From Thermoplasmata archaeon (GTDB lineage: Archaea; Thermoplasmatota; Thermoplasmata; Lutacidiplasmatales; UBA184), in contig JAKASQ010000001.1 in NCBI GenBank assembly GCA_021828195.1, positions 1 through 64,000 of the forward strand: a stretch of 64,000 nucleotides of DNA. The letters run 5' to 3'. Each line of letters opens with the position of its first letter. Within the stretch, counting starts at the first letter, position 1. The notes under the pieces were generated by a model, which worked only from the letters and a program-made list of their open reading frames with translations, did not search any database and had not been told where the DNA came from. Below are positions 1-64,000 of this stretch, one piece after another. Both the position numbers and the translations under genes were made by a program.

Positions 1-473
1 AACTGGGCGGCGGAGTCCAGTACGAAGGTGAAGTACTGGGGGTAGCCCGTCGTCGCGTTGTTCTGGATCAGCGTGGAGCCGTAGAGCGCCGTGCACTGGG
101 CGGAGCCCGGTACGCACGTCGCGAGCTCGGGCACGAATTGAGTAGTGCTCGAACCGTTGTAGGCCACCAGAGTCTGATAGACGTTGATGATAGGTTCGTA
201 ACTCACCGTATCATAAGCGACCGAAGGATCTTCCGTCTTGCCACCGCCGGGAGCGACTTCGTAGACGTCCAGCGTTCCCGGGTGGGGCCCGGCGGACGGA
301 AGCTTGGGAGCGGCCGGTGCACGGGTCAGCAGCCCGGGGGTGGCGGAGAGGGAGGGCGGAAGGGGAGAGTTCGTGGCGATGGCCGCTGCGGTTGGAACGA
401 TCGAGCTAGCCAACATCACGAAGGACGCGAGTCCGACCAGGAAGCCGGTTCGCCACGCCATCGTCGGCCGCAT
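1..473 (-). CDS. ABC transporter family 5 solute-binding protein (5' part only)
   Basis: This frame runs off the left edge of the window, so only the first ~157 codons are visible. They encode a hydrophobic signal or anchor segment (residues ~8-30, core FLVGLASFVMLASS), a Pro/Ala-rich linker, and then the start of a family 5 extracellular solute-binding domain: a DPSVAYDT stretch followed by EPIINVYQTLVAYNG, which resembles the 'DP..a.d......i.e.Ly' opening of peptide/oligopeptide-binding proteins. The product would capture peptides or similar solutes outside the cell for an ABC importer, whose genes may lie further left. ATG at 473 is the outermost start; ATG at 461 is an alternative. The family call rests on the N-terminal domain only. 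Confidence 0.72.
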   Translation of the reverse strand, partial: MRPTMAWRTGFLVGLASFVMLASSIVPTAAAIATNSPLPPSLSATPGLLTRAPAAPKLPSAGPHPGTLDVYEVAPGGGKTEDPSVAYDTVSYEPIINVYQTLVAYNGSSTTQFVPELATCVPGSAQCTALYGSTLIQNNATTGYPQYFTFVLDSAAQ

Positions 474-507
474 TCGGGTCCTCTGCCCGCGATCCCTCGC
501 CGGCCCA

Positions 508-516
508 GCATATAGG
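508..516 (-). promoter_or_regulatory. TATA-like box of the solute-binding protein gene
   Basis: On the minus strand the sequence reads CCTATATGC about 35-40 nt before the ATG at 473. This is the only AT-rich element in a GC-rich upstream region and fits an archaeal TATA box with a short leader. Confidence 0.45.
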
Positions 517-793
517 CCGGGTACTCCGTATAACTCCGTACCGACGGCCCAAGCTGGGTGCACCCTCAACGGAGGATGTCGACGGGGTGGGGGAGCTCGC
601 GCTCGGTCCCCGGGAGAACGACCCGCACGCGGGAGTCGGGAAGTTCCGGAAAATCCCGAATGGACCTAAGAGAACGCATGGGCCCCGAAGTGCGCGGTAA
701 GCAGCTTCGATGGATTCGCTGGTGGATCGTACAAGGGAGTCCTCCCGTGGGAGGAGCGTAGCCCCCTTCGTGGAGGACGCGCGCCAGAGCCGG
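517..793. other. Intergenic stretch without a recognisable gene
   Basis: Open frames here are arginine-rich, GC-driven and mutually overlapping, and none shows a recognisable protein pattern. It separates the solute-binding protein promoter from a decayed acetyltransferase gene. I see no RNA gene or repeat. Confidence 0.5.
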
Positions 794-1246
794 CTACCGT
801 ACTCCGTGGGGCAGAGGTGCGGTCTGCCGGTGGATCTCCCCGCGAGGTCGATCCTGGGCGGGCTCCCCCAGCGAGGTCACCTCCTGAGGCAGCACGCCGA
901 ACAGCGGTCTATCCATGTCTCGCCCGCGCACGCAGACGGACTGGCGTTCGTGACCTTCCTCGACGAAGCCGAGGCTCTGGAGAACTCGGACCGAAGCCTC
1001 GTTCGGCGCGAGCACTTGGCCTGCGATACTTCTCATCTCCAACCGGGTGAACGCCTTGCGGAAGAGAGATCACGAGGTTTCGGTGGCGTACCTTCGGTTT
1101 CCCCATGCAGGATCGATTCGGTACGAGAGGCTCCCGACATTTCTCCACTTCCAGTCCCATCCTCGCAGATCGACCGGCGCAACGCACGATCCCGTCCATC
1201 GATCGAAGGCCTTTCGCTCGAGCTTGGTGCGTCGCTCAGAGGTGAG
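794..1246 (-). pseudogene. GNAT-family N-acetyltransferase remnant with in-frame stop
   Basis: One minus-strand frame contains two consecutive GNAT pieces split by a TGA at 1070-1072. Before the stop it reads VGSLSYRIDPAWGNRRYATE, matching the 'G.lgY.idp.ywgrGYatEa' strand-helix of RimJ/RimL-type acetyltransferases. After the stop the same frame continues LFRKAFTRLEMRSI and then VLAPNEASVRVLQSLGF, the classic 'pen.aSirvleklGF..eG' acetyl-CoA-binding end. No frameshift is needed between the halves, only the stop. The N-terminal third of a normal GNAT cannot be recognised upstream, so the gene looks decayed rather than recoded. What it acetylated is unknown. Confidence 0.7.
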
Positions 1247-1461
1247 GCGATCAAGGCCTGCCGTGGAGCCGGCGAGTGCCCATGGACACCCACCTCCCGG
1301 AGATCCTCGGGCCCCTGAGGCCGGGATGCTCCTCCAACGTGGGTTCGGGGCCCTTCGTGATACACCGTAGGCCCCGCGGGCGCGCGGAGGCTGGCCAGCA
1401 TAGAAATATACCGCGCTCGGGTGAGGCCCGGGGGTGTCACGGCTCCCGTCCATATCACGAC

Positions 1462-1469
1462 GTATAAAC
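1462..1469 (+). promoter_or_regulatory. TATA-like box before the radical SAM gene
   Basis: GTATAAAC lies about 27-34 nt before the ATG at 1496, the spacing expected for a leaderless or near-leaderless archaeal transcript. This supports ATG 1496 over the in-frame GTG upstream at 1421, which precedes the box. Confidence 0.6.
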
Positions 1470-1495
1470 CGACACAACGGCGGAGACAGGGAGCG

Positions 1496-2476
1496 ATGAC
1501 CACTCACCCAGCTTCCGCGGCACCAAACGGCGAAGGAAGAGCGGGCCCAGGTCCGCCGGAGCGGGAAACCGGGATGGTGGAAGCTTTCCCGACCCGCGGC
1601 GCCGGGGGGCCGGAGACGGAGGAGTCGCGGACCCGTCCGGTGCGTTTCGCGAGCGTGGACACCACGCGCCGGTGCCCGCTTCGATGCCGTCACTGTTACT
1701 ACTACCGTACCTCCCCCTCGGGGGAAGATGTCTCGGATGAGGACTTTCTCGCCGGCCTTGCAACTTGGAAAGCGGCGACCGGGGCCGAGTGTATGCTCTG
1801 GCTCGGCGGAGAGCCGTTCCTTCGCCCCGACCTAGTGCGCGAGGGGACCCGGCTCTTCCGACGGAACGGGGCCTTCACCAGCGGATCGGTCCCCCTTCCT
1901 CAGGGAATCCCGTGCGGGGTGGTGGTTTCTCTGGATGGAACCGCCACGGTCAACGATTCCATCCGCGGCCCAGGAGCGTTCCAACGGGTGATGAACACCA
2001 CCGACGGCGGACGCGGACACCTGTTCCACTGTACGCTCACATCGGCCAATATGGGTTCGACCGGGGAGCTCCTTGCCCGCCTTCACCGCGCGGATGCGGC
2101 GGGCGTCCTCTTCGGATTTTACTCGCCTCGTGCCGGGGAGACGGGGGGATGGGTCTTGACCGATGCCGAGCGGAATGCAGCGGTCGATCTGCTTCTTCGT
2201 TTGCGGAAGGAGTACGACGGTTTCCTCCTGAACACCGCACCGAGCTTAGAATTGTTTCGCCCCGGGGAGTCGATGAAGCTGGCCGCACGTTGCCCGTACC
2301 GAAGCGGGGAGGCCGTAGCTCTGGACCATCGCCTCCGGGTGAAACACCCCTGCAGCTACGGGCCGGGCGTTGATTGCCTACGTTGCGGTTGCGTCGCCAT
2401 GTCTCTCCGCGCGACGGCGGAGGATGGAGATGTCGCGGCCCGTAGCGTTCTCGATGCCCTCTTCGTCCACCGATAG
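1496..2476 (+). CDS. Radical SAM protein
   Basis: The 326-residue product has the radical SAM cluster motif CPLRCRHC (Cys60, Cys64, Cys67) and the SAM-binding 'GGEPF' at residues ~104-108 (LWLGGEPFLRPDL). A second set of cysteines near the C-terminus (CPYR..., HPCSYG..., CLRCGC) could bind an auxiliary iron-sulfur cluster, as in SPASM/twitch-type enzymes. The first ~45 residues are low-complexity and probably disordered. Such proteins reductively cleave S-adenosylmethionine to make a radical; the substrate here is not evident. The gene stands alone, 236 nt before tryptophanase on the same strand. The start was chosen from the TATA box at 1462. Confidence is high for the superfamily and low for any specific reaction. 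Confidence 0.85.
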   Translation: MTTHPASAAPNGEGRAGPGPPERETGMVEAFPTRGAGGPETEESRTRPVRFASVDTTRRCPLRCRHCYYYRTSPSGEDVSDEDFLAGLATWKAATGAECMLWLGGEPFLRPDLVREGTRLFRRNGAFTSGSVPLPQGIPCGVVVSLDGTATVNDSIRGPGAFQRVMNTTDGGRGHLFHCTLTSANMGSTGELLARLHRADAAGVLFGFYSPRAGETGGWVLTDAERNAAVDLLLRLRKEYDGFLLNTAPSLELFRPGESMKLAARCPYRSGEAVALDHRLRVKHPCSYGPGVDCLRCGCVAMSLRATAEDGDVAARSVLDALFVHR

Positions 2477-2712
2477 GTTCCTGGCCGAGAGATCTCTGCG
2501 CCCGCTACCGCGGCCTCGGATCGATGGTGGGCGATGTCCGTCTCCACCGCTCCACTCGCCACCCCAACACCCCAAACTGAGCGAGGGCGTGCCACGGTGC
2601 ATGCGGGGTCACCAGGGTTGGTCGACAGGCGATGGGCCTCCCCGCAGGGCCCAAGGAGCGCCATCTCCCCCAGGGCATGGAGCCGCCGGGGCGGGATAAA
2701 TAGGGCCCCCTA

Positions 2713-4164
2713 GTGCGGGTGCCGTTGAACGATCCCACGGAGCCGACTCTTCCGGTTGAGCCGTACAAGGTGAAGGTCGTCGAGCGGATCCCGAACCCTT
2801 CGCGCGAGGACCGGGAGCGGGCGCTCGTGCGGGCCGGGTTCAATCTGTTTAACCTGCATTCCGATGAGGTGCGGATCGACCTTCTGACCGACTCAGGAAC
2901 CGGGGCGATGAGTGACCGTCAGTGGGCCGCCCTCATGATCGGGGACGAGTCGTACGCGGGCAGTCGAAACTTCGCGCGGTTCGAATCCACGGTCCGATCA
3001 ATCACCGGCTTTCACCACATCCTTCCCACGCATCAGGGCCGCGCGGCGGAGAATCTCCTGTTCTCGACCCTCTGCCGCCCGGGAAATGTCGTGCCGAACA
3101 ACATGCACTTCGACACGACGCGGGCCCATGTTCTGCGGAACGGGGGCCGTCCCGTGAACGTCGCCGTTCGCGACGCCTACGATCCGCAGAGCGATTTCCC
3201 GTTCAAGGGAAACATCGACGTCCCGGCGCTCGACGCGCTCCTGCGCCGCGAGGGCCGCGAGAACGTCCCTCTCGTCATGGTGACCATCACCAACAACACC
3301 GGCGGCGGCCAGCCCGTCTCCCTCGCGAACTTCCGGGAGGTGGCACGCACCGCCCGCGCGCACGGCGTCCCGCTCTACGTCGACATGTGCCGCTGGGCGG
3401 AGAACGCCTACTTCGTTCGCGAGCGCGAGAGCGGAATGCGAGCGAAGTCCATCGCCGAGATCGGTCGCGCCTTCTTCGACCTGTGCGACGGCGCGACGAT
3501 GAGCGCGAAGAAGGATGGACTGGTGAACATCGGAGGGTTTGTCGCGACCCGCGATCGCTCGCTCGCCGCGCGCATGAAAGAGCTCCTCATCCTCTACGAG
3601 GGATTCCCCACCTACGGCGGGCTCGCCCGACGCGACCTCGAAGCGATGTCGGTCGGCTTGGAAGAGGCGATGGACCTAGACTACCTCACCCATCGGGTCG
3701 AGCAGGTCCGCTACGTAGCGGGATTGCTCGATGCACGTGCCGTGCCCTATTTGCACCCGGTCGGGGGTCACGGGATTTACCTGGACGTCCGGCGCTTCCT
3801 CCCGCACCTTTCGGACGAGGACCTTCCGGGGCAGGCGCTCGCCGTTGAGCTGTACCGGGAAGGTGGACTCCGTACCGTCGAAGTGGGGTCGATCATGTTC
3901 GGCCCCGACCAGGGATCGAAGCGCCCTCCGCTCGAACTCGTGCGTCTCGCCATCCCTCGTCGGGTCTATTCGGCGAGTCACCTCGCCTTCGTCGCGGACG
4001 TCGTCGCGCGCGTCTATGAGCGAAGGGCGGATGTGCGAGGTTTGACCATGGTCTACCGGCCCGAGCGGTTGCCGCACTTCACGGCACGGTTTGCACCCAA
4101 GAGGGGTGCATCCTCCCGAGCGCCCCGCGCGGGAAGAGCCGCCCCGCGTCGGAAGCGGGCCTAG
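2713..4164 (+). CDS. tnaA: Tryptophanase (L-tryptophan indole-lyase)
   Basis: This PLP-dependent beta-eliminating lyase of 483 residues aligns along its length with tryptophanase and tyrosine phenol-lyase: DLLTDSGTGAMS near the N-terminus, the substrate-carboxylate motif THQGR, and the Schiff-base lysine in MSAKKDGLVNIGG (Lys266/267). Two positions separate the enzymes. The active-site Asp of tryptophanase is kept in HFDTTR, where phenol-lyase has Thr. The phenol-binding Arg of phenol-lyase (MERG) is Val here (VEVG). Both favour cleavage of tryptophan to indole, pyruvate and ammonia. The C-terminus adds a basic Arg/Ala tail. The start is GTG. GATAAATA at 2695-2702 is only ~15 nt upstream, so a slightly later start is possible. 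The gene is monocistronic. Confidence 0.87.
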   Translation: MRVPLNDPTEPTLPVEPYKVKVVERIPNPSREDRERALVRAGFNLFNLHSDEVRIDLLTDSGTGAMSDRQWAALMIGDESYAGSRNFARFESTVRSITGFHHILPTHQGRAAENLLFSTLCRPGNVVPNNMHFDTTRAHVLRNGGRPVNVAVRDAYDPQSDFPFKGNIDVPALDALLRREGRENVPLVMVTITNNTGGGQPVSLANFREVARTARAHGVPLYVDMCRWAENAYFVRERESGMRAKSIAEIGRAFFDLCDGATMSAKKDGLVNIGGFVATRDRSLAARMKELLILYEGFPTYGGLARRDLEAMSVGLEEAMDLDYLTHRVEQVRYVAGLLDARAVPYLHPVGGHGIYLDVRRFLPHLSDEDLPGQALAVELYREGGLRTVEVGSIMFGPDQGSKRPPLELVRLAIPRRVYSASHLAFVADVVARVYERRADVRGLTMVYRPERLPHFTARFAPKRGASSRAPRAGRAAPRRKRA

Positions 4165-4165
4165 T

Positions 4166-4579
4166 TCATTCGCTCCGGAGTATCCGCCGGACGGAATCGC
4201 AGTAACCCCGCTCGCCGGTGAGGTCCTGCACGAGCTCGCAAGCCTCCTCGAGATCGAGATCAACCCCCTCGCACTCCCCATTGAGAAAACACAATGCGTG
4301 CAGGTTGGCCCCCGCCGCCGCGACCCGTCCGGCCAAGCTTCCTTCACCGAGAATCCGAAGGCGTGCCAATCGCTGGAGAACGTACTCCGACACGGGTTGC
4401 CCTTGGTCCGCCAGACGCTGATCCGCCGCTTGGGCGACCGCGAGCCACATCCTTTCAGCGCTCTTCTGAACCTTCTCTTGGTCGTGGGCGGCGGCCCCCT
4501 CCTTGTAATCGGAGGCTGCATCAAGGATGGTCTCCGCCAGGGAGATCCGATGGGTCGGTCCGGCTTCGTCCTCGGACAT
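4166..4579 (-). CDS. PaREP1/HEPN-like small helical protein
   Basis: This 137-residue, almost entirely helical protein has a central KVQKSAERMWLAVAQAADQ segment that resembles the PaREP1/HEPN-like proteins of archaea. These four-helix proteins often lie beside nucleotidyltransferase or stress genes. No HEPN RX4-6H catalytic motif is evident, so nuclease activity is not implied. It converges on the tryptophanase gene, with a one-base gap between the stop codons. GATTATCG on the minus strand, about 25-30 nt before the ATG, is a plausible TATA box. Function unknown. Confidence 0.6.
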   Translation of the reverse strand: MSEDEAGPTHRISLAETILDAASDYKEGAAAHDQEKVQKSAERMWLAVAQAADQRLADQGQPVSEYVLQRLARLRILGEGSLAGRVAAAGANLHALCFLNGECEGVDLDLEEACELVQDLTGERGYCDSVRRILRSE

Positions 4580-4827
4580 CCGGTGAAGGTACGGTCTTCG
4601 GACCGATAATCCTGCCGTCGGACCAAAGCGGACCCCACGTCAACAAACCGGGACCCCGCCCTCCGAGCGGCGGGTGTCGGGGAGAGGGTTGCCGTCCGAG
4701 CGAATCGGCGAACAGTACGTGCGCGATTCACTTCTTCGCGCCCGCGGGCGCCGGAGACCCGGACCGGGCGAGCATGCGGAGGAGGAGACCGCAGGGAGGA
4801 AACCGTCGCGCGAGCGCCCGGGGTTCG

Positions 4828-6918
4828 CTAGGGACCCGGCGAGTACCGGACCGCGAGGTCCTGGAAGACATCGGTGACGTCCTCGCACCGGTCGGTGATC
4901 AGCTCGAGCCGCTCGTAGAAGTCCTTCCACTTCAGGATCTCGAGGGGATCGGAGCCTTGGAACAGCTTCTCCAAGAGGACCCGAAGCAGATCGTCGGCCT
5001 CGTTCTCGAGGCGGTTGACCTCCACGATCACCCGCAGGAGCCGCTCGGTCCGGCCGCGGTAGAGATCGTCGAGGGCGAGGATCCCTTCGCCGACGTGGTT
5101 CACGGACTCCACCACGATCACGGCAAAGCGGGCGAGCTCCGGGTTTGGCGCCGAGAGCCGGTAGGTGAGGACGCGGTTGCCGACGCTCTCGATCCCGTCC
5201 ATGATGTCGTCCAGCGTGCTGGCCAGGCGGCCGATGTCCGTCCGGACATCCGCGGAGAGCCGCCGGTTGTTCAGTTCCACGTAGATCCGGTGCACCTCCT
5301 CGTCCGCGGCGTGCTCGATCGCACGGAGATTCGCCACCTTGGCCTCCCGATCGGTGCCCGGATCCTCGAGGAGCTCCTGGAGCGCCTCGGCGCCTTGGTC
5401 GATCGTCAGGCAGAGCGAGCGCAGGTAGGTGGAGAATCGACGGACGAGCACGGCGAGCTCGTCCTCCCCCGACGCATCCTCGAGCGAGCGGCGGGACGTT
5501 TCGGGAAGGAGGGTGATCGTGACGATGAACCCGAGGATCGAGGCGACGGCGAGCAATCCCAAGAACCAAGGGAGACCGTACGCGGCGATGAGGGTCGGGA
5601 ACAGAAAGACGGCCACGACCGCGCCGGCCTTCCCTGAGGCCGCCGCGATTCCGTGGCCGGTAGTGCGGAAGGAGGTGGGGAAGACCTCGCTGGGGTAGAC
5701 GAACGTCGTCGTGTTCGGCCCGAGGTTCGCGAAGAAGAACGTCAGTCCGTAGACGGCCAGGAACGCCGGGAGGACGGTGATGAGCGGTCCGAAGGCGAAG
5801 GCCAGCACCAGGAAGGCGAGCGCCATCACGGCGAAGCCGATCAGTTGGAGCGGACGTCGGCCGGCGCGATCGATCAGGGCCACCGCCACCCAGTAGCCGG
5901 GTACGGCCGCCACGAGGGCGATGAGAACGTTGCCGAGCGCGAGAAGCCGGACATAGGCTAGAACACCTAAGCCCTGAGCGTCGGCGAAACCGATGTGAGC
6001 GAGGATCACCGGATTGAAGATGCTCGTCGAATAGTAGGCCGTGTCTAAGAGGAACCAGGCGGCCGACGTTCCTAGGATCAAGAGCCCGTACGACCGGAAG
6101 AACGTCGCCAGCGGCACGCGCGTGGCCCGCGGGCGGGAGACCGGCGCGATGGTGTTCCCCGTGACGGTCCCGACGGTTCGGGCCGCGCCGCTCACGTCGC
6201 CTTGGGCGAGGCTAAAGCGGGGCGTCTCGGGGAGCCGGGTCCGGAAGTAGATCGTGAGGAGCGCCGGGATCGCTCCGGCTCCGAGGATCACCCGCCAGGC
6301 GAGATCGAGGGAGGTTGTGGAGTACACGACGGCGAGGCTGACCCCGGCGCCCGCGAGCAGGCCGAACCCCTGCATCGCGAAGACCATGGCGATGAGCCGG
6401 CCCCGGCTGCGGATGTTCGAGTACTCGCTCATGATGGTGGCGCTGAGGGGGTACTCTCCACCCACGCCGACGCCGAGCAGGAACCGCCAGAGGATGAGGA
6501 CCTGAACGATGGAGAGCCCGAGGAACGGGGTGCTCAGGGCGCTTCCGACGGCCCCGATCGCGAGGATGGACAGGGTGATGGGATAGATACGGCGACGGCC
6601 GTACCGATCCGCGAGCGCACCGAAGAGGAGGGGTCCGAGGACCGCTCCCATCAGCGCGGCCGAGCCGAGGAGCCCGGCGTCCAAGTTGCTCAGCGAGCCG
6701 CCGGTCCCGTAGACGGCCCCGATGATGGGGATCGCGAGCGCGATAACGAAGAGATCGTAGGCATCGGTGAGGAACCCCATCCCCGCGATGACGACCGTTC
6801 GCAGGTGGAACGGTTGGACCCGACCGGAGTCGAGGGCTGCAAGGACGTCACCGAGGGGCTCGGCACCCGGATCGGACGGGGACGCGGCGGCCACCGCGCG
6901 AGGGAATGAGCGGTGCAA
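4828..6918 (-). CDS. MFS phosphate-type permease fused to a DUF47/PhoU-like domain
   Basis: This 696-residue fusion starts with a twelve-helix major facilitator domain (residues ~40-480). It has the TDAYDLFVIALAIPII opening typical of the phosphate:H+ symporter (PHS) group, the DRYGRRR loop, a GVGGEYPLS segment and an LPETSRRSLED end. Residues ~490-696 are all-helical and match DUF47/PhoU-like proteins (paired helices with RAIEHAADEEVHRIY and RLENEADDLLRVLLEKLF). DUF47 proteins normally sit as separate genes beside Pit phosphate permeases, so fusion to an MFS carrier is unusual. The likely role is phosphate uptake with a built-in regulatory domain; substrate is inferred. The outermost start is TTG 6918. 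GTG 6894, 24 nt downstream of CCTATTTGC, is an equally good start. Confidence 0.85.
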   Translation of the reverse strand: MHRSFPRAVAAASPSDPGAEPLGDVLAALDSGRVQPFHLRTVVIAGMGFLTDAYDLFVIALAIPIIGAVYGTGGSLSNLDAGLLGSAALMGAVLGPLLFGALADRYGRRRIYPITLSILAIGAVGSALSTPFLGLSIVQVLILWRFLLGVGVGGEYPLSATIMSEYSNIRSRGRLIAMVFAMQGFGLLAGAGVSLAVVYSTTSLDLAWRVILGAGAIPALLTIYFRTRLPETPRFSLAQGDVSGAARTVGTVTGNTIAPVSRPRATRVPLATFFRSYGLLILGTSAAWFLLDTAYYSTSIFNPVILAHIGFADAQGLGVLAYVRLLALGNVLIALVAAVPGYWVAVALIDRAGRRPLQLIGFAVMALAFLVLAFAFGPLITVLPAFLAVYGLTFFFANLGPNTTTFVYPSEVFPTSFRTTGHGIAAASGKAGAVVAVFLFPTLIAAYGLPWFLGLLAVASILGFIVTITLLPETSRRSLEDASGEDELAVLVRRFSTYLRSLCLTIDQGAEALQELLEDPGTDREAKVANLRAIEHAADEEVHRIYVELNNRRLSADVRTDIGRLASTLDDIMDGIESVGNRVLTYRLSAPNPELARFAVIVVESVNHVGEGILALDDLYRGRTERLLRVIVEVNRLENEADDLLRVLLEKLFQGSDPLEILKWKDFYERLELITDRCEDVTDVFQDLAVRYSPGP

Positions 6919-7005
6919 ATAGGCCTTGCCGTTCCCCCCTACTTAGACCTGGGCGACCAGCGCCGATGACGTTGGGTTCCTCGCTCCTTGAGGCGGCGCG
7001 GGAGT

Positions 7006-7248
7006 CTATCGGCCCTTGGAGGCCATCTCTCCCCGGGCGTTTAGGCTCTCCGCCGAACGAGCCGCGAGCATCGCAAGATTGCGACTGGCATTCAGGTCCC
7101 GGTCCATCTCGAAGCCACCCGTCCCGCACCGGTAGATGCGTTCGGACAGCGGCATCTCGATCTTCCCATCAAGGTGGTGACCGTGAGTCCGAGCCGGGAG
7201 GCGGCAACGCCGACACGGAGGCGAATATCCACGCCACCGGCACGCCAC
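7006..7248 (-). pseudogene. TnpB (IS200/IS605-type) C-terminal remnant
   Basis: The minus frame contains MPLSERIYRCGTGGFEMDRD followed by LNASRNLA, which is the zinc-ribbon end of TnpB/OrfB proteins ('lsdRvy.C..CGf..DRDlNAA.Nl'). The second cysteine of the last CxxC is lost (CGTGG instead of CxxCG), and the first CxxC and the whole RuvC-like core are not recognisable upstream. It is the worn end of an inserted element. No terminal repeats or TnpA partner are visible. Confidence 0.7.
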
Positions 7249-7479
7249 AGCACCGATGGGTATTCGTTGCCGTTAGCCGTTCGACCCCTAGGGGTCGATG
7301 GCCGTGCTCCTTCCACGACCCGCCGCGGCGTGGGATCGGGGAGCTGGGGGGCTTCCAGCAGGTCCAGATCGCGACGACGCGTGGGTCCGCGGGGGAGCGT
7401 TCGCCCGCTCGCACGAAGCCTCTAAGGGTCGGCCTCCCCTCGCTCGCAGGATGATCGGGTCTACCGAGACGCCGATTGC

Positions 7480-9504
7480 ATGTGTGCGAACCCGTCCCGA
7501 CAGTCCGGACCGCACGTTCGAGGCATCCTCTCCAAGCCGATTCGCGAGGCGCGGGCGCGGAGCTCGATCCGGTCCACGCGCTTCATGACCGGGCCCTCCT
7601 ACCCCTTCGGGATCCGAAGGCAAGGGAGCGCGGGCGCCGGCCGCTCGCGGATTGGATCGTGGGGGAGACTGATCTACCACTTTCCGATCCCGTTCGCGGC
7701 CGCTGCCGGCCTCGTCGTGGGAAGTGCCCTGACCTATCTCGTCCACTCTCCCACTCTCGGCGGGTACGTTTGGCTCGCCACCCTCCTCGGAGGGGGAATC
7801 CCTCTGGTCATCCAAACGACCCGTCGCCTCCTGAAGGGGCAGTTCTCCTCCGACGTGATCGCGATGCTCGCCATCCTCGGTGCCATCGCGCTCGATCAGG
7901 CATTCGCGGGGGTGGTGATCGTCATCATGCAGTCCGGCGGAGAGGCCCTCGAATCGTACGCGTTCCACCGCGCTTCGTCCTCGCTCGACGCGCTCCTCCA
8001 GCGCAGCCCGCGGAGCGCGCACCGGCGGCGGGGAGAGGCGGTCGAGGAGATCCCGGCGGAATCCGTAGCCATCGGGGAGCGGTTGGTGGTACGCACCGGC
8101 GATCTCCTGCCGGTCGATGGGCTCGTAGTGGATCGGGAAGCGCTCATCGACGACTCTACCATCACCGGGGAACCGATGCCCCGGCGCCATCCGGCCGGGG
8201 ACACGCTGCTCAGCGGGACCGTCAACGTAGGTCCTCCCTTCGATCTGCTCGCCATCCGTCGTAGCCAGGAAAGTCAGTACGCCCAGATCGTCGAACTGGT
8301 CCGAACGGCCCAGGAACGCAAGCCGGTGATCCAGCGCCTGGCGGACCGCTACGCCGGCTGGTTCACTCCGCTGACGCTCGTCGTCGCTGCGGTTGGATGG
8401 TACCTCACGATGAACGCGGACACCGCCCTCGCGGTGCTCGTGGTGGCGACCCCGTGCCCGCTCATCATCGCTACGCCGATCGCGGTCATCGGGGCCGTGA
8501 ATCGTGCGGCCGAGGAAGGTATCGTCGTCAAGAGTGGCGGCGCGATCGAGGAGATCGGTCGCGCCCGGGTCGTGATCTTCGACAAGACGGGCACGATCAC
8601 CTCCGGTCAGCCCGAGGTCGAGAAGGTGGTCGCCTTCGGGTCGGCTCACGACTCGACCGAGCTGCTCCGGCTCGCCGCCGGGCTCGAACAGCTCTCCTCT
8701 CATCCGCTCGGCGCCGCCGTCGTGCGCGCCATGCAGGCGTCCTCGGCCGCCATTCCGCGGGCCTCCGAAGTGGCGGAGATCGCCGGATCGGGGGTCGAAG
8801 GCATGGTCGAGGGGCACCGGGTCCTGATCGGATCGGCGTCCTTAGTTCGCGCGCGACCCGGGATCGACCCCGGGACCGGTCGGATTCCCTCCCAACTCCC
8901 CGCCGATACTCGCGGGCGGATGGTCAGTTACGTCGCGGTCGACGGAGCGCTCGCGGGCGCGATCCTCTTCGCGGACCGCATCCGGCCCGGCGTGCCGGAG
9001 ATGATGACTCGACTGGGCGAGATCGGAGTGCGGCACGTGGCGATGCTGACCGGTGACAGCGCGGCGAACGCCAAGGAGATCGCGACGATCGCCCATGTCC
9101 CGGAGTATTACTCCGAACTCAGCCCGCAGGCCAAGGTCGAGCGGGTCCGCTCCTACCGGGATCGGTACGGCTCCACGGTCATGGTGGGGGACGGGGTGAA
9201 CGATGCGGCCGCCCTCGCGGCCGCCTCCGTCGGGGTGGCGATGGGAGCCCGCGGCGCGGGCATCTCGGCGGAGGCCGCCGATGTGGTGCTCCTGGTCGAT
9301 GACGTCACCAAGGTCGCCGAGGGGATCTCTCTCGGCCAGAGGATGGTGGGGATCGCGCGTCAGGGGATCGTCCTGGGGCTCGGGGCGAGCGTGACGCTCA
9401 TGGCGATCGCCGCATCCGGATTCATCGCGCCCGCGATCGGGGCGACCCTGCAGGAGGGCATCGACGTCGCCGTGATTCTGAACGCTCTCCGCGTGCGGGC
9501 GTGA
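7480..9504 (+). CDS. Heavy-metal P1B-type ATPase with TPC transmembrane motif
   Basis: This 674-residue cation-pumping ATPase has the phosphorylated aspartate in DKTGT (Asp368), the actuator TITGEP motif, the nucleotide-binding SSHPLG motif typical of P1B pumps and the hinge GDGVNDA. The metal-site helix reads ATPCPLIIATP (Thr324-Pro-Cys326), i.e. TPC rather than the CPC of Cu/Zn pumps or the SPC of CoaT-type pumps. That is the signature assigned to the less studied P1B-5-like group. There is no N-terminal CxxC metal-binding domain; the ~60 residues before the first helix are basic and poorly conserved, so the true start may be ATG 7585. It would export a transition metal across the membrane, but the metal cannot be named from sequence. 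Confidence 0.88.
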   Translation: MCANPSRQSGPHVRGILSKPIREARARSSIRSTRFMTGPSYPFGIRRQGSAGAGRSRIGSWGRLIYHFPIPFAAAAGLVVGSALTYLVHSPTLGGYVWLATLLGGGIPLVIQTTRRLLKGQFSSDVIAMLAILGAIALDQAFAGVVIVIMQSGGEALESYAFHRASSSLDALLQRSPRSAHRRRGEAVEEIPAESVAIGERLVVRTGDLLPVDGLVVDREALIDDSTITGEPMPRRHPAGDTLLSGTVNVGPPFDLLAIRRSQESQYAQIVELVRTAQERKPVIQRLADRYAGWFTPLTLVVAAVGWYLTMNADTALAVLVVATPCPLIIATPIAVIGAVNRAAEEGIVVKSGGAIEEIGRARVVIFDKTGTITSGQPEVEKVVAFGSAHDSTELLRLAAGLEQLSSHPLGAAVVRAMQASSAAIPRASEVAEIAGSGVEGMVEGHRVLIGSASLVRARPGIDPGTGRIPSQLPADTRGRMVSYVAVDGALAGAILFADRIRPGVPEMMTRLGEIGVRHVAMLTGDSAANAKEIATIAHVPEYYSELSPQAKVERVRSYRDRYGSTVMVGDGVNDAAALAAASVGVAMGARGAGISAEAADVVLLVDDVTKVAEGISLGQRMVGIARQGIVLGLGASVTLMAIAASGFIAPAIGATLQEGIDVAVILNALRVRA

Positions 9505-9713
9505 GGGGGAACCGGGAAAAGTCCCCCGCGGCCTCTCGGTGGGGCGCGTGAACCTCATCGGTGGATCGACGCGGGCTCAGCGCGCGGGAAGCCGCTCGGG
9601 AACCCCAGCGAGCCGGGGCGAAGGCGAGAGCCGCCGATGGGGCGGGAGGGACCGAGCGGCGGGGTACCTTTTTCGTGTTCCGTACGGATCGGATGAGCCC
9701 TTGCCAGAGCGAC

Positions 9714-10169
9714 TTAGGGCGCAGCACCGGCAGGCGGGGGCCGAACGATGAGGATCGAACAGTGGGCATGGTGGAGCACACCTTCGCTCACGCTTCCGAG
9801 AAGCACTCGGCGCGCGCTCGAGACCCCCCGAGCTCCGAGCACCATGAGATCCGGGCGGTGCTCATCCAAGAAGTTCAGCAGCTCGTCGACCGCCGCACCT
9901 TCGAGGAGGAACCTGGCGACCGGATGCACGCCCGCCTGTCTCGCGGACTCCGCGCGCCGCCTCAGGAGCTCGCTCATCGCCCGCCGGTCCTCCACGTACG
10001 GTTCGACCGGGGACCCGGTCTGCGTCGCGTACACGCGATGAAGGGGAATGGCCCCCACGATCGCGAGGGACGCTCCCCCAAGCTTGGCGAGCTCCAGGGC
10101 CCACTCGAACGCCTTCTCCGAGGATGGAGATCCATCCATCCCCACCGCAATCGAACGCAGTGCGGGCAT
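9714..10169 (-). CDS. Universal stress protein (UspA family)
   Basis: This single-domain Usp protein of 151 residues opens with SIAVGMDGSPSSEKAFEWAL (beta-1 strand and first helix) and ends with the nucleotide-loop pattern LGARGVSSARRVLLGSVSEG plus HAHCSILIVR, matching the ATP-binding 'G.(2)G.(9)G(S/T)' class. The start was placed at ATG 10169 because family similarity begins there; a longer in-frame start at 10244 would add 25 unrelated residues. It converges on the P-type ATPase and diverges from dtdA. Role: cytoplasmic stress adaptation, target unknown. Confidence 0.85.
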   Translation of the reverse strand: MPALRSIAVGMDGSPSSEKAFEWALELAKLGGASLAIVGAIPLHRVYATQTGSPVEPYVEDRRAMSELLRRRAESARQAGVHPVARFLLEGAAVDELLNFLDEHRPDLMVLGARGVSSARRVLLGSVSEGVLHHAHCSILIVRPPPAGAAP

Positions 10170-10388
10170 CGTCACGCCAATCTCCCCGGCGCGTGTCAAT
10201 CCTCCGTCGAACCGAGTTGACCCGGGAAGCTCGTCCTCCCGCATCTCGGCCCCGGGCGGGCCCGCTCGGATCGGGCGTTGCGTCACCGACGCTGGGAGTC
10301 CGCTAGACGGGGTCCCCGGCGGGCCCGACGCGCCGCTCCGGTAGTGAGCGAGGTCGGCCACGCGAACGTCCGTTCGTTCGGAGGTTGT

Positions 10389-10404
10389 AAGTCCTGCAGG
10401 ACTT
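10389..10404. promoter_or_regulatory. Perfect 16-bp palindrome just upstream of dtdA
   Basis: AAGTCCTGCAGGACTT is a perfect inverted repeat with no spacer, ending 11 nt before the chosen GTG start of dtdA and about 220 nt from the divergent universal stress gene. Its place over the probable transcription start fits a dimeric repressor site. It could be chance: about one such palindrome is expected per 64 kb. Confidence 0.4.
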
Positions 10405-10415
10405 TGCGCACGGTC

Positions 10416-11249
10416 GTGGACCCCGAGTACATCTTGATCGTCTCCGACCCCGATCCGGTGGCGACGGCCGTCGCCCAGCGATGGGGAACTCCGGCCGCTA
10501 CCGAATGGCACGTCGAGGGAAGCCCGATCCGGGCCGTGGGGTCGGGGGTGTATCTCCTCCGTCGGCCCGGGTGGCACATCCACGACGAGCATCTCGACCG
10601 GCTTCTTCCCGCCGAGCTCTCAGCGCGCCGACCCGTCCTCGTCTTCCCCTCGATCCATCGGAGCGAACGGGGCGTCGCGGCGCTCACGGTCCATCCGCTC
10701 GGAAACCCCGGCGTCTCCCACGACGTCGGTGGAGAGCCGCACCGTCTCAATCCGACCGCACCGCGGCTCATGACCGGCGCACTGCGTTCGCTCTCCGAGG
10801 GAGCGAAGTCGCTCGGAGTTCCCGCGACCTTCGAGGCGACCCACCACGGACCGTCGCTCGATCTGCCCGCGTTCTTCGCCGAGATCGGATTCCCGGAGCA
10901 TGAGGAACCGCCCGCGGATGCGGTGCGAGTCCTTGCGCGAGCGCTCACGGATCTCACGGCGACGGTCGGCGACCGCGTCGCCGTAGGAGCCGGGGGGGGC
11001 CACTACGCGCCCCACTTCACGGATCTCGCCGTGAAGCGCCGCTGGGCGTTCGGGCACATCCTCTCGCGCCACGCCCTCGCGGTGGCCGACCGCGAGATCG
11101 CGGAGAGCGCCTACGCGCTGACGCCCGGGGCGGAGGGGATCCTCTTCGCTCGGGCGGAGGATGCCGAGAGTTCGGTGTGCGCGGGCGTCGCTCGCCGGCT
11201 CAAGGACTCCGGGGCCGAGAGCCGCCCTTCGCTCGAGGCGCCCCCGTGA
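10416..11249 (+). CDS. dtdA: D-aminoacyl-tRNA deacylase, archaeal/plant type
   Basis: The product (277 residues from GTG 10416) matches DtdA/GEK1 proteins, which hydrolyse D-amino acids from mischarged tRNA. Visible signatures are YILIVSDPDPVATAVA at the N-terminus, the ATHHGPSLDLPAFFAEIG segment that contributes the active site, and VGAGGGHYAPHF, the conserved glycine-rich HYAP motif. The frame is open for a further 46 codons upstream, but those residues are Arg/Pro-rich and unlike the family, and a palindrome lies there, so GTG 10416 is preferred. The protein length agrees with archaeal homologues (~270). Confidence 0.88.
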   Translation: MDPEYILIVSDPDPVATAVAQRWGTPAATEWHVEGSPIRAVGSGVYLLRRPGWHIHDEHLDRLLPAELSARRPVLVFPSIHRSERGVAALTVHPLGNPGVSHDVGGEPHRLNPTAPRLMTGALRSLSEGAKSLGVPATFEATHHGPSLDLPAFFAEIGFPEHEEPPADAVRVLARALTDLTATVGDRVAVGAGGGHYAPHFTDLAVKRRWAFGHILSRHALAVADREIAESAYALTPGAEGILFARAEDAESSVCAGVARRLKDSGAESRPSLEAPP

Positions 11250-11268
11250 ACGATGGTCCCGAAGGGGC

Positions 11269-12534
11269 TCACGCGAGGGGGCCGGCTAGGACCGTGGCCG
11301 CCCGTCGCCCGTCGAGCGCGAGGGCGGCAGCCTCCCGGATCGAGCGAGGTCGCAGGGCCCGCAAAGTGGAGGGCCATCCGAGCCAGTAGTCGGCCGGCAG
11401 ATCGTGGTAGGCGAGATCGACGGCGAGCTCGTGCGCCGTCGGCGTGGTCTCCAGGGAGAGCGCCATCTCCCCGATGGCGCTCTCGCGGATCTGGTCGAGC
11501 TCGCGAGCGCGAACGAGCTCGTTTCCCATCCGGTCGACCTCCCCGATGAGCAGCGCCGCGACCCGTCGCGCGCTTCCCGGATTCGTGCCGGCCTGGGCGA
11601 TCCAGTACCCGCCGAGCCGCATCGCTTCCAGATCGCTCGAGGCGTGGTAGGCGAGCCCGGCCCGCTCCCGGATGTTTTGGAACAGGCGCGAGAGGAGTGG
11701 CCGCCCGCCGAGCACCTCGTTCGCGAGGAAGGCCGCCGGGAACTCCTCTCGGTTGCGAGCGATGGACGGCCCGCCGACGTGGACCTCCGTTTGGGACCGC
11801 CCCGCCATCTCGACCTCTCGCACCAGCCGGTGGCCCGGGACGGGCCGCGGTCGAAGGGAACTCGGCGCGCGCGCCCGTGCGAAGGGGCCCCGCCAGCGCG
11901 CGGAGGCTCGCTCCAGCCGCTTCAAGGGGGCCGGGATCGTCGCCACGAGCACGCCTCCTTCTGCAGTGTAGTGCTCGGAGTGGAAGCGGGCCAATCGGCT
12001 CCGATCGATCCGCCCGACCGAGCGAGCGCTCCCCCACCCGGTCTCCCGGTAGGGATGACCCAGGGGGAAGATGGTCCGGAAGAGCTCGCGTTCGGCGCGG
12101 TGGGCCGGCTGCGTCAGCTCCCGAAGCTGGCTCTCGCGGAGTTGGCGTTGGACTCGCTCGATGTCCTCCGAGTCGAATCGAGGCCGGAGGACCGCGTGGG
12201 AGAGGAGTTCCAGCAGCGACTCCCAGCCGGCCGCCGGGCCCCAGATCGTGATCTCGGCCGATTCCGGCGCGATCTGGGAGGTCAGGGTCGCCCCGGCCCG
12301 GTCGAGTTCGCGCGCCAGCGCGACCCGACCGAACGGCCCGGCCGCGCAGGTGACCAGGCGGGCCACCATCCGCGCGATCCCTTCGCCGCCGGCCGGATCG
12401 AACCCGTAGCCCGCCGGGCCCACGTAGGTAATGGACGCGCTCGCCGCGCCCGCCGGGGGAGACTGCCGCAGAAGCCGGAGCCCGGCGTCGTGATTCCCGT
12501 ACTCCATCCGGAGCGGGTCGTGCCGCTCAGTCAA
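11269..12534 (-). CDS. M16 peptidase-like subunit without catalytic motif
   Basis: This 421-residue protein has the M16 (pitrilysin/processing peptidase) fold pattern: paired alpha/beta domains, the FLANEVLGGRPLLSRLFQNIRER stretch and a GLAYHASSDL segment typical of domain 2. It lacks the HxxEH zinc site in its first domain. Together with the preceding gene, which has the site, it forms the usual active/inactive M16 pair found in bacteria, archaea and mitochondria, where both chains enclose the substrate. The two genes overlap by 8 nt and are surely co-transcribed. No signal peptide is seen, so the complex is probably cytoplasmic. Confidence 0.82.
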   Translation of the reverse strand: MTERHDPLRMEYGNHDAGLRLLRQSPPAGAASASITYVGPAGYGFDPAGGEGIARMVARLVTCAAGPFGRVALARELDRAGATLTSQIAPESAEITIWGPAAGWESLLELLSHAVLRPRFDSEDIERVQRQLRESQLRELTQPAHRAERELFRTIFPLGHPYRETGWGSARSVGRIDRSRLARFHSEHYTAEGGVLVATIPAPLKRLERASARWRGPFARARAPSSLRPRPVPGHRLVREVEMAGRSQTEVHVGGPSIARNREEFPAAFLANEVLGGRPLLSRLFQNIRERAGLAYHASSDLEAMRLGGYWIAQAGTNPGSARRVAALLIGEVDRMGNELVRARELDQIRESAIGEMALSLETTPTAHELAVDLAYHDLPADYWLGWPSTLRALRPRSIREAAALALDGRRAATVLAGPLA

Positions 12535-13843
12535 CGCTCAGACCTCCGACGACCTCGTAGCGGACGACCGCCCGTTGATCCTTGGAGAACAGGGCCCGGG
12601 CGGTATCGCGTATCTCCGACGATCGGGTCGCCAGGAGCTCTCGATACAGTCGGTCCTCGAACCCCGGGGGCATGATCGACGCGAAGTATCCGAGTCGGTA
12701 GCCCGCGCGCGTGGCGCCTTCGTACGCGAGGGCGGCACCGCGTCGGACCTTGGTCCGGGCTTCGCTAAGCTCCGCGTCCGTGGGTCCCTTCCGCGCGAGC
12801 CGGTCGAGCACTCCGTCGATGGCGGTTTCGACCCGGTCGAGGGCGACGCCGGCCGACGCTTGGGCGTAAACGGTGAACAGTCCGGGGTGGACGCGCGCAC
12901 GCCACTCGCTCGTTGCTCGAACGGCGAGACCCGGGTCGACGAGGGCACGATACAGGCGGGCGCCGGGATGCTCGCCGGAGCGGGAGCGGCCGCCCGCGGA
13001 GAAGATGCGGGTCTCTCCTCCCAGCAGTACGTCGATCAGCATCGTGGCCGGGGCGCTTCGTTCGTCGATCGATGGGGACCGGTAAGCGATCGCGATGAGC
13101 GGGGTCGTCCCCGGGCCCGACAGGGTCGACCGCCGCTCCCCGCGGGCGGGAGGTTCGACCTCCCGCACCGTGGGATCGGCCCCGCCCGCGGGAAGTGGAG
13201 AAAACTGCCGGTGGACGTCGCGCTCGACTGCTCGCGGATCGAAGCCTCCCGACACCACCAGCACGGCGTTCCGGGTCCCGTAGAAGCGTCGGTAGTAGCC
13301 CCGAAGGTCCTCCGCACCCATGTGCTCGATGTCGGTCCGGTATCCGAGGGCATCCCAACGGTACGGGTGGCGGCGAAAGGCAAGCTCGTAGAGCTCCTCT
13401 TCGACCCGGAACTCCGGCCAGTTCTCGTTGCCCTCCCGCTCGGAGAGGACGACGGTTCGCTCCCGATCGACTTCCTTGGGCATGAGGAGCGCCCGGGTCA
13501 TCCGGTCGGCCTCGATATCGATCAGAACGTCGAGGTGCTCGCGGGGCACCGTGGCGAAGTAGGCGGTGTAGTCGAGATCGGTGAATGCGTTCAGGAGGCC
13601 CCCCACACTTAGGATCGCGCGATCGATCTCCCCCTTCGCATACTTCGGCGTGCCTTGGAAGAGCATGTGCTCCAGCCAATGCGCGCCGCCCGTGATCCCC
13701 GGATGCTCGTTCTTCGATCCGACACGATACCAGACCCAGACACTCGCGGTCGGGCTGGCGGGGTTCGGAGCGAGCAGGACCTCGAGTCCGTTGCGCAGAC
13801 GGAAGCGGCGAACACGCGGTCGCGGGACCCGGCTCGTGTGCAT
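12527..13843 (-). CDS. M16 family zinc metallopeptidase, catalytic subunit
   Basis: This 438-residue peptidase has the inverted zinc motif HWLEHMLFQGT (His55, Glu58, His59), with a distal ligand expected in the VVLSEREGNEN region. The opening FRLRNGLEVLLAPNPASP and the NAFTDLDYTAYFATVPREHL substrate strand are standard for M16B enzymes. ATG 13843 was chosen because TTATAA sits 26-31 nt upstream, implying a leaderless message; the frame is open for 54 more codons that look non-coding. It precedes and overlaps the inactive partner gene. It likely degrades peptides or unfolded segments; the substrate is unknown. Confidence 0.9.
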   Translation of the reverse strand: MHTSRVPRPRVRRFRLRNGLEVLLAPNPASPTASVWVWYRVGSKNEHPGITGGAHWLEHMLFQGTPKYAKGEIDRAILSVGGLLNAFTDLDYTAYFATVPREHLDVLIDIEADRMTRALLMPKEVDRERTVVLSEREGNENWPEFRVEEELYELAFRRHPYRWDALGYRTDIEHMGAEDLRGYYRRFYGTRNAVLVVSGGFDPRAVERDVHRQFSPLPAGGADPTVREVEPPARGERRSTLSGPGTTPLIAIAYRSPSIDERSAPATMLIDVLLGGETRIFSAGGRSRSGEHPGARLYRALVDPGLAVRATSEWRARVHPGLFTVYAQASAGVALDRVETAIDGVLDRLARKGPTDAELSEARTKVRRGAALAYEGATRAGYRLGYFASIMPPGFEDRLYRELLATRSSEIRDTARALFSKDQRAVVRYEVVGGLSVD

Positions 13844-13868
13844 GCGGACGGTCTCGATGCGTCCGCGC

Positions 13869-13874
13869 TTATAA
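13869..13874 (-). promoter_or_regulatory. TATA box of the M16 peptidase operon
   Basis: TTATAA on the minus strand lies 26-31 nt before the ATG at 13843, the exact spacing of a leaderless archaeal promoter. It is what fixes the start of the peptidase. Confidence 0.65.
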
Positions 13875-14147
13875 CGAACGGAGCCGCCCTGGATCCAGCC
13901 GGTGCGGTCGCCGGACCCCACCTCGGAAGAACCGGGGCCGGAGGGCGCGGACGTCCGCGTCGATCGCGAGCCCGCCTCGGGAGACCCAGCTACGTAGAAG
14001 GTCACTGAGGTCCGTGCGTGCGGCGGGCTCGGGCTCCCGCACCGCGTTGGCCGCTCGGGAAGGCTGCTCGACGGCGCATCGCCGGCGGCGGGTCGAGAAA
14101 GCCCCGAGGAACGATACGATTATCTCGCCACCGGAGCCCACCCGGGC

Positions 14148-14996
14148 GTGAACCCCTGGCTTCGGATCGTCCGGGCAGGGAACCTGCTCGTTTCGTTCGC
14201 CGGCGTCCTCGTGGGTGGCCTAGCAGCCGCCGGCTTGGGGTTGAGCGTCTCGCCGTCGTTCTGGGTCGCGGTCCTTCTCGCGGCGGTGTCGACGGCATGC
14301 ATCACCGCCGGAGGTAACGTTCTTAACGACCTGCTCGACGTCGAAACGGATCGGACGAACCATCCGGATCGCCCGCTCGCACGGGGGACGATCTCCCTGC
14401 CCCGAGCCCGGGCGTTGACGGCCGGCCTCTTCATCGCGGGAGTGGTGGTGGTCGTGCCGATCCTTCCGACCGTCCCGGCGCTCGGAATCATACTCGCGTT
14501 CGCGGTCGGCGCCCTGCTTGCCTATGAATTCCGCTTCAAAGCGCGCGGCTTCGTGGGGAATCTGGTCGTGGCCCTGCTCACGGGACTGGTCTTCCTGTAC
14601 GGTGGAGCCGCCGCGGGCGCCCCGCTCCTGATGGCTCCGTTCGCAGCGATGGCGTTCTTCGCGACGCTAAGCCGCGAGGTGATCAAGGACATGGAGGATG
14701 TTGCGGGCGATGTCGACCGACGGACGCTCCCGCAGACCCACGGCCTTACCTTCTCCTCGGTCGTGGCGCGCTCTGCGGTCGGGGTGGCGATCGCCGTCAG
14801 CGCGGTACCGTTCCTCTGGTTCCTGCCTGTCGGGAGTGTCGCCGGAATTATGTACCTCGGTCTGGTCCTCGTGGCCGATGCCGTCTTCGTGGTCTCGATC
14901 GCCTATCTCCCCGCGCGCCTTCACTGGGAGCAAACGATGAGCAAGGTCGCGATGACGGTCGCGTTGTTCGCCTTCCTGGCGGTGGCGTTCCGGTGA
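14148..14996 (+). CDS. UbiA-family prenyltransferase, probable digeranylgeranylglyceryl-phosphate synthase
   Basis: This integral membrane protein of 282 residues has about eight helices. It has the two Asp-rich motifs of UbiA enzymes: NVLNDLLDVETDRTNHPDRP (residues ~57-76) and SREVIKDMEDVAGD. In archaea this subgroup adds the second geranylgeranyl chain to GGGP, the second ether-bond step of archaeal lipid synthesis. The assignment is strengthened by the next gene, GGGP synthase, whose GTG start overlaps this stop by 4 nt, and by carS in the same run. The start is GTG. ACGATTATC about 30 nt upstream may be the operon promoter. Confidence 0.88.
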   Translation: MNPWLRIVRAGNLLVSFAGVLVGGLAAAGLGLSVSPSFWVAVLLAAVSTACITAGGNVLNDLLDVETDRTNHPDRPLARGTISLPRARALTAGLFIAGVVVVVPILPTVPALGIILAFAVGALLAYEFRFKARGFVGNLVVALLTGLVFLYGGAAAGAPLLMAPFAAMAFFATLSREVIKDMEDVAGDVDRRTLPQTHGLTFSSVVARSAVGVAIAVSAVPFLWFLPVGSVAGIMYLGLVLVADAVFVVSIAYLPARLHWEQTMSKVAMTVALFAFLAVAFR

Positions 14997-15760
14997 CGCC
15001 CCCTCCGCCTGCGGGCCCGGTCGAACGGCGTCTCGCGGAGCGCGTCGCGGCCGGTCCGATCCACCTGACGCTCATCGACCCGGATCGCTCCGACCCGGAG
15101 CGTGCGACGGAGATCGCCCGGGAGGCGGTCGGGCTCGGCTCCGACGCGATCATGCTGGGAGGCTCGACCGGGATCTCTCGGCAGAGGATGGAGGCCGTCG
15201 CCCGCGCGGTCCGCGCGGCGGTCGAGGTGCCCACCATCATCTTCCCGGAGGGCCCCGGCTCCCTCGCTTCCTCCGCGCACGCGATCTTCTTCATGAGCCT
15301 CCTCAACTCCCGCAACCTCGATCTCGTCATTCGCACCCACGCCCGGACCGCCCTCTCCGTCCAGGCGCTCGGCATCGAGCCGATCGCCATGGGCTACCTC
15401 GTGATCGCCCCCGGGATGCGGGTCGGCGAGGTGGGCGAAGCGGACGTCGTCGCCCGGGAGGACCTCGCCGGCGCCCAGGGTTACGCCTTGGCGGCCGAGT
15501 ATCTCGGGATGCGCTGGATCTACCTCGAGGCGGGCTCCGGCGCTCCCGCACCGGTACCGGCCGCGATGGTCCGCGCCGTCCGATCCGTCCTGTCCGTACC
15601 ACTCATCGTGGGCGGCGGGATCCGCTGCGGGGCCGACGCGCGGGCCCTCCTCGAGGCCGGGGCGCAAGCGCTCGTCACGGGCACGATCACGGAGACCGAC
15701 GGCGTTTCGCGGGAGTTCCGGGAGATCCTGGCGGAGGTTGGGCGCGCCCGTGGCCGCTGA
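14993..15760 (+). CDS. Geranylgeranylglyceryl-phosphate synthase (GGGPS)
   Basis: This TIM-barrel prenyltransferase of 255 residues makes the first ether bond between sn-glycerol-1-phosphate and geranylgeranyl diphosphate. It shows the family pattern: HLTLIDPDRSDPE at the N-terminus, DAIMLGGSTGIS, IIFPEGPGSLASSAHAIFF, YLEAGSGAPAPVP and the phosphate-binding loop PLIVGGGIRCGADAR. The GTG start overlaps the UbiA stop (GTGA). It is the hallmark enzyme of archaeal lipids and one of the best indicators of the organism's domain. Confidence 0.93.
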   Translation: MTPPPPAGPVERRLAERVAAGPIHLTLIDPDRSDPERATEIAREAVGLGSDAIMLGGSTGISRQRMEAVARAVRAAVEVPTIIFPEGPGSLASSAHAIFFMSLLNSRNLDLVIRTHARTALSVQALGIEPIAMGYLVIAPGMRVGEVGEADVVAREDLAGAQGYALAAEYLGMRWIYLEAGSGAPAPVPAAMVRAVRSVLSVPLIVGGGIRCGADARALLEAGAQALVTGTITETDGVSREFREILAEVGRARGR

Positions 15761-17576
15761 GAGCCTGGCACCGGGGGAGACGCCCGGCACGAAGCCGCAC
15801 AGCGCCTCGCACCTATTCTTGCGGGCTCCCAGTCCCCCGGTCGCGATCGGGCTCCTCATCGTTCTTTCCTTCGCCCTCGCCGGGATCCTGGCGGCCCCAG
15901 GCGTATCGATCGCCTCCTATCTCGAACTGGTCGCGCTCGCCTTCCTCGTGCCGGCGCTCATCACCGCCTTCGGCACGACCCCGCTCGCCAAAGCTCTCGG
16001 CGGCCGGATCGAGCTTCCTCGCAGCCTGTTCCTGGTCGTGATGACCCTCGCGCTCGAGATCCCCTTCGCCCTCGTCGGACGGGGCGTTCAGCTCCTGGCG
16101 CCTTCGCTGGGGGTCTCCCTGATCGCGCTCGTGTTCGTGGTCCAGGGGCCGACGCTGTGGTTCCGGCACATGAGCCTCTATGGCCTCTCGAGCCCGAGCC
16201 AATCGCGATCGCTGCCGGTGTCGCTCTTCCAGCCGGTGCTCGCGATCCTCCTCGCGTCGATCGTGTTCCCACCGGCGACCGTCCCGCTTGCGTTCTCCGC
16301 GCTGGTCTACCTCGTGCTCGGGTTCGTGTGCGTCCTATTGTTCCTGCGGGCGGTGGACCGCCCGCTGCGCAAGGAGTTCGACAGCTCGGGTCTCGCGATG
16401 ATGCGCCCGCTGCTCGACCACGTCAACCGTCGCGACCCGGCGGCCACCCAGAAGCTCGAGGAGTTCTTCCTGAAGAGCGCGATCCCGATGAACCTGCGCG
16501 TCAGTCTCATCGGGTTCTTCGCGGGGGGCCGCGCGCGCGCGACGATCGCCCTGCCCACGGTCCACCCCGGCCCCTTCGGAGCGCTCGGCGCGAGCGATCT
16601 GCCTCGCAAGCTCTCCGAGCGGCTCGGGCCCGACGCGGGCGTGGTGTTCGTTCCCCACACTCCGTGCGACCACGACGTCGATCTCCCCTCCGAGGCCGAG
16701 GTCGCCAAGGTCGGCGATGCCTGCCAGGGTCTGTTCGCAGAGATGGCCCCCGGGTCCGTGGCCCTCGCGAGCCCTCTCGTCTCTCCCTACCCGGGCAGCT
16801 TCGCCCGCGCGCAACTTCTGGGCGACGTCGCGCTGGTCGTGGTCTCCCAAGCGCCCGCGCCGACCGATGACATCGCGCTCTCCATCGCGGACCGGATCGT
16901 TCGTGAGGTCCACTCGGAGGGCGGACCGATCGTGGCGTTGATCGACGCGCATAACTCCTACATCGTGGACCGCGGAGACGTCCAGTACGGCACGCCGACC
17001 GCCGAGAAGCTCGTGGCGGACGCGAAAGCGGCCGTCCGGGCGGCCGTCGCGGCGGCTCGTCCCGGGCCGATCGAGATCGGGGTCGCGGCGAAGACCGATT
17101 ACGACCTACCGCACCAAGGTATCGCTTCTCAGGGGCTGCGAACGCTCGTGGTCCGGGCGGCCGGCTCCACTTCGGCCTACCTGCTCATCGATGGGAACAA
17201 TCTGAACACCGGCATGCGCGATCCGATCGTCCGGGCGCTCGAGGGGGTCGTCGACGTAGCCGAGGTCATGACGACCGATAACCACGTGGTGCACGAATCC
17301 GACGGTTCGACCAACCCGATTGGGGAGCGGTATTCCGCATCCTCGATCGCGCGGGATGCGGTCGCCGTCGCGCGCGAGGCCCTCACGAACCTGGCCCCGG
17401 TGGAGCTCCGGAGAGGGACGAGGGAGGTCCCGGGCGTCCTGGCGCTGGGTCCGGGCTACACCGCACGGCTTTTGACCTCCATCGGGGACACCGTCTCGGT
17501 CCTGGGGAACGCGCTCCTCACCACGTTCCTGCTGCTCCTCGCGAGCTCGCTGGTCGTGCTGATCGCGGTCCCCTAG
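15738..17576 (+). CDS. DUF2070 family membrane protein
   Basis: This 612-residue protein has roughly seven hydrophobic helices in the first ~210 residues, a large soluble domain (~residues 220-580) and one more C-terminal helix (LLTTFLLLLASSLVVLIAV). The soluble part carries PTVHPGPFGALGASDLPRKL and VPHTPCDHDVDLPSE, with many conserved His/Asp residues. This is the layout of DUF2070, an archaea-specific membrane family of unknown function. The His/Asp richness suggests metal binding. TTG 15738 overlaps GGGPS by 23 nt; GTG 15750 is an alternative. Its place in the ether-lipid operon hints at a membrane or lipid role, which is inference only. Confidence 0.85.
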   Translation: MGAPVAAESLAPGETPGTKPHSASHLFLRAPSPPVAIGLLIVLSFALAGILAAPGVSIASYLELVALAFLVPALITAFGTTPLAKALGGRIELPRSLFLVVMTLALEIPFALVGRGVQLLAPSLGVSLIALVFVVQGPTLWFRHMSLYGLSSPSQSRSLPVSLFQPVLAILLASIVFPPATVPLAFSALVYLVLGFVCVLLFLRAVDRPLRKEFDSSGLAMMRPLLDHVNRRDPAATQKLEEFFLKSAIPMNLRVSLIGFFAGGRARATIALPTVHPGPFGALGASDLPRKLSERLGPDAGVVFVPHTPCDHDVDLPSEAEVAKVGDACQGLFAEMAPGSVALASPLVSPYPGSFARAQLLGDVALVVVSQAPAPTDDIALSIADRIVREVHSEGGPIVALIDAHNSYIVDRGDVQYGTPTAEKLVADAKAAVRAAVAAARPGPIEIGVAAKTDYDLPHQGIASQGLRTLVVRAAGSTSAYLLIDGNNLNTGMRDPIVRALEGVVDVAEVMTTDNHVVHESDGSTNPIGERYSASSIARDAVAVAREALTNLAPVELRRGTREVPGVLALGPGYTARLLTSIGDTVSVLGNALLTTFLLLLASSLVVLIAVP

Positions 17577-17589
17577 ATCGGAAGCTACG

Positions 17590-19218
17590 ATGGCCGAGGG
17601 CGCGCGCGAGATGCCGGAGTCGGTGAGCCGAGCGATCGGCGATCCGGAGGGGCTGCGGCTCCTGAGCAACCTCGTATCGATCGCTCCCACGAACCTCGAG
17701 GATCCGGCTCGGGGTCGGTGGGAGAAGCCGAACTACCTGCGGGCCTCCGAGCGGATCGCGCGTGCGGCGCGTGACTTTGGTCTCGCCACCCGCATCTACG
17801 ATCCCCTTGTCGCGGGCGACCTCTCGATCGATCTCCACGGTCAACCACGGCCCAACGTCCTCATCGACCTCGACGTGGGAGCGCCCCGGACGACCCTCGT
17901 GCTCGCCCACTACGATGTGGTTCCCGTTCCGCTGGAGCAACGGGCCCGGTGGAAGAGCCCGCCGTTCACCCTGACCGCGCGCGCGGACGGGCGGATCTAC
18001 GGACGCGGCTCGAACGACGACCTCGGAAGCGGGGTCGTCGCCTCGCTGCTCGCATTGAAGCGCCTCGTGGACGTGCCCGATCTCCCCGCGAACGTCCGAC
18101 TGCTCGTATGCTGCGATGAGGAGACCGGTGGCGAAGGGGGCATCGAAGCGATCAAGGAGCACGATGCGCGGCTCCCCTCGAACAGCCCGGAGAGGATCCT
18201 CTCGGCGGAGGTGGTGCTGATCCCGGACGGGAGCCCGCACGCAACGGCGGGTTCCTCGGGCGTCGGGTTCCTGGACGCCACCTTCGAGCGCCCCGTGCCG
18301 CTCGGCGAGACGCTCGCCTACGGGGAGGCGCTGGTCGGACTGCATGCGCTCGCGCGGGAGTGGCGCTCCTCCCTCACGTCGCCGGACTGGCCGGACCACC
18401 AGGCCCCGGAGCCCATCATCACGGGTCGTGCGACGGTCACTCGGCTCGACTTCGGACCGGCCGCCCGCGATGCGACCCGGCTCACGCTCCTCCAAGCGCA
18501 CGCCGAGAGCGATGCCGCGAACCAGATCCCGCAATCCGTGACGCTCGTCTTTGACGGACCCGGGGCGCAGCGGGCGGGTCTCGCCGCCGCGCTCTCCCCG
18601 CTGCTTCCTCCCGGGTTCCGCCTCGAACCGGCCGGAGCGAGCTCCGTTCCGATCCCGGAAGGGACCCTCGCCCTCGCGCTCATCGGAGAGAGCGGCCATG
18701 GCGGCTACCCGCACCAGGCCCGCAACCCGGTGCCGGTGGCCCTCCAGATCCTCGCGAGCGCGGGGAAGCGCGGACTGGTCGCGCTGTCCACGCCCGCCCC
18801 CTCTTCCTTCACGGTCGATCTGCGGCTGCCTCCTGAGATGGAGCTCGCCGCGGGACTGGACGCCGCGCTGGGCCAAGTCCGCGCGTGGGCGGCGGAGCAT
18901 GCCCCTACGGCCCAGATCGTCGCGCCCCCGGGCCGCTGCCGCTCGGGGTACTCGCTCGCTCCGACGCACCCGGCTGCGGTGCGTCTGGAACGGATGCTCC
19001 AGGAGGTTCTGGGCGTCGAGGGGGTCTTCGGCGAGTACGGGGGCACCGACGCGAGCGCCTTCCGCGATCTACGCACCCCCGGGGGCGAACCGATGCCGGC
19101 GCTCGTCTTCGGAAGCATGGACCGCGAGGCCCACATCCACGAAGCCGAGGAGAGCGCGGAGCCCCGCCTCCTGGGTGCGATCTCCGAAGTGATCTACCGC
19201 TACGTGCGGGCCCGCTAG
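17590..19218 (+). CDS. M20 family zinc peptidase (ArgE/DapE/carboxypeptidase type)
   Basis: This 542-residue metallohydrolase has the M20 co-catalytic zinc set in order: LAHYDVVPVP (His and Asp), GRGSNDDLGSGV (bridging Asp), CDEETGGEGG (catalytic Glu pair), IPDGSPH (Asp) and the terminal MDREAHIHEAEE (His). The lid domain includes GHGGYPHQARNP, the His that completes the neighbouring active site in dimers. It is longer than DapE (~375) because of extra lid segments. Probable role: removing an amino acid or acyl group from small peptides in the cytoplasm. It lies 13 nt after the DUF2070 gene and is part of the same run. Confidence 0.87.
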   Translation: MAEGAREMPESVSRAIGDPEGLRLLSNLVSIAPTNLEDPARGRWEKPNYLRASERIARAARDFGLATRIYDPLVAGDLSIDLHGQPRPNVLIDLDVGAPRTTLVLAHYDVVPVPLEQRARWKSPPFTLTARADGRIYGRGSNDDLGSGVVASLLALKRLVDVPDLPANVRLLVCCDEETGGEGGIEAIKEHDARLPSNSPERILSAEVVLIPDGSPHATAGSSGVGFLDATFERPVPLGETLAYGEALVGLHALAREWRSSLTSPDWPDHQAPEPIITGRATVTRLDFGPAARDATRLTLLQAHAESDAANQIPQSVTLVFDGPGAQRAGLAAALSPLLPPGFRLEPAGASSVPIPEGTLALALIGESGHGGYPHQARNPVPVALQILASAGKRGLVALSTPAPSSFTVDLRLPPEMELAAGLDAALGQVRAWAAEHAPTAQIVAPPGRCRSGYSLAPTHPAAVRLERMLQEVLGVEGVFGEYGGTDASAFRDLRTPGGEPMPALVFGSMDREAHIHEAEESAEPRLLGAISEVIYRYVRAR

Positions 19219-19231
19219 CGGGGCGGGAACC

Positions 19232-19822
19232 GTGGACACCACTATCCTCAACGACTTCCTCGGCGACGGGGGAGCCGTCATCTGGGTGCTCCTGCCGGCG
19301 TTCGTCGCGAACGCGACCGCGACGCTGCCGCGGGGTGCCGGGCCCGCCCTGGACTTCGGCCGGCTCTGGCCGGGGGACGGCCGCCGCGTCTTCGGACCCT
19401 CGAAGACCTGGTCGGGATTCCTGGTCGGCGGAGCGATCGGCGCCACCGTCGGAGTGTTCGAAGCGTGGTTGATCCTGCTCGCTCCGCCAAACTGGGCGGT
19501 CGTGCCCGTGCTGGCCCCGAGCGCGCTCGCGGCGCTCCCGCTCGCGATACTGATCGCGTACGGCGCGATGACCGGCGACGCGATCGGCTCGTTCATCAAG
19601 CGGCGGATGGACCGACCGAGTGGCGCGCGCACGCTCTTCCTCGACCAGTTCCCTTTCGTGCTCGTTCCGATCGCCGTCGGGTTCGCCTTCTCCCCGGTAC
19701 TGTTCCGGGCCGTGTTCGGGAACTGGGAAGCGGTCTTATGGCTCGTGATCCTAACACTCGGCCTGCATGCGCTGTTCAACTGGATCGGTTATCACGCCGG
19801 TCTGAAGAAGGTGCCCTGGTGA
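19232..19822 (+). CDS. carS: CDP-archaeol synthase (CDP-2,3-bis-geranylgeranylglycerol synthase)
   Basis: This 196-residue protein with about five membrane helices belongs to the CarS family, which activates the archaeal lipid core with CTP. The diagnostic cytoplasmic segment GRRVFGPSKTWSGF and the GDAIGSFIKRRMDRPSGA stretch are both present. It starts with GTG 13 nt after the M20 gene, and its TGA overlaps the GTG of pyrE. With UbiA and GGGPS upstream, three successive steps of ether-lipid head-group assembly are encoded within 6 kb. Confidence 0.92.
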   Translation: MDTTILNDFLGDGGAVIWVLLPAFVANATATLPRGAGPALDFGRLWPGDGRRVFGPSKTWSGFLVGGAIGATVGVFEAWLILLAPPNWAVVPVLAPSALAALPLAILIAYGAMTGDAIGSFIKRRMDRPSGARTLFLDQFPFVLVPIAVGFAFSPVLFRAVFGNWEAVLWLVILTLGLHALFNWIGYHAGLKKVPW

Positions 19823-20367
19823 CCGAGATTCAAGCGCCGCCGGCCGAAGAGGTGCGGCGCGTCCTGGTCGAAGCCGGCGCCGTCCGCTTCGGAGAGTTCA
19901 CCCTCACCTCGGGCCGCAGGTCGGACGTCTACATCGACGTGAAGAAGGCCTGGACCGAGCCCGCGCGCCTCGACCTGATCGCCCGCGCGCTCGCGGCCCG
20001 GGTCGCTCCGGGCGACCACGGGCTCGCGGGAATGGAGCTCGGGGCCGTGCCGCTCGTCGTCGCAACGTCCCTGCGGGTCGGCCTGCCGATGATCGTCATT
20101 CGCAAGGCGGCGAAGGAGCACGGGACCCGCCAACGCTTCGAAGGAGAGGTCCCCCGCGGCGCGCGCATCCTCCTGATCGAGGATACCGCGACGACCGGAG
20201 GGAGCCTCGTTCAGTCGATCGAGGTCCTCCGCGCGGCCGGCGCGCTCGTGGACCGGGCGCTCGTGGTCGTCGACCGGGAGGAGGGAGCCCGGGAGCGCCT
20301 CGCCGAGCTGGGGGTGCGCCTCGAAGCGCTGACGACCCTCTCGGAGCTGCGGGGAGCCCCGGCGTGA
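19819..20367 (+). CDS. pyrE: Orotate phosphoribosyltransferase
   Basis: This 182-residue type I phosphoribosyltransferase has the PRPP-binding loop ILLIEDTATTGGS (~residues 114-126). The orotate-side motifs are FTLTSGRRSDVYIDVKKAW near the N-terminus and the flexible RKAAKEHGTRQ loop with catalytic lysines. It converts orotate and PRPP to OMP in pyrimidine synthesis. The GTG start overlaps the carS stop, and the TGA overlaps the GTG of endA, so translation is probably coupled. Confidence 0.93.
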   Translation: MTEIQAPPAEEVRRVLVEAGAVRFGEFTLTSGRRSDVYIDVKKAWTEPARLDLIARALAARVAPGDHGLAGMELGAVPLVVATSLRVGLPMIVIRKAAKEHGTRQRFEGEVPRGARILLIEDTATTGGSLVQSIEVLRAAGALVDRALVVVDREEGARERLAELGVRLEALTTLSELRGAPA

Positions 20368-21428
20368 CGGGCCGGGTCGCGGCGGACGGGACGATCCGGA
20401 TCGCGGACCCGGCCGAAGCGAGCGCTGCCTACGGACGCGGGTACTTCGGAACGCCGGACTCGAACGGGGGCCTCGGGCTCGACCGCTACGACAGCGTCTA
20501 CCTCACCGAGATGGGCCGGCTCGTGGGGGTCGATGCCCGCGCCCGGCCCGTTCCGTGGCCCGAGGTATTCCGTCGTTCCGCGCGCCACGATCCGGCCTTC
20601 GGGGTCCGCTACCTGGTCTATCGGGACCTCCGTCAACGGGGCTACGTCGTTCGCGCGAGTCCTCCTCCGGTCGCCTTCACGGTCCTTCCGCGGGGGGGAG
20701 TCTTGAACAAGACGCCCTCCCGGTTTTGGGTCGAGGCGATCAGCGAGCGTGCCCCGTTCGATCTGGCGCACCTCTTCGAGCTCGCGGAGCGCGCTCAGAG
20801 CGCGAAGAAGACCCTGCTCCTCGGGGTCGTCGACGAGGAGTCGGACCTGACGTACTACCGAGTACGGCGGCCATCGCCTCGCGGAGCCCTTCCCGCTCGC
20901 CGCCTCGGCACGCCGACGGAGGCGTGGCTCTCCCACGACCGCTTGGTGGTGTTCGACGAGCGGGCGGTGGACGAGCTGGGGCGCTCCCTCGCCTACGGGA
21001 GCCAACTGGGCGATCGGCTCGAGCTCAGCCTGATCGAGGGGGCCTATCTCGCCGATAGCGGGCAGATCCGGCTGCGCGACGGGTCCAGCCACCGTGCGGT
21101 CTCCCGGGAACGCCTCCACCGGCGCGCCCGACGCCTCGATCCGCACTTCGACGAGCGGCTCGCGGCGTACACCGCTTTGCGAGGACGTGGGCTCGTGGTC
21201 AAGACCGGATTCAAGTATGGGGCCCACTTCCGCGCCTATCCCCGTAGCCCGGAGCATTCGCACGCGCGCTACCTGCTGCGCGCGGTCCGCGACAAGCACA
21301 TCAGTTCTTGGCCCGAGGTCTCCGGCGGGATCCGGGTGGCGCAGGGGGTCCGCAAGGAGTACCTGCTCGCGGCCGTGCGCGCCGGCGGCGAGGTTCGCTT
21401 CCTGTCGCTCGAGCGCATTCGGCCGTAG
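20364..21428 (+). CDS. endA: tRNA-splicing endonuclease, long (duplicated-domain) form
   Basis: The 354-residue length corresponds to the homodimeric archaeal EndA type in which a degenerate and a catalytic copy are joined. The C-terminal catalytic copy holds TGFKYGAHFRAYP, then EHSHARYLL and VRKEYLLAAV, which carry the Tyr-His-Lys triad residues. The N-terminal copy keeps the fold pattern (VYRDLRQRGYVVRASPPPVAF) but lacks the triad. It cuts bulge-helix-bulge introns from pre-tRNA. The GTG start overlaps pyrE by 4 nt, and this is the last gene of the seven-gene run. Confidence 0.92.
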   Translation: MTGRVAADGTIRIADPAEASAAYGRGYFGTPDSNGGLGLDRYDSVYLTEMGRLVGVDARARPVPWPEVFRRSARHDPAFGVRYLVYRDLRQRGYVVRASPPPVAFTVLPRGGVLNKTPSRFWVEAISERAPFDLAHLFELAERAQSAKKTLLLGVVDEESDLTYYRVRRPSPRGALPARRLGTPTEAWLSHDRLVVFDERAVDELGRSLAYGSQLGDRLELSLIEGAYLADSGQIRLRDGSSHRAVSRERLHRRARRLDPHFDERLAAYTALRGRGLVVKTGFKYGAHFRAYPRSPEHSHARYLLRAVRDKHISSWPEVSGGIRVAQGVRKEYLLAAVRAGGEVRFLSLERIRP

Positions 21429-21450
21429 GGCGCTCCGCTTCGACGAGGGC

Positions 21451-22254
21451 TCACCCGTGTCGAGGCGCACGCTCCTTGGGGATCGGCCGTCCCCGGGGAG
21501 GCAGGCCGGTCTCGAGCAGGCGCGCCAGCAGCACTTCGTGCTTGCGCTCGTCCGACTCCATGCTCTCCCACAGGATCGCGAGGACCCCTCCCAGCTCGGT
21601 CGCCACGCCCGGGGCCGTTCTCGACTCGGCCTCGTGCTCCTTCGCAATGAGCCGATCGATGTCCGCCCGAGTGATGCCGGTCGCGACGGTGCGATGCAGC
21701 CCGCGATCCAGATACGATGCGATCGACGCGACGATCTCGGCGTGGCGCAGGCTGTCGGAGGCGATCTGCCGGAAGATCGCGCGGGTCAATTCGTCCCGCG
21801 ACTTCTGCGCGAGGCGCATGCAGTCCGCTACCGCGGTCTGTTCGAGCGTGATGCGCGCTCGCAGGAACCGTGCGAACTCCGGGTTCGCCGGCGGCGCGGG
21901 GAGCTCTCCGCCGGTCATCGCCGGGGGGATCGGGAGGGGCGGCCGTCCCGCCGAGGAAAGATCGCGGGCGGCTTCGAGGAGCAGCACGGGAGCGATGTCG
22001 CCGGGGTGTTCCGCCGAGACCAGCCGCTGGGCCACGACCCGCGCGACGCGGCGGACCTCTTCGTGCGTGCGCGCGTGCGCGAGTGGGCCCCGGAGGCGCT
22101 TGCCCGATAGGTACTGGGAGATCGCGGAAGGAGCGAGCCCGAGGAGCTCGGCGGCCCGCCGAGCCGGAAGCCCGAAGGTGTCGACGAGCTCCCGGGCCAC
22201 GAGCGCTTGGGTCAGTTGCACCCACAGGGCCGGAGAGGCTCCGGAGGAGGGCAC
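21451..22254 (-). CDS. HTH transcription regulator with C-terminal ferritin-like domain
   Basis: Residues ~15-60 form an Xre-like helix-turn-helix (ARRAAELLGLAPSAISQYLS, then GKRLRG), as in archaeal one-component regulators. A ~60-residue helical/proline linker leads to a four-helix domain (~125-250) with a ferritin-like ligand pattern: Glu138 in helix 1, His171 in helix 2, Glu206/His207 in helix 3 and the ExxH Glu236-His239 in helix 4. The design suggests a DNA-binding protein whose sensory part binds iron or another metal. It lies 33 nt after a diiron-type haem-oxygenase-like gene on the same strand, probably as the second gene of one operon. Target genes and ligand are unknown. Confidence 0.75.
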   Translation of the reverse strand: MPSSGASPALWVQLTQALVARELVDTFGLPARRAAELLGLAPSAISQYLSGKRLRGPLAHARTHEEVRRVARVVAQRLVSAEHPGDIAPVLLLEAARDLSSAGRPPLPIPPAMTGGELPAPPANPEFARFLRARITLEQTAVADCMRLAQKSRDELTRAIFRQIASDSLRHAEIVASIASYLDRGLHRTVATGITRADIDRLIAKEHEAESRTAPGVATELGGVLAILWESMESDERKHEVLLARLLETGLPPRGRPIPKERAPRHG

Positions 22255-22287
22255 GCTCCACCCTCCTCGCTCGACGACGGAGCGGTC

Positions 22288-23028
22288 CTACGCAGCGGGT
22301 CGGACCGTGCCGCTCGCGGCGGCCCCGGAGACGACGCCGTCCACGAGGAGGGCATGGAGGGAGAATCCGCGGAGCATCTGGTCCCACATCTGGCGTCGAA
22401 CCTCCGGCGTGCTCGCAAAAGCGGCCACGATCTCGCCGACCCACTGGCTGTGCTCCACGTCGGCCGTGACGTGGAGTCGATAGTACTCGAGGTGCTCTTC
22501 CTTCACGCCGTAGTGCGAGCGGAACGCCGGGAGCAGCCGCGCGCATAGATCGACGTTGGGGGGCTCGGACGATCCAGCGGCAGAGATGTAGAACGGGTTT
22601 TCCCGATTCGTGTAGAGGAAGTCATCGATCGCTACCATCGTGCTCGGAAGGAGCGGAGCCGCCTGGACCTGAGCGCGGGGCACCCCCAGGCCCTCGCAGA
22701 ACCTCAGCCAGAGCTCGGGGTGACCGGGCTCCTTGCCCTTCGGGTCGCCAGCCTCTTCGACGAGCTGGTCGAGCACCATCCGCCGGAACCGGTCGTTCTT
22801 CGGTTCCCAGCCCACCCGGGCGAATCGCTCCGCCATCGCGATCGGAACGCTGGCGAGCCAGGGATAGAACTGCTGCGCCCACGCCTGGACGAGGGCCTTC
22901 GGCGCCTCGCCCTTCTCGATCGCCGCGAAGAACGGGTGGGTCGCGAATGGGTGGTTCTGCATCTTGAACTTGGTGAGCTCGTCTCGGAATCGCTCCCCCG
23001 CGAATCGGTCCCACGGCGCCTCGCTCAT
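22288..23028 (-). CDS. Haem-oxygenase-like diiron protein (TenA/PqqC/CADD superfamily)
   Basis: This 246-residue, all-helical protein has a metal-ligand set like haem-oxygenase-like diiron oxidases: Glu91/92 (LVEEAGD), His103, Glu155 (SSEPPN) and HVTADVEH (His186-x3-Asp190-x2-His193). The last spacing is identical to the CADD/UndA-type diiron site, and it argues against the non-metal TenA and PqqC enzymes. Such enzymes oxidise fatty acids, amino acids or their own side chains (CADD makes p-aminobenzoate). AAATATCC on the minus strand ~20-25 nt before ATG 23028 is a plausible TATA box. It is co-directional with the HTH-ferritin gene and divergent from a CoA-transferase gene. Confidence 0.8.
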   Translation of the reverse strand: MSEAPWDRFAGERFRDELTKFKMQNHPFATHPFFAAIEKGEAPKALVQAWAQQFYPWLASVPIAMAERFARVGWEPKNDRFRRMVLDQLVEEAGDPKGKEPGHPELWLRFCEGLGVPRAQVQAAPLLPSTMVAIDDFLYTNRENPFYISAAGSSEPPNVDLCARLLPAFRSHYGVKEEHLEYYRLHVTADVEHSQWVGEIVAAFASTPEVRRQMWDQMLRGFSLHALLVDGVVSGAAASGTVRPAA

Positions 23029-23087
23029 CGACGCGAGCAGTCGGTCTCGGATATTTGGTCGGCAAGGTTCCGTGGTGAACCTCGCCT

Positions 23088-23095
23088 CTTATAGA
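23088..23095 (+). promoter_or_regulatory. TATA box of the CoA-transferase/acyl-CoA dehydrogenase pair
   Basis: CTTATAGA lies 22-29 nt before ATG 23117, indicating a leaderless transcript and fixing the start of the CoA-transferase. The region between 23029 and 23116 holds this box and that of the divergent diiron gene. Confidence 0.65.
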
Positions 23096-23116
23096 ACCGG
23101 TACCGACAACGGGGCC

Positions 23117-24430
23117 ATGGGCCGCACCGTTCGGTCGCGTTCGCTCGTCCCCTTGTACGGCCCGCTAGCGGGGATTCGAGTCCTGGACTCCGCCCGGTTC
23201 GTCGCCGGGCCCTGGGCCTCGACGCATCTGGGAGAGTTCGGTGCCGAGGTGATCCATGTGGAAGGCCCCCCCTTCCACGCTCCGTACTCCGATCCCACCC
23301 GAACGCTGGTCCCGATGCTCCCCCCCGGACGGCCCGTGGAGGAGCAGGTCTCCGAGTCGTGGGTGCAGTACTCGCGCAACAAGCTCTCTCTCGGCCTCGA
23401 TCTCCGTCGACCGGCGGGCCGGCGGGTCTTCCTGGATCTCCTCCGCCGCGCGGACATCTGGATCGAGTCCTCTCGGCCCGGTACCTACGAGAAGCTCGGA
23501 CTGTCCGATCGCACGGTCCGCCGGGTCAATCCACGTCTGACCATCGTCCACGTCTCCGGATTCGGCCGGACCGGCGACCGGGAGCGGGTGGCGGCCCCGT
23601 CCTACGATCTCACGGCCCAGGCCTTCAGCGGTTACCTCTCGCTCCAAGGCGAGCCCGATCCCGCCCCACCGATGCGGGCGGGGACCGCGCTGAACGATAC
23701 GTTGACGGGCCTCGGCGCGGCGGGCGCCGCGCTCATGGGGTACATCCAAGCTCAGAGGACGGGCCGAGGCCAGTCGATCGACGTGGCGCAGTACGAGATC
23801 GCCTTCACCCTCCTGGAGAACCTCGCGCTCGATTACTTCGCCCGCGGGGTGGTCCGGGGCCGGCACGGATCGGCTCATGCGCGCCTGCATCCGTACGATG
23901 TCCATCGAGCGAGGGACGGGTGGGTCGTCATCGCCGCTCCGAACACCGACGCCTACCTGCGCCTCAAGCGGATGATTGGGTTTACCGACTCCCGCTACGA
24001 TGACACGGGCTACCGCACCGCGCATCGGGGACCGGTGGACCGGGCGATCGCGAGATTCTGCCGAACGAGGACGCGCGCCCAACTCGAGGCGCTCGGCCGC
24101 CGATACGACCTCGCGCTGACCCGGGTGTACGACATCGCCGACATCGCGCAGGACCCGCACTTCCGGGCGCGGGAGATGTTGCTCGACTGGGAGGATCCCG
24201 TCGCGGGCCCCGTTCGTGGGTCCGGGATTGCGCCCAAGTTCAGTGACACTCCGGGAGCCGTGTGGCGCGGAGCGCCGTGGTTGGGCCAGGACAACGATCG
24301 GGTCCTGACCCGGGGTCTCGGCTACCCCCGGTCCCGTGTCGCGCGGCTCGTGCGAGCGGGGATCGTGGGCGCCGAGGCGCCCCGTCGCCCCCGGTCGCTC
24401 CCGCGCACGTCGAGGAGATCGCCTCGATGA
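23117..24430 (+). CDS. Family III (CaiB/BaiF) CoA-transferase
   Basis: This 437-residue protein opens with GPLAGIRVLDSARFVAGPWA and keeps the family motifs WVQYSRNKLSLGLDLRRPAG and the catalytic aspartate in PSYDLTAQAFSGY (Asp164, forming the aspartyl-CoA intermediate). Family III enzymes move CoA between carboxylic acids. The gene overlaps the next one by 4 nt (ATGA), an acyl-CoA dehydrogenase, so the pair may activate and then oxidise or reduce one acid. The C-terminal ~40 residues are basic and proline-rich. The substrate cannot be read from sequence. Confidence 0.88.
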   Translation: MGRTVRSRSLVPLYGPLAGIRVLDSARFVAGPWASTHLGEFGAEVIHVEGPPFHAPYSDPTRTLVPMLPPGRPVEEQVSESWVQYSRNKLSLGLDLRRPAGRRVFLDLLRRADIWIESSRPGTYEKLGLSDRTVRRVNPRLTIVHVSGFGRTGDRERVAAPSYDLTAQAFSGYLSLQGEPDPAPPMRAGTALNDTLTGLGAAGAALMGYIQAQRTGRGQSIDVAQYEIAFTLLENLALDYFARGVVRGRHGSAHARLHPYDVHRARDGWVVIAAPNTDAYLRLKRMIGFTDSRYDDTGYRTAHRGPVDRAIARFCRTRTRAQLEALGRRYDLALTRVYDIADIAQDPHFRAREMLLDWEDPVAGPVRGSGIAPKFSDTPGAVWRGAPWLGQDNDRVLTRGLGYPRSRVARLVRAGIVGAEAPRRPRSLPRTSRRSPR

Positions 24431-25575
24431 CGGCCCGACTTCCTGCGCTGCCGAGCGAACCGTTGGCCGACGAGATCGCCGAGGTGGCCCAACGGCTTCG
24501 CCTCGCCGAGCGGTATCGCGAGCTCGACCGGGTCCCCGAGTTCCCCCGGGCGGAGTTCCGCGCGCTGGGAGAAGCGCGGCTCCTCGGCCTCCATGTCGCG
24601 CCGGCGCTCGGAGGGCGGGGCCTTTTGCTGCCCCGCGTCGCGGCGACGTTGTTCCATCTCGCGTACCGCGGAGGGACGGTCTTCGCCAAGCTCTCCCTGC
24701 AGCCGGAGTTCTCGAGCATCATCGCCGAGCACGGTTCGCCGGAGCTGGTCCACCGGTATTTCCGCCCTCTGGTGCGGGGCGAGGTCCTGGTCGCCAACCA
24801 GCTGACGGAACCCGACGCCGGCGCCGATGCCGGCGCCATCGCGCTGCGTCTCGAGCGAAGCGGAGAGGAGTACGTTCTCCACGGAACGAAGAGCGAGGCG
24901 GCGTTCGCGCAGGACGCCGATGCCGCGATCGTCTACGGGAGGGTGGGCGACGGCCCGGGCCTCACCGCCCTCGTGGTCCCCCAGGACCTCCCGGGGATCC
25001 GCCGAACCGTGATCCCCGATCTCGGAGAGCGCTGGATGCGTCGCGGCACGGTCAGCTACGAAGCGACCCGTGTGCCCGTGTCGATGCGGATCGGGGAGGA
25101 AGGTCGAGCCTTCGACTACGTCCGCCCGGAGCTCACACGTGAGCGGGCGCTCCTCGCCGCGATCTACCTCGGGGTCGCGCGGGCCTCCTGGGAGGAGACG
25201 GTGCGCTACGCGGACGAGCGGAGCGTCTTCGGCGGCCCGCTCGCTCGCAACGAGGCCGTCTCCTTCCCGCTGGTCGAGGACTGGGCCGGAGCCGAGGCGT
25301 CCTATCTCTACGCCCTAAGGACCTTGGAGCGCTTCGAAGCCGGCGAGCGGGTGGAAGCCGAGGCGGCGCTCGCCAAGTGGATGAGCACGGAGATCGCTCT
25401 GCGTACGATCGACCACGCGATCCAGTTCCACGGAGGGCGGGGATACTCGGAGACCCTCGCCCACGGCCAGCGCTGGCGCGATGTACGCAGCGGACCGATC
25501 GCCCACGGTCCATCGGAGGTCCTCCACCTGGTCGCGGCGCGACGGATCTGGAAGGCCCCGCGCGAGCGGGTCTGA
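24427..25575 (+). CDS. Acyl-CoA dehydrogenase family protein
   Basis: This 382-residue flavoenzyme has the helical N-terminal domain, the NQLTEPDAGADAGAIALRLER flavin/substrate strand (usual 'alTEp.aGSD'), the middle beta-barrel and the C-terminal bundle with AIQFHGGRGYSETL. The stretch that normally holds the catalytic Glu as YEG(T/S) reads IAHGPSEV here. The general base is therefore either elsewhere (as in isovaleryl-CoA dehydrogenase) or changed. Translation is coupled to the upstream CoA-transferase. It acts on the CoA ester made by that enzyme; whether it works as dehydrogenase or reductase is unknown. Confidence 0.85.
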   Translation: MTARLPALPSEPLADEIAEVAQRLRLAERYRELDRVPEFPRAEFRALGEARLLGLHVAPALGGRGLLLPRVAATLFHLAYRGGTVFAKLSLQPEFSSIIAEHGSPELVHRYFRPLVRGEVLVANQLTEPDAGADAGAIALRLERSGEEYVLHGTKSEAAFAQDADAAIVYGRVGDGPGLTALVVPQDLPGIRRTVIPDLGERWMRRGTVSYEATRVPVSMRIGEEGRAFDYVRPELTRERALLAAIYLGVARASWEETVRYADERSVFGGPLARNEAVSFPLVEDWAGAEASYLYALRTLERFEAGERVEAEAALAKWMSTEIALRTIDHAIQFHGGRGYSETLAHGQRWRDVRSGPIAHGPSEVLHLVAARRIWKAPRERV

Positions 25576-25630
25576 CCTCGGCGGTGTTTTCGGCATGGCT
25601 TAAGCACGGTGCGCGCTAGTACGTCTCCCG

Positions 25631-28600
25631 ATGCACCGGACCGTCGCGCGAGGCTCGAGGGAGGCGCGCACGCTTCGTCGCCGGATCGGACCCGCGCTCG
25701 CGATTGCCGTGCTCCTCGCGAGCCCGCTTGCCGCCGGGCTCGTCGGAGGACGCGGGTTCTCGGCGCTCGCGAGCGGACCGGGCGGGGCCGTGCCGCTGCC
25801 CTCGGCCCTGGTCAACGAGACGTACATCCCGACCAGTTACTCCGAAGCGGGATACCGGCTCGCGGGCGCGGTGGCCACCGATCGTGTGCTCCCCGCCGAA
25901 TTGCCCATCGTGGTGACCCTCGGATTCTCTAACACGAGCGAACTCACCCGCCTGCTTCGCGCTCTGAGCGATCCGGCCTCTCCGGAGTTCCAGCATTACC
26001 TCACGGCAAGCCAGTTCGACGAGGCGTTCGCTCCCTCGCCGGGTACGTACGCGGCCGCGGTAGCGTACTTCGAAGCGCTCGGAGCCCGCGGCATGCAAAC
26101 CTTCAGCGACCGGGTCACGATCTCCTTCGAGGCATCGCCGTCCTCGGTGGATCGGATGTTCCACACCACGGTCAAGGAGTGGAGCCTCGCCGGACGCGCC
26201 TACTACGCCCCGGCCACCGCGGTCGAGCTTCCCTCGGAGCTCGCCCCGGCCGTGTCGGCGGTCGTGGGTCTCAGCTCCTTCGCGAGGGCATCCACCTCGG
26301 CGGGCCACGGAGTGGTTCCCATGACCCGCTCTCTCCCCACGTTCCCGGCGATCCGCTCGGCCAACCCCTCCGGCTACCTTCCCCCGGCGGAGATCCACGG
26401 CTTGCAGTACCAGTACGGTCCCGACCTCCAGGTCGCGTACGACGAGCAGTCTCTCTTCCACGAGGCGGGCTATCCGACCAATGCCGTGATCGCAACGATC
26501 CTGTGGCAAGGATACTACAACGGCTCGACGCCCATCTCGACCCCGTACGGGAATCTGAGCCCGGGTCGGCCGGTGGGCGCGTTCGTCCCGTCGGACGTCC
26601 GGGCCTACTTCAACCAGACCTCGCCGCCGGGTCAGCCCCACGCGGTCGCCATCGGTGTGCCTGTGGGAGGAGCGATGCCGTCGGGGCCGCTCGCATCCTA
26701 CGACACGACGGGAGCGAACATCGAGAACACGCTCGACATGGAGCTGGCCGGCTCGCTCGCTCCGGGAGCCACCGTCTTCGATGTGTACGGAACGACCCCG
26801 ACGTACCCCGAGCTCGACGCCGCCTTCGCGTTCATCCTCAACCCGAATGCCAGCTATCCGGCGCTCGCGCGGGTCTCGGTGATCTCGAACTCTTGGGGCG
26901 ATCTCGATGCCGTCCACCCCGAGTGGAACCAGTACGTGGAGGAGGCCACGGCACGCGGCATCACGGTCCTCGCCTCCACGGGGGACTCCGGCGACTACCC
27001 GAACAGCCCATGGCAGGTGGGCAACCCCCCGAGCGTGAACACCACCTTCCCGTCCTCCCTCGCGACGGATACCTACGGGGTACTGGCCGTCGGAGGTACG
27101 GCGATCACCCTGAACCCCCTGACGCTCCAGATCAACTCGAGCGTGGTGTGGAACGTCCCCTCCGAGCAAATGGGAACGACGAGCGGGATCAGCCCATTCT
27201 ACGCCGAGCCTTCTTGGCAGCTGTCGAGTTCGGCGAACGCGCTGATCCACGACCTCGGCCGCGGGGTTCCGGACATCGCGGCGATCGCGACGAGAGTGCT
27301 GTTGACGATCACCTATATCGGTTACCGGTACAACGCCACGAACGCCTCATCGATCGGCATGTCCTATGGCGAGGGGACCGGGACGAGCGTCGCCTGCCCG
27401 GTCGAAGCGGGGGTGATCGCGGAGATCGATCATGTGCTCGGCGCGCAGCACCAGGCCGGGATCGGCTTCCTGCAGCCGAGGCTCTACCAGCTCGCGGACG
27501 AGCAGTACGCGCCGCTCGTCCATACCCCGACGACCGGATACTTGAACGGGTCGGGTTACACCTCGCCGCTCCCCACGCTACCGCTCTCCGACACGGTCAA
27601 CGGCTCGAACCACTACTATGTCGCGAGGCCGGGCTACGACCTCGTCACCGGTTGGGGATCCCTCGACGCGTACAACTACACGATGTATGTCCTCGCGGTC
27701 GCGTCCGCCGGCGTGAACGGGCGACTCTCGGGGGTCGAGAACAACTTCACGCTCGACGGTCTTACGGTCACCTCGCACGGGACCCAGTCGGTCTTCAACG
27801 CCTCGATCCAGCAGAACTTCTTCCTCGCGAACGGTCTCGGCGCGCCGATCTACTGGATCCAGAACGTGATCTACATCAACTGGACGGCCAGCGGCTGGGC
27901 GATGAACTACTCGGGCTGGATCGCCTATCCGTTCTACGGCCTGTACTATTCCCTGGTGATCTACGAGTACAACTTCCCGCTCGTCGGTCAGGTGGTGCCG
28001 TTACCGGCCACGTTCGATCTTCGTACGCGGCTCAATCCCGGCGTCGGCTTCAACAATCAGAGCATCGAGTACTTCGTAGGCTCGCACGAGCTCTCCTTGC
28101 CGGTGCCGGGAGCGTCGTACATCATCGGGAGCCTCTGGTACAACTACTCCTGGCAGGGCACTGAGCATGAGAACGGGCCGTTCCCAGGCAACCCCATCCC
28201 CGGCGGCCTATCGCCGCAGTTCGGCCTCGTCGGAGGACCGACCGGGGGCGTCGGGCAGTTCGCGGCCCCGACGGCCGGCTCGATGGTGGCCAGGATCCTA
28301 CCGTACGGCAGCTCGACGTTCGAGACCGCCAGCACCCGCTCGTTTTACGAGTCCATCGACCAGACCGGGGAGAACGCGGACAATCTCGTGTGGACGAGCG
28401 GGTCCTCGGGCAGCTGGACCCTGGGGGTCTCGGCGGGAAGCTCGGTCCAAGGCGTGCTGTCGTATGAGCCGGCGGCACAGTATCTCGCGAACTTCACGGC
28501 GGGTGGATTGCCCTCCGGTACGCTGTGGTTCGTGAACATCAGCCACGGGGGAAGTTACTCCTCTACCACGCCGACGATCAGCGTCCCGCTGCCGTCGGGC

Positions 28601-29335
28601 ACGTTCGAGTACGACATCTCCTCGGCGGATCCGCACTGGGAGCCGGTACGGGCGAACGGGACCGTCACCATGGACGGGGCCCCTCAGGTCATCGACGTGC
28701 CGTTCCAAGCCCTGCCCGGATCGATTGTGTTCTCCGAGGCCGGCTTACCCTCTGGGATCGGGTGGACGGTCGTCCTCGGGAGCGGGCAGAACGTCACCGC
28801 GAGCCAGCCCCAGATCACGCTCCACGTCATCAACGGGACGTACTCGTTCCGCGTGCGCGCCGCGCTCAGCGAGTGGGCCCCCCGCCCGGGCGCGGGCTCT
28901 GTCAGCGTGGCGGGTGATTCCGTCGCCGTCAACATCACCTTCTCCCTCGAGAAGTACACCGTATCGTTCGAAGCCGCGGGGCTCGCGGCCGGCACCGACT
29001 GGTTCGTGAACATCACGGGCGGGGCGAACTACACGTCCCTCACTTCGACCATCCGCGTCCTCGCAACGAACGGAACGTACCTATTCACCGCCGGGACGAA
29101 CGCCACCTACCACGTCGCTCCGCTATCGGGATCGGTGACGGTCGCGGGGTCGAATGTCAGTCAACCGATCCAGTTCTCCTCCCCGGGCTCGGGGACGAGC
29201 CCCTACCCCGGTTGGATCGTCGAGGTCCTCGTGCTCGTCGGGGCCGTGATCGCGGTTGCGATCACCGCCGCGATCCTGCTCACGCGGCGGCCCCCGCGAT
29301 CTGGGCCGCGGGAGCGGTCCCGGCGTGTACCCTGA
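25631..29335 (+). CDS. Secreted S53 (sedolisin/kumamolisin) protease with C-terminal surface modules
   Basis: This 1234-residue protein has an N-terminal membrane/signal helix (residues ~18-36), an S53 activation prodomain (~80-205) and a catalytic domain. The sedolisin set is visible: NIENTLDMELA with Glu365 and Asp369, ASTGDSGDYP for the oxyanion Asp, and EGTGTSVACP with nucleophile Ser586. A beta-rich region rich in Asn-x-Ser/Thr sites follows. Then come three ~80-residue modules (FSEAGLPSGIGWTVVL, FEAAGLAAGTDWFVNI and a first, weaker copy LANFTAGGLPSGTLWFVNI), and a C-terminal transmembrane helix with a basic tail. It would be anchored outside the cell and digest protein at low pH. The modules recur in the surface protein at 34281. 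Confidence 0.9.
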   Translation: MHRTVARGSREARTLRRRIGPALAIAVLLASPLAAGLVGGRGFSALASGPGGAVPLPSALVNETYIPTSYSEAGYRLAGAVATDRVLPAELPIVVTLGFSNTSELTRLLRALSDPASPEFQHYLTASQFDEAFAPSPGTYAAAVAYFEALGARGMQTFSDRVTISFEASPSSVDRMFHTTVKEWSLAGRAYYAPATAVELPSELAPAVSAVVGLSSFARASTSAGHGVVPMTRSLPTFPAIRSANPSGYLPPAEIHGLQYQYGPDLQVAYDEQSLFHEAGYPTNAVIATILWQGYYNGSTPISTPYGNLSPGRPVGAFVPSDVRAYFNQTSPPGQPHAVAIGVPVGGAMPSGPLASYDTTGANIENTLDMELAGSLAPGATVFDVYGTTPTYPELDAAFAFILNPNASYPALARVSVISNSWGDLDAVHPEWNQYVEEATARGITVLASTGDSGDYPNSPWQVGNPPSVNTTFPSSLATDTYGVLAVGGTAITLNPLTLQINSSVVWNVPSEQMGTTSGISPFYAEPSWQLSSSANALIHDLGRGVPDIAAIATRVLLTITYIGYRYNATNASSIGMSYGEGTGTSVACPVEAGVIAEIDHVLGAQHQAGIGFLQPRLYQLADEQYAPLVHTPTTGYLNGSGYTSPLPTLPLSDTVNGSNHYYVARPGYDLVTGWGSLDAYNYTMYVLAVASAGVNGRLSGVENNFTLDGLTVTSHGTQSVFNASIQQNFFLANGLGAPIYWIQNVIYINWTASGWAMNYSGWIAYPFYGLYYSLVIYEYNFPLVGQVVPLPATFDLRTRLNPGVGFNNQSIEYFVGSHELSLPVPGASYIIGSLWYNYSWQGTEHENGPFPGNPIPGGLSPQFGLVGGPTGGVGQFAAPTAGSMVARILPYGSSTFETASTRSFYESIDQTGENADNLVWTSGSSGSWTLGVSAGSSVQGVLSYEPAAQYLANFTAGGLPSGTLWFVNISHGGSYSSTTPTISVPLPSGTFEYDISSADPHWEPVRANGTVTMDGAPQVIDVPFQALPGSIVFSEAGLPSGIGWTVVLGSGQNVTASQPQITLHVINGTYSFRVRAALSEWAPRPGAGSVSVAGDSVAVNITFSLEKYTVSFEAAGLAAGTDWFVNITGGANYTSLTSTIRVLATNGTYLFTAGTNATYHVAPLSGSVTVAGSNVSQPIQFSSPGSGTSPYPGWIVEVLVLVGAVIAVAITAAILLTRRPPRSGPRERSRRVP

Positions 29336-29375
29336 ACCGACAGAGGCCCCAAATACCATGCCGTCCTCGGCCGGG

Positions 29376-29804
29376 ATGGAGATATCGATGCCACCGAAGA
29401 CCCATCTACGCGAATTCGGGTTGATGGGCTTCGATCATATCGATCTCCGGGTCAAGAATCGGGAGAAGGCCCGGCGCTTTTTCGTCGAGCAAATGGGCAT
29501 GGACGTCCTCGGGGACGGGGACGGCCACACCTACCTCATGTTCGGGGACCAGGTGCTCGGCCTGCACGACGCCAAGGACAAGGAGGCCGTCGGGGGTGTC
29601 GACCACCTCGCGCTGCGCGTGAGCGAATGGACGGGCCTCAAGAGCCGGGTACAGCGCTCCCGGGTCGTGATCACGGGCGAGAAGGAGCGCGAGGACTCTC
29701 GCTCGCTCTACCTGCGTGGGCCGGACGGCATTCGCATCGAGCTCGTCTGGAGGCCGGACCCCTCGGTCCACCTCGGCCACTGCGCAGGGATTCCCAAGGC
29801 ATAG
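29376..29804 (+). CDS. VOC (glyoxalase/dioxygenase superfamily) protein
   Basis: One or two betaalphabetabetabeta units are visible: GFDHIDLRVKNREKARRFF with the metal His, then GVDHLALRVSEW, and the closing YLRGPDGIRIELVWRP with the metal Glu. The length is ~142 residues. This is a typical vicinal-oxygen-chelate fold; the reaction (isomerase, dioxygenase or lyase) cannot be told. ATG 29376 was chosen because AAATACC lies ~22-26 nt upstream; ATG 29358 and 29388 are in frame. It is convergent with the cupin gene, 9 nt away. Confidence 0.8.
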   Translation: MEISMPPKTHLREFGLMGFDHIDLRVKNREKARRFFVEQMGMDVLGDGDGHTYLMFGDQVLGLHDAKDKEAVGGVDHLALRVSEWTGLKSRVQRSRVVITGEKEREDSRSLYLRGPDGIRIELVWRPDPSVHLGHCAGIPKA

Positions 29805-29813
29805 CCCGTCCCG

Positions 29814-30158
29814 TCAGGGACTCGACGCCGATGCCGGCAGCGCGACGCGCTTCTCGATGAAGTAGTGGACGCTGGAGGTGCCGGGCGTGAACCGGAAGCT
29901 GTGAGGCACGTGGGCGGGGATGAGATGCGTCGCCCCGGCGAGGTGGGACTCGGTCCGACCATCGATCGTCATTTCGATCCGGCCCTCGACCACGATCCCC
30001 CACTCGACGTCGTGGGTGTGGGTGGGCACGACGATCTCGGTCCGGTCCCTCCCGAGTTCCATGAACAGTATCTGGGTGCGTCCGTCATCGTGGACGTAGA
30101 CGTCGATGCCGGCGAGCTGGGTCTTCGGCAGCGAGCGCACGGAGGGCGGGAACGGCAT
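29814..30158 (-). CDS. Single-domain cupin protein
   Basis: The protein has 114 residues with both cupin motifs: PTHTHDVEWGIVVEGRIEMT (His-x-His, Glu and the PxG-type turn, here VEG) and ATHLIPAHVPHSFRF (second His). It is a small beta-barrel that probably binds a divalent metal. It lies 15 nt downstream of ilvE on the same strand and is probably co-transcribed. The specific activity is unknown; most such proteins are isomerases, dioxygenases or ligand sensors. Confidence 0.82.
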   Translation of the reverse strand: MPFPPSVRSLPKTQLAGIDVYVHDDGRTQILFMELGRDRTEIVVPTHTHDVEWGIVVEGRIEMTIDGRTESHLAGATHLIPAHVPHSFRFTPGTSSVHYFIEKRVALPASASSP

Positions 30159-30173
30159 CGGGCTCCTCGCGGG

Positions 30174-31124
30174 CTACGCCCGAGACCGCACGGTCGGTGT
30201 CGAGAGCTTCGGGACGAGCGTGAGCCAGCCGGCGTACTTCTTCTCCTCGCCCTTCACCGCCCGGTAGTACACCTCGGAGAGGTCCCGGGTCACGGGGCCG
30301 ACCTTGCCGTTGCCGATGGCGTACTGCCCGACCGACCGGATCGGGGCGATCTCGGCGTACGTACCAGAGAAGAACGCCTCATCCGCCGAGTACAGTTCGT
30401 TGACCGACAGGGGCTTTTCGACGACCTCGTAGTCGAGGTCCCGAGCGATCCGGATGATGGAGTCGCGCGTGATGCCCATGAGGATATCCGATTCTGGCCC
30501 GGGGGTGTAGAGCTTCCGGTTCCGGACGATGAAGATGTTCTCTCCCGTCCCCTCGGCGAGGTGGCCGAGCGCGTCGAGGAGGATCGCCTCCTCGTATCCC
30601 TCCTTCAGCGCGTCGATGCCGGCGAGATAGCTGTTGAGGTAATTGCCCGCCGCCTTGGCCCACGAGGGGATGGCATCCGATCGGGGCTTGCGGAACGGGG
30701 AGATCTTCGTCTTGACGCCCTCGTCGGAGGTGGCGCTGAGGTACTTGCTCGCCGGGATGATCCCGATCGTGAGCGAGACCTTGCCGGTCAGGTTCTTCAC
30801 GCCGAGGCCGGGCTCGCCGCGGTAGATGAGGGGGCGGATGTACGCCGGGACGATGTCGTTCGCCGCCGTCGTCTCGATGATCGCCTGTTCGATCTCCGCG
30901 GCGCTGTACGGGGCCGGCAGGAAGTAGAAGCGAGCGGAGGCCAGGAATCGCTCCACGTGCTCCTTCAGCCGGAAGATGGCCACGCCCCGTGCCGTCGGGT
31001 AGGCCCGGATTCCCTCGAACACGGCGACCCCGTAGTGGAGCGAGTGTCCAAGCACGTGGGACTTGGCGTCCGCGAAGTCGACGAGCTTGCCGTCCATCCA
31101 GACTTTCTTCGCTTCGGTCTTCAT
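30174..31124 (-). CDS. ilvE: Branched-chain amino-acid aminotransferase
   Basis: This class IV PLP aminotransferase of 316 residues opens with KVWMDGKLVDFADAKSHVLGHSLHYGVAVFEGIRAY. It has the PLP lysine in AIPSWAKAAGNYLNSYLAG, the cofactor-phosphate loop MGITRDSII and the conserved LAEGTGENIFIV segment. It interconverts Val/Leu/Ile and their 2-oxo acids. GCTATATTCG at ~31180 on the minus strand could be the promoter, giving a ~35 nt leader. GGAGG lies about 10 nt before the ATG. The cupin gene follows. Confidence 0.92.
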   Translation of the reverse strand: MKTEAKKVWMDGKLVDFADAKSHVLGHSLHYGVAVFEGIRAYPTARGVAIFRLKEHVERFLASARFYFLPAPYSAAEIEQAIIETTAANDIVPAYIRPLIYRGEPGLGVKNLTGKVSLTIGIIPASKYLSATSDEGVKTKISPFRKPRSDAIPSWAKAAGNYLNSYLAGIDALKEGYEEAILLDALGHLAEGTGENIFIVRNRKLYTPGPESDILMGITRDSIIRIARDLDYEVVEKPLSVNELYSADEAFFSGTYAEIAPIRSVGQYAIGNGKVGPVTRDLSEVYYRAVKGEEKKYAGWLTLVPKLSTPTVRSRA

Positions 31125-31396
31125 CCTGCGGGTCCTCCGGACCTAGGCCCGGCAACTCCGACCATCGGATGCCGGTGCGCGAATATAGCCATCACCCTCG
31201 CTCCTCCCGGCGCCGAGCGCAGTTCGGCGGCTGAGGGAGACGCTGCACGGTCCGGGCTCTACACGGAGGGGGACCGTCGCCGCGGGGCCCGTGGAGCGCA
31301 TATGGCCGTTGGCGCTGTGCTTCCGGCGTCGGAGACGGGAGGCGGGTCGTGGACGTACAGGGCGCTCCGGGGAGATCCGAGGGACTACGCTCGGTC

Positions 31397-32614
31397 ATGA
31401 TCCGGGGACCCCGTGGAGCGTTCCGGTGGATCGCCTACGTCCTCGCGGTCACCGCGTTCGCGGCCGCGGTACCGACCCCGCTCTACCCCATCTATCAGCA
31501 GCAATTCGGATTCTCCTCGGGGATCCTCGGGCTCGTGTTTGGCGCGTACACGGCCGGAGTGCTCCTGACGCTGTTCTTCGTGGCCCCTCAGGCCGAGCGG
31601 GTAGGTCGAAGGAGAATGCTCTACCTCGGAATGATCCTCACCGCCGTCGGCGCCGCGGGCTTCGCGTTCGCCGGAGGGGTGGTCTCGCTCGGGCTCGCTC
31701 GGGCCGCTTCGGGAATGGGGGTGGGAGTCACCACCTCCGTAGCGACCGCCGCGATGAGCGATCTCGAACCGTACCGGGATCAGCACCACGTCGCGCGCGT
31801 GGCGGTGGCGGCCAACTTCGGTGGATTCGCGATCGGTGTCATCCTCAGCGGCCTCCTGGTCCAGTACGCCCCTTACCCCATGGAACTCGTCTACCTCCTA
31901 CCGGTCCTCGCGAGCATGATCGGGCTCTTCGCCGTCTACGTCACCCCCGAGACCGCCACGGCCCTCGGCTCGACCGTTCGAATCCAGATCCAACGCATCT
32001 CCGTGCCACCGGCGCTTCGACGATGGTTCTGGGTCGCGGCCGGCGCTGTCGCGGCCTGCTACGCCATCTACGGACTCTTCGCCGCGCTCATGCCATCGTA
32101 CCTGCGTAGCGACCTCGGCATTTCCAGTCCGTTGGCGGCCGGAGCGTTCGTCGCGCTCATGTTCGGGATGGCCGCGGCTATCCAGCTGGCCACCGCCCAG
32201 ATCCATGATCGCCGTGCCCTGTTGGTCGGGTTTCCGTTGCTGCTCGGAGCTCTCGTCGCCCTCGTTCTGATCCTCCCGCTCGCCCTCTGGACGCTCATGG
32301 TTCTCGTGAGCACCGGGCTCGGGGTCTCCGTGGGCCTCACCTTCATGGGCAGCGTCACGCTGATCGACCGAGTCACCCCCGAGGAGCGGCGCGGCGAGAT
32401 CCTGGCCGGGTTCTACTGCGCCGCCTACCTGGCCCTCTCGATCCCCACCATCGGCGTTGCCGAAGCCTCCGAGGCGCTCGGCCTGACCCACGCCGGCATC
32501 CTCTTCGGCGGCATCCTCGCGATTGCCGTCGCCCTGCTGTACCTGGGAACGTACCGGACTCCGACCCCCGTGGGGGGAGGTGGACGACCGCGGAGCACCC
32601 CCGATCGGACCTAG
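31397..32614 (+). CDS. Major facilitator superfamily exporter
   Basis: This 405-residue protein has twelve predicted helices. The first helix is followed by PTPLYPIYQQQFGFSSGIL, and the loop 2-3 motif reads PQAERVGRRRMLYLGM, a variant of the DHA-type 'G.laDr.GrR'. Loop 8-9 and the C-terminal half look like drug/solute H+ antiporters. It is monocistronic; no regulator gene is adjacent. ATG 31397 is preferred to GTG 31349, because the extra 16 residues are polar and outside the family. The substrate is unknown. Confidence 0.83.
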   Translation: MIRGPRGAFRWIAYVLAVTAFAAAVPTPLYPIYQQQFGFSSGILGLVFGAYTAGVLLTLFFVAPQAERVGRRRMLYLGMILTAVGAAGFAFAGGVVSLGLARAASGMGVGVTTSVATAAMSDLEPYRDQHHVARVAVAANFGGFAIGVILSGLLVQYAPYPMELVYLLPVLASMIGLFAVYVTPETATALGSTVRIQIQRISVPPALRRWFWVAAGAVAACYAIYGLFAALMPSYLRSDLGISSPLAAGAFVALMFGMAAAIQLATAQIHDRRALLVGFPLLLGALVALVLILPLALWTLMVLVSTGLGVSVGLTFMGSVTLIDRVTPEERRGEILAGFYCAAYLALSIPTIGVAEASEALGLTHAGILFGGILAIAVALLYLGTYRTPTPVGGGGRPRSTPDRT

Positions 32615-33555
32615 GTTCGCCGAGGGAGGTCGACCGCAGCGGTAGCGAGCTCCGCTGGAGTGCACCTGACTCCCGGGTCACCACGAAATTCGGGAGCCCT
32701 GCGGCCCGGGCCCTCACGCGGAGTGCTCCATGCCGGCGCACCCGCGAGGCGAGTCGTGCAAGATCGTCTCGATCGAACCGCGTACGTTCTTGCTCTCCCA
32801 GAGGGGCATCGAAGGGATAGCATACATATGTATACGCATATGTATCTTCATCTTCGGGCTTCGGCGCGATCGCCCCCCGTTTCCATCCGTCCCAATCGGT
32901 CCGTCGGTCCATCTTGGCCGGACCGGCGATCGCTGGACGGGGTGGTCCAAGTCGTAACGATATCTCCAGCTTACAGAACGCTGGTAACGATTGTACCGTT
33001 CTTCCATAGCGCACTTTGTGACCGGTACCCGAACAGCCCGGCGGATCGAGCCGGCCCATCTCAGCCCGGGAGAGTGATCGGCACCCCGCGAGGCGGCTTC
33101 GCGCAGACCCGCCCCTGGGCCATCGCAGGTGCGTGGAGTAGATCCAAGGAGCGCGACGGACTCACTCTGCAAGTCCGAGGATTCCGCGCAGGAACCAGGG
33201 ACCGCGTAGGTTCTCCCCCCTGGGATCCGGCTCGAGGGGAAACGGCTCCCTCGGGGTTCGTATAACTCCTGTTATACGCCTCTCCGTCAGAGAATCGGTG
33301 GTGGTCGGCCGCGCTCTGGCTGTGTCATACCTGTACATTACAGTGTTAGACATTATTATTGCGCTTCATACGTTACTGAGCATCCAATTATTAGGACTAA
33401 TTGTCCGGGCGCTCCGGGGGCCCTCTGACCCTACTACGGGCCCGGAAACCCGTCTGCGGCCTTCTAATGCGATCTCCGTCACGGCCACGGCGGACAGATC
33501 GTGCCATATACTTTTCTTGGAATTGATAGATGCGTATTCACATATCCTAAGTAAT
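32615..33555. other. ~0.9 kb AT-enriched non-coding island between the MFS gene and vapC
   Basis: No credible gene is seen across 940 bp. The base composition falls sharply compared with the flanks, mainly at 32805-32850 and 33255-33555, where runs such as ATTATTATT and CATATCC occur. It holds a 9-bp-arm inverted repeat at 32822-32845 and a smaller one, CAATTA/TAATTG, at 33385-33403. Open frames here use rare codons and match nothing I know. It looks like foreign or decayed DNA linked to the toxin-antitoxin genes. I could fold no tRNA in it. Confidence 0.55.
32822..32845. repeat. Inverted repeat resembling the vapBC operator
   Basis: Left arm ATACATATG (32822-32830) and right arm CATATGTAT (32837-32845) are perfect inverses separated by 6 nt. 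The inner ATACATATGTAT is itself a palindrome. The same ATACAT/ATGTAT half-sites with a 6-nt spacer lie over the vapB promoter at 34159-34176. A short minus-strand frame from ATG 32809 begins 13 nt after it, as vapB begins just after its own copy. Confidence 0.6.
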
Positions 33556-33951
33556 CTATAATCTGATTCTTCGGACCTTGAATCGCCAGTGGCCGCCGGG
33601 CAGGTTGCTTCTGGTGTCGGTGATCAGTTCAGCGCACCCGTGCGCCTGGAGGGCGCCGTACATCGCCCAGAGGAGCAAACCGCCGGGCCGGTCGGCCGTT
33701 AGCCGTGCGGTGGCCTCGGCGTGGGCCCGCGAGTCGATCGGGAGCACTGTGAGGCGGCGCCTCAGTCGCTCCAGTTCACGGATTCGCTGGGCTCGAGAGC
33801 CCCCCGGTGCCCGGGCGGCCAGCGCCGAGAGCTCGAGGAGATTGACCTCCGTTGTGGCCAGCTCCTCCCCCGAGAGAGACTTGAGGAGCGACTTGGCGAC
33901 GGGAGCGCCGTGGAGGATCGAGAGGAGGACGGGTGTGTCGAGGGCCCTCAT
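33556..33951 (-). CDS. vapC: VapC-type PIN-domain toxin
   Basis: This 131-residue PIN-domain ribonuclease has the first acidic residue in MRALDTPVLLSIL (Asp5), a second in ATTEVNLLEL (Glu) and a third near ELITDTRSNLPG (Asp), the Mg-binding set of VapC. Its ATG overlaps the vapB stop by 4 nt, the standard order of a vapBC operon. Free toxin would cut RNA (usually tRNA or rRNA loops) and stop translation. It lies next to an AT-rich island, and its own GC content is typical of the chromosome. Confidence 0.85.
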   Translation of the reverse strand: MRALDTPVLLSILHGAPVAKSLLKSLSGEELATTEVNLLELSALAARAPGGSRAQRIRELERLRRRLTVLPIDSRAHAEATARLTADRPGGLLLWAMYGALQAHGCAELITDTRSNLPGGHWRFKVRRIRL

Positions 33952-34154
33952 GGCCGGCTCCCTTCCCTCAGCCGATGGAGGGAGGCCCGATCGGAGGCGG
34001 CCGCGGTCTTTCCCCAGCTGCCCAGGATCTCGTCGAGGGTACCGCGCTCATAGAGCAGGCGCCGGAACAGGCCGGTGAAGCTCTCGTCCCCTCGTTTCTC
34101 CTTCCGCAGGGCATCGTAGACGCCCTTCTGCACGGCGATATTTTGCGAAGGCAT
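33948..34154 (-). CDS. vapB: VapB-type antitoxin
   Basis: This 68-residue protein begins SQNIAVQKGVYDALRKEKRG and continues DESFTGLFRRLL. This is the ribbon-helix-helix pattern of archaeal VapB antitoxins ('k.Iav.ee.y..L...K...eSfsdvi'), with a C-terminal tail that would wrap the toxin. It probably represses its own operon by binding the palindrome at 34159-34176, which overlaps the TATA box. ATG 34154 is ~20-28 nt from that box, so the mRNA is leaderless. Confidence 0.85.
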   Translation of the reverse strand: MPSQNIAVQKGVYDALRKEKRGDESFTGLFRRLLYERGTLDEILGSWGKTAAASDRASLHRLREGSRP

Positions 34155-34158
34155 GAAT

Positions 34159-34176
34159 ATACATGTTCATATGTAT
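34159..34176 (-). promoter_or_regulatory. vapBC operator/promoter palindrome
   Basis: Half-sites ATACAT (34159-34164) and ATGTAT (34171-34176) face each other across 6 nt immediately upstream of the vapB ATG and overlap the AT-rich TATA region (AATAATACAT on the minus strand). This is the expected autoregulatory VapB site. Confidence 0.6.
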
Positions 34177-34280
34177 TATTAGGGGTTGCCGTTCCAGCTG
34201 CAGGTGGGTTCGCGCCTCCGCAATCCTAGATAAGCAGTGAGCGGGTACCTGGGGCGCTCGACGCGAGCGGAGAACGCCCG

Positions 34281-35447
34281 ATGAACTCCGGTGACCCGAC
34301 GCAGGTAGGGGAGGTCGAGTCAATGCCGGCGAGGCAGGAAGAGGAGGGGCTGACCCTCAGCGAGCGAATGAAGCGTGGACACTCGAACGGTTACCGGGAA
34401 CGCTCCTCGGAACGCCCTCATCGACCGACGGGGGCCCGACGGAACCTAGCCCGGAGCATGGGGCTCGCCGTTGTGGTGTGCGCGCTTCTCCTGGCCACGA
34501 CGGCATCGGTCCCGCTAGCTGCTGGGAGCGTCGGGGACCCGGGTGCGAGTCCGGCGGCCCCGAGCGCCCCGCGTGCGCCCGCGGCCGCTCCGATCGCCCT
34601 GTACATGGTAACGGTCATCGAATCCGGGCTAGCGGTTGGCGGCGCTTACAGCGTCGTCTGGGGGATCGCCATCACGGGGGGCCTCTCGTATTCTTCGACC
34701 CTGGGGACCATCTCCGTGTACTTGGCGAACGGAACGTACCAGTATACGACGCACTCCAGCGACGACACGCGAAGTGCCGCTCCCGGGACGTTTACCGTTC
34801 GCGGGGGGTCCGTATCGGTGTATGTCGCCTACGCTCCAGTGACATCCACGATCACGTTCACGGAAGAGGGCCTTCCGAACGGGACGAACTGGACGCTCTC
34901 CGTGGACGGTAGCCAGGCCAGTTCGATGACCGACTCGATCGTGTTCGTGGAGTCGAACGGATCGAGCTCCTTTGCCGTGATGGAAGTGCCCGGTTACCAA
35001 GCCTCACCCGCGGCCGGGTCGGTGATGGTCGGAGGGAGTCCGATCTCGCAGGTGATCGTGTTTTCCCGCATCACACCGGGAATCTACCGGTTGACGTTCG
35101 TCGGGAGCGCGCTACCGTCGAACGCGACCTGGTCGATCGTTCTCAACGGCGCGACCGAGAACGTGGTCGGGAGCACTCTGGGCCTGAGCGAGCCCAACGG
35201 AAGCTACTCGTTCGCGATTCTACCCCCGCCGGGGTACACTGCGAACCCGACCTCGGGAACGGTCGTCGTCAACGGCAGCCCCGTCCCGGTCCCGATCGAC
35301 TTCAGTCAGAACTCAGCGGGCCGGAGCTCGGGGATCTCCGGGTTCGATTACTTCTGGGGCGCCTTCATCGTCATCGCCATCGCGATCGCGGTGTTCGCCG
35401 TCCTTTGGGTGTGGACCAAGAGCCGAGGGCCGCCGCGCGGATTTTGA
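34281..35447 (+). CDS. Membrane-anchored surface protein with GLPSGTxW-type repeats
   Basis: This 388-residue protein has a long charged N-terminal tail (residues 1-58), a hydrophobic signal/anchor helix (~59-80), an Ala/Pro linker and four beta-rich repeats. Repeat starts are VIESGLAVGGAYSVVW, ITFTEEGLPNGTNWTLSVDG and LTFVGSALPSNATWSIVL. Each ends with a 'Y.asP.sGsv.v.G.pv...i.Fs' unit. A C-terminal membrane helix (~355-378) precedes a basic end. It is the same module family as in the S53 protease at 25631. Asn-x-Ser/Thr sites are frequent, consistent with N-glycosylation. An S-layer or adhesion role is likely but unproven. The start is uncertain; a later one nearer the signal helix is possible. 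Confidence 0.72.
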   Translation: MNSGDPTQVGEVESMPARQEEEGLTLSERMKRGHSNGYRERSSERPHRPTGARRNLARSMGLAVVVCALLLATTASVPLAAGSVGDPGASPAAPSAPRAPAAAPIALYMVTVIESGLAVGGAYSVVWGIAITGGLSYSSTLGTISVYLANGTYQYTTHSSDDTRSAAPGTFTVRGGSVSVYVAYAPVTSTITFTEEGLPNGTNWTLSVDGSQASSMTDSIVFVESNGSSSFAVMEVPGYQASPAAGSVMVGGSPISQVIVFSRITPGIYRLTFVGSALPSNATWSIVLNGATENVVGSTLGLSEPNGSYSFAILPPPGYTANPTSGTVVVNGSPVPVPIDFSQNSAGRSSGISGFDYFWGAFIVIAIAIAVFAVLWVWTKSRGPPRGF

Positions 35448-35548
35448 CGACGAGCCCGGTGGGGGATCGGACGGGGTCCCGGCCCTCCGCACCAGGCGGT
35501 TCGGGGCTCGAGTCGTGGGGTAGGCACCAACGGGGTCCCGCTCCCATG

Positions 35549-35556
35549 CTATATAC
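35549..35556 (+). promoter_or_regulatory. TATA box of the tyrA gene
   Basis: CTATATAC, 25-32 nt before ATG 35581, is one of the clearest promoters in the window and implies a leaderless mRNA. Confidence 0.7.
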
Positions 35557-35580
35557 TAGCACGGGTGCCAAGGGATTCCG

Positions 35581-36747
35581 ATGGCAGAAACCCCGCTGAG
35601 CCGGCTGCGCGCCTCCCTGAACGGGGCGGACGCGCAGATCCAAGCGGGAATCGCTCGACGGCTCGAGATCGCGAGGCGCATCGGCCGGGCGAAGCGGGCC
35701 CGGGGTCTCCCGGTCCGGGACTACGCGGTCGAGCGCCACGTGGTGGGCCGGTGGAGGGCGGCCATGGAAGGGATGGGCGTACCCCCCGAGCGAGGAGAGG
35801 CGCTTGCCCGATGGCTGGTCGAAGAAGCGGTGCGAGTACAGGAACAAGTCGGGGAGGCACCCGAGCCTCGTCGAAAGCCGGCCGATATCCTCGTGATTGG
35901 AGGCGCCGGATCGATGGGACGCTGGATGGTCGAATTCTTCCGGGCCGGGGGCCACCGCGTCGCGGTCAGCGATCCCCGCACGCCCCGACGTCTCCCCGCC
36001 GAGTTCCGCCCGGCGAGCGACCTCGGTGACGCCGCTCGCGCGGCCGATGTGATCGTCGTCGCCACGCCCATGCGAGTGGCGCCGACCGTGTACCGAGATC
36101 TGTGGAAAACGCGAACGCGAGCGACGATCTTCGACATCCTCTCGATCAAGGCCCCCCTTCTGCGCGCGATCCGACGCGGCCGGACGGCGGGGTTTCACCT
36201 GACGAGCGTCCATCCGTTGTTCGGACCCACGACCCGCACCCTCTCGGGGAGGAACCTACTCATCCTCGATTGCGGGGATCCCCAGGCCAACCGGGTCGCC
36301 GAGGACCTTTTCCGGGCGAGCTCGCTGTCCGTCCACCGCCTGCCGATCGAGCGGCACGATCTCCTGATGGCGGATGTCCTTGCACTTCCGCACGCGACCA
36401 GCCTTCTCTTCTCGCTCGCCCTCGTCCGCGCCGGTCATGCGACCGGGGATCTCGCCCGAGCCGCGCCTACCTCCTTCAGCCGCCAGGCCGAAGTGGCGCA
36501 CGTGGTGACCGGGGAGAACCCTCAACTCTCCTACGATATCCAGGCCCTCAACCCGATCTCCGAGGCGCTCTTCGAGCGCATGGCCGGGGCCCTGGAGACG
36601 GTGCGGCACGTCGTTCGATCCGGGGACCAGGATGGCTACAACCGGCTCGTGGAAGAGGCGCACGCCCTGCTCGAACTGGAGTACCCCTCCGCGGGCATGG
36701 AGCTCCCCGTCGCGCCACCCCACCCTCGATCCCGCGGTCGAAGTTGA
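35581..36747 (+). CDS. tyrA: Bifunctional chorismate mutase / prephenate dehydrogenase
   Basis: Residues ~5-92 form an AroQ-type chorismate mutase (LRASLNGADAQIQAGIARRLE, then ARRIGRAKRARGLPVRDYAVER, with the Arg/Lys active-site residues on helix 1). Residues ~98-375 are a prephenate dehydrogenase with the NAD(P) loop ILVIGGAGSMGRWMV, SVHPLFGPTT and the HDLLMADVLALPHATSLLF helix. Together they convert chorismate to 4-hydroxyphenylpyruvate for tyrosine. The order is mutase first, as in enterobacterial TyrA. The last ~10 residues are basic. The gene is monocistronic with its own TATA box. Confidence 0.92.
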   Translation: MAETPLSRLRASLNGADAQIQAGIARRLEIARRIGRAKRARGLPVRDYAVERHVVGRWRAAMEGMGVPPERGEALARWLVEEAVRVQEQVGEAPEPRRKPADILVIGGAGSMGRWMVEFFRAGGHRVAVSDPRTPRRLPAEFRPASDLGDAARAADVIVVATPMRVAPTVYRDLWKTRTRATIFDILSIKAPLLRAIRRGRTAGFHLTSVHPLFGPTTRTLSGRNLLILDCGDPQANRVAEDLFRASSLSVHRLPIERHDLLMADVLALPHATSLLFSLALVRAGHATGDLARAAPTSFSRQAEVAHVVTGENPQLSYDIQALNPISEALFERMAGALETVRHVVRSGDQDGYNRLVEEAHALLELEYPSAGMELPVAPPHPRSRGRS

Positions 36748-36860
36748 ACCGGTGTCCGGAACGGCGTTCCGGGGAGTTCCGGACGGATCGCGCGAAATGC
36801 GGACGCGTATCCGGGCCCGCGGCTCTTCGGGCGCCGGATCGGTCTCGCGGGGACGAAGGT

Positions 36861-36885
36861 TCAAATAGGGTATCGATTTCGATAC
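36861..36885 (+). promoter_or_regulatory. Promoter with palindromic operator before the ABC exporter
   Basis: TCAAATAGG (36861-36869) is the TATA-like box. It is followed at once by GTATCGATTTCGATAC (36870-36885), a perfect inverted repeat with 7-bp arms and a 2-nt centre. ATG 36892 comes 6 nt later. A protein bound there would cover the transcription start, so repression is expected. No regulator gene lies next door. Confidence 0.65.
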
Positions 36886-36891
36886 TTCCCG

Positions 36892-37689
36892 ATGACCCGA
36901 TCGATCATCTCCGACTGGTCGCAGTTCCAGGTTGCGGTCCGCACCCAGATCGCGGGATACGTGCAGACCTCCCGCTTCTGGATCATCTTCGCCATCGTGC
37001 TCGCCATCGGGGGCGGGATCACGATCGCCTTCGTGATCAAGGGCGGGGTCTTCGTGCACGGAGCGTTCGGCGCGACCGCGATCGCCTACATCGCCGGATT
37101 GCTGGGATTCGTGAGCTTCTTATCGATCGTGACCGGGGCGTTCTTCGGAGGGGATGCGATTTCGACCGACTTCGGCACGAAGAGCGGGTTCTTCACGCTC
37201 GCGCTCCCCGTCAAGCGTCGCGTGCTCCTCGGGGGCCGGTTCGCGGCCGCGTTCCTGGTGAGCGTCCTTCTGCTCTCGATCTTCTACGCATTCGCGGCCT
37301 TCGGAGGGATCTACTTCTATTCGTTCGCCACCGTCCCCTGGTTCAACCTCGGCCTCTCCTACCTCCTCGATCTGCTGCTCCTCCTCGGGATCCTCGCCTT
37401 CGCCTTCTGTCTGAGCTCGGTGTCGAAGAGCCCGGCGATCGGGCTCGTGGTGACCATCCTCGTCCTCCTGGTCGTGTTCAACATCGTCGATGCGGTCCTC
37501 GGCACGCTCCTCGGTTCACAGTACCTCCTCTGGTCGATCCTGTACGCGGCGGCCGCGATCCCGACGACCATCGAGCACGGCCTCGGCGCGGGCTCTCCGG
37601 CGGTCTGGCAGTCGACCATCATCATGGCGCTCTACACCGTGGGCTTCCTCGCCATCGCGCTCGTGCTCTACGATCGCCAGGAGGCCTAG
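36892..37689 (+). CDS. ABC-2 type exporter permease
   Basis: This 265-residue membrane protein has six helices and a short cytoplasmic N-terminus, with the DFGTKSGFFTLALPVKRRVLLGGR segment after helix 2, the usual coupling region of ABC-2 permeases ('..r.G.i..l.a.Pvsr..ll.gk'). It is the first gene of a two-gene operon with the ATPase 9 nt downstream. It would export a drug, peptide or lipid; the cargo is unknown. Expression is probably controlled through the palindrome at 36870. Confidence 0.85.
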   Translation: MTRSIISDWSQFQVAVRTQIAGYVQTSRFWIIFAIVLAIGGGITIAFVIKGGVFVHGAFGATAIAYIAGLLGFVSFLSIVTGAFFGGDAISTDFGTKSGFFTLALPVKRRVLLGGRFAAAFLVSVLLLSIFYAFAAFGGIYFYSFATVPWFNLGLSYLLDLLLLLGILAFAFCLSSVSKSPAIGLVVTILVLLVVFNIVDAVLGTLLGSQYLLWSILYAAAAIPTTIEHGLGAGSPAVWQSTIIMALYTVGFLAIALVLYDRQEA

Positions 37690-37698
37690 GAGGAAGTC

Positions 37699-38652
37699 AT
37701 GCCGAGTTTGGAGGCCCGTCACCTGACGAAGCGGTACGGCCCGTTCTTCGCGTTGAACGACGCGTCGTTCGAGTTCGCGGGGAACGGTGCGATCGGCTAT
37801 CTCGGCCCGAACGGCGCCGGCAAGACGACCACGCTGAAGATGATGACCCACCTCGCCCACCCGACCCGCGGCGAGGCGTTCATCAACGGCATCGACGTCC
37901 ACGTCGACCCGAAACGAGCGCTGTGGGACGTCGGGACCGTGATCGAGTCGCCGGAGCCCTACCCCTGGCAGACCGGGACCGCGGCCCTCGAGATGGCCGG
38001 GGACCTGCGAGGGATGAGCCGTGCCGACACGAGGGCGCGGATCCGAGAGCTCACGAGCGAGCTCGATCTGCCCCCGATGGAGCGCAAGACGGGGAAGCTC
38101 TCGAAAGGGCAGCGCCAGCGAGTCGTGATTGCGGCCTCGCTCCTGAGCGATCCATCGATCATCATCTTGGACGAGCCGACGAGCGGGCTCGACCCCGCGG
38201 AGCGCATCGCGATCCGCAACACTCTGCTCCGGCTGAAAAAGGAGCGCCTGATCCTGATGAGCTCCCATCTCCTGAGCGAGGTCACCGAGATCTGCGACCG
38301 CGCCGTCTTCATCAACCAGGGCAAGATCCTCCTCAACGAGACCGTCTCGGCGATCTCCTCCATGTACGCGGAGACCGAGGTCGACGTGGAGTTCACCGAG
38401 GCGATCCCCGCCGATCGGTTCGTCGCGCTTTCGGGACTGGCCGACGGCGTGAGTCTGGTCGAGCCGACGCGCTTCCGGATCACCTACGATGGCCGGGACG
38501 AGACCCGGGTCGCGATCCTGCGCAAGTGCGTCGAGCTCGGACCGGTGCGCAGCTTCGCGGGCGCCACCCTGACCCTCGAGGACGCCTACATGAAGCTGAT
38601 CGGCGTCGAATCCCACGGCGGGACGATCGCGTCGACCCAGGGCCGGACCTGA
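37699..38652 (+). CDS. ABC transporter ATP-binding protein
   Basis: This 317-residue nucleotide-binding subunit has Walker A GPNGAGKTTT (~residues 36-45) and a signature reading LSKGQRQR (Gly replaced by Lys compared with LSGGQ). Walker B is IIILDEPTSGLDP, and the switch histidine is in MSSHLLSEV. The C-terminal ~90 residues form the extra domain typical of exporter ATPases of the CcmA/DrrA type. A strong Shine-Dalgarno-like TAGGAGGA at 37687-37694 precedes ATG 37699, as expected for an internal operon gene. It pairs with the permease just upstream. Confidence 0.9.
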   Translation: MPSLEARHLTKRYGPFFALNDASFEFAGNGAIGYLGPNGAGKTTTLKMMTHLAHPTRGEAFINGIDVHVDPKRALWDVGTVIESPEPYPWQTGTAALEMAGDLRGMSRADTRARIRELTSELDLPPMERKTGKLSKGQRQRVVIAASLLSDPSIIILDEPTSGLDPAERIAIRNTLLRLKKERLILMSSHLLSEVTEICDRAVFINQGKILLNETVSAISSMYAETEVDVEFTEAIPADRFVALSGLADGVSLVEPTRFRITYDGRDETRVAILRKCVELGPVRSFAGATLTLEDAYMKLIGVESHGGTIASTQGRT

Positions 38653-38693
38653 GCCGCTGCGGCCGCACCCAGGGGCCGACCCGGGCGGACCGA

Positions 38694-40490
38694 TCACTCG
38701 TCGAACAGCGCGCGGCGCTCTTCGGACTCCTGGTACTTGTGGATGACGTCGACGAACGTGGAGTGGGACCAGGTGAGGGGCGTGGCGGACTTCGGCTCTC
38801 CGGTGGCCGCGTCGATCTGCTCCGGCAGCATCTGGGTGGGCGTGGCGTGCTCCGCGGCCCACTCGATGAGCTTCCGGCAGCGGTCCCGGTCCCCGAGCCG
38901 CAGGCGGGCCTCGGCGAGCCAGAGCGTGCAGATGATCCACGGGTTCTCCGAACCGTAGTACGTGTCCCCCTCGTAGCGGGCGACGCCGCCGAAGCGCTGC
39001 GACCAGAGCCGCGCCTCGACCGCATCGACCACGTCGCGGGCGCGCGGATCGCTCCAGGGGACGAGACCGAGCTTCAGGGCGAGCAGGATGGAGGAGTCGA
39101 CGCGCTCGTCCCGGGGATCGAGCGAGCGCAGGAAGCGCTGCCGCTCGGACTCCCAGAGGTGCTCGACCGCCGCCTCCCGGATCTCCCGGCCGGCATCCCT
39201 CCAGACGCTCGGCTCCTTGCCGATCTCCTCCGCGATCCGGGCGGCCCGCTCGAGCGCGTGGCCGACCGCCGCGGTCGAGTAGGTGTGGATCCCCCGCCGC
39301 TCCTCCCAGAGATCGTAGCTCGCGGCGGGAAGACCCGTCTCGGGGTCGCGGAAGTGGGTCATGAAGTTCGCGGCTCCCTTGACCATCGGCCACAGCTCGA
39401 GGAGGATCTCCGGGTCCGCGCCCCGCTTGAAGTGATGCCAGACGGCCGAGACGACCGTGGCCGTCTGATCGATCTGAAGGAACGGCGGGGGGTGCCAGGT
39501 GCTGCCGATCGCCCCGTCGGGGAAATGCCGGTGATAGAACGAACCGTCGGGGTCCTGGCACTTCTGGGCGAACTTGAGGAAGCGCTGGGCGTTCTCGTAG
39601 AGGCCGGCCTCGTCCATCGCCTTGGAGACGTAGCCGCCGTCCCTCCACCAGCAGAAGTTGTACGTGTCCCCCCAGGCGGCGAGGCTGCGCGTGTCCGGTG
39701 AGGCGATGATCGAGCCGTTCGCGCCGGCCGCGTGGCGCATGACGAGGACGCTCGCGCGGTAGACGTCCGCGACCTTGCCCATCAGCTCCACCGGGGCCTG
39801 GGGAAGCCGGCGGCGTGCCCAGGTCTCCCAGAACTGTTCGCTCTCCCGTTCGAACCGTGCCGGGCCGCCCTTGGTCACGTATTGGCGCGTCTGGTGGACG
39901 GCCGCGAGGCTCTGGCCGACCGAGACGAACATTCGGATCGTCGTGCCCTCGGCCCCATCGGCCGGGATGTCCCACTGCATGACGCTGTCCGCCGCCCCGT
40001 GGGCCACGGTCCGGCCCTCGAGACGACCGTCCTCGGCGTCGATGTACGTCCCCTGGAGGCCCTTGAGCGTGTGTTCCCCGCAGACCGCGTGGGAAAACGG
40101 CGGATCGCTGAAGAACTCGAAGAAGTACCCGCGCTTGAAGTGCACGAGGGAGTGGCGCTCCGGGTCGACGTAGGCGGTGTCCTGGTACATCGACTCGGCG
40201 ATCTGGAGGGAGTGGTAGGCGAAGATTCTCAACGGCCGAGCGGGATCGGCCCGGATCTTCATCGTCCGGATGAGGAGGTCGTGATTGGGGTGGACGTGGT
40301 CCCGGAGGGCGACGGAGACGCCGTGGCCGTTCCAGCTCGAGGCGGGACTGTAGGCGGCTCCGTACGGGAAGAGCTCTCCTCGCCACCCGCTGGACGGTCC
40401 GAGCCAGGAGAACGTGCCGGCCCGCTCGTCGAAGACGCCGAGGCGCGCCTGCCGCAGGTGCTGGAACTGACCGGGGTACGGATAGAACAA
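38694..40490 (-). CDS. Glycoside hydrolase family 15 (glucoamylase-type) protein
   Basis: The ~600-residue GH15 protein has a beta-sandwich N-terminal domain and an alpha/alpha-barrel. Barrel signatures include TYNFCWWRDGGYVSKAMDEAGL (substrate Trp-Arg-Asp), LPAASYDLWEERRGIHTYS with the general-acid Glu, and GSENPWIICTLWLAEARLRLGD near the second catalytic Glu. It would release glucose from alpha-glucans or trehalose. The first canonical codon is TTG 40490, yet family-like sequence (TQLAGNGRLLLTVNEDGQWN) continues ~22 codons further upstream, to about 40557, with no ATG, GTG or TTG before an in-frame TGA at ~40612. The true initiation codon is therefore unresolved. Confidence 0.88.
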   Translation of the reverse strand: MFYPYPGQFQHLRQARLGVFDERAGTFSWLGPSSGWRGELFPYGAAYSPASSWNGHGVSVALRDHVHPNHDLLIRTMKIRADPARPLRIFAYHSLQIAESMYQDTAYVDPERHSLVHFKRGYFFEFFSDPPFSHAVCGEHTLKGLQGTYIDAEDGRLEGRTVAHGAADSVMQWDIPADGAEGTTIRMFVSVGQSLAAVHQTRQYVTKGGPARFERESEQFWETWARRRLPQAPVELMGKVADVYRASVLVMRHAAGANGSIIASPDTRSLAAWGDTYNFCWWRDGGYVSKAMDEAGLYENAQRFLKFAQKCQDPDGSFYHRHFPDGAIGSTWHPPPFLQIDQTATVVSAVWHHFKRGADPEILLELWPMVKGAANFMTHFRDPETGLPAASYDLWEERRGIHTYSTAAVGHALERAARIAEEIGKEPSVWRDAGREIREAAVEHLWESERQRFLRSLDPRDERVDSSILLALKLGLVPWSDPRARDVVDAVEARLWSQRFGGVARYEGDTYYGSENPWIICTLWLAEARLRLGDRDRCRKLIEWAAEHATPTQMLPEQIDAATGEPKSATPLTWSHSTFVDVIHKYQESEERRALFDE

Positions 40491-40655
40491 GCCGTTCCAC
40501 TGGCCGTCCTCATTGACGGTCAGCAGCAGCCGGCCGTTGCCCGCGAGCTGTGTGATTACCGTGGTCCGTCGCCCCCAGTTAGATGACCCCGACGGGGAGT
40601 CCTTTCCCGTTCAAATGCGAACGATTCGTACCGGAGTCGGGGCGGGCTCCCCCCT

Positions 40656-41336
40656 CTACTTCGGGGGGGCCGCGGGTGGCGCGCCCGGCCCACCGGGACC
40701 GCCCATGGGCGGGAACCCCGGAACGTTCATGGCCATCGCGAACGGCCTCTTCTCCCCCGAGACCCCGATCGAGAAGAACGTAGCCGCGGCCACGAAGCCG
40801 GCGATGGAGATGAGCAACGCGACGAGGACGAGTGCGAGGCCCGGGATCAAAAGCACGAGGAAGGCGAGCATCAGGTCGATGACCCCGAGCGCGCTTCCCA
40901 GCCCCCGCTGCCAGCCGGGAAGCGGCCCCGCGGCTCCAATGCCCGCGAGGAGGAAGATCCCCTGGAAGAACAGTCCGAGACCGACGAAGACCCACAGGAC
41001 CAGGAACGCGAAATAGATGTCCACCAGCGCTACGAAGGCGAAGATGAGGACGAACACTCCCAGGACCACCTGCAGGGTGCGCATCCCGGCCATTGCCGGG
41101 TCCCCGCCCGAGGAGCCGGACATGATGTCAAAGATCCCCATCAACAATAGCGAGACGACGACGAAGACGTAGAGGACCCACGCCGCAAAGATCCCCTGCC
41201 AGAAGAACGAGACGAGCAAGGCGACCGCGAAGACGAAGGCGAGGATCCCGAGCAGGACGTAGGCGACCCGCATCCCCCCGCCGACGTGTTCGACAGGTCC
41301 CGACGACGCGTTTCCCGTGGACGACTGAGCTGTCAT
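40656..41336 (-). CDS. DUF308 (HdeD-like) membrane protein
   Basis: This 226-residue protein has six hydrophobic helices arranged as repeated pairs (LLGILAFVFAVALLV..., VLGVFVLIFAFVALV..., LGVIDLMLAFLVLLI...), the internal repeat of DUF308/HdeD. It ends in a glycine/proline/Met-rich cytoplasmic tail. GGAGGAG on the minus strand (41341-41347) sits 4 nt before ATG 41336, a clear Shine-Dalgarno for the second gene of an operon with the paralogue 31 nt upstream. HdeD proteins are linked to acid stress in bacteria; that role is only suggested here. Confidence 0.8.
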   Translation of the reverse strand: MTAQSSTGNASSGPVEHVGGGMRVAYVLLGILAFVFAVALLVSFFWQGIFAAWVLYVFVVVSLLLMGIFDIMSGSSGGDPAMAGMRTLQVVLGVFVLIFAFVALVDIYFAFLVLWVFVGLGLFFQGIFLLAGIGAAGPLPGWQRGLGSALGVIDLMLAFLVLLIPGLALVLVALLISIAGFVAAATFFSIGVSGEKRPFAMAMNVPGFPPMGGPGGPGAPPAAPPK

Positions 41337-41367
41337 GCATCTCCTCCTAGGTTCTATGTTCCGTTGG

Positions 41368-42039
41368 CTAGACCGCCGTGACCGTGAACTTCGATGCCCG
41401 GATGCCCGCGGCGGCCACCACCAGCAGGCGGATTCCGACCGCCAGCAGGGCGATCGAGATGATGAGCCAGACGAGGACGGGACCGAAGGCCGGGTAGATC
41501 AGGGCCAGGATACCGAAGACGAGCACGATGATCCCGAACAGGACCGACACCCCGCGGATCCAGCCGGGGAGCTCGGGAACCATGCCCACGACGAGCAGGA
41601 AGATCCCCTCCAGGGTCAGGGCAAGCCCGACCACGATCCAAAGGAACGTGAGGGCCGTGTATCCGCCGACCGTCGTGTTGAACGCCACGGGGAGGATGGC
41701 GAGGATGGCGAGAATGATGACGAGGACGCCGATGGCGGCCCGGATACCCCGGTAGGCGGAGCTCGATCCTTCTGCGGCGCTGGCGCCCGAGACCAGGTTG
41801 CTGAGCCCAATGACGAACAGCGCGATGATGACCAGCCACTGCAGGAAGCCGATCGCAAAGTAGCCGCTGCCGCCGTTGAGTCCATAGTTCAGCCCGGAGT
41901 AGAGCAGCGAGATCGCGATGAGGAGGCAGATCGCGCCGAAGATCCCGTAGAGCGCCCGGGAGCCGCCATCGAGGGACTCGGTGATCGTCGCGGAGGCGCT
42001 GGCAGAATAGCTCACGGAAGTTCCTTTGGATGCACTCAT
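41368..42039 (-). CDS. DUF308 (HdeD-like) membrane protein, paralogue
   Basis: This 223-residue paralogue of the next gene has a Ser/Ala-rich N-terminus and six helices with the same repeated pattern (IFGAICLLIAISLLYSG, IGVLVIILAILAILPVAF, LFGIIVLVFGILALI). Start ATG 42039 was chosen because CCTTATATCC on the minus strand at ~42077-42086 would place transcription start near 42055. The ATG at 42075 is too close to the box. The two DUF308 genes form an operon and may form a hetero-oligomer. Confidence 0.78.
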   Translation of the reverse strand: MSASKGTSVSYSASASATITESLDGGSRALYGIFGAICLLIAISLLYSGLNYGLNGGSGYFAIGFLQWLVIIALFVIGLSNLVSGASAAEGSSSAYRGIRAAIGVLVIILAILAILPVAFNTTVGGYTALTFLWIVVGLALTLEGIFLLVVGMVPELPGWIRGVSVLFGIIVLVFGILALIYPAFGPVLVWLIISIALLAVGIRLLVVAAAGIRASKFTVTAV

Positions 42040-42356
42040 GCCGACGTACCTATACGGGGTCGCATCTTCTGCCATGGGATATAAGGTTCGCGTGGCGCAC
42101 GAACAGACAACTTTCGCGGAAGATGGGTTGGCCGGTGCTGGGCGCTACACATCGCGCAGAGCGGAGCGCTCGGGACCAACATGGCGAGCCACGAGAACCG
42201 GACGATCCTCTGCGTGAACAATATTCGAATCGGGGCCATCGGAACTCGGCCCGGCGCCGCCCGTTGTTGCGTCTCCCGTGGGACGAATCCGACGCACGAA
42301 GCCGGAGGATCGCTGGCCATCGACCCTCGACCAGCACGGCGACTGTGGTGGCCGAA
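42040..42356. other. Promoter region and unassigned sequence upstream of the DUF308 operon
   Basis: Apart from the TATA-like CTTATATC near 42080 (minus strand), nothing recognisable is present. AT content is higher than average around 42200-42230. Short open frames on both strands look non-coding. Confidence 0.45.
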
Positions 42357-42644
42357 TCATCCAGGTCGAGCCCCCGGTCGTCGAAGGGGGCTCGCCCAAT
42401 CTCGCCGAGGAGACTGGTCGTGGTTGCGAGTAGTCAGATTGCTTGTTTCGGCCATCTCGGCGTCCGAATCGCCTTCGGTCTCGGCGTCGGGAGCGAGAGA
42501 TGGACCCAAATCGTGAAGGTGCGGGGCCGACCGCGATTCCGCGGGCCTCGGCACCCGAACGAGGACCGGCCAGGAGAGAGTCGCCAAGACGGCAAGGATC
42601 CCGGCCCCGATGAGAACCCAGCCTCGCAGCCGTTCCCGATTCAT
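42357..42644 (-). CDS. Possible small single-helix membrane protein
   Basis: A 95-residue frame starts MNRERLRGWVLIGAGILAVL, giving one membrane helix (residues ~8-27) after a positively charged N-terminus. An acidic/Ser-rich tail follows, with a basic end. No TATA box or ribosome site is clear, and the tail has no known pattern. It could equally be a chance frame; the hydrophobic segment with a 'positive-inside' start is the only argument for it. Confidence 0.35.
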   Translation of the reverse strand: MNRERLRGWVLIGAGILAVLATLSWPVLVRVPRPAESRSAPHLHDLGPSLAPDAETEGDSDAEMAETSNLTTRNHDQSPRRDWASPLRRPGARPG

Positions 42645-42729
42645 GTCGGCGTGCGTCGTTCCGCGCAGCGACCGTGAGCGGGAACGCGACAACCCCTACC
42701 GTTCGAGCGTCCTCGACCGCGAGTCGACC

Positions 42730-43914
42730 TCAGTGCGACGCGCGCGCCTTGGCCAGCGAACGTCGGCGCAGGTCGTTGAGCGCGTTCATGTAGTTCGCGT
42801 AGGCGTCATACGGGTTCGAGTAGCTCGAAAAGTACCGGTGGACGTCCGCATCGGCTCCCTTTCCGGAGACGTACATGTAGTAGAAGTGGTCCGAGGTCAA
42901 CAGCTTGCGCCAGTCGGAAAGGATCTCCGGGTCGTGCGAGCTGCGCGCGAACGTTCCGGCCTTCTTCGCGGCGTCGAACGCCGAGCGCTGCATGTCGTTC
43001 CCGAGCCAGGCGCCGAGGTCTCGGTTCTCGTCTGCCCAGCTCATCGGTTCCGGAACGACGAACGGGCCGGCAGCCGGCACCCGCACCGCGTCCTCGACCG
43101 TCGCCCACTCCAGGTTCGGTTCGCGCGCCACGGCGCTCGGTAGGGCCGAGAGGAATTCGAGGATCCCGGTGGAGGCGGGGTGGTGCTCGCCGAAGGTCTC
43201 GAAATCGAGGAAGAGCCCGACCACGTCGCCCGGGCTCCGAGAGAGCCAGAGCGCGTACTTCTCCGCCGTGAGCGGGTACTCGGTCCACCCCCGGGCGGAG
43301 AAGCGAAAGCCGACATCATCGCTGAGCCGGTAGTTCCGCAGGACCACGCTGACTCCCCGGGCCACCGATGAATAGACATGGTTGGGGGAGCGGCCTCGCA
43401 GAGGGCCCTCCCACCCCTCGGCCAACATCCCGGAGAACCCTTCTCGGGCCGCGAATCGGGCGAGGTCGTCGTCGTACACGAGCTCGGTCATGCGCAGCAC
43501 GTGCGGGCGCACGTGGAACAGATCCTCCATCCGCTGCTGGTGGAGCGCGACCTCCTCCTCCAGCTCCGGCGGGGGCAACAGGAACGCGAGGGAGTGGTAG
43601 TACGTCTCGGAGAGGAGCGCGACGCGTCCGGTCTCGACCAGGCGCTGGATCCGTTCGATCACGTCCGGCGCGGCGAGCGCGGCCTGCTCCAGGAACGTCC
43701 CCGTGATCGAGAAGCTCACCCGGAAGCGCGGGTCTTGGCGCAGCATGACCTCGAGACGATCGAGCGTGGGCCGGTAGCAGTTCGCGGCGATCCGGCGAAA
43801 GATGTCGAGATTCCGGTCGATGTCGAAGTACGGCTTGCCGGTCCCCAGATCGAGGTAACGGAACCGGGCGAGGCGCCAGGGCTGGTGCAGATGGAGGTAG
43901 AAGACGATCTTCAT
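42730..43914 (-). CDS. Glycoside hydrolase family 57 protein (alpha-amylase-like)
   Basis: This 394-residue GH57 enzyme has region 1 HLHQPWR (His-Gln-Pro), region 2 SITGTFLEQAAL, the nucleophile-region MTELVYDDDLA and region 4 LDFETFGEHHPAST with the acid Asp. These motifs are ordered as in archaeal amylases and 4-alpha-glucanotransferases, though the protein is shorter than the 600-residue Thermococcus amylopullulanase type. It overlaps the preceding glycosyltransferase by 4 nt (ATGA), so the two act together, probably trimming or remodelling the glucan that the transferase builds. No signal peptide is present, so the action is intracellular. Confidence 0.88.
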   Translation of the reverse strand: MKIVFYLHLHQPWRLARFRYLDLGTGKPYFDIDRNLDIFRRIAANCYRPTLDRLEVMLRQDPRFRVSFSITGTFLEQAALAAPDVIERIQRLVETGRVALLSETYYHSLAFLLPPPELEEEVALHQQRMEDLFHVRPHVLRMTELVYDDDLARFAAREGFSGMLAEGWEGPLRGRSPNHVYSSVARGVSVVLRNYRLSDDVGFRFSARGWTEYPLTAEKYALWLSRSPGDVVGLFLDFETFGEHHPASTGILEFLSALPSAVAREPNLEWATVEDAVRVPAAGPFVVPEPMSWADENRDLGAWLGNDMQRSAFDAAKKAGTFARSSHDPEILSDWRKLLTSDHFYYMYVSGKGADADVHRYFSSYSNPYDAYANYMNALNDLRRRSLAKARASH

Positions 43915-45113
43915 CTGCGCAGGGCTCGGGCGCGGATAGCCTCCCGATACACATCAACCGTTTGGCGTGCCCGCTCCGCCCACCCGGCCTCGGTCGCCTC
44001 ATGGCGAGCCTGATCGCCCATCTCGCGGCTGAGGTGGGGATACTCGAGGAGTTCGGAGATGCGGCTCGCGAACTCGTCCACGTCCCAGAAATCGACTTGG
44101 AAGGCGCTCCGCACGACCTCTCCAACGCCGCTGGTCTTGGAGACGATCGTCGGCACCCCGGCCGCCATCGCTTCCAGCGCCGCGATGCCGAACGGCTCGA
44201 CGACCGACGGCAAGACGAACACCGCCGCGTCGCGGAGCAGCGCGGCGCGTTCGGCCTCGGTGACCTTCCCGAAGAACAGCACTCGGTCCCCGATGCCGAG
44301 GGAGGCGGCGAGGGCGATCAGGTGCTCGTACTCGGGGCCCTCCCCGGCGACCGCGAACCGGATCTCGGGGAACGCGGGAGCGACGACCGCCGCGGCCCGC
44401 AGGAAGGTGTCCGGGCCCTTCATCCGGGTCAGGCGACCGAGGTACAGCACGACGTCCCGGAGCCGGCCATCGTCCAGCTCGGGCGCGACGGGTCGGACGG
44501 CATTGTAGACGACCCGGACCCGCGGCGGCGGCGCGTCATAGAGCGTGATGAGCTGCTCGCCGAGTTGGCGACTGACGGCGATGATCCGGTCCGCGGCCCG
44601 GATCCCGATCCGCTCCCGCTCGAGGATCGGAGCGTACGGATGACCGAGCGTGCGATCGTACTCCGTAGAGTGGACGGACATGACGAGCGGGATGCCCAAT
44701 CTGCGGGCGAGCGCGCGGCATCCGACGGTCCCGAACCAGTCGTGTACATGGACGACATCGGCATCCTCGACGTCCGTGAGATGGGCGATCCAGTCGTTAT
44801 ACTGGTTCACGACGTCGAGGAAGCGCGGCCCATAGATCTCGGCCGGCGTGTAGGCCCCCGGGATGGGCGTCCCCGGAGGAAGGCATTCGGAGAGCGTGCG
44901 GAACTCCACGCCCGGTGCATCGGCGAACGGGCCGGGGAAGGGGGTCAGGAACACGACCCGGTGGCCCAGACGCGCGAGCTCGCGCGAGATCTCGTAGCAG
45001 TGGACCCCGAGCCCGCCGGTGTGAAAGGGCGGATACTCCCAGCCGGCCATGAGGATCGTCAGGCGCTTGAGCGAGACGAGGCCGGTGCCCGCCCCGGAGG
45101 GGGCGAACCGCAT
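43911..45113 (-). CDS. GT4-type glycosyltransferase, glycogen-synthase-like
   Basis: This GT-B glycosyltransferase of ~400 residues has the opening MAGWEYPPFHTGGLGVHCYE, like the 'E..Pf.ktGGLgdv' of glycogen/starch synthases. Next come HVHDWFG, HSTEYDR and the nucleotide-binding LYLGRLTRMKGPDTFL, and the carboxylate motif PSVVEPFGIAALEAMAAGVP. ATG 45113 gives a product with ~20 residues before the first strand; GTG 45065 is also possible. The genes for GH57 (4-nt overlap) and GH15 nearby suggest intracellular alpha-glucan or trehalose metabolism. A 16-bp palindrome lies ~210 nt upstream. Confidence 0.85.
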   Translation of the reverse strand: MRFAPSGAGTGLVSLKRLTILMAGWEYPPFHTGGLGVHCYEISRELARLGHRVVFLTPFPGPFADAPGVEFRTLSECLPPGTPIPGAYTPAEIYGPRFLDVVNQYNDWIAHLTDVEDADVVHVHDWFGTVGCRALARRLGIPLVMSVHSTEYDRTLGHPYAPILERERIGIRAADRIIAVSRQLGEQLITLYDAPPPRVRVVYNAVRPVAPELDDGRLRDVVLYLGRLTRMKGPDTFLRAAAVVAPAFPEIRFAVAGEGPEYEHLIALAASLGIGDRVLFFGKVTEAERAALLRDAAVFVLPSVVEPFGIAALEAMAAGVPTIVSKTSGVGEVVRSAFQVDFWDVDEFASRISELLEYPHLSREMGDQARHEATEAGWAERARQTVDVYREAIRARALRR

Positions 45114-45406
45114 CCCCGAGCGCCGGAGCAACACGGGGAATGCGCTCGCGCGACCGCGGCCGCGAGCGAGCCTCGTCGGGGGCAGCGTGTTCCGCGCGGC
45201 CCGGGAGCGACGCTTCGATGGGCGCGTCGACTTCGATCCCGGGGCCCGGCCCCTCGCGCGCGGTACGGCGGACGGTGCACGACGCCGAGAAGAGCGAGCG
45301 ATCGGCGGCATCCGGATACCTGTGCAGAACGTTCTGCATCAGGAAGTACCGCAAGAGCAGATGAAGGAGGCGCCCCAAGGAAGGCCCGTCGGCCGTCGGG
45401 GCGCCG
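45114..45406. other. Intergenic region between tpiA and the glycosyltransferase
   Basis: About 290 nt without a gene I can support. Frames are Arg/Ser-rich. The only structure is the perfect palindrome at 45323-45338. Confidence 0.45.
45323..45338. promoter_or_regulatory. Perfect 16-bp palindrome upstream of the glycosyltransferase-GH57 operon
   Basis: TGCAGAACGTTCTGCA is a perfect inverted repeat with no spacer in the gap between tpiA and the glycosyltransferase. It could be an operator for the sugar genes, but no TATA box is obvious beside it and about one such palindrome is expected by chance in 64 kb. Confidence 0.35.
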
Positions 45407-46135
45407 CTAGAATCCCGCGAGCAGCTCTTCGATCGCCGCGCGTGGGGTCGCGGAGGTCGCTACCGCGCTCGCGACGAGGACGCCTTCGCTGCCGAGCTCG
45501 AGCGCCCGCGCGACGTCCCTTCGGTCATGCACTCCCGCGCCGCAGAGCACTCGGGTCCTTGGCGCGACGCGATGAACAGCGTCCACCGATTCGGACACCA
45601 CCTTGGGTCGAGCGGTCGTGACGGAGCGTCGGCCTCCGATGAGCTCGGGAGGCTCGATGGCGAGGTACGGAGGCTTCGATCGGGAAAGGCGCGCGGCCGC
45701 GAGGACGTCGCGGGCGCATACGACCGCGCTCAGACCGAGCGTGCCGAGACGCTTCACGGCCGCGTCCACCTGCGCCCGGGAAACAGGGTGTTCGGAATGA
45801 TTGACAAGGCTTCCGCGAGCCCCCGCGGCCCGGACGGCCTCGGGAACGGTGTAACCGGTGTAGGGCCCGGCGTCCACCGGGTCCACATGCTGGGCGAGGA
45901 CGGGTATCGAGAGGGTGATGGCGAGGTCTCGCAAGTCGGTCGTGGCTGGCGCGATGGCGACCGCCACGCCCGCGGCCCGTCCGCAGGCACCGAGCAACGC
46001 ACCGATCTGTTCGGCACCCGTCCCGAGCGCCTCCGCGTATGACTTCAGATTGACGACGAGAAGAGGCGAGCCCAGGAAGGTGGGATCAGTGGTGGGCGGC
46101 CGCGTGCGCGCGCTTCGGGCGAGAACAGATGGCAT
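45407..46135 (-). CDS. tpiA: Triosephosphate isomerase, archaeal type
   Basis: The product has 242 residues, close to the compact archaeal form (~225). Visible are VVNLKSYAEA (substrate Asn-Lys), AQHVDPVDAGPYTGYT (equivalent of the catalytic His strand), SLVNHSEHP, the catalytic-Glu strand LAIEPPELIGG and the phosphate loop CGAGVHDRRDV. It interconverts glyceraldehyde-3-phosphate and dihydroxyacetone phosphate. The only in-frame start, ATG 46135, lies inside the upstream small gene, giving a 50-nt overlap. The first ~20 residues are therefore unlike other TpiA proteins. Confidence 0.88.
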   Translation of the reverse strand: MPSVLARSARTRPPTTDPTFLGSPLLVVNLKSYAEALGTGAEQIGALLGACGRAAGVAVAIAPATTDLRDLAITLSIPVLAQHVDPVDAGPYTGYTVPEAVRAAGARGSLVNHSEHPVSRAQVDAAVKRLGTLGLSAVVCARDVLAAARLSRSKPPYLAIEPPELIGGRRSVTTARPKVVSESVDAVHRVAPRTRVLCGAGVHDRRDVARALELGSEGVLVASAVATSATPRAAIEELLAGF

Positions 46136-46295
46136 ACTCGTCGCCATCGAAGAAGACCTCCCGGTCGGGGTGCTTGCGCTGGAGTTCGGTGATCTTCGAG
46201 AGGACGTCTTCCAGGGTGGTAGATTCGTCATTCGGGTCGATCCGGAGATGGACGGTCTTCTCCAATCGCTCGGGCACATGTCTCGCAGTCGCCAT
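46086..46295 (-). CDS. Small conserved-looking protein upstream of tpiA
   Basis: This 69-residue frame carries KTVHLRIDPNDESTTLEDVL and then ITELQRKHPDREVFFDGDEY followed by AICSRPK. A beta-alpha-beta pattern with a KHPD(R)EVFFDGDEYA strand looks like a folded small domain, not a chance frame. CTCTATAGCC on the minus strand at ~46327-46336 is a likely TATA box; TTG 46310 or ATG 46295 would start translation. It overlaps tpiA by 50 nt in another frame, so the two may be translationally coupled. I do not recognise a family. Confidence 0.6.
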   Translation of the reverse strand: MATARHVPERLEKTVHLRIDPNDESTTLEDVLSKITELQRKHPDREVFFDGDEYAICSRPKRAHAAAHH

Positions 46296-46586
46296 GGCGC
46301 ACCGAGACAACTCCCTACGGGGAGTAGGCTATAGAGCTTTACCAAGCGCCTCCGCTTGGGGCGAAACCGCTTCGGATGGAGGCGGGACTCCTCGTGGGAG
46401 GGGAAGATCCGTGCCGGTCGGAAGCCGGTGGCCCGGCATCGATCCATGGTCCGAAGGAGGAGCCGAGAGGACCGGACCGGCGCCCTCGGCGCGACGGCCT
46501 CCCTGGACCGAATCTCTACCCGCCGCTTCTCTCGCAAGCCGATCGAGCGAGAGCGCGGCACACGGCGCAGCATGCGACACAGTAAC
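46296..46586. other. Intergenic region before acs
   Basis: Holds the TATA-like CTATAG of the divergent small gene near 46330 and otherwise GC-rich sequence without a gene or RNA I can identify. Confidence 0.45.
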
Positions 46587-46595
46587 TTGTATATC
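46587..46595 (+). promoter_or_regulatory. TATA box of acs
   Basis: CTTGTATAT lies ~38-46 nt before ATG 46633, implying a leader of about 15-20 nt. Confidence 0.5.
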
Positions 46596-46632
46596 CCCCA
46601 CCTTCCTCCCCTCGAACGGGTGGCTCACGAAC

Positions 46633-48753
46633 ATGGCAAAAGCCGAGAGCGAGTCCGCCGGAGCGGACAACGAATCCCGACTCTCCGAGGCCGAGATTGC
46701 GGTGCACTGGAAGGAAGAGAAGCTCTACTATCCGAACCCCCGCTTCGTCGGTCAGGCGAACCTAACCGATCCGACGGTCAAGGACCGGTTCGCGGAGAAC
46801 AACTTCCCGGAATGCTACCGGGAGTACGCGGACCTGCTTACTTGGGACAAGTACTGGACGACGACGCTCGACACCAGCAAGGCCCCGTTCTGGAAGTGGT
46901 TCGTCGGGGGGAAGCTCAACGTCAGCTACAACTGCGTGGACCGCAACCTGGAGAAGAATCGAAACAAGGCCGCGATCATCTTCGTTTCTGAGAACGAAGC
47001 CGACCCTTCCGTGGCCGTCACCTATCAGGATCTCTACATCCGCGTCAACGAGATGGCCGCCTTGCTGCGCGACTTCTGTGGGCTGAAAACGGGCGACCGC
47101 GTGACCATCCACATGCCCATGGTCGCGGAACTCCCGATCACCATGCTCGCCTGCGCTCGCCTCGGGGTGATCCACTCCGTCGTCTTCGGCGGCTTCAGCG
47201 GGGAAGCGTGCGGGAGCCGGATCGCCGACTCCGGCAGCCGAGTCCTCATCACCATCGACGGCTACTATCGGAGCGGCAAGGTCATCGACCACAAGGCGAA
47301 CGCCGACATCGCGGTCCGCAAGGCCCAGGAGGATGGGACCAAGGTCGAGAAGGTCCTCGTCTGGAAGCGATTCCCCGACAAGTCCGCCTCCGCGACGCCC
47401 ATGGTCGAGGGTCGGGACTTCATGGTGAACGATCTCCTGAAGCAGTTCGCCGGAAAGCTGGTCGATCCCGTCTCGATGCCGGCGGAGGCCCCTCTGTTCC
47501 TCATGTACACGAGCGGCTCCACGGGCAAGCCCAAGGGCTGCCAACACTCCACCGGTGGGTACCTCGCCTACGTTACCGGCACGTCGAAGTACATCCAGGA
47601 CATCCATCCGACCGATGTCTACTGGTGCATGGCCGATATCGGGTGGATCACGGGCCACTCCTACATCGTCTATGGCCCCCTCGCGCTGGCCGCGACCTCG
47701 GTCATCTACGAAGGGGTCCCGACGTACCCGGATGCAGGTCGAGTCTGGCGGATCGCCGAGCGGCTCGGGGTGAACATCTTCCACACCTCCCCCACGGCGA
47801 TTCGAATGCTGCGGAAGCTCGGGCCGGACGAGCCGAAGAAGTACCACTACCGATTCAAGTCCATGACCACGGTCGGAGAGCCGATCGAGCCCGAGGCGTG
47901 GAAGTGGTACTACGAGATCGTCGGGCAAGGACAGGCCGTGATCACGGACACCTGGTGGCAAACGGAGAACGGCGGCTTCCTGTGTTCCACGAAGCCGGCG
48001 ATGGAACCGATGAAGCCCGGAAGCACCGGCCCCCCCATGCTCGGCATCTACCCGATCATCTACGATGAGAAGGCGAAGGAGATCCCCGCGGGCGCCGGGA
48101 AGGCGGGCAACATCTGCATCCGGAATCCCTGGCCCGGCATCTTCCAGACGATCTGGGGCGACCCGGACCGATACGTCGCGACCTACTACGCGAAGTACAA
48201 CAAGAACAAGAACAGCACGGACTGGCACGACTGGCCGTACTTCGCCGGCGACGGGGCCACCTGGGCGGCCGACGGCTACATCCGAATCCTGGGCCGCGTC
48301 GACGACGTCATCAACGTGGCGGGCCACCGCCTTGGAACGAAGGAGCTCGAGTCGGCGTGCCTCACCGTGCCCGAGGTGGCCGAGGCGGCCGTCGTCCCGA
48401 TCGTGGACCCGGAGCGGGGACGCGTCCCGGAGGTCTACATCGCCTTGAAACCCGGCGTCAAGGCGGCTCCGGCGGAGGTCTCCGCCAAGGTCACCCTCGC
48501 GATCGAGACGGTGATCGGGAAGATCGCGCGGCCGCGCGTCGTCCGGGTCGTTCCGGACATGCCCAAGACCCGCTCGGGGAAGATCATGCGACGCGTCCTG
48601 GCGGCGATCTCCAACCAGATGGACTACGGGGACATCACGACCCTCGCCAACCCCGAGGTCGTGGAGCAGATCCGCGTCCAGGTCCAGGGTGCCGGGCCCG
48701 TGGTCAAGAAGACCGCGCCCGAGGATATCAAGGCCTTCGGCGCCGACGTCTGA
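46633..48753 (+). CDS. acs: Acetyl-CoA synthetase (AMP-forming)
   Basis: This 706-residue ANL-superfamily ligase has the P-loop-like TSGSTGKPKGCQHSTGGYL. It also has WCMADIGWITGHSYIVYGPL, the adenylate motif TDTWWQTENGG (usual 'DT.WQTEtGg'), the hinge ILGRVDDVINVAGHRLGT and the acetylatable lysine in KTRSGKIMRR. It makes acetyl-CoA from acetate, ATP and CoA. The protein is about 50 residues longer than most Acs, with an extra insert YNKNKNSTDWHDWPYF near the hinge. The SatP-type acetate transporter 0.8 kb away supports acetate as the substrate. Confidence 0.93.
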   Translation: MAKAESESAGADNESRLSEAEIAVHWKEEKLYYPNPRFVGQANLTDPTVKDRFAENNFPECYREYADLLTWDKYWTTTLDTSKAPFWKWFVGGKLNVSYNCVDRNLEKNRNKAAIIFVSENEADPSVAVTYQDLYIRVNEMAALLRDFCGLKTGDRVTIHMPMVAELPITMLACARLGVIHSVVFGGFSGEACGSRIADSGSRVLITIDGYYRSGKVIDHKANADIAVRKAQEDGTKVEKVLVWKRFPDKSASATPMVEGRDFMVNDLLKQFAGKLVDPVSMPAEAPLFLMYTSGSTGKPKGCQHSTGGYLAYVTGTSKYIQDIHPTDVYWCMADIGWITGHSYIVYGPLALAATSVIYEGVPTYPDAGRVWRIAERLGVNIFHTSPTAIRMLRKLGPDEPKKYHYRFKSMTTVGEPIEPEAWKWYYEIVGQGQAVITDTWWQTENGGFLCSTKPAMEPMKPGSTGPPMLGIYPIIYDEKAKEIPAGAGKAGNICIRNPWPGIFQTIWGDPDRYVATYYAKYNKNKNSTDWHDWPYFAGDGATWAADGYIRILGRVDDVINVAGHRLGTKELESACLTVPEVAEAAVVPIVDPERGRVPEVYIALKPGVKAAPAEVSAKVTLAIETVIGKIARPRVVRVVPDMPKTRSGKIMRRVLAAISNQMDYGDITTLANPEVVEQIRVQVQGAGPVVKKTAPEDIKAFGADV

Positions 48754-48819
48754 AACCGATTCCTCCGCGGCCGCCGGATCCCGGCGGCCGCCCCTCGTTA
48801 GGCGAGCTCGGGGGTGGGT

Positions 48820-49077
48820 TCAGGTGGCAGAGGGCGACCGATCGTCCGAGGAGACCGGGGCCCGGACCATCCGGATCCGGCAGACCGGGCAGATCGGTGT
48901 CGTGCCGTCCTCGGCGACCTCCCGCAGTCCCGGCTGAATGTCGACCTCTCGGGCCCCGCACCCCGGGCAGATCCACACCCATCCCTCCGGTGCGATCGGC
49001 GCCGCCGTCTCCTGGGAGCGGGAACCGCCGGCGGGGTCGCTGCGACCTCCTTCCGAGTCACCTTTTGTGGGGTACAT
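48820..49077 (-). CDS. Zinc-ribbon protein with two CxxC motifs
   Basis: This 85-residue protein holds WICPGCGAREVDIQPGLREV and then TPICPVCRIRMVRA, two CPxC knuckles 20 residues apart that form a zinc ribbon. The first ~35 residues are low-complexity. ATG 49077 on this strand and ATG 49076 on the other strand share the CATG sequence, so one of the two genes probably starts further in. The partner and function are unknown; transcription or ribosome association would be typical for such ribbons. Confidence 0.6.
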   Translation of the reverse strand: MYPTKGDSEGGRSDPAGGSRSQETAAPIAPEGWVWICPGCGAREVDIQPGLREVAEDGTTPICPVCRIRMVRAPVSSDDRSPSAT

Positions 49078-49447
49078 GCTTACCAAGTCCGTGGCCGAAG
49101 GTGGGGCCCGATCCGATGCGCTCCTTCCCCCCGAACTCGAACCAGGCGAAGAGCGTATCGCGTCATGGAAGGGTCACGCGGGGTCCCGTGCGGTGGTCCT
49201 GGTCCTCACCGACCGCCACTTGGTCACCCTCTTCGTCAAGGGGGTATGGAACCGAAGTTATCACCTGGCGTCCTCCCGCCGGCTCGAAGCGATGGAGGTC
49301 CCCCGCGCTCACGATGCCTATGGGGGCCGGAGGCTCGAGATCGAGGGCGTGGACTTTTCGTTCTCGCCGGCCAGCGAGGACGCGGTGCGAGCGGAGATCC
49401 TGCGGGTCCGAGCCCAACGGATCGCCGCGGCGCCCCCCCCTCCCTAG
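49076..49447 (+). CDS. Small PH-like domain protein
   Basis: This 123-residue protein contains PGEERIASWKGHAGSRAVVLVLTDRHLVTLF followed by strands and a C-terminal helix. This is the bacterial/archaeal PH-like pattern ('l.pgE.v....g......l.lTd.rli.....') that usually forms small membrane-associated or regulatory subunits. The C-terminus is a polyproline tail. It diverges from the zinc-ribbon gene with overlapping start codons; GTG 49091 is a possible later start. Function unknown. Confidence 0.55.
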   Translation: MLTKSVAEGGARSDALLPPELEPGEERIASWKGHAGSRAVVLVLTDRHLVTLFVKGVWNRSYHLASSRRLEAMEVPRAHDAYGGRRLEIEGVDFSFSPASEDAVRAEILRVRAQRIAAAPPPP

Positions 49448-49512
49448 TCTTTCGACCCCGAAGGGTCCCGGAGGGGGGCCGAGCTCGCCCTAAGATCACT
49501 GAGAATCAGGAC

Positions 49513-49536
49513 CCCCGGGCCCTCTCGGGCCCGGGG
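49513..49536. terminator. GC-rich hairpin between the PH-like gene and satP
   Basis: CCCCGGGCCC (49513-49522) and GGGCCCGGGG (49527-49536) form a perfect 10-bp stem with loop TCTC. It lies between two convergent gene ends and could act as a terminator or transcript end-protecting hairpin for both. There is no U-run. Confidence 0.55.
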
Positions 49537-49561
49537 AAGGAAAGGGTTGCTGCGGGGAAGG

Positions 49562-50224
49562 TCAGTACGGGATTACCTTCTTGCCACCGTAGTGCGCGGA
49601 CGCCAGGACGCCCGTCGCAACGAACCAGGCCGCGAGCCCGGTAAAGACGATCTCGAACCCTGTGGCCTGCCAAAGGCCCGTGCTGACCGTGCCGCTCTGA
49701 CCGAGCAGGATGCCGAAGTCAATCGCCAGCAGGATGAACGCGAGGGTCAGCGTCCAAAACACGACGGCAATCCCTATCCCATGCTTGTGGGAGTTGATCG
49801 CGAAGGAGAATGTGAACATCGCCCACACGACGAAGAACCAGGCAACGTCCCAGCTGGCGGGTGCTCCGACATTTATCGCATACGGACCGATGCTCAGCCC
49901 TCCGAGCAACGTCACGAACGCCAACCAGAACGACCCGTACCCGATGAACGCTGTTCCCGGGAAGATCTCACCCTTGCGTAGGGCGATGATACCCGCGATC
50001 AGCTGAGCGATTCCCCCGAAGAAGATCGCCATCGCGTATACGGGTGCATTCGTGACGCCATAGAGACTCAGGCCGTTGGACGTCGCATTGCTCGCCACCG
50101 CCATACCCGCAAGTATCGTGGTGGTGCCGAATCCCATCAGTCCCAGGACTGCCGGATTCGCCCACTGGGCGCTTTCCTCGACTTTCGGCCTATAGTAGTC
50201 TGGCACCGATGGCGAATCTACCAT
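49562..50224 (-). CDS. satP: Acetate/succinate transporter, GPR1/FUN34/SatP family
   Basis: This 220-residue protein has six membrane helices. The family signature NPAVLGLMGFGTTTIL (NPAPLGL-type) is near the N-terminus, FFGGIAQLIAGIIALRKGE follows helix 2, and FGSFWL-like GYGSFWLAFVT follows helix 3. SatP carriers move acetate with protons. TCTTAAAAAA (50247-50256) puts the TATA box 23-32 nt before ATG 50224, a leaderless arrangement. Acs is encoded nearby on the opposite strand, so acetate uptake and activation are neighbours. Confidence 0.9.
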   Translation of the reverse strand: MVDSPSVPDYYRPKVEESAQWANPAVLGLMGFGTTTILAGMAVASNATSNGLSLYGVTNAPVYAMAIFFGGIAQLIAGIIALRKGEIFPGTAFIGYGSFWLAFVTLLGGLSIGPYAINVGAPASWDVAWFFVVWAMFTFSFAINSHKHGIGIAVVFWTLTLAFILLAIDFGILLGQSGTVSTGLWQATGFEIVFTGLAAWFVATGVLASAHYGGKKVIPY

Positions 50225-50246
50225 GCTAGGGTCTGATACGGTGGGT

Positions 50247-50256
50247 CTTAAAAAAC
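50247..50256 (-). promoter_or_regulatory. TATA box of satP
   Basis: TTTTTTAAGA on the minus strand, centred ~27 nt before ATG 50224. The strongest T/A run in this part of the window. Confidence 0.6.
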
Positions 50257-50378
50257 CTTTGGTTTGTCGGACTCTTCCGTGTTACAAACCCCCGACTCGC
50301 TCGAGGGGCATTTCTCGATGGCCCGGTCCCGACGTAACCCCCCCGGGGGCTTTGCTCCGGGCCTTCGAGTTCGTGGCC

Positions 50379-50403
50379 GGGCCTCTCAGGACCTGAGAGG
50401 CCC
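50379..50403 (-). terminator. Hairpin after the AGPS-like FAD enzyme gene
   Basis: GGGCCTCTCAG (50379-50389) and CTGAGAGGCCC (50393-50403) form a perfect 11-bp stem with loop GAC, 32 nt past the stop of the minus-strand FAD enzyme gene and before the satP promoter. It resembles the hairpin at 49513, which also follows a gene end. Confidence 0.55.
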
Positions 50404-50434
50404 CGACCCGTTCCCTCCCCGGATCGGGCGGGCC

Positions 50435-52126
50435 TCAAGGAGCGAGGAACTTCCCCGGATTCAACACCCCGTTCGGATCGATCACGGCCTTGAACGCACG
50501 CATCTTGGCCCGCTCGACCGGAGAGAGGCCGAACCCTAGGGCCGAGCGGTCGAGGCGGCCGATCCCGGGCCGCTGAACTGGGACCGCCCCATGTTCGACG
50601 AGCGCGGCATGGGCGGCGGCGCGCACCGCATTCCAAGCCTCGACCGCCCTTCCCGCAGGTTCGGGATAGATCACGGTGCCGGTCAGGGTGACAGTCGAGG
50701 ACGTGGGAAATCCCGCCTGGAGGTGGAGGCGGGCGCCTACCCCGAACTCGGACGCCGCGGAGCGCACGGCCTCCCGCACGGGGGGGGCGATCTCCGCCGC
50801 CTGCTCCCAGGGCACGGTCGATTCGATGCCTTCGAGCACCCAGCCGTCTGGTACGAGGCCGTCCCGCAGAGCGGGCGGCCGGAACCGCGTCCGCGCCCAC
50901 GCCTCCCCGAAGCCGGGCCAGACCCCCCCCGGGAGGACCGCCCCACCGGCCTGACGGGCCAGCTCCTCGAGCACGTACGTACCGCGCCCGACGTCCTTGC
51001 GGCTCCCGTCGAAGCTCACAATCCCGAGGACGACGGCACTGAGATCCGCGATCTTGCGCCGGAGCGCGATCCCCTCCAACCCTCCGATATCCTCCGGCGG
51101 CGATCCCCCGCGGGCGAGCGTTAGGAGAAACCGGCTCTCCTCGGGGTCGGACATCCGCGCGATGGCGGGGCGCGGGTCGTCGGCGACGAGGGCCCGCAGG
51201 ACCCCAAGCGCCGGGGCCCAGGAGGGCAGCAGGACCGCCCGCACGGCGCTCTTCTCCGGAGCGGGGGCGAGACGTACGCCGGCGTCCACGAGTACTCCGA
51301 GAGTGCCCTCCGACGCGAGGAGCCGTCGTGGGTCGATCCCCCCGGGTCCCGCCTCTCCCGCCTTCCACTCGTAGAATCCGGTGGGCGTTGCCCATCGGGC
51401 CGATGTGACCCGGTCGAGGATCTCGCCATAGCGGCTGGAGGATTGGCTGCTAGAATCCGCCGAGATCCAGCCCCCCAGTGTGGAGAACTCGAAGGAGATC
51501 GGATGGTGCGCGAAGGTGACGCCTCGTTCGCCAAGGAACCGCTCGATGTCGGGACCGCGCGCGCCGGCCTCGAAGCGCGCGGAGTCGGTCCGGGGGTCGA
51601 TGCCGAGGGGTCGGCTCATTCGGCCGAGGCACAGGGTGATCACGGCCCGATGGGTCCCGGCGAGGGGAGCCACCCCTCCGACGAGGCTGGTGCCGCCGCC
51701 CCAGGGAACCACGGCCAGGTCGTGGTCCGAAGCGAAGGCGAGGACTGCCTGGACCTCGGCAGGGGTAGCGGGCCATACCACCGCGTCGGTGGTCGGAACC
51801 GCGGGGCGGTCGCGCCAGGAGATGAGCTCCTCGTACGATCGGCCGAAGGAATAGCATACGCGGTCGAGTTCCTCGATCGAGACCGGGCCGGACACATGTG
51901 CGCGGAGCCCTTGCACGTCGGCGGGAGCGAGGCGGCTCGGGCCCGCCGCGGGAGGCCGCTCCCGAGGAGGGTTCCGGGGCGGGGTGGCCACACCGAGCTC
52001 CCGCTCGAAGTACTCCTCGATGGCGCGGATCCCCGCGGGAGGGTAGGCGAGGCTCCCGTCGCCCCACCGCAGGGGGTCCGAAGGCAGGGTCGGGACCGGC
52101 GGGCGCGTCGTTCGCTTGGAACGCAT
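50435..52126 (-). CDS. FAD-binding oxidase of the alkyl-DHAP synthase (AGPS)/GlcD type
   Basis: The 563-residue flavoenzyme has a PCMH FAD domain: VVWPATPAEVQAVLAFASDH, then VPWGGGTSLVGGV and FEFSTLGGWISADSSSQSSS with RYGEI. A FAD-linked oxidase C-terminal domain ends DPNGVLNPGKF. The SSSRYGEI stretch and the N-terminal DPLRWGDGSLAYPPAGIRAI segment are features of alkyldihydroxyacetonephosphate synthase, not of D-lactate or glycolate oxidases. AGPS makes the ether bond of bacterial/eukaryotic lipids, so its natural substrate in an archaeon is uncertain. CATCTATCG on the minus strand ~22-30 nt before ATG 52126 is the likely promoter. Confidence 0.82.
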   Translation of the reverse strand: MRSKRTTRPPVPTLPSDPLRWGDGSLAYPPAGIRAIEEYFERELGVATPPRNPPRERPPAAGPSRLAPADVQGLRAHVSGPVSIEELDRVCYSFGRSYEELISWRDRPAVPTTDAVVWPATPAEVQAVLAFASDHDLAVVPWGGGTSLVGGVAPLAGTHRAVITLCLGRMSRPLGIDPRTDSARFEAGARGPDIERFLGERGVTFAHHPISFEFSTLGGWISADSSSQSSSRYGEILDRVTSARWATPTGFYEWKAGEAGPGGIDPRRLLASEGTLGVLVDAGVRLAPAPEKSAVRAVLLPSWAPALGVLRALVADDPRPAIARMSDPEESRFLLTLARGGSPPEDIGGLEGIALRRKIADLSAVVLGIVSFDGSRKDVGRGTYVLEELARQAGGAVLPGGVWPGFGEAWARTRFRPPALRDGLVPDGWVLEGIESTVPWEQAAEIAPPVREAVRSAASEFGVGARLHLQAGFPTSSTVTLTGTVIYPEPAGRAVEAWNAVRAAAHAALVEHGAVPVQRPGIGRLDRSALGFGLSPVERAKMRAFKAVIDPNGVLNPGKFLAP

Positions 52127-52178
52127 GGCCGGGCAACGTCTCGGGACGATAGATGCTTGCGTCCGGCCCGGAGCGGAG

Positions 52179-52187
52179 AATTATCTA
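52179..52187 (+). promoter_or_regulatory. TATA box of purT
   Basis: AATTATCTA, 25-33 nt before ATG 52212. It lies between purT and the divergent FAD enzyme gene, whose own TATA-like box is ~30 nt further left. Confidence 0.55.
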
Positions 52188-52211
52188 GGCCGATACCTAC
52201 CCCCTCCCCCG

Positions 52212-53486
52212 ATGACTGAAGCTCGCGCGGGCCGTGGTGTGCTGTTCCGGGACCGGATCGGGTCTCCGATCGTCGGCAACGCGCCGAAGGTGCTCCTGCT
52301 CGGCAGCGGCGAGCTCGGCCGAGAGATCGCCATCGAGGCGATGCGGCTCGGTGCGGAGGTCATCGCGGTCGACCGCTACGCGAACGCTCCGGCGATGCAG
52401 GTGGCACACCGCCATCATGTCCTGCCGATGACGGACGCCGCCGCGCTGCGGGCGCTCGTCCGCCGGGAGGCGCCCGACGTCCTGGTTCCGGAGATCGAGC
52501 AGATCGCGACCGACGAGCTTCTCCGGCTCGAGGAGGAGGGCTGGACGGTCATTCCTCGCGCCGCGGCGACGCGGGCGACGATGGACCGCGAGCGCATCCG
52601 GCGGATCGCGGCCGAGAAGGCCCGGGTGCGTACGAGCCGGTTCGTCTTCGCAGATACCCTGGAGGAGGCCCGACGCGGAGCGCAGGAGATCGGCTTCCCC
52701 TGCGTGTTCAAGGCGATGATGTCGAGCTCGGGCCACGGAATGACCGTGGTGCCTAGCCCCGAAGGGGTGGCCGAGGCCTACGGCGAAGCGAGCGAGCACG
52801 GGCGCGTGCGGAACGCCCGGATCATGATCGAGGAGTTCATTCGTTTCGACCGGGAGGTGACCATGCTTACGCTGAGGCACTACGATCCGGCCGGCCAGGT
52901 CCGCACAACGGTCATGGCGCCGATCGCGCACGTCCGGCCCGGCACGCTCTACCACGAGAGCTGGCAGCCCGAACCATTCGTTCCGGAGGTGGAGGTAGGC
53001 CTACGTGAGACCGCCACCCAGGTCACCGACCAGCTCGGCGGGATCGGGATCTTCGGGGTGGAGTGCTTCGTCACGGGGAACCACGTCTACTTCAGCGAGG
53101 TCTCCCCACGGCCACACGACACCGGCCTCGTGACCCTCGGCAGCCAGTGGAACAGCGAGTTCGCGCTCCACGCCCGCGCGATACTCGGCCTGCCGTACGT
53201 CGGCCCGGAGCCGACGACCCCCGCCGCGGCGCGAGTGATCCTCGGATCCGAGGCGGGATGGGCGCCGAGCTTCGGTGGCCTCGCGCAAGCCCTAGCCCCG
53301 GTCGGGGTGCGGATCTTCCTGTTTGGCAAACCCGAGACGTACCGCGGCCGTCGCCTGGGGATCGCCGTCGCCCGCGGAGCCACGACCGCGGAAGCCCGCC
53401 GGCTTGCGGACAGCGCCGCCCGCACGGTGGAGGCCGGGATCGTGGTCGATTCACCCGGTTCCCCGCCCCCGGGCCACTCCACCTGA
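52212..53486 (+). CDS. purT: Formate-dependent phosphoribosylglycinamide formyltransferase
   Basis: This ATP-grasp enzyme of 424 residues has the preATP motif KVLLLGSGELGREIAIEAMR and the formyl/GAR-side VAHRHHVLPMTDAAAL. ATP-grasp strands are FPCVFKAMMSSSGHGMTVV and MIEEFIRFDREVTMLTL, with Mg ligands in GVECFVTGNHVYFSEVSPRPHDTG. It formylates GAR directly from formate and ATP in purine synthesis, the usual archaeal route lacking folate-dependent PurN. The length matches PurT (~390) plus a short C-terminal tail. Confidence 0.93.
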   Translation: MTEARAGRGVLFRDRIGSPIVGNAPKVLLLGSGELGREIAIEAMRLGAEVIAVDRYANAPAMQVAHRHHVLPMTDAAALRALVRREAPDVLVPEIEQIATDELLRLEEEGWTVIPRAAATRATMDRERIRRIAAEKARVRTSRFVFADTLEEARRGAQEIGFPCVFKAMMSSSGHGMTVVPSPEGVAEAYGEASEHGRVRNARIMIEEFIRFDREVTMLTLRHYDPAGQVRTTVMAPIAHVRPGTLYHESWQPEPFVPEVEVGLRETATQVTDQLGGIGIFGVECFVTGNHVYFSEVSPRPHDTGLVTLGSQWNSEFALHARAILGLPYVGPEPTTPAAARVILGSEAGWAPSFGGLAQALAPVGVRIFLFGKPETYRGRRLGIAVARGATTAEARRLADSAARTVEAGIVVDSPGSPPPGHST

Positions 53487-53548
53487 GCCGGGCAGAGCCC
53501 GCTCCACCGTCGAGCTTATGGGCCGAGCGGGCGTCGCAGACCCCGCCC

Positions 53549-53824
53549 ATGAAGGACAAGAGCGAGCTCGAGCGTGTGGTGCTCGGAGAGACCCGCATCG
53601 TCTTAACACGCGACCTGTCCGTCATGAATCCGAACCTCGCGCCCGGGGCACAGGGACTCGTGACGGCCAAGCTCGCCAACTATACCCTGAAGGTCCAGTT
53701 CCCCCGCGTCACGGTCGGCATCGGCTGGCAGGACTGCGAGATCGTCGATGGAAAGACCGGCATGCCCACCGACGCCGAGCAGCCGAGGATGATTCCGCGA
53801 CCGCGCGCGATGGGCGAAGAGTGA
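53549..53824 (+). CDS. Small hypothetical protein downstream of purT
   Basis: The 91-residue frame reads VVLGETRIVLTRDLSVMNPN and LAPGAQGLVTAKLANYTLKV, followed by QFPRVTVGIGWQDCEIVDG. Alternating hydrophobic beta-strands suggest a small beta-barrel or sandwich, and the composition is not that of a shadow frame. GCTTATGGG ~30 nt before ATG 53549 could be a TATA box. I do not recognise the family. Confidence 0.6.
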   Translation: MKDKSELERVVLGETRIVLTRDLSVMNPNLAPGAQGLVTAKLANYTLKVQFPRVTVGIGWQDCEIVDGKTGMPTDAEQPRMIPRPRAMGEE

Positions 53825-53873
53825 GCCACCATCCCGTTCTCCTATGGGGCGGGGTCCGTCCGCCGGGCCCTTC

Positions 53874-54272
53874 TTAGGTGGGGTCCGCGCTCAGGAACTC
53901 GAGCCGGTTCCCGAACGGATCTAGCGCGTAGAACCTTCGATATCCGGGCTGCGGTGCGTCTTCGAACGTTCGCGATCCCGCTTCGTCCAGCCGTCGACGG
54001 AGGCCCTCCAGGTCGTCGACCCGGAATGCGGGATGGGCCTTCGCGGCCGGCCGAAACCCGACCTCGACGCCGAGATGCAGTTCGTTGGGCCCCAAGGAAT
54101 ACCCGAGGCGCCCGCGGGCCGCGAGGTGCGTGGGTTTCGGCAGAGGGCTCAGGCCCAGTAGGCCCTCGTAGAACGCGCTCGCCGTAGCCTCCCCTCCAGG
54201 GGGCATCGCGAGCTGAACATGGTGGAGTCGGAGCCCCGACGGCTCGCGGGCGGCGGGACGATCAGCGGGCAA
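53874..54272 (-). CDS. VOC (glyoxalase-like) protein
   Basis: This 132-residue VOC-fold protein opens with RLHHVQLAMPPGGEATASAFYEGLLG (metal His and first helix). It then has HLGVEVGFRPAAKAHPAFRV and ends with YALDPFGNRLEFLS (metal Glu). It resembles the short glyoxalase-type proteins linked to antibiotic or aldehyde detoxification, but no substrate can be named. Its ATG overlaps the upstream methyltransferase stop by 11 nt, so the pair is co-translated. Confidence 0.82.
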   Translation of the reverse strand: MPADRPAAREPSGLRLHHVQLAMPPGGEATASAFYEGLLGLSPLPKPTHLAARGRLGYSLGPNELHLGVEVGFRPAAKAHPAFRVDDLEGLRRRLDEAGSRTFEDAPQPGYRRFYALDPFGNRLEFLSADPT

Positions 54273-55275
54273 AGGACCTCATGGCCGCGGGGCCGAGTTC
54301 GAAGGCGACCATCACGGCCGCGCACCGTTCCCAGCGCTCGGGCAGACGACCGAGCCCCTCCTCGATCTCGAGCAGATGGTTCCAAGCGCTCGGGTTCGGG
54401 CGCACTTCGGCGATCCGATCCGGGTCGGACCCCAGCGCCGGGGCCACGGCGATCGCCTCGCGCATCGCCCAGCCGGACGGCGAGAGCGCTCGCACGAGAT
54501 CGGCTACGGTCCTTCGCCGGAACCCGTGGTCCTTCGCGGCCCGCCCGTCGACCGGCGCGAACCCCTCGCGCTCGATCCGGGGGCGCACGGCGCCCACCGG
54601 AGAGCGCAACAGCCGTCCCACGGCCCGAGGAGGCAGCCGTGCGAGATACCGCGATCGCTCGCCCGTGCCGGGCATGATCTCGAGGAGGAGCTTGGCTCCC
54701 GGCGCCGCCGATCCCGCAAGGAGCTGGAGGGAGCGAGCGAAGGGCTCGGGGGCGAAGCCGAGCACGTTTCCGAGCGCGGTCACCTCCCCAAACGCCCCCG
54801 ATCGCACGGGCAGGCGGAACCCATCGCCCCGCACCGGATCGGGGGAGAACCGTTCGCCCGTCCGATCCGAATGGGCGCTGCAGGCCCGGCGGAGCATCAC
54901 GTCGGAGAGATCGATCAGCACGCGCCGGCTTCCGTTCGCCCCGATCCGATGCGTGAAGCGGCCGGGTCCGGGCCCGATCTCGAGCGCCCACGGCGCGTCT
55001 ACCCGGTGGCGATCCAAGAATCGTTCGCGAATCTCTCGGAAAAGATCGCGTTGTGGGGTCCCCTCGTAACGGTTCCACTCCCGGTCCGCCCGGTAGGAGT
55101 CGACGGCCCGGAAGCGCTTGCGCGCCTGCTCGGCCGTGGGAGCTGTGGGATCAGCCCTCCCCGCGTCGGACGATCGAGGCGGGACGGCGCGGGCGTCTCT
55201 CTCCCGTTTCCCCCCGCCCGGCCTCGACGGCGAGCTATCGGTACCGGCTTGCGCCCGAGCTCTTATATACCCCAA
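54262..55275 (-). CDS. Class I SAM-dependent methyltransferase
   Basis: The Rossmann SAM site is clear: ALEIGPGPGRFTHRIGANG (motif I), RRVLIDLSDVMLRRA (acidic loop), GDGFRLPVRSGAFGEVTALG (motif IV region) and LEIMPGTGERSRYL. Recognisable coding similarity begins at AEQARKRFRAVDSYR (~55140). No ATG or GTG lies between there and the TATA box at 55262-55270. The nearest in-frame starts are TTG 55275 and GTG 55299, both in or beyond the box, so the real start is uncertain. The methylated substrate is unknown. A VOC protein follows with an 11-nt overlap. Confidence 0.72.
   Translation of the reverse strand: MGYIRARAQAGTDSSPSRPGGGKRERDARAVPPRSSDAGRADPTAPTAEQARKRFRAVDSYRADREWNRYEGTPQRDLFREIRERFLDRHRVDAPWALEIGPGPGRFTHRIGANGSRRVLIDLSDVMLRRACSAHSDRTGERFSPDPVRGDGFRLPVRSGAFGEVTALGNVLGFAPEPFARSLQLLAGSAAPGAKLLLEIMPGTGERSRYLARLPPRAVGRLLRSPVGAVRPRIEREGFAPVDGRAAKDHGFRRRTVADLVRALSPSGWAMREAIAVAPALGSDPDRIAEVRPNPSAWNHLLEIEEGLGRLPERWERCAAVMVAFELGPAAMRSFAR
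55262..55270 (+). promoter_or_regulatory. TATA box between the methyltransferase and a zinc micro-protein
   Basis: CTTATATAC reads as a TATA box on both strands. On the plus strand it is 33-41 nt before ATG 55303. On the minus strand it would start transcription near 55238, where the methyltransferase frame has no start codon. Confidence 0.6.
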
Positions 55276-55302
55276 CCTCCCGTTGACAGGTCGGTACACG
55301 TC

Positions 55303-55446
55303 ATGCCGTATTACGAGTGTCCGAAGTGTGGCGGGGGCTACGTGATCGATGTTCCGCCGAGCGCGCGCCCCGTCTGCGATCGCGATGGAGCCCGGCTCAA
55401 GCGCACGAGCGACGCTTCCTACGAGAAGAACGCTCGCGAGGACTGA
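55303..55446 (+). CDS. 47-residue zinc micro-protein
   Basis: The frame MPYYECPKCGGGYVIDVPPS continues ARPVCDRDGARLKRTSD and ends after 47 codons. A CPKC knuckle plus a single later Cys-Asp (VCDRDG) gives three cysteines, an incomplete zinc ribbon that may use an Asp or dimerise. It has a strong TATA box and its own start, and it is followed 22 nt later by a membrane protein gene. Too short for most gene finders; function unknown. Confidence 0.65.
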   Translation: MPYYECPKCGGGYVIDVPPSARPVCDRDGARLKRTSDASYEKNARED

Positions 55447-55468
55447 GGGCGGCTTGGGCATCGGTGCG

Positions 55469-56128
55469 ATGGAGCGACGGGGACCGCTGGTCCACCGCGC
55501 GGTCCGCTTCGGCTCGCTCGCATTGCTCGTCGCCGGCATCCTCCTCCTGCTTGCGAACATCCTCCCCGCCCTCTCCTACTCCGGATTCAGCCCGACAAGG
55601 ACGCTCCTCCAATCCTTCGGGGACCCCTCCCAGTCCCCGCTCGCGATCGTCTTCGATTTGGTGATCGTCGCGTTCGGGATCTTCCTGATCCTCGGCGCGT
55701 GGCTGATTTGGAGCGGCCTCCCGGTCCGAGGCTCGCGCACGGTCGGGCTCCTCCTGCTCATGATCGGCGGTCTTTCCGCGGTCCTCCTCGGGGCGTTCCC
55801 GTCGGGCTCGCCTCAGAACGTTGCGAACATCAACGGCGCCGTCACCACCGCGCTCTTCGTCGGTTCGGGCCTGGCCCTTCTGGTCCTGACCCTCGCGATG
55901 CTTCGGGACCGCCGGTGGGACGGACTGCGGCTGTACACCCTGCTGTCCGGGGTCGTCGTGCTGGTCTCGTTCTTCCTGTACCACCAGGGATACGTCGGCG
56001 CGCTCGGACCCGGCGGTGCCGAGCGTGTCGCCCTGGCCGCGCTGACCCTCTGGCTCTTCGCTATCGGGACCCGCCTGGTTCGCATCCCGGTGTACTCCGG
56101 CCGGTTCCCGACGTCGACCGCTTTTTGA
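55469..56128 (+). CDS. DUF998-like membrane protein
   Basis: This 219-residue protein has six helices. The layout is AGILLLLANILPALSYSGFSP, then FDLVIVAFGIFLILGAWLI, TVGLLLLMIGGLSAVLLGAFP, and a closing Arg-rich cytoplasmic end. The 'iG.sailvG.fp...n...H' style loop (VLLGAFPSGSPQNVANINGA) points to the DUF998 family of unknown function. ATG 55469 is the first start after the micro-protein and the frame upstream is Arg-rich, so it was preferred. Probably co-transcribed with the micro-protein. Its end overlaps the convergent Nudix gene by 68 nt. Confidence 0.72.
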   Translation: MERRGPLVHRAVRFGSLALLVAGILLLLANILPALSYSGFSPTRTLLQSFGDPSQSPLAIVFDLVIVAFGIFLILGAWLIWSGLPVRGSRTVGLLLLMIGGLSAVLLGAFPSGSPQNVANINGAVTTALFVGSGLALLVLTLAMLRDRRWDGLRLYTLLSGVVVLVSFFLYHQGYVGALGPGGAERVALAALTLWLFAIGTRLVRIPVYSGRFPTSTAF

Positions 56129-56537
56129 AGCGCCGCCCGGACCATTTGCGGGCATCCCGTACGATGTCGTCGTGGTCGAAGGCGAGTCCGTGCGCCTCCG
56201 CGAGGGGTACCCACGCCGCCGTCGTCGCGTCATCGCCGCCCGTCGGCGCGTCCGCCCTCCCCGTCATGAGGAAGGCGACAGTCGTCGTCGGGCCCCGGGG
56301 ATCGCGGTGGGGCCCGGAGTAGACCCCCACGATCGCTCGGGGGCGTGCTCGGAGCCCCGTCTCCTCGTGGAGCTCTCGGGCCACCGCCGCCTCCACCGTC
56401 TCGTCCCTCTCCACGAAGCCGCCCGGGAGCGCCCACCTTCCCCGGAACGGGGAGCGGCCGCGTCGGACCAGGAGGATGCGACCTCGATCGATCCAGATCG
56501 CGTCGACGGTGAGCGCGGGTCCGCGAGTCCGAGTCAT
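56061..56537 (-). CDS. Nudix hydrolase
   Basis: The 158-residue protein contains the Nudix box (GX5EX7REUXEEXGU): LPGGFVERDETVEAA followed by VARELHEETGL, preceded by ILLVRRGRSPFRGRW. This arrangement is that of ADP-ribose/NADH-type pyrophosphatases. Start ATG 56537 was taken because the core fold begins ten residues later; CAAATAACG on the minus strand near 56590 may be the TATA box, giving a ~30 nt leader. The last ~25 residues are basic and overlap the 3' end of the DUF998 gene. Substrate unknown. Confidence 0.85.
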   Translation of the reverse strand: MTRTRGPALTVDAIWIDRGRILLVRRGRSPFRGRWALPGGFVERDETVEAAVARELHEETGLRARPRAIVGVYSGPHRDPRGPTTTVAFLMTGRADAPTGGDDATTAAWVPLAEAHGLAFDHDDIVRDARKWSGRRFKKRSTSGTGRSTPGCEPGGSR

Positions 56538-56622
56538 GATCGTCGTGTGCTCCCGGCCGGGCCGCCGGTGCTCCGACCCTCGCATCGTTATTTGCGCTTC
56601 CATGCCTGTCGGAGGTGTCGGT

Positions 56623-57711
56623 ATGCAGGTCGTTCGAAGCAAGGCGCCCTTGCGGATCAGCTTCGCCGGAGGCGGGACCGACGTCTCTCCGTACCCGGAG
56701 GAGAAGGGCGGTGCGGTGCTGAACTGCACCATCGACAAGTTCGCCTATGCTACCCTCGATATCGAACCCGACGGAAAGGGCGAGACCGGGGTCCATTCGC
56801 TGGACTACGACATGAAGAGCCGCTACGCCACGCCGGACGACCTCGTCTACAACGGCGAGCTCGATCTCGTCAAGGCCGCGCTCCGGACCCTGCGCCCGAG
56901 CGATCCCGCGCGGCCGCAGTCGACCGACTCGCTGAACATGTTCCTCCATTCCGACGCCCCCCCCGGGACGGGCCTGGGGAGTTCCTCGACAATGTGCGTC
57001 GCCCTCGTGGGCGCCTTCCAGCACTACCTACGCGAGCCGTGGACCCAGTACGAGGTCGCCGAGATCGCCTACCACATCGAACGCAACGAACTCGGCCTGC
57101 GCGGTGGACGCCAGGACCAGTACGCGGCGACATTCGGGGGCTTCAACTTCATGGAGTTCACGAAGGAACGGGCGATCGTCACTCCGCTGAAGATCCAGCC
57201 GGAGGTCGCGAACGAGCTCGCCTATCGCCTCCTCCTCTGCTACACGGGGACGAGCCATTTCTCCAACGACATCATCCGGGAGCAGCAGCGCGCGTACGCC
57301 GCCAAGGCCCGAGAGACCGTCGACGCCTTGGATGCGACGAAGAAGCTCGCGATCGACATGAAGAACGAACTGCTCCGCGGGAACATCGACGAGATGGGCC
57401 GACTGCTCGACGAAGGGTGGCAGCTGAAGAAGCGGTTCACGTCCGGCATCTCCAATCCGCAGATCGACGGGCTGTACGAGAAGGCCCGCGCCGCGGGCGC
57501 GCTCGGAGGAAAGCTCCTGGGCGCCGGAGGGGGCGGCTACCTGCTGTTCTTCTGCGACTTCGTGCGGCGGGCGCAGGTCGCTCGTGCGGTCAACGACGCG
57601 GGGGGAAAGGTCGTCGACTTCTCGCTCGAGCATAGCGGCCTCCAGTCCTGGACCGTGCGCAACCCGCACCGGAAGGGTACGAACGGGACCTCAGGGATCG
57701 CGCGGCCCTAG
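56623..57711 (+). CDS. GHMP kinase (HddA-like sugar kinase)
   Basis: This 362-residue GHMP-family kinase opens with RSKAPLRISFAGGGTDVSPY, has the ATP-binding PPGTGLGSSSTMCVALVGA and ends with GKLLGAGGGGYLLFF, the three family motifs in order. The opening GGGTDVsPY and ERNELGLRGGRQDQYAATFGG are typical of D-glycero-D-manno-heptose-7-phosphate kinase-like enzymes; in archaea the sugar may differ. GGAGGTG at 56611-56617 is a good ribosome site before ATG 56623. It stands without other heptose genes, so the substrate is open. Confidence 0.87.
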   Translation: MQVVRSKAPLRISFAGGGTDVSPYPEEKGGAVLNCTIDKFAYATLDIEPDGKGETGVHSLDYDMKSRYATPDDLVYNGELDLVKAALRTLRPSDPARPQSTDSLNMFLHSDAPPGTGLGSSSTMCVALVGAFQHYLREPWTQYEVAEIAYHIERNELGLRGGRQDQYAATFGGFNFMEFTKERAIVTPLKIQPEVANELAYRLLLCYTGTSHFSNDIIREQQRAYAAKARETVDALDATKKLAIDMKNELLRGNIDEMGRLLDEGWQLKKRFTSGISNPQIDGLYEKARAAGALGGKLLGAGGGGYLLFFCDFVRRAQVARAVNDAGGKVVDFSLEHSGLQSWTVRNPHRKGTNGTSGIARP

Positions 57712-57824
57712 GTCCGCTTGCCGTGCACCGGGCACGGCCGCTTCAGTTTGCAAAAGCGGCACTTCTCCGGGGAGACCGGCGCCGGCATCGCGTGCTGCAT
57801 GTGACCGTACTTGCGTCGGGGCAT
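57708..57824 (-). CDS. 38-residue zinc-site micro-protein
   Basis: On the minus strand a 39-codon frame runs from ATG 57824 to TAG 57708. It reads MPRRKYGHMQHAMPAPVSPE and then KCRFCKLKRPCPVHGKRT. A CxxC followed by Cys and His (C22, C25, C31, H34) is a compact CCCH zinc site. TTGAAATC (57852-57859 on the minus strand) lies 28-35 nt upstream, as for a leaderless gene. It is convergent with the GHMP kinase (4-nt overlap) and divergent from the aldo/keto reductase. Too short for ordinary annotation; function unknown. Confidence 0.6.
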   Translation of the reverse strand: MPRRKYGHMQHAMPAPVSPEKCRFCKLKRPCPVHGKRT

Positions 57825-57896
57825 CGTTCGGTCGGGCCGAAGAGGGACCGAGATTTCAAGCTAGGCGCCCGGACGGCTCCGGCCCCCCAACCTCTT

Positions 57897-59057
57897 GTGG
57901 GCCGGTGCTGCTGGCCGGACGTGGAGCATCTCCCGGGACGGGCGACCCCGGACGGGACGCGCGCGTTCCGCGAGCGGGCCCTCGAGCGCCGACGGATCTC
58001 CCCCGCGCACTTCCGCGGGGCCGCCGAGAGCCTCGCGCTCAGCTCGATCGGGCTCGGAACCTATCTCGGGAATCCCGACCCCGCAACCGATACCGCCGTC
58101 GTCGACGCGGTCTCGATCGCGTTGACCAGCGGCCGCGTGAACGTCCTCGATACCGCGATCAACTATCGGGGCCAACGGGCGGAGCGGAGCATCGGCCGCG
58201 CGCTGAGCCATCTCGTAGCGGCGGGTCCCGTGCGGCGGGAGGAGGTCTTCCTCGCGACCAAGATCGGCTACCTCGCTCCCGACAGCGAGTCCGAGCGGGA
58301 CCCGCGCAGCTGGGTCCACGAGGAGCTGGTGCAGCCGGGGATCCTGCCGCTCGCGGAGGTCGTCGGCGGGAGCCATTCCCTCGCCCCGTCGTTCCTGGGC
58401 GACCAGTACCGGCGCAGCCGGAACAATCTGCGCGTGGAGACCGTCGATCTTCTCTACCTGCACAACGCACCGGACGCCCAGATCCCCGAGGTCGGACTCG
58501 AGGAGTTCGAACGGCGGCTGCGCCTCGCCTTCGAGGTTCTCGAGGGATTCCGTGCGGAGGGAACGCTCGGAGCGTACGGGCTCGCCACGTGGGATTCCCT
58601 GCGGGTTGCCGCCAACGAGCCGGGATTCTTCTCGCTCGAGTCCGCCGTGCGCATCGCCCGCGAGGCGGGCGGCGAGCACCACGGCTTCCGCTACGTCCAG
58701 TTCCCGTTCAACCTCGCGATGCCCGAGGCCGCTACCGTCCAGAACCAGCGGGTCGCCGGAGTCCCGATGACCCTGTTCGCGGCCGCGACGGCCCTCGGCG
58801 TCGGATGCTTCACGAGCGCGCCCCTCCTCCAGGGCCGGCTCGCGCGCTCGGGCGCGACCGCCGCCGGGCTCCCGCGCGCGGCGACCGCGCTTCAGTTCGC
58901 GCGTTCCGCACCCGGGAACACGGCCGCGCTGGTCGGCCAGAAACAGCCGGAACACATCGCCCAGAACCTCGAGCTCGCCTCGATCCCGCCGTGGGACGCG
59001 ACGACGTTTGCGACGCTCCTCCCGTCGGGAGGGCGCTCGGACGCTCTCCCTAGGTAG
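57897..59057 (+). CDS. Aldo/keto reductase
   Basis: This TIM-barrel oxidoreductase of ~386 residues has ALSSIGLGTYLGNPDPATDT, NVLDTAINYRGQRAERSIGRA (catalytic Asp-Tyr) and REEVFLATKIGYL (Lys). It also has VDLLYLHNAPDAQ (His), TALQFARSAPGNTAALVGQK near the NADPH phosphate site, and an unusual ~45-residue insert after the catalytic Lys. GTG 57897 is the chosen start, before the first family-like segment; GTG 57918 is close. The natural substrate is unknown. The 3' end overlaps rad50 by 8 nt on the opposite strand. Confidence 0.83.
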   Translation: MGRCCWPDVEHLPGRATPDGTRAFRERALERRRISPAHFRGAAESLALSSIGLGTYLGNPDPATDTAVVDAVSIALTSGRVNVLDTAINYRGQRAERSIGRALSHLVAAGPVRREEVFLATKIGYLAPDSESERDPRSWVHEELVQPGILPLAEVVGGSHSLAPSFLGDQYRRSRNNLRVETVDLLYLHNAPDAQIPEVGLEEFERRLRLAFEVLEGFRAEGTLGAYGLATWDSLRVAANEPGFFSLESAVRIAREAGGEHHGFRYVQFPFNLAMPEAATVQNQRVAGVPMTLFAAATALGVGCFTSAPLLQGRLARSGATAAGLPRAATALQFARSAPGNTAALVGQKQPEHIAQNLELASIPPWDATTFATLLPSGGRSDALPR

Positions 59058-61602
59058 CGGGCGGCCCGGCGGGTTCGACGCGGGAGACACGGAGCACCGA
59101 GGCCCCGTCGTGCTTCTCGGCGAGGAGGACCCGGTCCGCGATCGACGCGAGCTCGGCTTCGTGCGAGACGAGGATGACCTGCGGCAGGGCGAGCTCCTCC
59201 AGGAGCTCGCCCATCCGCACGATCTGCTCCGGGGAGAACCCGTCGGTCGGCTCGTCCAGGATGATCGTTTCGAGATCGAGGCTCCCCATCGTCCGAACGA
59301 CCCGGCCGAGCGCGAGACGGAAGGCGAGCGCGAGCGAGGTGCGCTCTCCCCCGCTCAGAGCCTCGGCGGGGGTCCACTCCCCGTGGATGAGGACCGCGGG
59401 GGTGAAGCCGACGTCGACGCGGGCCTCGAGGCCGGGGTCGTCCACGAGCGATGCGAAGTAGCGGGCAAAGAGCTGGTCGAACATCGCCTGGGCCGAGGCG
59501 AGCAGGCGCTCCTCGATCGAGTAGAGCGTCTCGCGGAACGGCCCCCCGACCCAGGCCGCCTTCGACCGCAGTTCCTCGATCTCACCGAGGAGCTGGCGGC
59601 GTTCCCGAAGGCCGGCCTCCGCCTCATGGAGGCGTCGCTCGGAGTCCTCGATGCGGGCCTCGGTGCGCACGATCGCCGCCCGGATCTCCGTAGCCACCCC
59701 CTGGAGCTCGGCGAACTTCCGGCGGGCGCGGGCGTCCTCCTGCTCGAGGGTGGCGGCGCGCTCCACACGGTCCCGCAGGGCGTTCAGGGCGATCGTGCGC
59801 TCGGCGATCCGCTGTTGGATCGCTTCGAGCTCGGTGCCGATCCGCGCTCGATCCCGCTCCAGCGATTCCCGACGGATCTGACGGTTCCGCCGTTCCTCCT
59901 CGGCGCGGCGGAGCTCCTCGATCCCAGTGAGGCAGTGCGTCCGCTCCGCGTCCAGGGCGGTCACCCTGGCCCGTTCGGCGCGCTCCGCGACCTCTACGGG
60001 TTCCAGCGACGTGACCCGCTGGCGGGCCTTCTGAGCCCCGGCCTCGGCTTCGCGGAGCGCCGCGCGTGAGGTCACTTCCTCGCTCTCGCACCGCGCGAGC
60101 GACGCGGAGGAGTCCGCGCGACGGCGCTCTAGATCGATCCAACGGTCGCGGGCGCGTTCGTACCGTTCGCGGGATCGGCGTTCCTCCCCGACGGCCCCGC
60201 GCTCGGCCTGCAGCTCCCGAAGCCGATGCTCCGCTTCGGCGAGCGCTCGAGCGCTCTCCTCGCGGTGCGGGCGGAACTCCTCGGGGCGGACGGGTTGTCG
60301 GCACCGGGGGCAGATGCCCCCCGCGAGGAGGGTGTCCACCTCTTCCAGGTCCGTCCGGGCGCGCGCCGCCTCCTCGAGCGCCGCCCGCTCCGCCGCTTGG
60401 GCCATTTCCAGGGCCGAGTCGATCTCCGATAGGTTTCGGAGCGTGGGGGCCGGGGGTTCGCGCGCGGGCCCCTGGGTCGACAGCTCGGCGCGCGTCGCCT
60501 TCGCTTCTTCCAGCGCACGCCGGGCCCGATCGGCGTGCTCGCGAGCATCGGCCCCGCGTCGCTCGGCCGCGAGCGCCTCGGCGCGCGCGGCGGCGAGCTC
60601 TTGGAGTCGAGTGCCGAGTTCACGCAGCCCGGCGTTCAGCCGGACCTGCTCCTCACCCAGCGTTGCCGCCCGCTGACTCAGAGCGGCGAGATCGGCGGCC
60701 GGGCCGACAGGGTCACCAGCGGCGAGGCGTTCGATCTCGGCCCCCGCGTGGCGCTGCTGCTCGGTGAGCGAGGCCACGGCGCGCAGATCCGGCTCGCCTT
60801 GGCCCGTCAGGCTCGCCTGCTCCCGGCGATCTCCTTCGACTCGGCGCAGACCCTCCTGGAGCTCCTGGCTGGCGCGCTCCGCCCCATCGAGATCTCGGCG
60901 GAGCTCCGCCTGCTTCGTCTCGAGGCCCTCGCCTTCCGCCCGGAGTCGAGCGATCTCCGCCGAGCGCACGGAACGATCGGCCTCCCAGTGGTGGAGGCGG
61001 TCGGCCTCCTCGACGCGGGCGGCGGCGACCCGCCGGATCTCGGAGGCGAGCTCCTGCGCGTTCTCCGCCGCGACGCGGTACCGCTCCACTCCGAGCGCCT
61101 TGCGAATCGTCTCGAGCCGGTCCTGGGGGTCTTGGGCGAGGACCTCGCGCATCCGTTCCTGCGGCACGTAGACCGCCCAGCGCCATAGATCGGAGTGGGC
61201 GCGGGGGCTCGGATTGTCCGGGAAACCGAAGAGGTCGATGATCCGTTGGCGGAGCTCGGTCGCCGAGTACAGGGTCGTCGCTCCGTCCTGCGAGAACGTG
61301 CTGCGTTCCAATTCGAAACTATGGCGACCCTTGCGGGTGATCCGCCGGAACCGGCGGGAGATCTCGTAGCGGTGGCCCTCGTGCTCGATCTCGACGGCGA
61401 CCTCCGCTTGGGGTGCGCCGTGCCGAACGAGGAACCCCGCGTCGACCTCGGCGAACCCGAAAAGGGCCATCTCGATCGCGTACAGGAGGGACGTCTTGCC
61501 GGAGCCAACATCCCCGGCGATCAGGGTCGTGCCCCGGCCCAGTTCGAGCTCGGCCGAGGTGTAGCTGCGGATGTTCTTCAATCGGAGGCGGCGCAGCTGC
61601 AT
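59050..61602 (-). CDS. rad50: Rad50 double-strand-break repair ATPase
   Basis: This 850-residue SMC-like ATPase has Walker A GDVGSGKT (residues 30-37), long Arg/Glu-rich coiled coils, and the zinc-hook motif CPRC (Cys431/Cys434) at its centre. ABC signature LSGGERTSLALAF (~749) and Walker B TIILDEPTDGF (~781) follow. The Q-loop YVPQERM is present. With Mre11 it tethers and processes DNA ends. The overall length is typical of archaeal Rad50 (850-900). GAGGAGG a few nt before ATG 61602 is a good ribosome site, and the gene follows mre11 after 9 nt. Confidence 0.95.
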   Translation of the reverse strand: MQLRRLRLKNIRSYTSAELELGRGTTLIAGDVGSGKTSLLYAIEMALFGFAEVDAGFLVRHGAPQAEVAVEIEHEGHRYEISRRFRRITRKGRHSFELERSTFSQDGATTLYSATELRQRIIDLFGFPDNPSPRAHSDLWRWAVYVPQERMREVLAQDPQDRLETIRKALGVERYRVAAENAQELASEIRRVAAARVEEADRLHHWEADRSVRSAEIARLRAEGEGLETKQAELRRDLDGAERASQELQEGLRRVEGDRREQASLTGQGEPDLRAVASLTEQQRHAGAEIERLAAGDPVGPAADLAALSQRAATLGEEQVRLNAGLRELGTRLQELAAARAEALAAERRGADAREHADRARRALEEAKATRAELSTQGPAREPPAPTLRNLSEIDSALEMAQAAERAALEEAARARTDLEEVDTLLAGGICPRCRQPVRPEEFRPHREESARALAEAEHRLRELQAERGAVGEERRSRERYERARDRWIDLERRRADSSASLARCESEEVTSRAALREAEAGAQKARQRVTSLEPVEVAERAERARVTALDAERTHCLTGIEELRRAEEERRNRQIRRESLERDRARIGTELEAIQQRIAERTIALNALRDRVERAATLEQEDARARRKFAELQGVATEIRAAIVRTEARIEDSERRLHEAEAGLRERRQLLGEIEELRSKAAWVGGPFRETLYSIEERLLASAQAMFDQLFARYFASLVDDPGLEARVDVGFTPAVLIHGEWTPAEALSGGERTSLALAFRLALGRVVRTMGSLDLETIILDEPTDGFSPEQIVRMGELLEELALPQVILVSHEAELASIADRVLLAEKHDGASVLRVSRVEPAGPPAT

Positions 61603-61611
61603 CGGTCCTCC

Positions 61612-62892
61612 TCAGCGTGGTCCGACCCGTCGAACGCCGAGCAGTCGGCTGCCCCCGTCGACCCGGGCCTCCACGTAATCGGTCCGGGACTCCCCCTCGC
61701 CTCGCGGGAGGGCCAGCTCCTGGAGGAGCGCGCGCAACCGCTGAGCGCCCTCGGGACCCCCGGCCCACGGAGCGCCGGGTCCCGTCTCCTCGGAGAGGGA
61801 GGCGAACCCCGCGGCCTCGATCTCGGATTCCGGCAGCGCGGGCGTCGCCTCGGCCGAGACGCCCGCGACGTCCCGGACGTCGGGATGCAACGACATCCCG
61901 AGCTCCTCGAACCGCCGCTGGGACTCCGACACCCCGAGCGCGGCGAGCCCTGCGGCGCTCGGAGTGCCGGTGTAGTGGGCGATGATGTTCGTTCCGACCC
62001 CCGCGTACGGACGCGCCGCCACCTCCGTGTCGGCGCGGATCTCGCTTCCGCTCCGACCCGTGACGTTGACGTCGATGATGTGGAGCTTGGAGTAGGGGAA
62101 TGGATCGAAGAAACGCACCGACGGTCGTCCTCGGGCGACCGTCACGACCGCGAGACCCTGCGTGCCAGGGTGCTCCTGTCGGTACACGAGATCCGGCGTG
62201 GACGTCCCGAAGATCGCACCGGGGTTGACGAGGAGTCCGCCGCCCGGTCCTTCATCCTGGTACATCACGTGGATGTGACCCCCGGCGTAGTACCCGCAGT
62301 CGGGGGGCAGATCGGCCCGCGCGATCCCACGGATGTGCGCCTGGAGGCGGGGCGGCAGGCACTCCTCGACCGCCGCGTGGAACTGGAAGATCTTGAACCC
62401 CGGCTCGGCCCGGAACCGTTCGGAGTCCACGTCACCGAAATACCCGCGGTCGAGCCCGTGGGACCGGCCGGAGATGCCGGCGATCCGAGCTCCGGTGGGC
62501 TCGTCCACGAGGAAGGGGAGCTTCCAGCGCGCGCCCTCGGGGCGAACCGCCTCGGGTGCCACCTTGGCGAAGGCGCCGGCTTCGGCAAGGACGTCGAGCC
62601 AGCTGGTCTTGTGCGCGACGTAGTCGTGCGAGCCGTAGATGGCGTAGATCCGGGTTCCGTCCATCGAGAGCTGACGGAGGGCCGCCGCGACCGGCGCGAC
62701 CTCCGCCGGGTCCGGTACGGGTGTGTGGAAGAGGTCGCCCGAGATGAGCAGGAACTCGGCATGCTCGACGCGGACCTGGGCGATTGAGCGAAGGACGCTC
62801 TCGCGCAGGAGACCCCGCAGCGGGGCGTCTCGGGGCCAGGCCCCGACGTGCGCATCGGCGAGGTGGGCGAAGACGAACCGGTCCGAAGCCAT
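61612..62892 (-). CDS. mre11: Mre11 nuclease
   Basis: This 426-residue calcineurin-like phosphoesterase has the Mre11 motif series AHLADAHVG (His10, Asp13, His15), SGDLFHTP (Asp53), IYGSHDY (His89), FQFHAAVEE and GGHIHVMY. The usual GNHD reads GSHD here, replacing the metal-ligand Asn by Ser88. The C-terminal half is the capping and Rad50-binding domain. It forms one operon with rad50, and the small gene upstream is 6 nt away. In archaea Mre11-Rad50 is often with HerA-NurA; those genes are not in the window. Confidence 0.93.
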   Translation of the reverse strand: MASDRFVFAHLADAHVGAWPRDAPLRGLLRESVLRSIAQVRVEHAEFLLISGDLFHTPVPDPAEVAPVAAALRQLSMDGTRIYAIYGSHDYVAHKTSWLDVLAEAGAFAKVAPEAVRPEGARWKLPFLVDEPTGARIAGISGRSHGLDRGYFGDVDSERFRAEPGFKIFQFHAAVEECLPPRLQAHIRGIARADLPPDCGYYAGGHIHVMYQDEGPGGGLLVNPGAIFGTSTPDLVYRQEHPGTQGLAVVTVARGRPSVRFFDPFPYSKLHIIDVNVTGRSGSEIRADTEVAARPYAGVGTNIIAHYTGTPSAAGLAALGVSESQRRFEELGMSLHPDVRDVAGVSAEATPALPESEIEAAGFASLSEETGPGAPWAGGPEGAQRLRALLQELALPRGEGESRTDYVEARVDGGSRLLGVRRVGPR

Positions 62893-62898
62893 GGATCT

Positions 62899-63261
62899 CT
62901 ACCGGACCGATTCGGGTGGGCCCTTGCGCGGGCCGTTGCGGCTGCGGTCCCGGAGGGCCGCGGAGATGCCGCTCGCCGCGCCCACCAGGAGGATCCCGAA
63001 CGGCAGCAGATCGTCGCGGCTGAACCGCGGGACCGAGGATTCCGCGGGGGCGCTCTTCGGCGACGCGGAGGACTTGGGGGCGGGCGGCACCGCCGCGGCG
63101 GCGGCCGAAAGGGAGCGCACCGTGAGGTCCATGATCTCGAAGAGCTCGGTCGCTTCCTCCATCGTGATCTGCCGGTTGCGCAGGCGGCCGACGAGAAAGA
63201 CGTAGCGCGCGCTGGAGCTCGCGGTGCCTCCCATCGGTGCTTTGGGCCTCGAGGTCGCCAT
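62899..63261 (-). CDS. Small protein upstream of mre11, possibly membrane-tethered
   Basis: This 120-residue frame starts MATSRPKAPMGGTASSSARYV with a helical segment YVFLVGRLRNRQITMEEATE and LFEIMDLTVRSLSAAA. A Pro/Ala/Ser linker and a short hydrophobic stretch (LLPFGILLVGAASGISAAL) follow. It lies 6 nt before mre11 on the same strand and probably shares its promoter. The TATA box at 63343 suggests a ~60 nt leader to ATG 63261; a longer start at 63357 lies at the box and is unlikely. Unknown family; its position suggests a link to DNA repair, which is inference. Confidence 0.6.
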   Translation of the reverse strand: MATSRPKAPMGGTASSSARYVFLVGRLRNRQITMEEATELFEIMDLTVRSLSAAAAAVPPAPKSSASPKSAPAESSVPRFSRDDLLPFGILLVGAASGISAALRDRSRNGPRKGPPESVR

Positions 63262-63342
63262 CGAATCGTGCCGTCCGGAACCGTCCCATGCGGAGCGGGC
63301 TCTTGAAGCGTCGGGGAGCGCGGGAGGTGGGCTTCCGCGAGG

Positions 63343-63350
63343 AGTTATAG
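63343..63350 (+). promoter_or_regulatory. Shared TATA box for the repair operon and the gene at 63375
   Basis: AGTTATAG is 25-32 nt before ATG 63375 on the plus strand. Its complement, CTATAACT, faces the minus-strand repair operon. It fits a bidirectional archaeal promoter. Confidence 0.55.
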
Positions 63351-63374
63351 AGGCCACCGGCCCTTCCTACCGCG

Positions 63375-63737
63375 ATGGCATCTCCGCCCGAGGCCCCGCA
63401 CTCCGACGAGCGCGAACGCCACCTGCACGTGCGACTTTCGGAGTCCCGAGGCGCGATCTACGATCTCATCACCGAGTACCTCCAGGCCGCCGGCAAGGCG
63501 CCCGACTGGTACTGGCGGACGGCCGGCCGTCTCGAAGGCAGCGAGGCCGACAACCTCGAGGAGATGCTCTCGAGCGCCTTCGAGGCGGGCGCGTTCATCG
63601 CCCACGAGCATCCCGAGGACGTCGAGTTCGTCTGGGTCACGGAAGAGGACTGCGACAAGGAGCGTCGCCGGGAGGAGCGTGGCGAGCAGCGCGAGGAAGC
63701 GCGGAAGGAACGCTCCACGATGAGCCACTACGCCTAG
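63375..63737 (+). CDS. Small hypothetical acidic protein
   Basis: This 120-residue protein has one compact helical-beta region: ERHLHVRLSESRGAIYDLIT, then EYLQAAGKAPDWYWRTAGRL and EDVEFVWVTEEDCDKE. A Lys/Arg/Glu-rich helical tail ends in SHYA. It begins 28 nt after the TATA box, so it is leaderless. The pattern suggests a folded domain, but I do not recognise the family. The tail could bind nucleic acid. Divergent from the Mre11-Rad50 operon. Confidence 0.6.
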   Translation: MASPPEAPHSDERERHLHVRLSESRGAIYDLITEYLQAAGKAPDWYWRTAGRLEGSEADNLEEMLSSAFEAGAFIAHEHPEDVEFVWVTEEDCDKERRREERGEQREEARKERSTMSHYA

Positions 63738-63784
63738 GCGGGGCCGCGTATCCGCTCATTAAGGCCCGGAACATCGGGGGACCC

Positions 63785-64000
63785 GTGATCGCGATCGCGG
63801 ACGTGGCCGTCGTCGTGTCGAACGCCAAGGCGTCGGCGAGGTGGTGGGCGAAGAACCTCGGATTCTCCACGTACACCGTCGGCGGTTCCGGGCACGCGAT
63901 CCTCGTGGCCCCGCCGGGCGATCGGTTCGTTCTGCATCTGTGCGAGGGCTTCGCTCCGCTCGAGCCCGGAGACACCGGCATCGCCTTTGTGACCGACGAG
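63785..64000 (+). CDS. VOC (glyoxalase/bleomycin-resistance-like) protein, 5' part
   Basis: The right edge of the window cuts this gene after 72 codons. It reads IADVAVVVSNAKASARWWAK, then NLGFSTYTVGGSGHAILVAP and RFVLHLCEG, the first betaalphabetabetabeta half of a VOC protein. GTG 63785 is ~25 nt after CATTAAGG, a leaderless spacing. It is the third VOC protein of the window. Nothing more can be said without the rest. Confidence 0.7.
   Translation, partial: MIAIADVAVVVSNAKASARWWAKNLGFSTYTVGGSGHAILVAPPGDRFVLHLCEGFAPLEPGDTGIAFVTDE

Follow-up and report, generated by a model that had tools for sequence, protein, structure and literature searches.

A putative metal-responsive regulator with a fused ferritin-like domain linked to metal-uptake genes in Thermoplasmatota

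Comparative analysis of a 64,000-nucleotide stretch of contig JAKASQ010000001.1 from a Thermoplasmata archaeon (assembly GCA_021828195.1; hereafter the window) suggests that a protein combining a helix-turn-helix (HTH) and a ferritin-like domain acts as a metal-responsive regulator of divalent-metal uptake, with iron or manganese as the favoured metals. We consider this assignment, deduced from gene order, promoter motifs and residue conservation, to be likely. The window genome (7 contigs, 1.62 Mb in total) has Thermoplasmata MAGs as relatives, among them Candidatus Lutacidiplasma silvani. The original prediction described two adjacent minus-strand genes with helical-bundle metal-type residues, and both open reading frames were confirmed. 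They encode the HTH and ferritin-like regulator, designated F, and a haem-oxygenase-like diiron protein, designated P. Facing them and divergent from P are genes for a CaiB-type CoA-transferase (CoAT; PF02515, E = 2.1e-104) and an acyl-CoA dehydrogenase (ACAD). The indicated targets of F are genes of metal uptake located, in this genome, beyond the window. The features of the locus are as follows.

21451..22254, minus strand: F, HTH and ferritin-like regulator of 267 amino acids with a GTG start (open reading frame, Pfam, AlphaFold2 pLDDT 89, 71-member alignment A5)
22096..22206, minus strand: HTH of F, residues 17–53, with Y48 and R53 invariant in the SQYLSGKR recognition region (HTH_3 match, invariant columns)
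21505..21882, minus strand: predicted four-helix ferritin-like domain of F, residues 125–250 (AlphaFold2 domain model, Foldseek, EncB_fam)
21742..21843, minus strand: metal-type residues E138, S168 and H171 of F hairpin 1, with D167 and R170 (identical in 71 of 71 sequences)
21538..21639, minus strand: metal-type residues E206, E236 and H239 of F hairpin 2, with D235 and K238 (identical in 71 of 71 sequences)
22255..22287, minus strand: gap of 33 bp between P and F with an SD-like GGAGG and without a GTTCAC-N3-GTGAAC site (sequence)
22288..23028, minus strand: P, putative haem-oxygenase-like diiron oxidase/oxygenase of 246 amino acids (Pfam, NCBIfam and PDB matches; synteny)
23064..23083, no strand assigned: palindrome AAGGTTCCGTGGTGAACCTC with the TATA-like boxes of the divergent P and CoAT genes on either side (conserved upstream of P)

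Profile searches point to a fusion of an HTH with a ferritin-like domain. HTH_3 matched 17 of 18 F homologues at E ≤ 0.1 (best 9.5e-7), and the rubrerythrin/ferritin-like profile PF02915 gave weak matches to 16 of them (best 1.4e-4). For F of the window itself, the values were E = 0.0032 with 17.9 bits for HTH_3, where the cut-off is 23, and E = 0.0013 for PF02915, under the curated cut-off. A search with the HTH profile of F led to HigA/Cro-type HTH structures. Profile searches detected neither the Fe_dep_repress and Fe_dep_repr_C domains of the DtxR/MntR family nor a FUR domain in F, and a FUR domain was likewise not found in the window genome. Among 71 homologues, 18 positions are invariant: Y48 and R53 belong to the HTH, and the ferritin-like domain holds the other 16 (R134, E138, D167, S168, L169, R170, H171, A172, G185, E206, L228, S231, D235, E236, K238 and H239), the metal-type set among them. 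The candidate ligands E138, H171, E206, E236 and H239 named originally are all among them, whereas His207, named along with them, is variable (arginine in 30 and histidine in 27 of the 71 homologues).

AlphaFold2 predicted four helices with high confidence (residues 125–151, 155–183, 196–211 and 223–250), and the ferritin-like domain modelled alone reached a pLDDT of 93.9 and a pTM of 0.82. Foldseek searches with whole F or with the domain alone returned no structural homologue below an E-value of 0.001. The top matches belonged almost all to the ferritin superfamily, but with E > 0.1 and whole-bundle rmsd values of 12–20 Å. One hairpin superposed on Myxococcus xanthus EncB (7s5c) with a TMt of 0.83 and an rmsd of 1.7 Å over 58 columns (Foldseek). 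The NCBIfam profile EncB_fam matched 10 of 18 F members at E ≤ 0.01 (best 8.8e-6); F of the window, with 16 bits, lies far under the curated cut-off of 90 bits. Both hairpins show a +30/+33 spacing of their metal-type residues, E138/S168/H171 in the first and E206/E236/H239 in the second, as is also seen for Glu32, Glu62 and His65, the ferroxidase ligands of Rru-EncFtn (PMC11202242). Hairpin 2 carries the complete E/ExxH pattern (E206, E236xxH239), and hairpin 1 retains E138 and H171 with Ser168 in place of the glutamate. The recurrence of this spacing in both halves suggests a domain of two equivalent hairpins. Judged from these sequence features, the sensor of F is probably built from two fused EncFtn-like hairpins in which one bridging glutamate has been replaced by the invariant Ser168. 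This replacement suggests a weakened ferroxidase site or a mononuclear site, either of which would fit a sensor, and the metal site may possibly be swapped or dimeric.

A search of the phylum (390 genomes) located full-length F exclusively in the family of the window genome (f1), and nearly all matches outside f1 covered about 50 residues of the HTH. Scanning of species genomes yielded 78 F loci including distant full-length relatives with 28–32% identity from Pyrobaculum, Thermoproteus and Calditenuaceae. A class-wide search around Pyrobaculum found long matches in 19 genomes, one of them partial.

The genes beside F point to divalent-metal uptake. Of 74 Thermoplasmata loci from species genomes, 60 have a transporter gene of the ZIP-like (55) or NRAMP (5) type within 400 bp of F. 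At four of the remaining loci P stands in place of the transporter, and at one further locus an NRAMP gene is located 3 kb away. The NRAMP neighbour was firmly assigned (PF01566, E = 2.4e-34). Pfam support for the ZIP neighbour was weak, with 7 of 9 members matched and a best value of 3e-5, and the PDB yielded no match. The window genome contains a ZIP gene unlinked to F (G000:C6:347095), and its nearest relative, G300, possesses a second F copy beside an NRAMP gene. An NRAMP remnant comprising the C-terminal part only is found in the window genome (G000:C6:92048-92371; L169:7977-8378), and its intact relative in G300 is the one beside the second F copy. In G310, which belongs to a sister family where F was not found, an NRAMP gene and a gene of the DtxR family are arranged divergently about 0.5 kb apart (L225; G310:C41:8831-10776). 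Given this arrangement, F looks like a non-orthologous replacement of a metalloregulator. The window genome also carries a separate DtxR-family gene (G000:C2:151620).

Some F homologues occur in other settings. At one locus (L133:7945-9775) F adjoins genes for a NicO nickel transporter and NikR. Beside the Thermoproteales homologues, metal transporters were looked for and not found; there F stands opposite a conserved protein of 143 amino acids without Pfam match (L161, L162, L163, L198-L220). These two cases count against the proposed role of F in divalent-metal uptake. The Calditenuaceae homologue is followed by a phosphonate-type ABC transporter (L159:9021-11444). An encapsulin context was not seen in the F neighbourhoods read.

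The F-linked transporter promoters share a palindromic site. Dyads were counted in 108 non-redundant upstream regions, with shuffles as control. The exact dyad TTCAC-N3-GTGAA was present in 32 regions; the best dyad of any kind in the shuffles reached 5. The resulting 15-bp consensus is GTTCAC-N3-GTGAAC. A motif score of at least 9 out of 10 was obtained for 50 of 61 F-linked ZIP/NRAMP promoters; of 484 other promoters at these loci, 4 reached this score (Fisher p = 6e-55, a value which ignores kinship and was calculated with promoters that are largely those used for motif discovery). The exact pattern occurs 0–2 times per f1 genome, and the ZIP promoters of the F-less genomes G004, G219, G269 and G377 scored 6–7 only, which is background level. 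Its enrichment at F-linked promoters and its absence from F-less ZIP genes make the palindrome a conserved candidate operator at metal-transport genes. The promoter layout is fixed: counted from the palindrome start, a second TTCAC half-site follows at +28/29 and a TATA-like box at +44/45 downstream. The window itself does not contain the F-linked palindrome, and the unlinked ZIP gene of the window genome carries GTCACAGTGTGAC 67–79 bp before its ATG, with GTCAC at +29 and, near +44, an ATTAT box. This site is the strongest sign of the putative target of window F. No metal gene was recognised alongside the other KTCAC-N3-GTGAM sites of this genome (C2:12302, C6:135343 and C6:652824).

As F is found beside metal-uptake genes that share one promoter site, it probably represents a new kind of metal-responsive switch. 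In the proposed mechanism, the HTH would bind GTTCAC-N3-GTGAAC, a site derived from comparative genomics, as a dimer, and the ferritin-like half would bind Fe(II) or Mn(II) through the invariant residues E138, H171, E206, E236 and H239. Occupancy by metal would change the DNA affinity of F and thereby set how strongly the uptake transporters of the ZIP-like and NRAMP types are expressed; where F and transporter are divergent, it would also set the expression of F itself. The likely target in the window genome would be the unlinked ZIP gene. F could act either as a metal-bound repressor or as a metal-free activator. The position of the palindrome upstream of the ZIP TATA box at a fixed distance fits an activator, the half-site next to the BRE fits repression, and for divergent F genes the palindrome near the TATA-like region of F fits autorepression.

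Alternatively, F might control ZIP and NRAMP genes and yet sense O2, peroxide or redox state through oxidation of the bound metal more than the metal level. Ferritin-like diiron sites do react with O2 and H2O2, as established for EncFtn and rubrerythrin, and the nearly invariant C145 (60 of 71 homologues) and M146 (70 of 71) are close to E138. Nevertheless, we regard redox sensing as unlikely: the target genes are uptake transporters, and since loss of the bridging Glu62 abolished the ferroxidase activity of Rru-EncFtn (PMC11202242), the invariant Ser168 argues against an efficient oxidase-type site in F. It is also conceivable that the ferritin-like domain has a structural role, as a dimerisation module, and that the effector is something else, in line with models that lack a demonstrated closed metal site; however, the Glu/His/Asp set with its paired EncFtn spacing is invariant down to the Pyrobaculum homologues with 28–32% identity, which makes this explanation highly improbable.

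The reading offered originally, that F senses iron, oxygen or a substrate and controls P and/or the CoAT/ACAD pathway, appears very unlikely to us. F and P are indeed adjacent on the same strand with a gap of 33 bp, and this adjacency is kept in G300 and in L086-L089, but it is restricted to a single clade. In the tree, the window and L086, L087, L089 and L090 form one clade (support 98/95) nested among ZIP-linked lineages, from which it follows that the adjacency is derived and arose once. P, CoAT and ACAD remain together, along with shikimate-pathway genes, where F is distant or absent. In G154 and G342, P and F share a contig and are separated by about 17 kb that includes shikimate, trp and ZIP genes; the simplest explanation of the adjacency is that such an intervening block was lost or moved elsewhere. 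The P/CoAT palindrome has a GTTCAC half in common with the F motif. It belongs, however, to the family GAGGTTC-N6-GAACCTC, which has a different spacing and is found next to CCAAATA upstream of P both with and without F. As it is kept in the F-less genomes G332, G004, G219 and G269, it is to be ascribed to another regulator, and the palindrome at 23064–23083 was rejected as an operator of F. On synteny, tree and operator evidence together, F and P were rejected as a functional pair, and with the F motif at the unlinked ZIP gene, control of the CoAT/ACAD pair is not supported either. From the notion of an iron-, oxygen- or substrate-responsive switch coupled to an oxidase, an iron-type metal response fits the neighbours of F, but the coupling is unsupported. 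P beside F is probably a bystander placed there by rearrangement, or at most a promoter donor: the short gap, the SD-like GGAGG and the missing motif of its own indicate that F of the window lineage may be transcribed from the promoter of P. In L087-L089, a degenerate version of the motif persists some 45 bp ahead of F.

The sensor folds known from prokaryotic metalloregulators are few and include those of DtxR, Fur, ArsR, MerR and NikR. In its presumed role as an HTH regulator beside NRAMP-type uptake genes with a palindromic operator, F resembles MntR, DtxR and IdeR, but its sensor is unrelated and does not match the DtxR metal domains. With EncFtn and EncB it shares the hairpin fold, the EncB_fam matches and the E/E/H spacing of +30/+33; it differs in having two hairpins in one chain, a serine for one bridging glutamate and a fused HTH. 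Rubrerythrin, sulerythrin and bacterioferritin are related to F by ferritin-superfamily Foldseek matches and the weak PF02915 match, but F is a putative regulator, and the E-ExxH spacing in these proteins is one turn longer (33/36). An analogy in function only exists with the eukaryotic FBXL5 and BRUTUS, in which a helical-bundle diiron-type domain serves as iron sensor (PMC12022348); these are ubiquitin ligases with a hemerythrin fold that do not bind DNA and share no homology with F. No description of the F architecture was found in the literature searched (open-access PMC text). On balance we lean towards F as an undescribed metalloregulator family of Lutacidiplasmatales-type Thermoplasmatota and, distantly, of Thermoproteales and Calditenuaceae. 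In this family, a fused EncFtn-like domain with one bridging glutamate exchanged for serine would sense iron or manganese, gate an HTH on GTTCAC-N3-GTGAAC and replace DtxR/MntR at ZIP and NRAMP genes. If so, the ferritin-like sensor would add to the known prokaryotic metalloregulator folds, show how a ferroxidase scaffold can be turned into a sensor by loss of a bridging glutamate, and parallel the eukaryotic hemerythrin-domain iron sensors. The analysis yields a candidate operator together with a set of putative target genes in an order of uncultured archaea from acidic soils.

P itself matched Pfam Haem_oxygenas_2 (E = 4.3e-19). The His-x3-Asp-x2-His and glutamate spacing recognised originally was confirmed by a ligand set of haem-oxygenase-like dimetal oxidases (HDO) invariant in 18 aligned rows (E91, E92, H103, E155 and H186-x3-D190-x2-H193). 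The closest solved structure is 9pj4 (2e-16), and P has the same HDO ligand motif as CADD and NePabS. A function as pABA synthase, hinted at by the shikimate neighbours and 9pj4, was rejected: NePabS consumes its Tyr25 and Lys159 (PMC11965152), and the aligned positions of P are an invariant F34 and R164, so that the sacrificial residues are absent. The score of P with the CADD/PabS profile TIGR04305 was 79.7 bits, under the cut-off of 200. BioE was also considered as a relative of P and dismissed, as the text of the BioE paper contained none of the haem-oxygenase-like terms looked for. By its predicted ligands and gene order, P is an HDO tied to acyl-CoA chemistry. In many relatives P also neighbours shikimate genes (L051-L066, L085).
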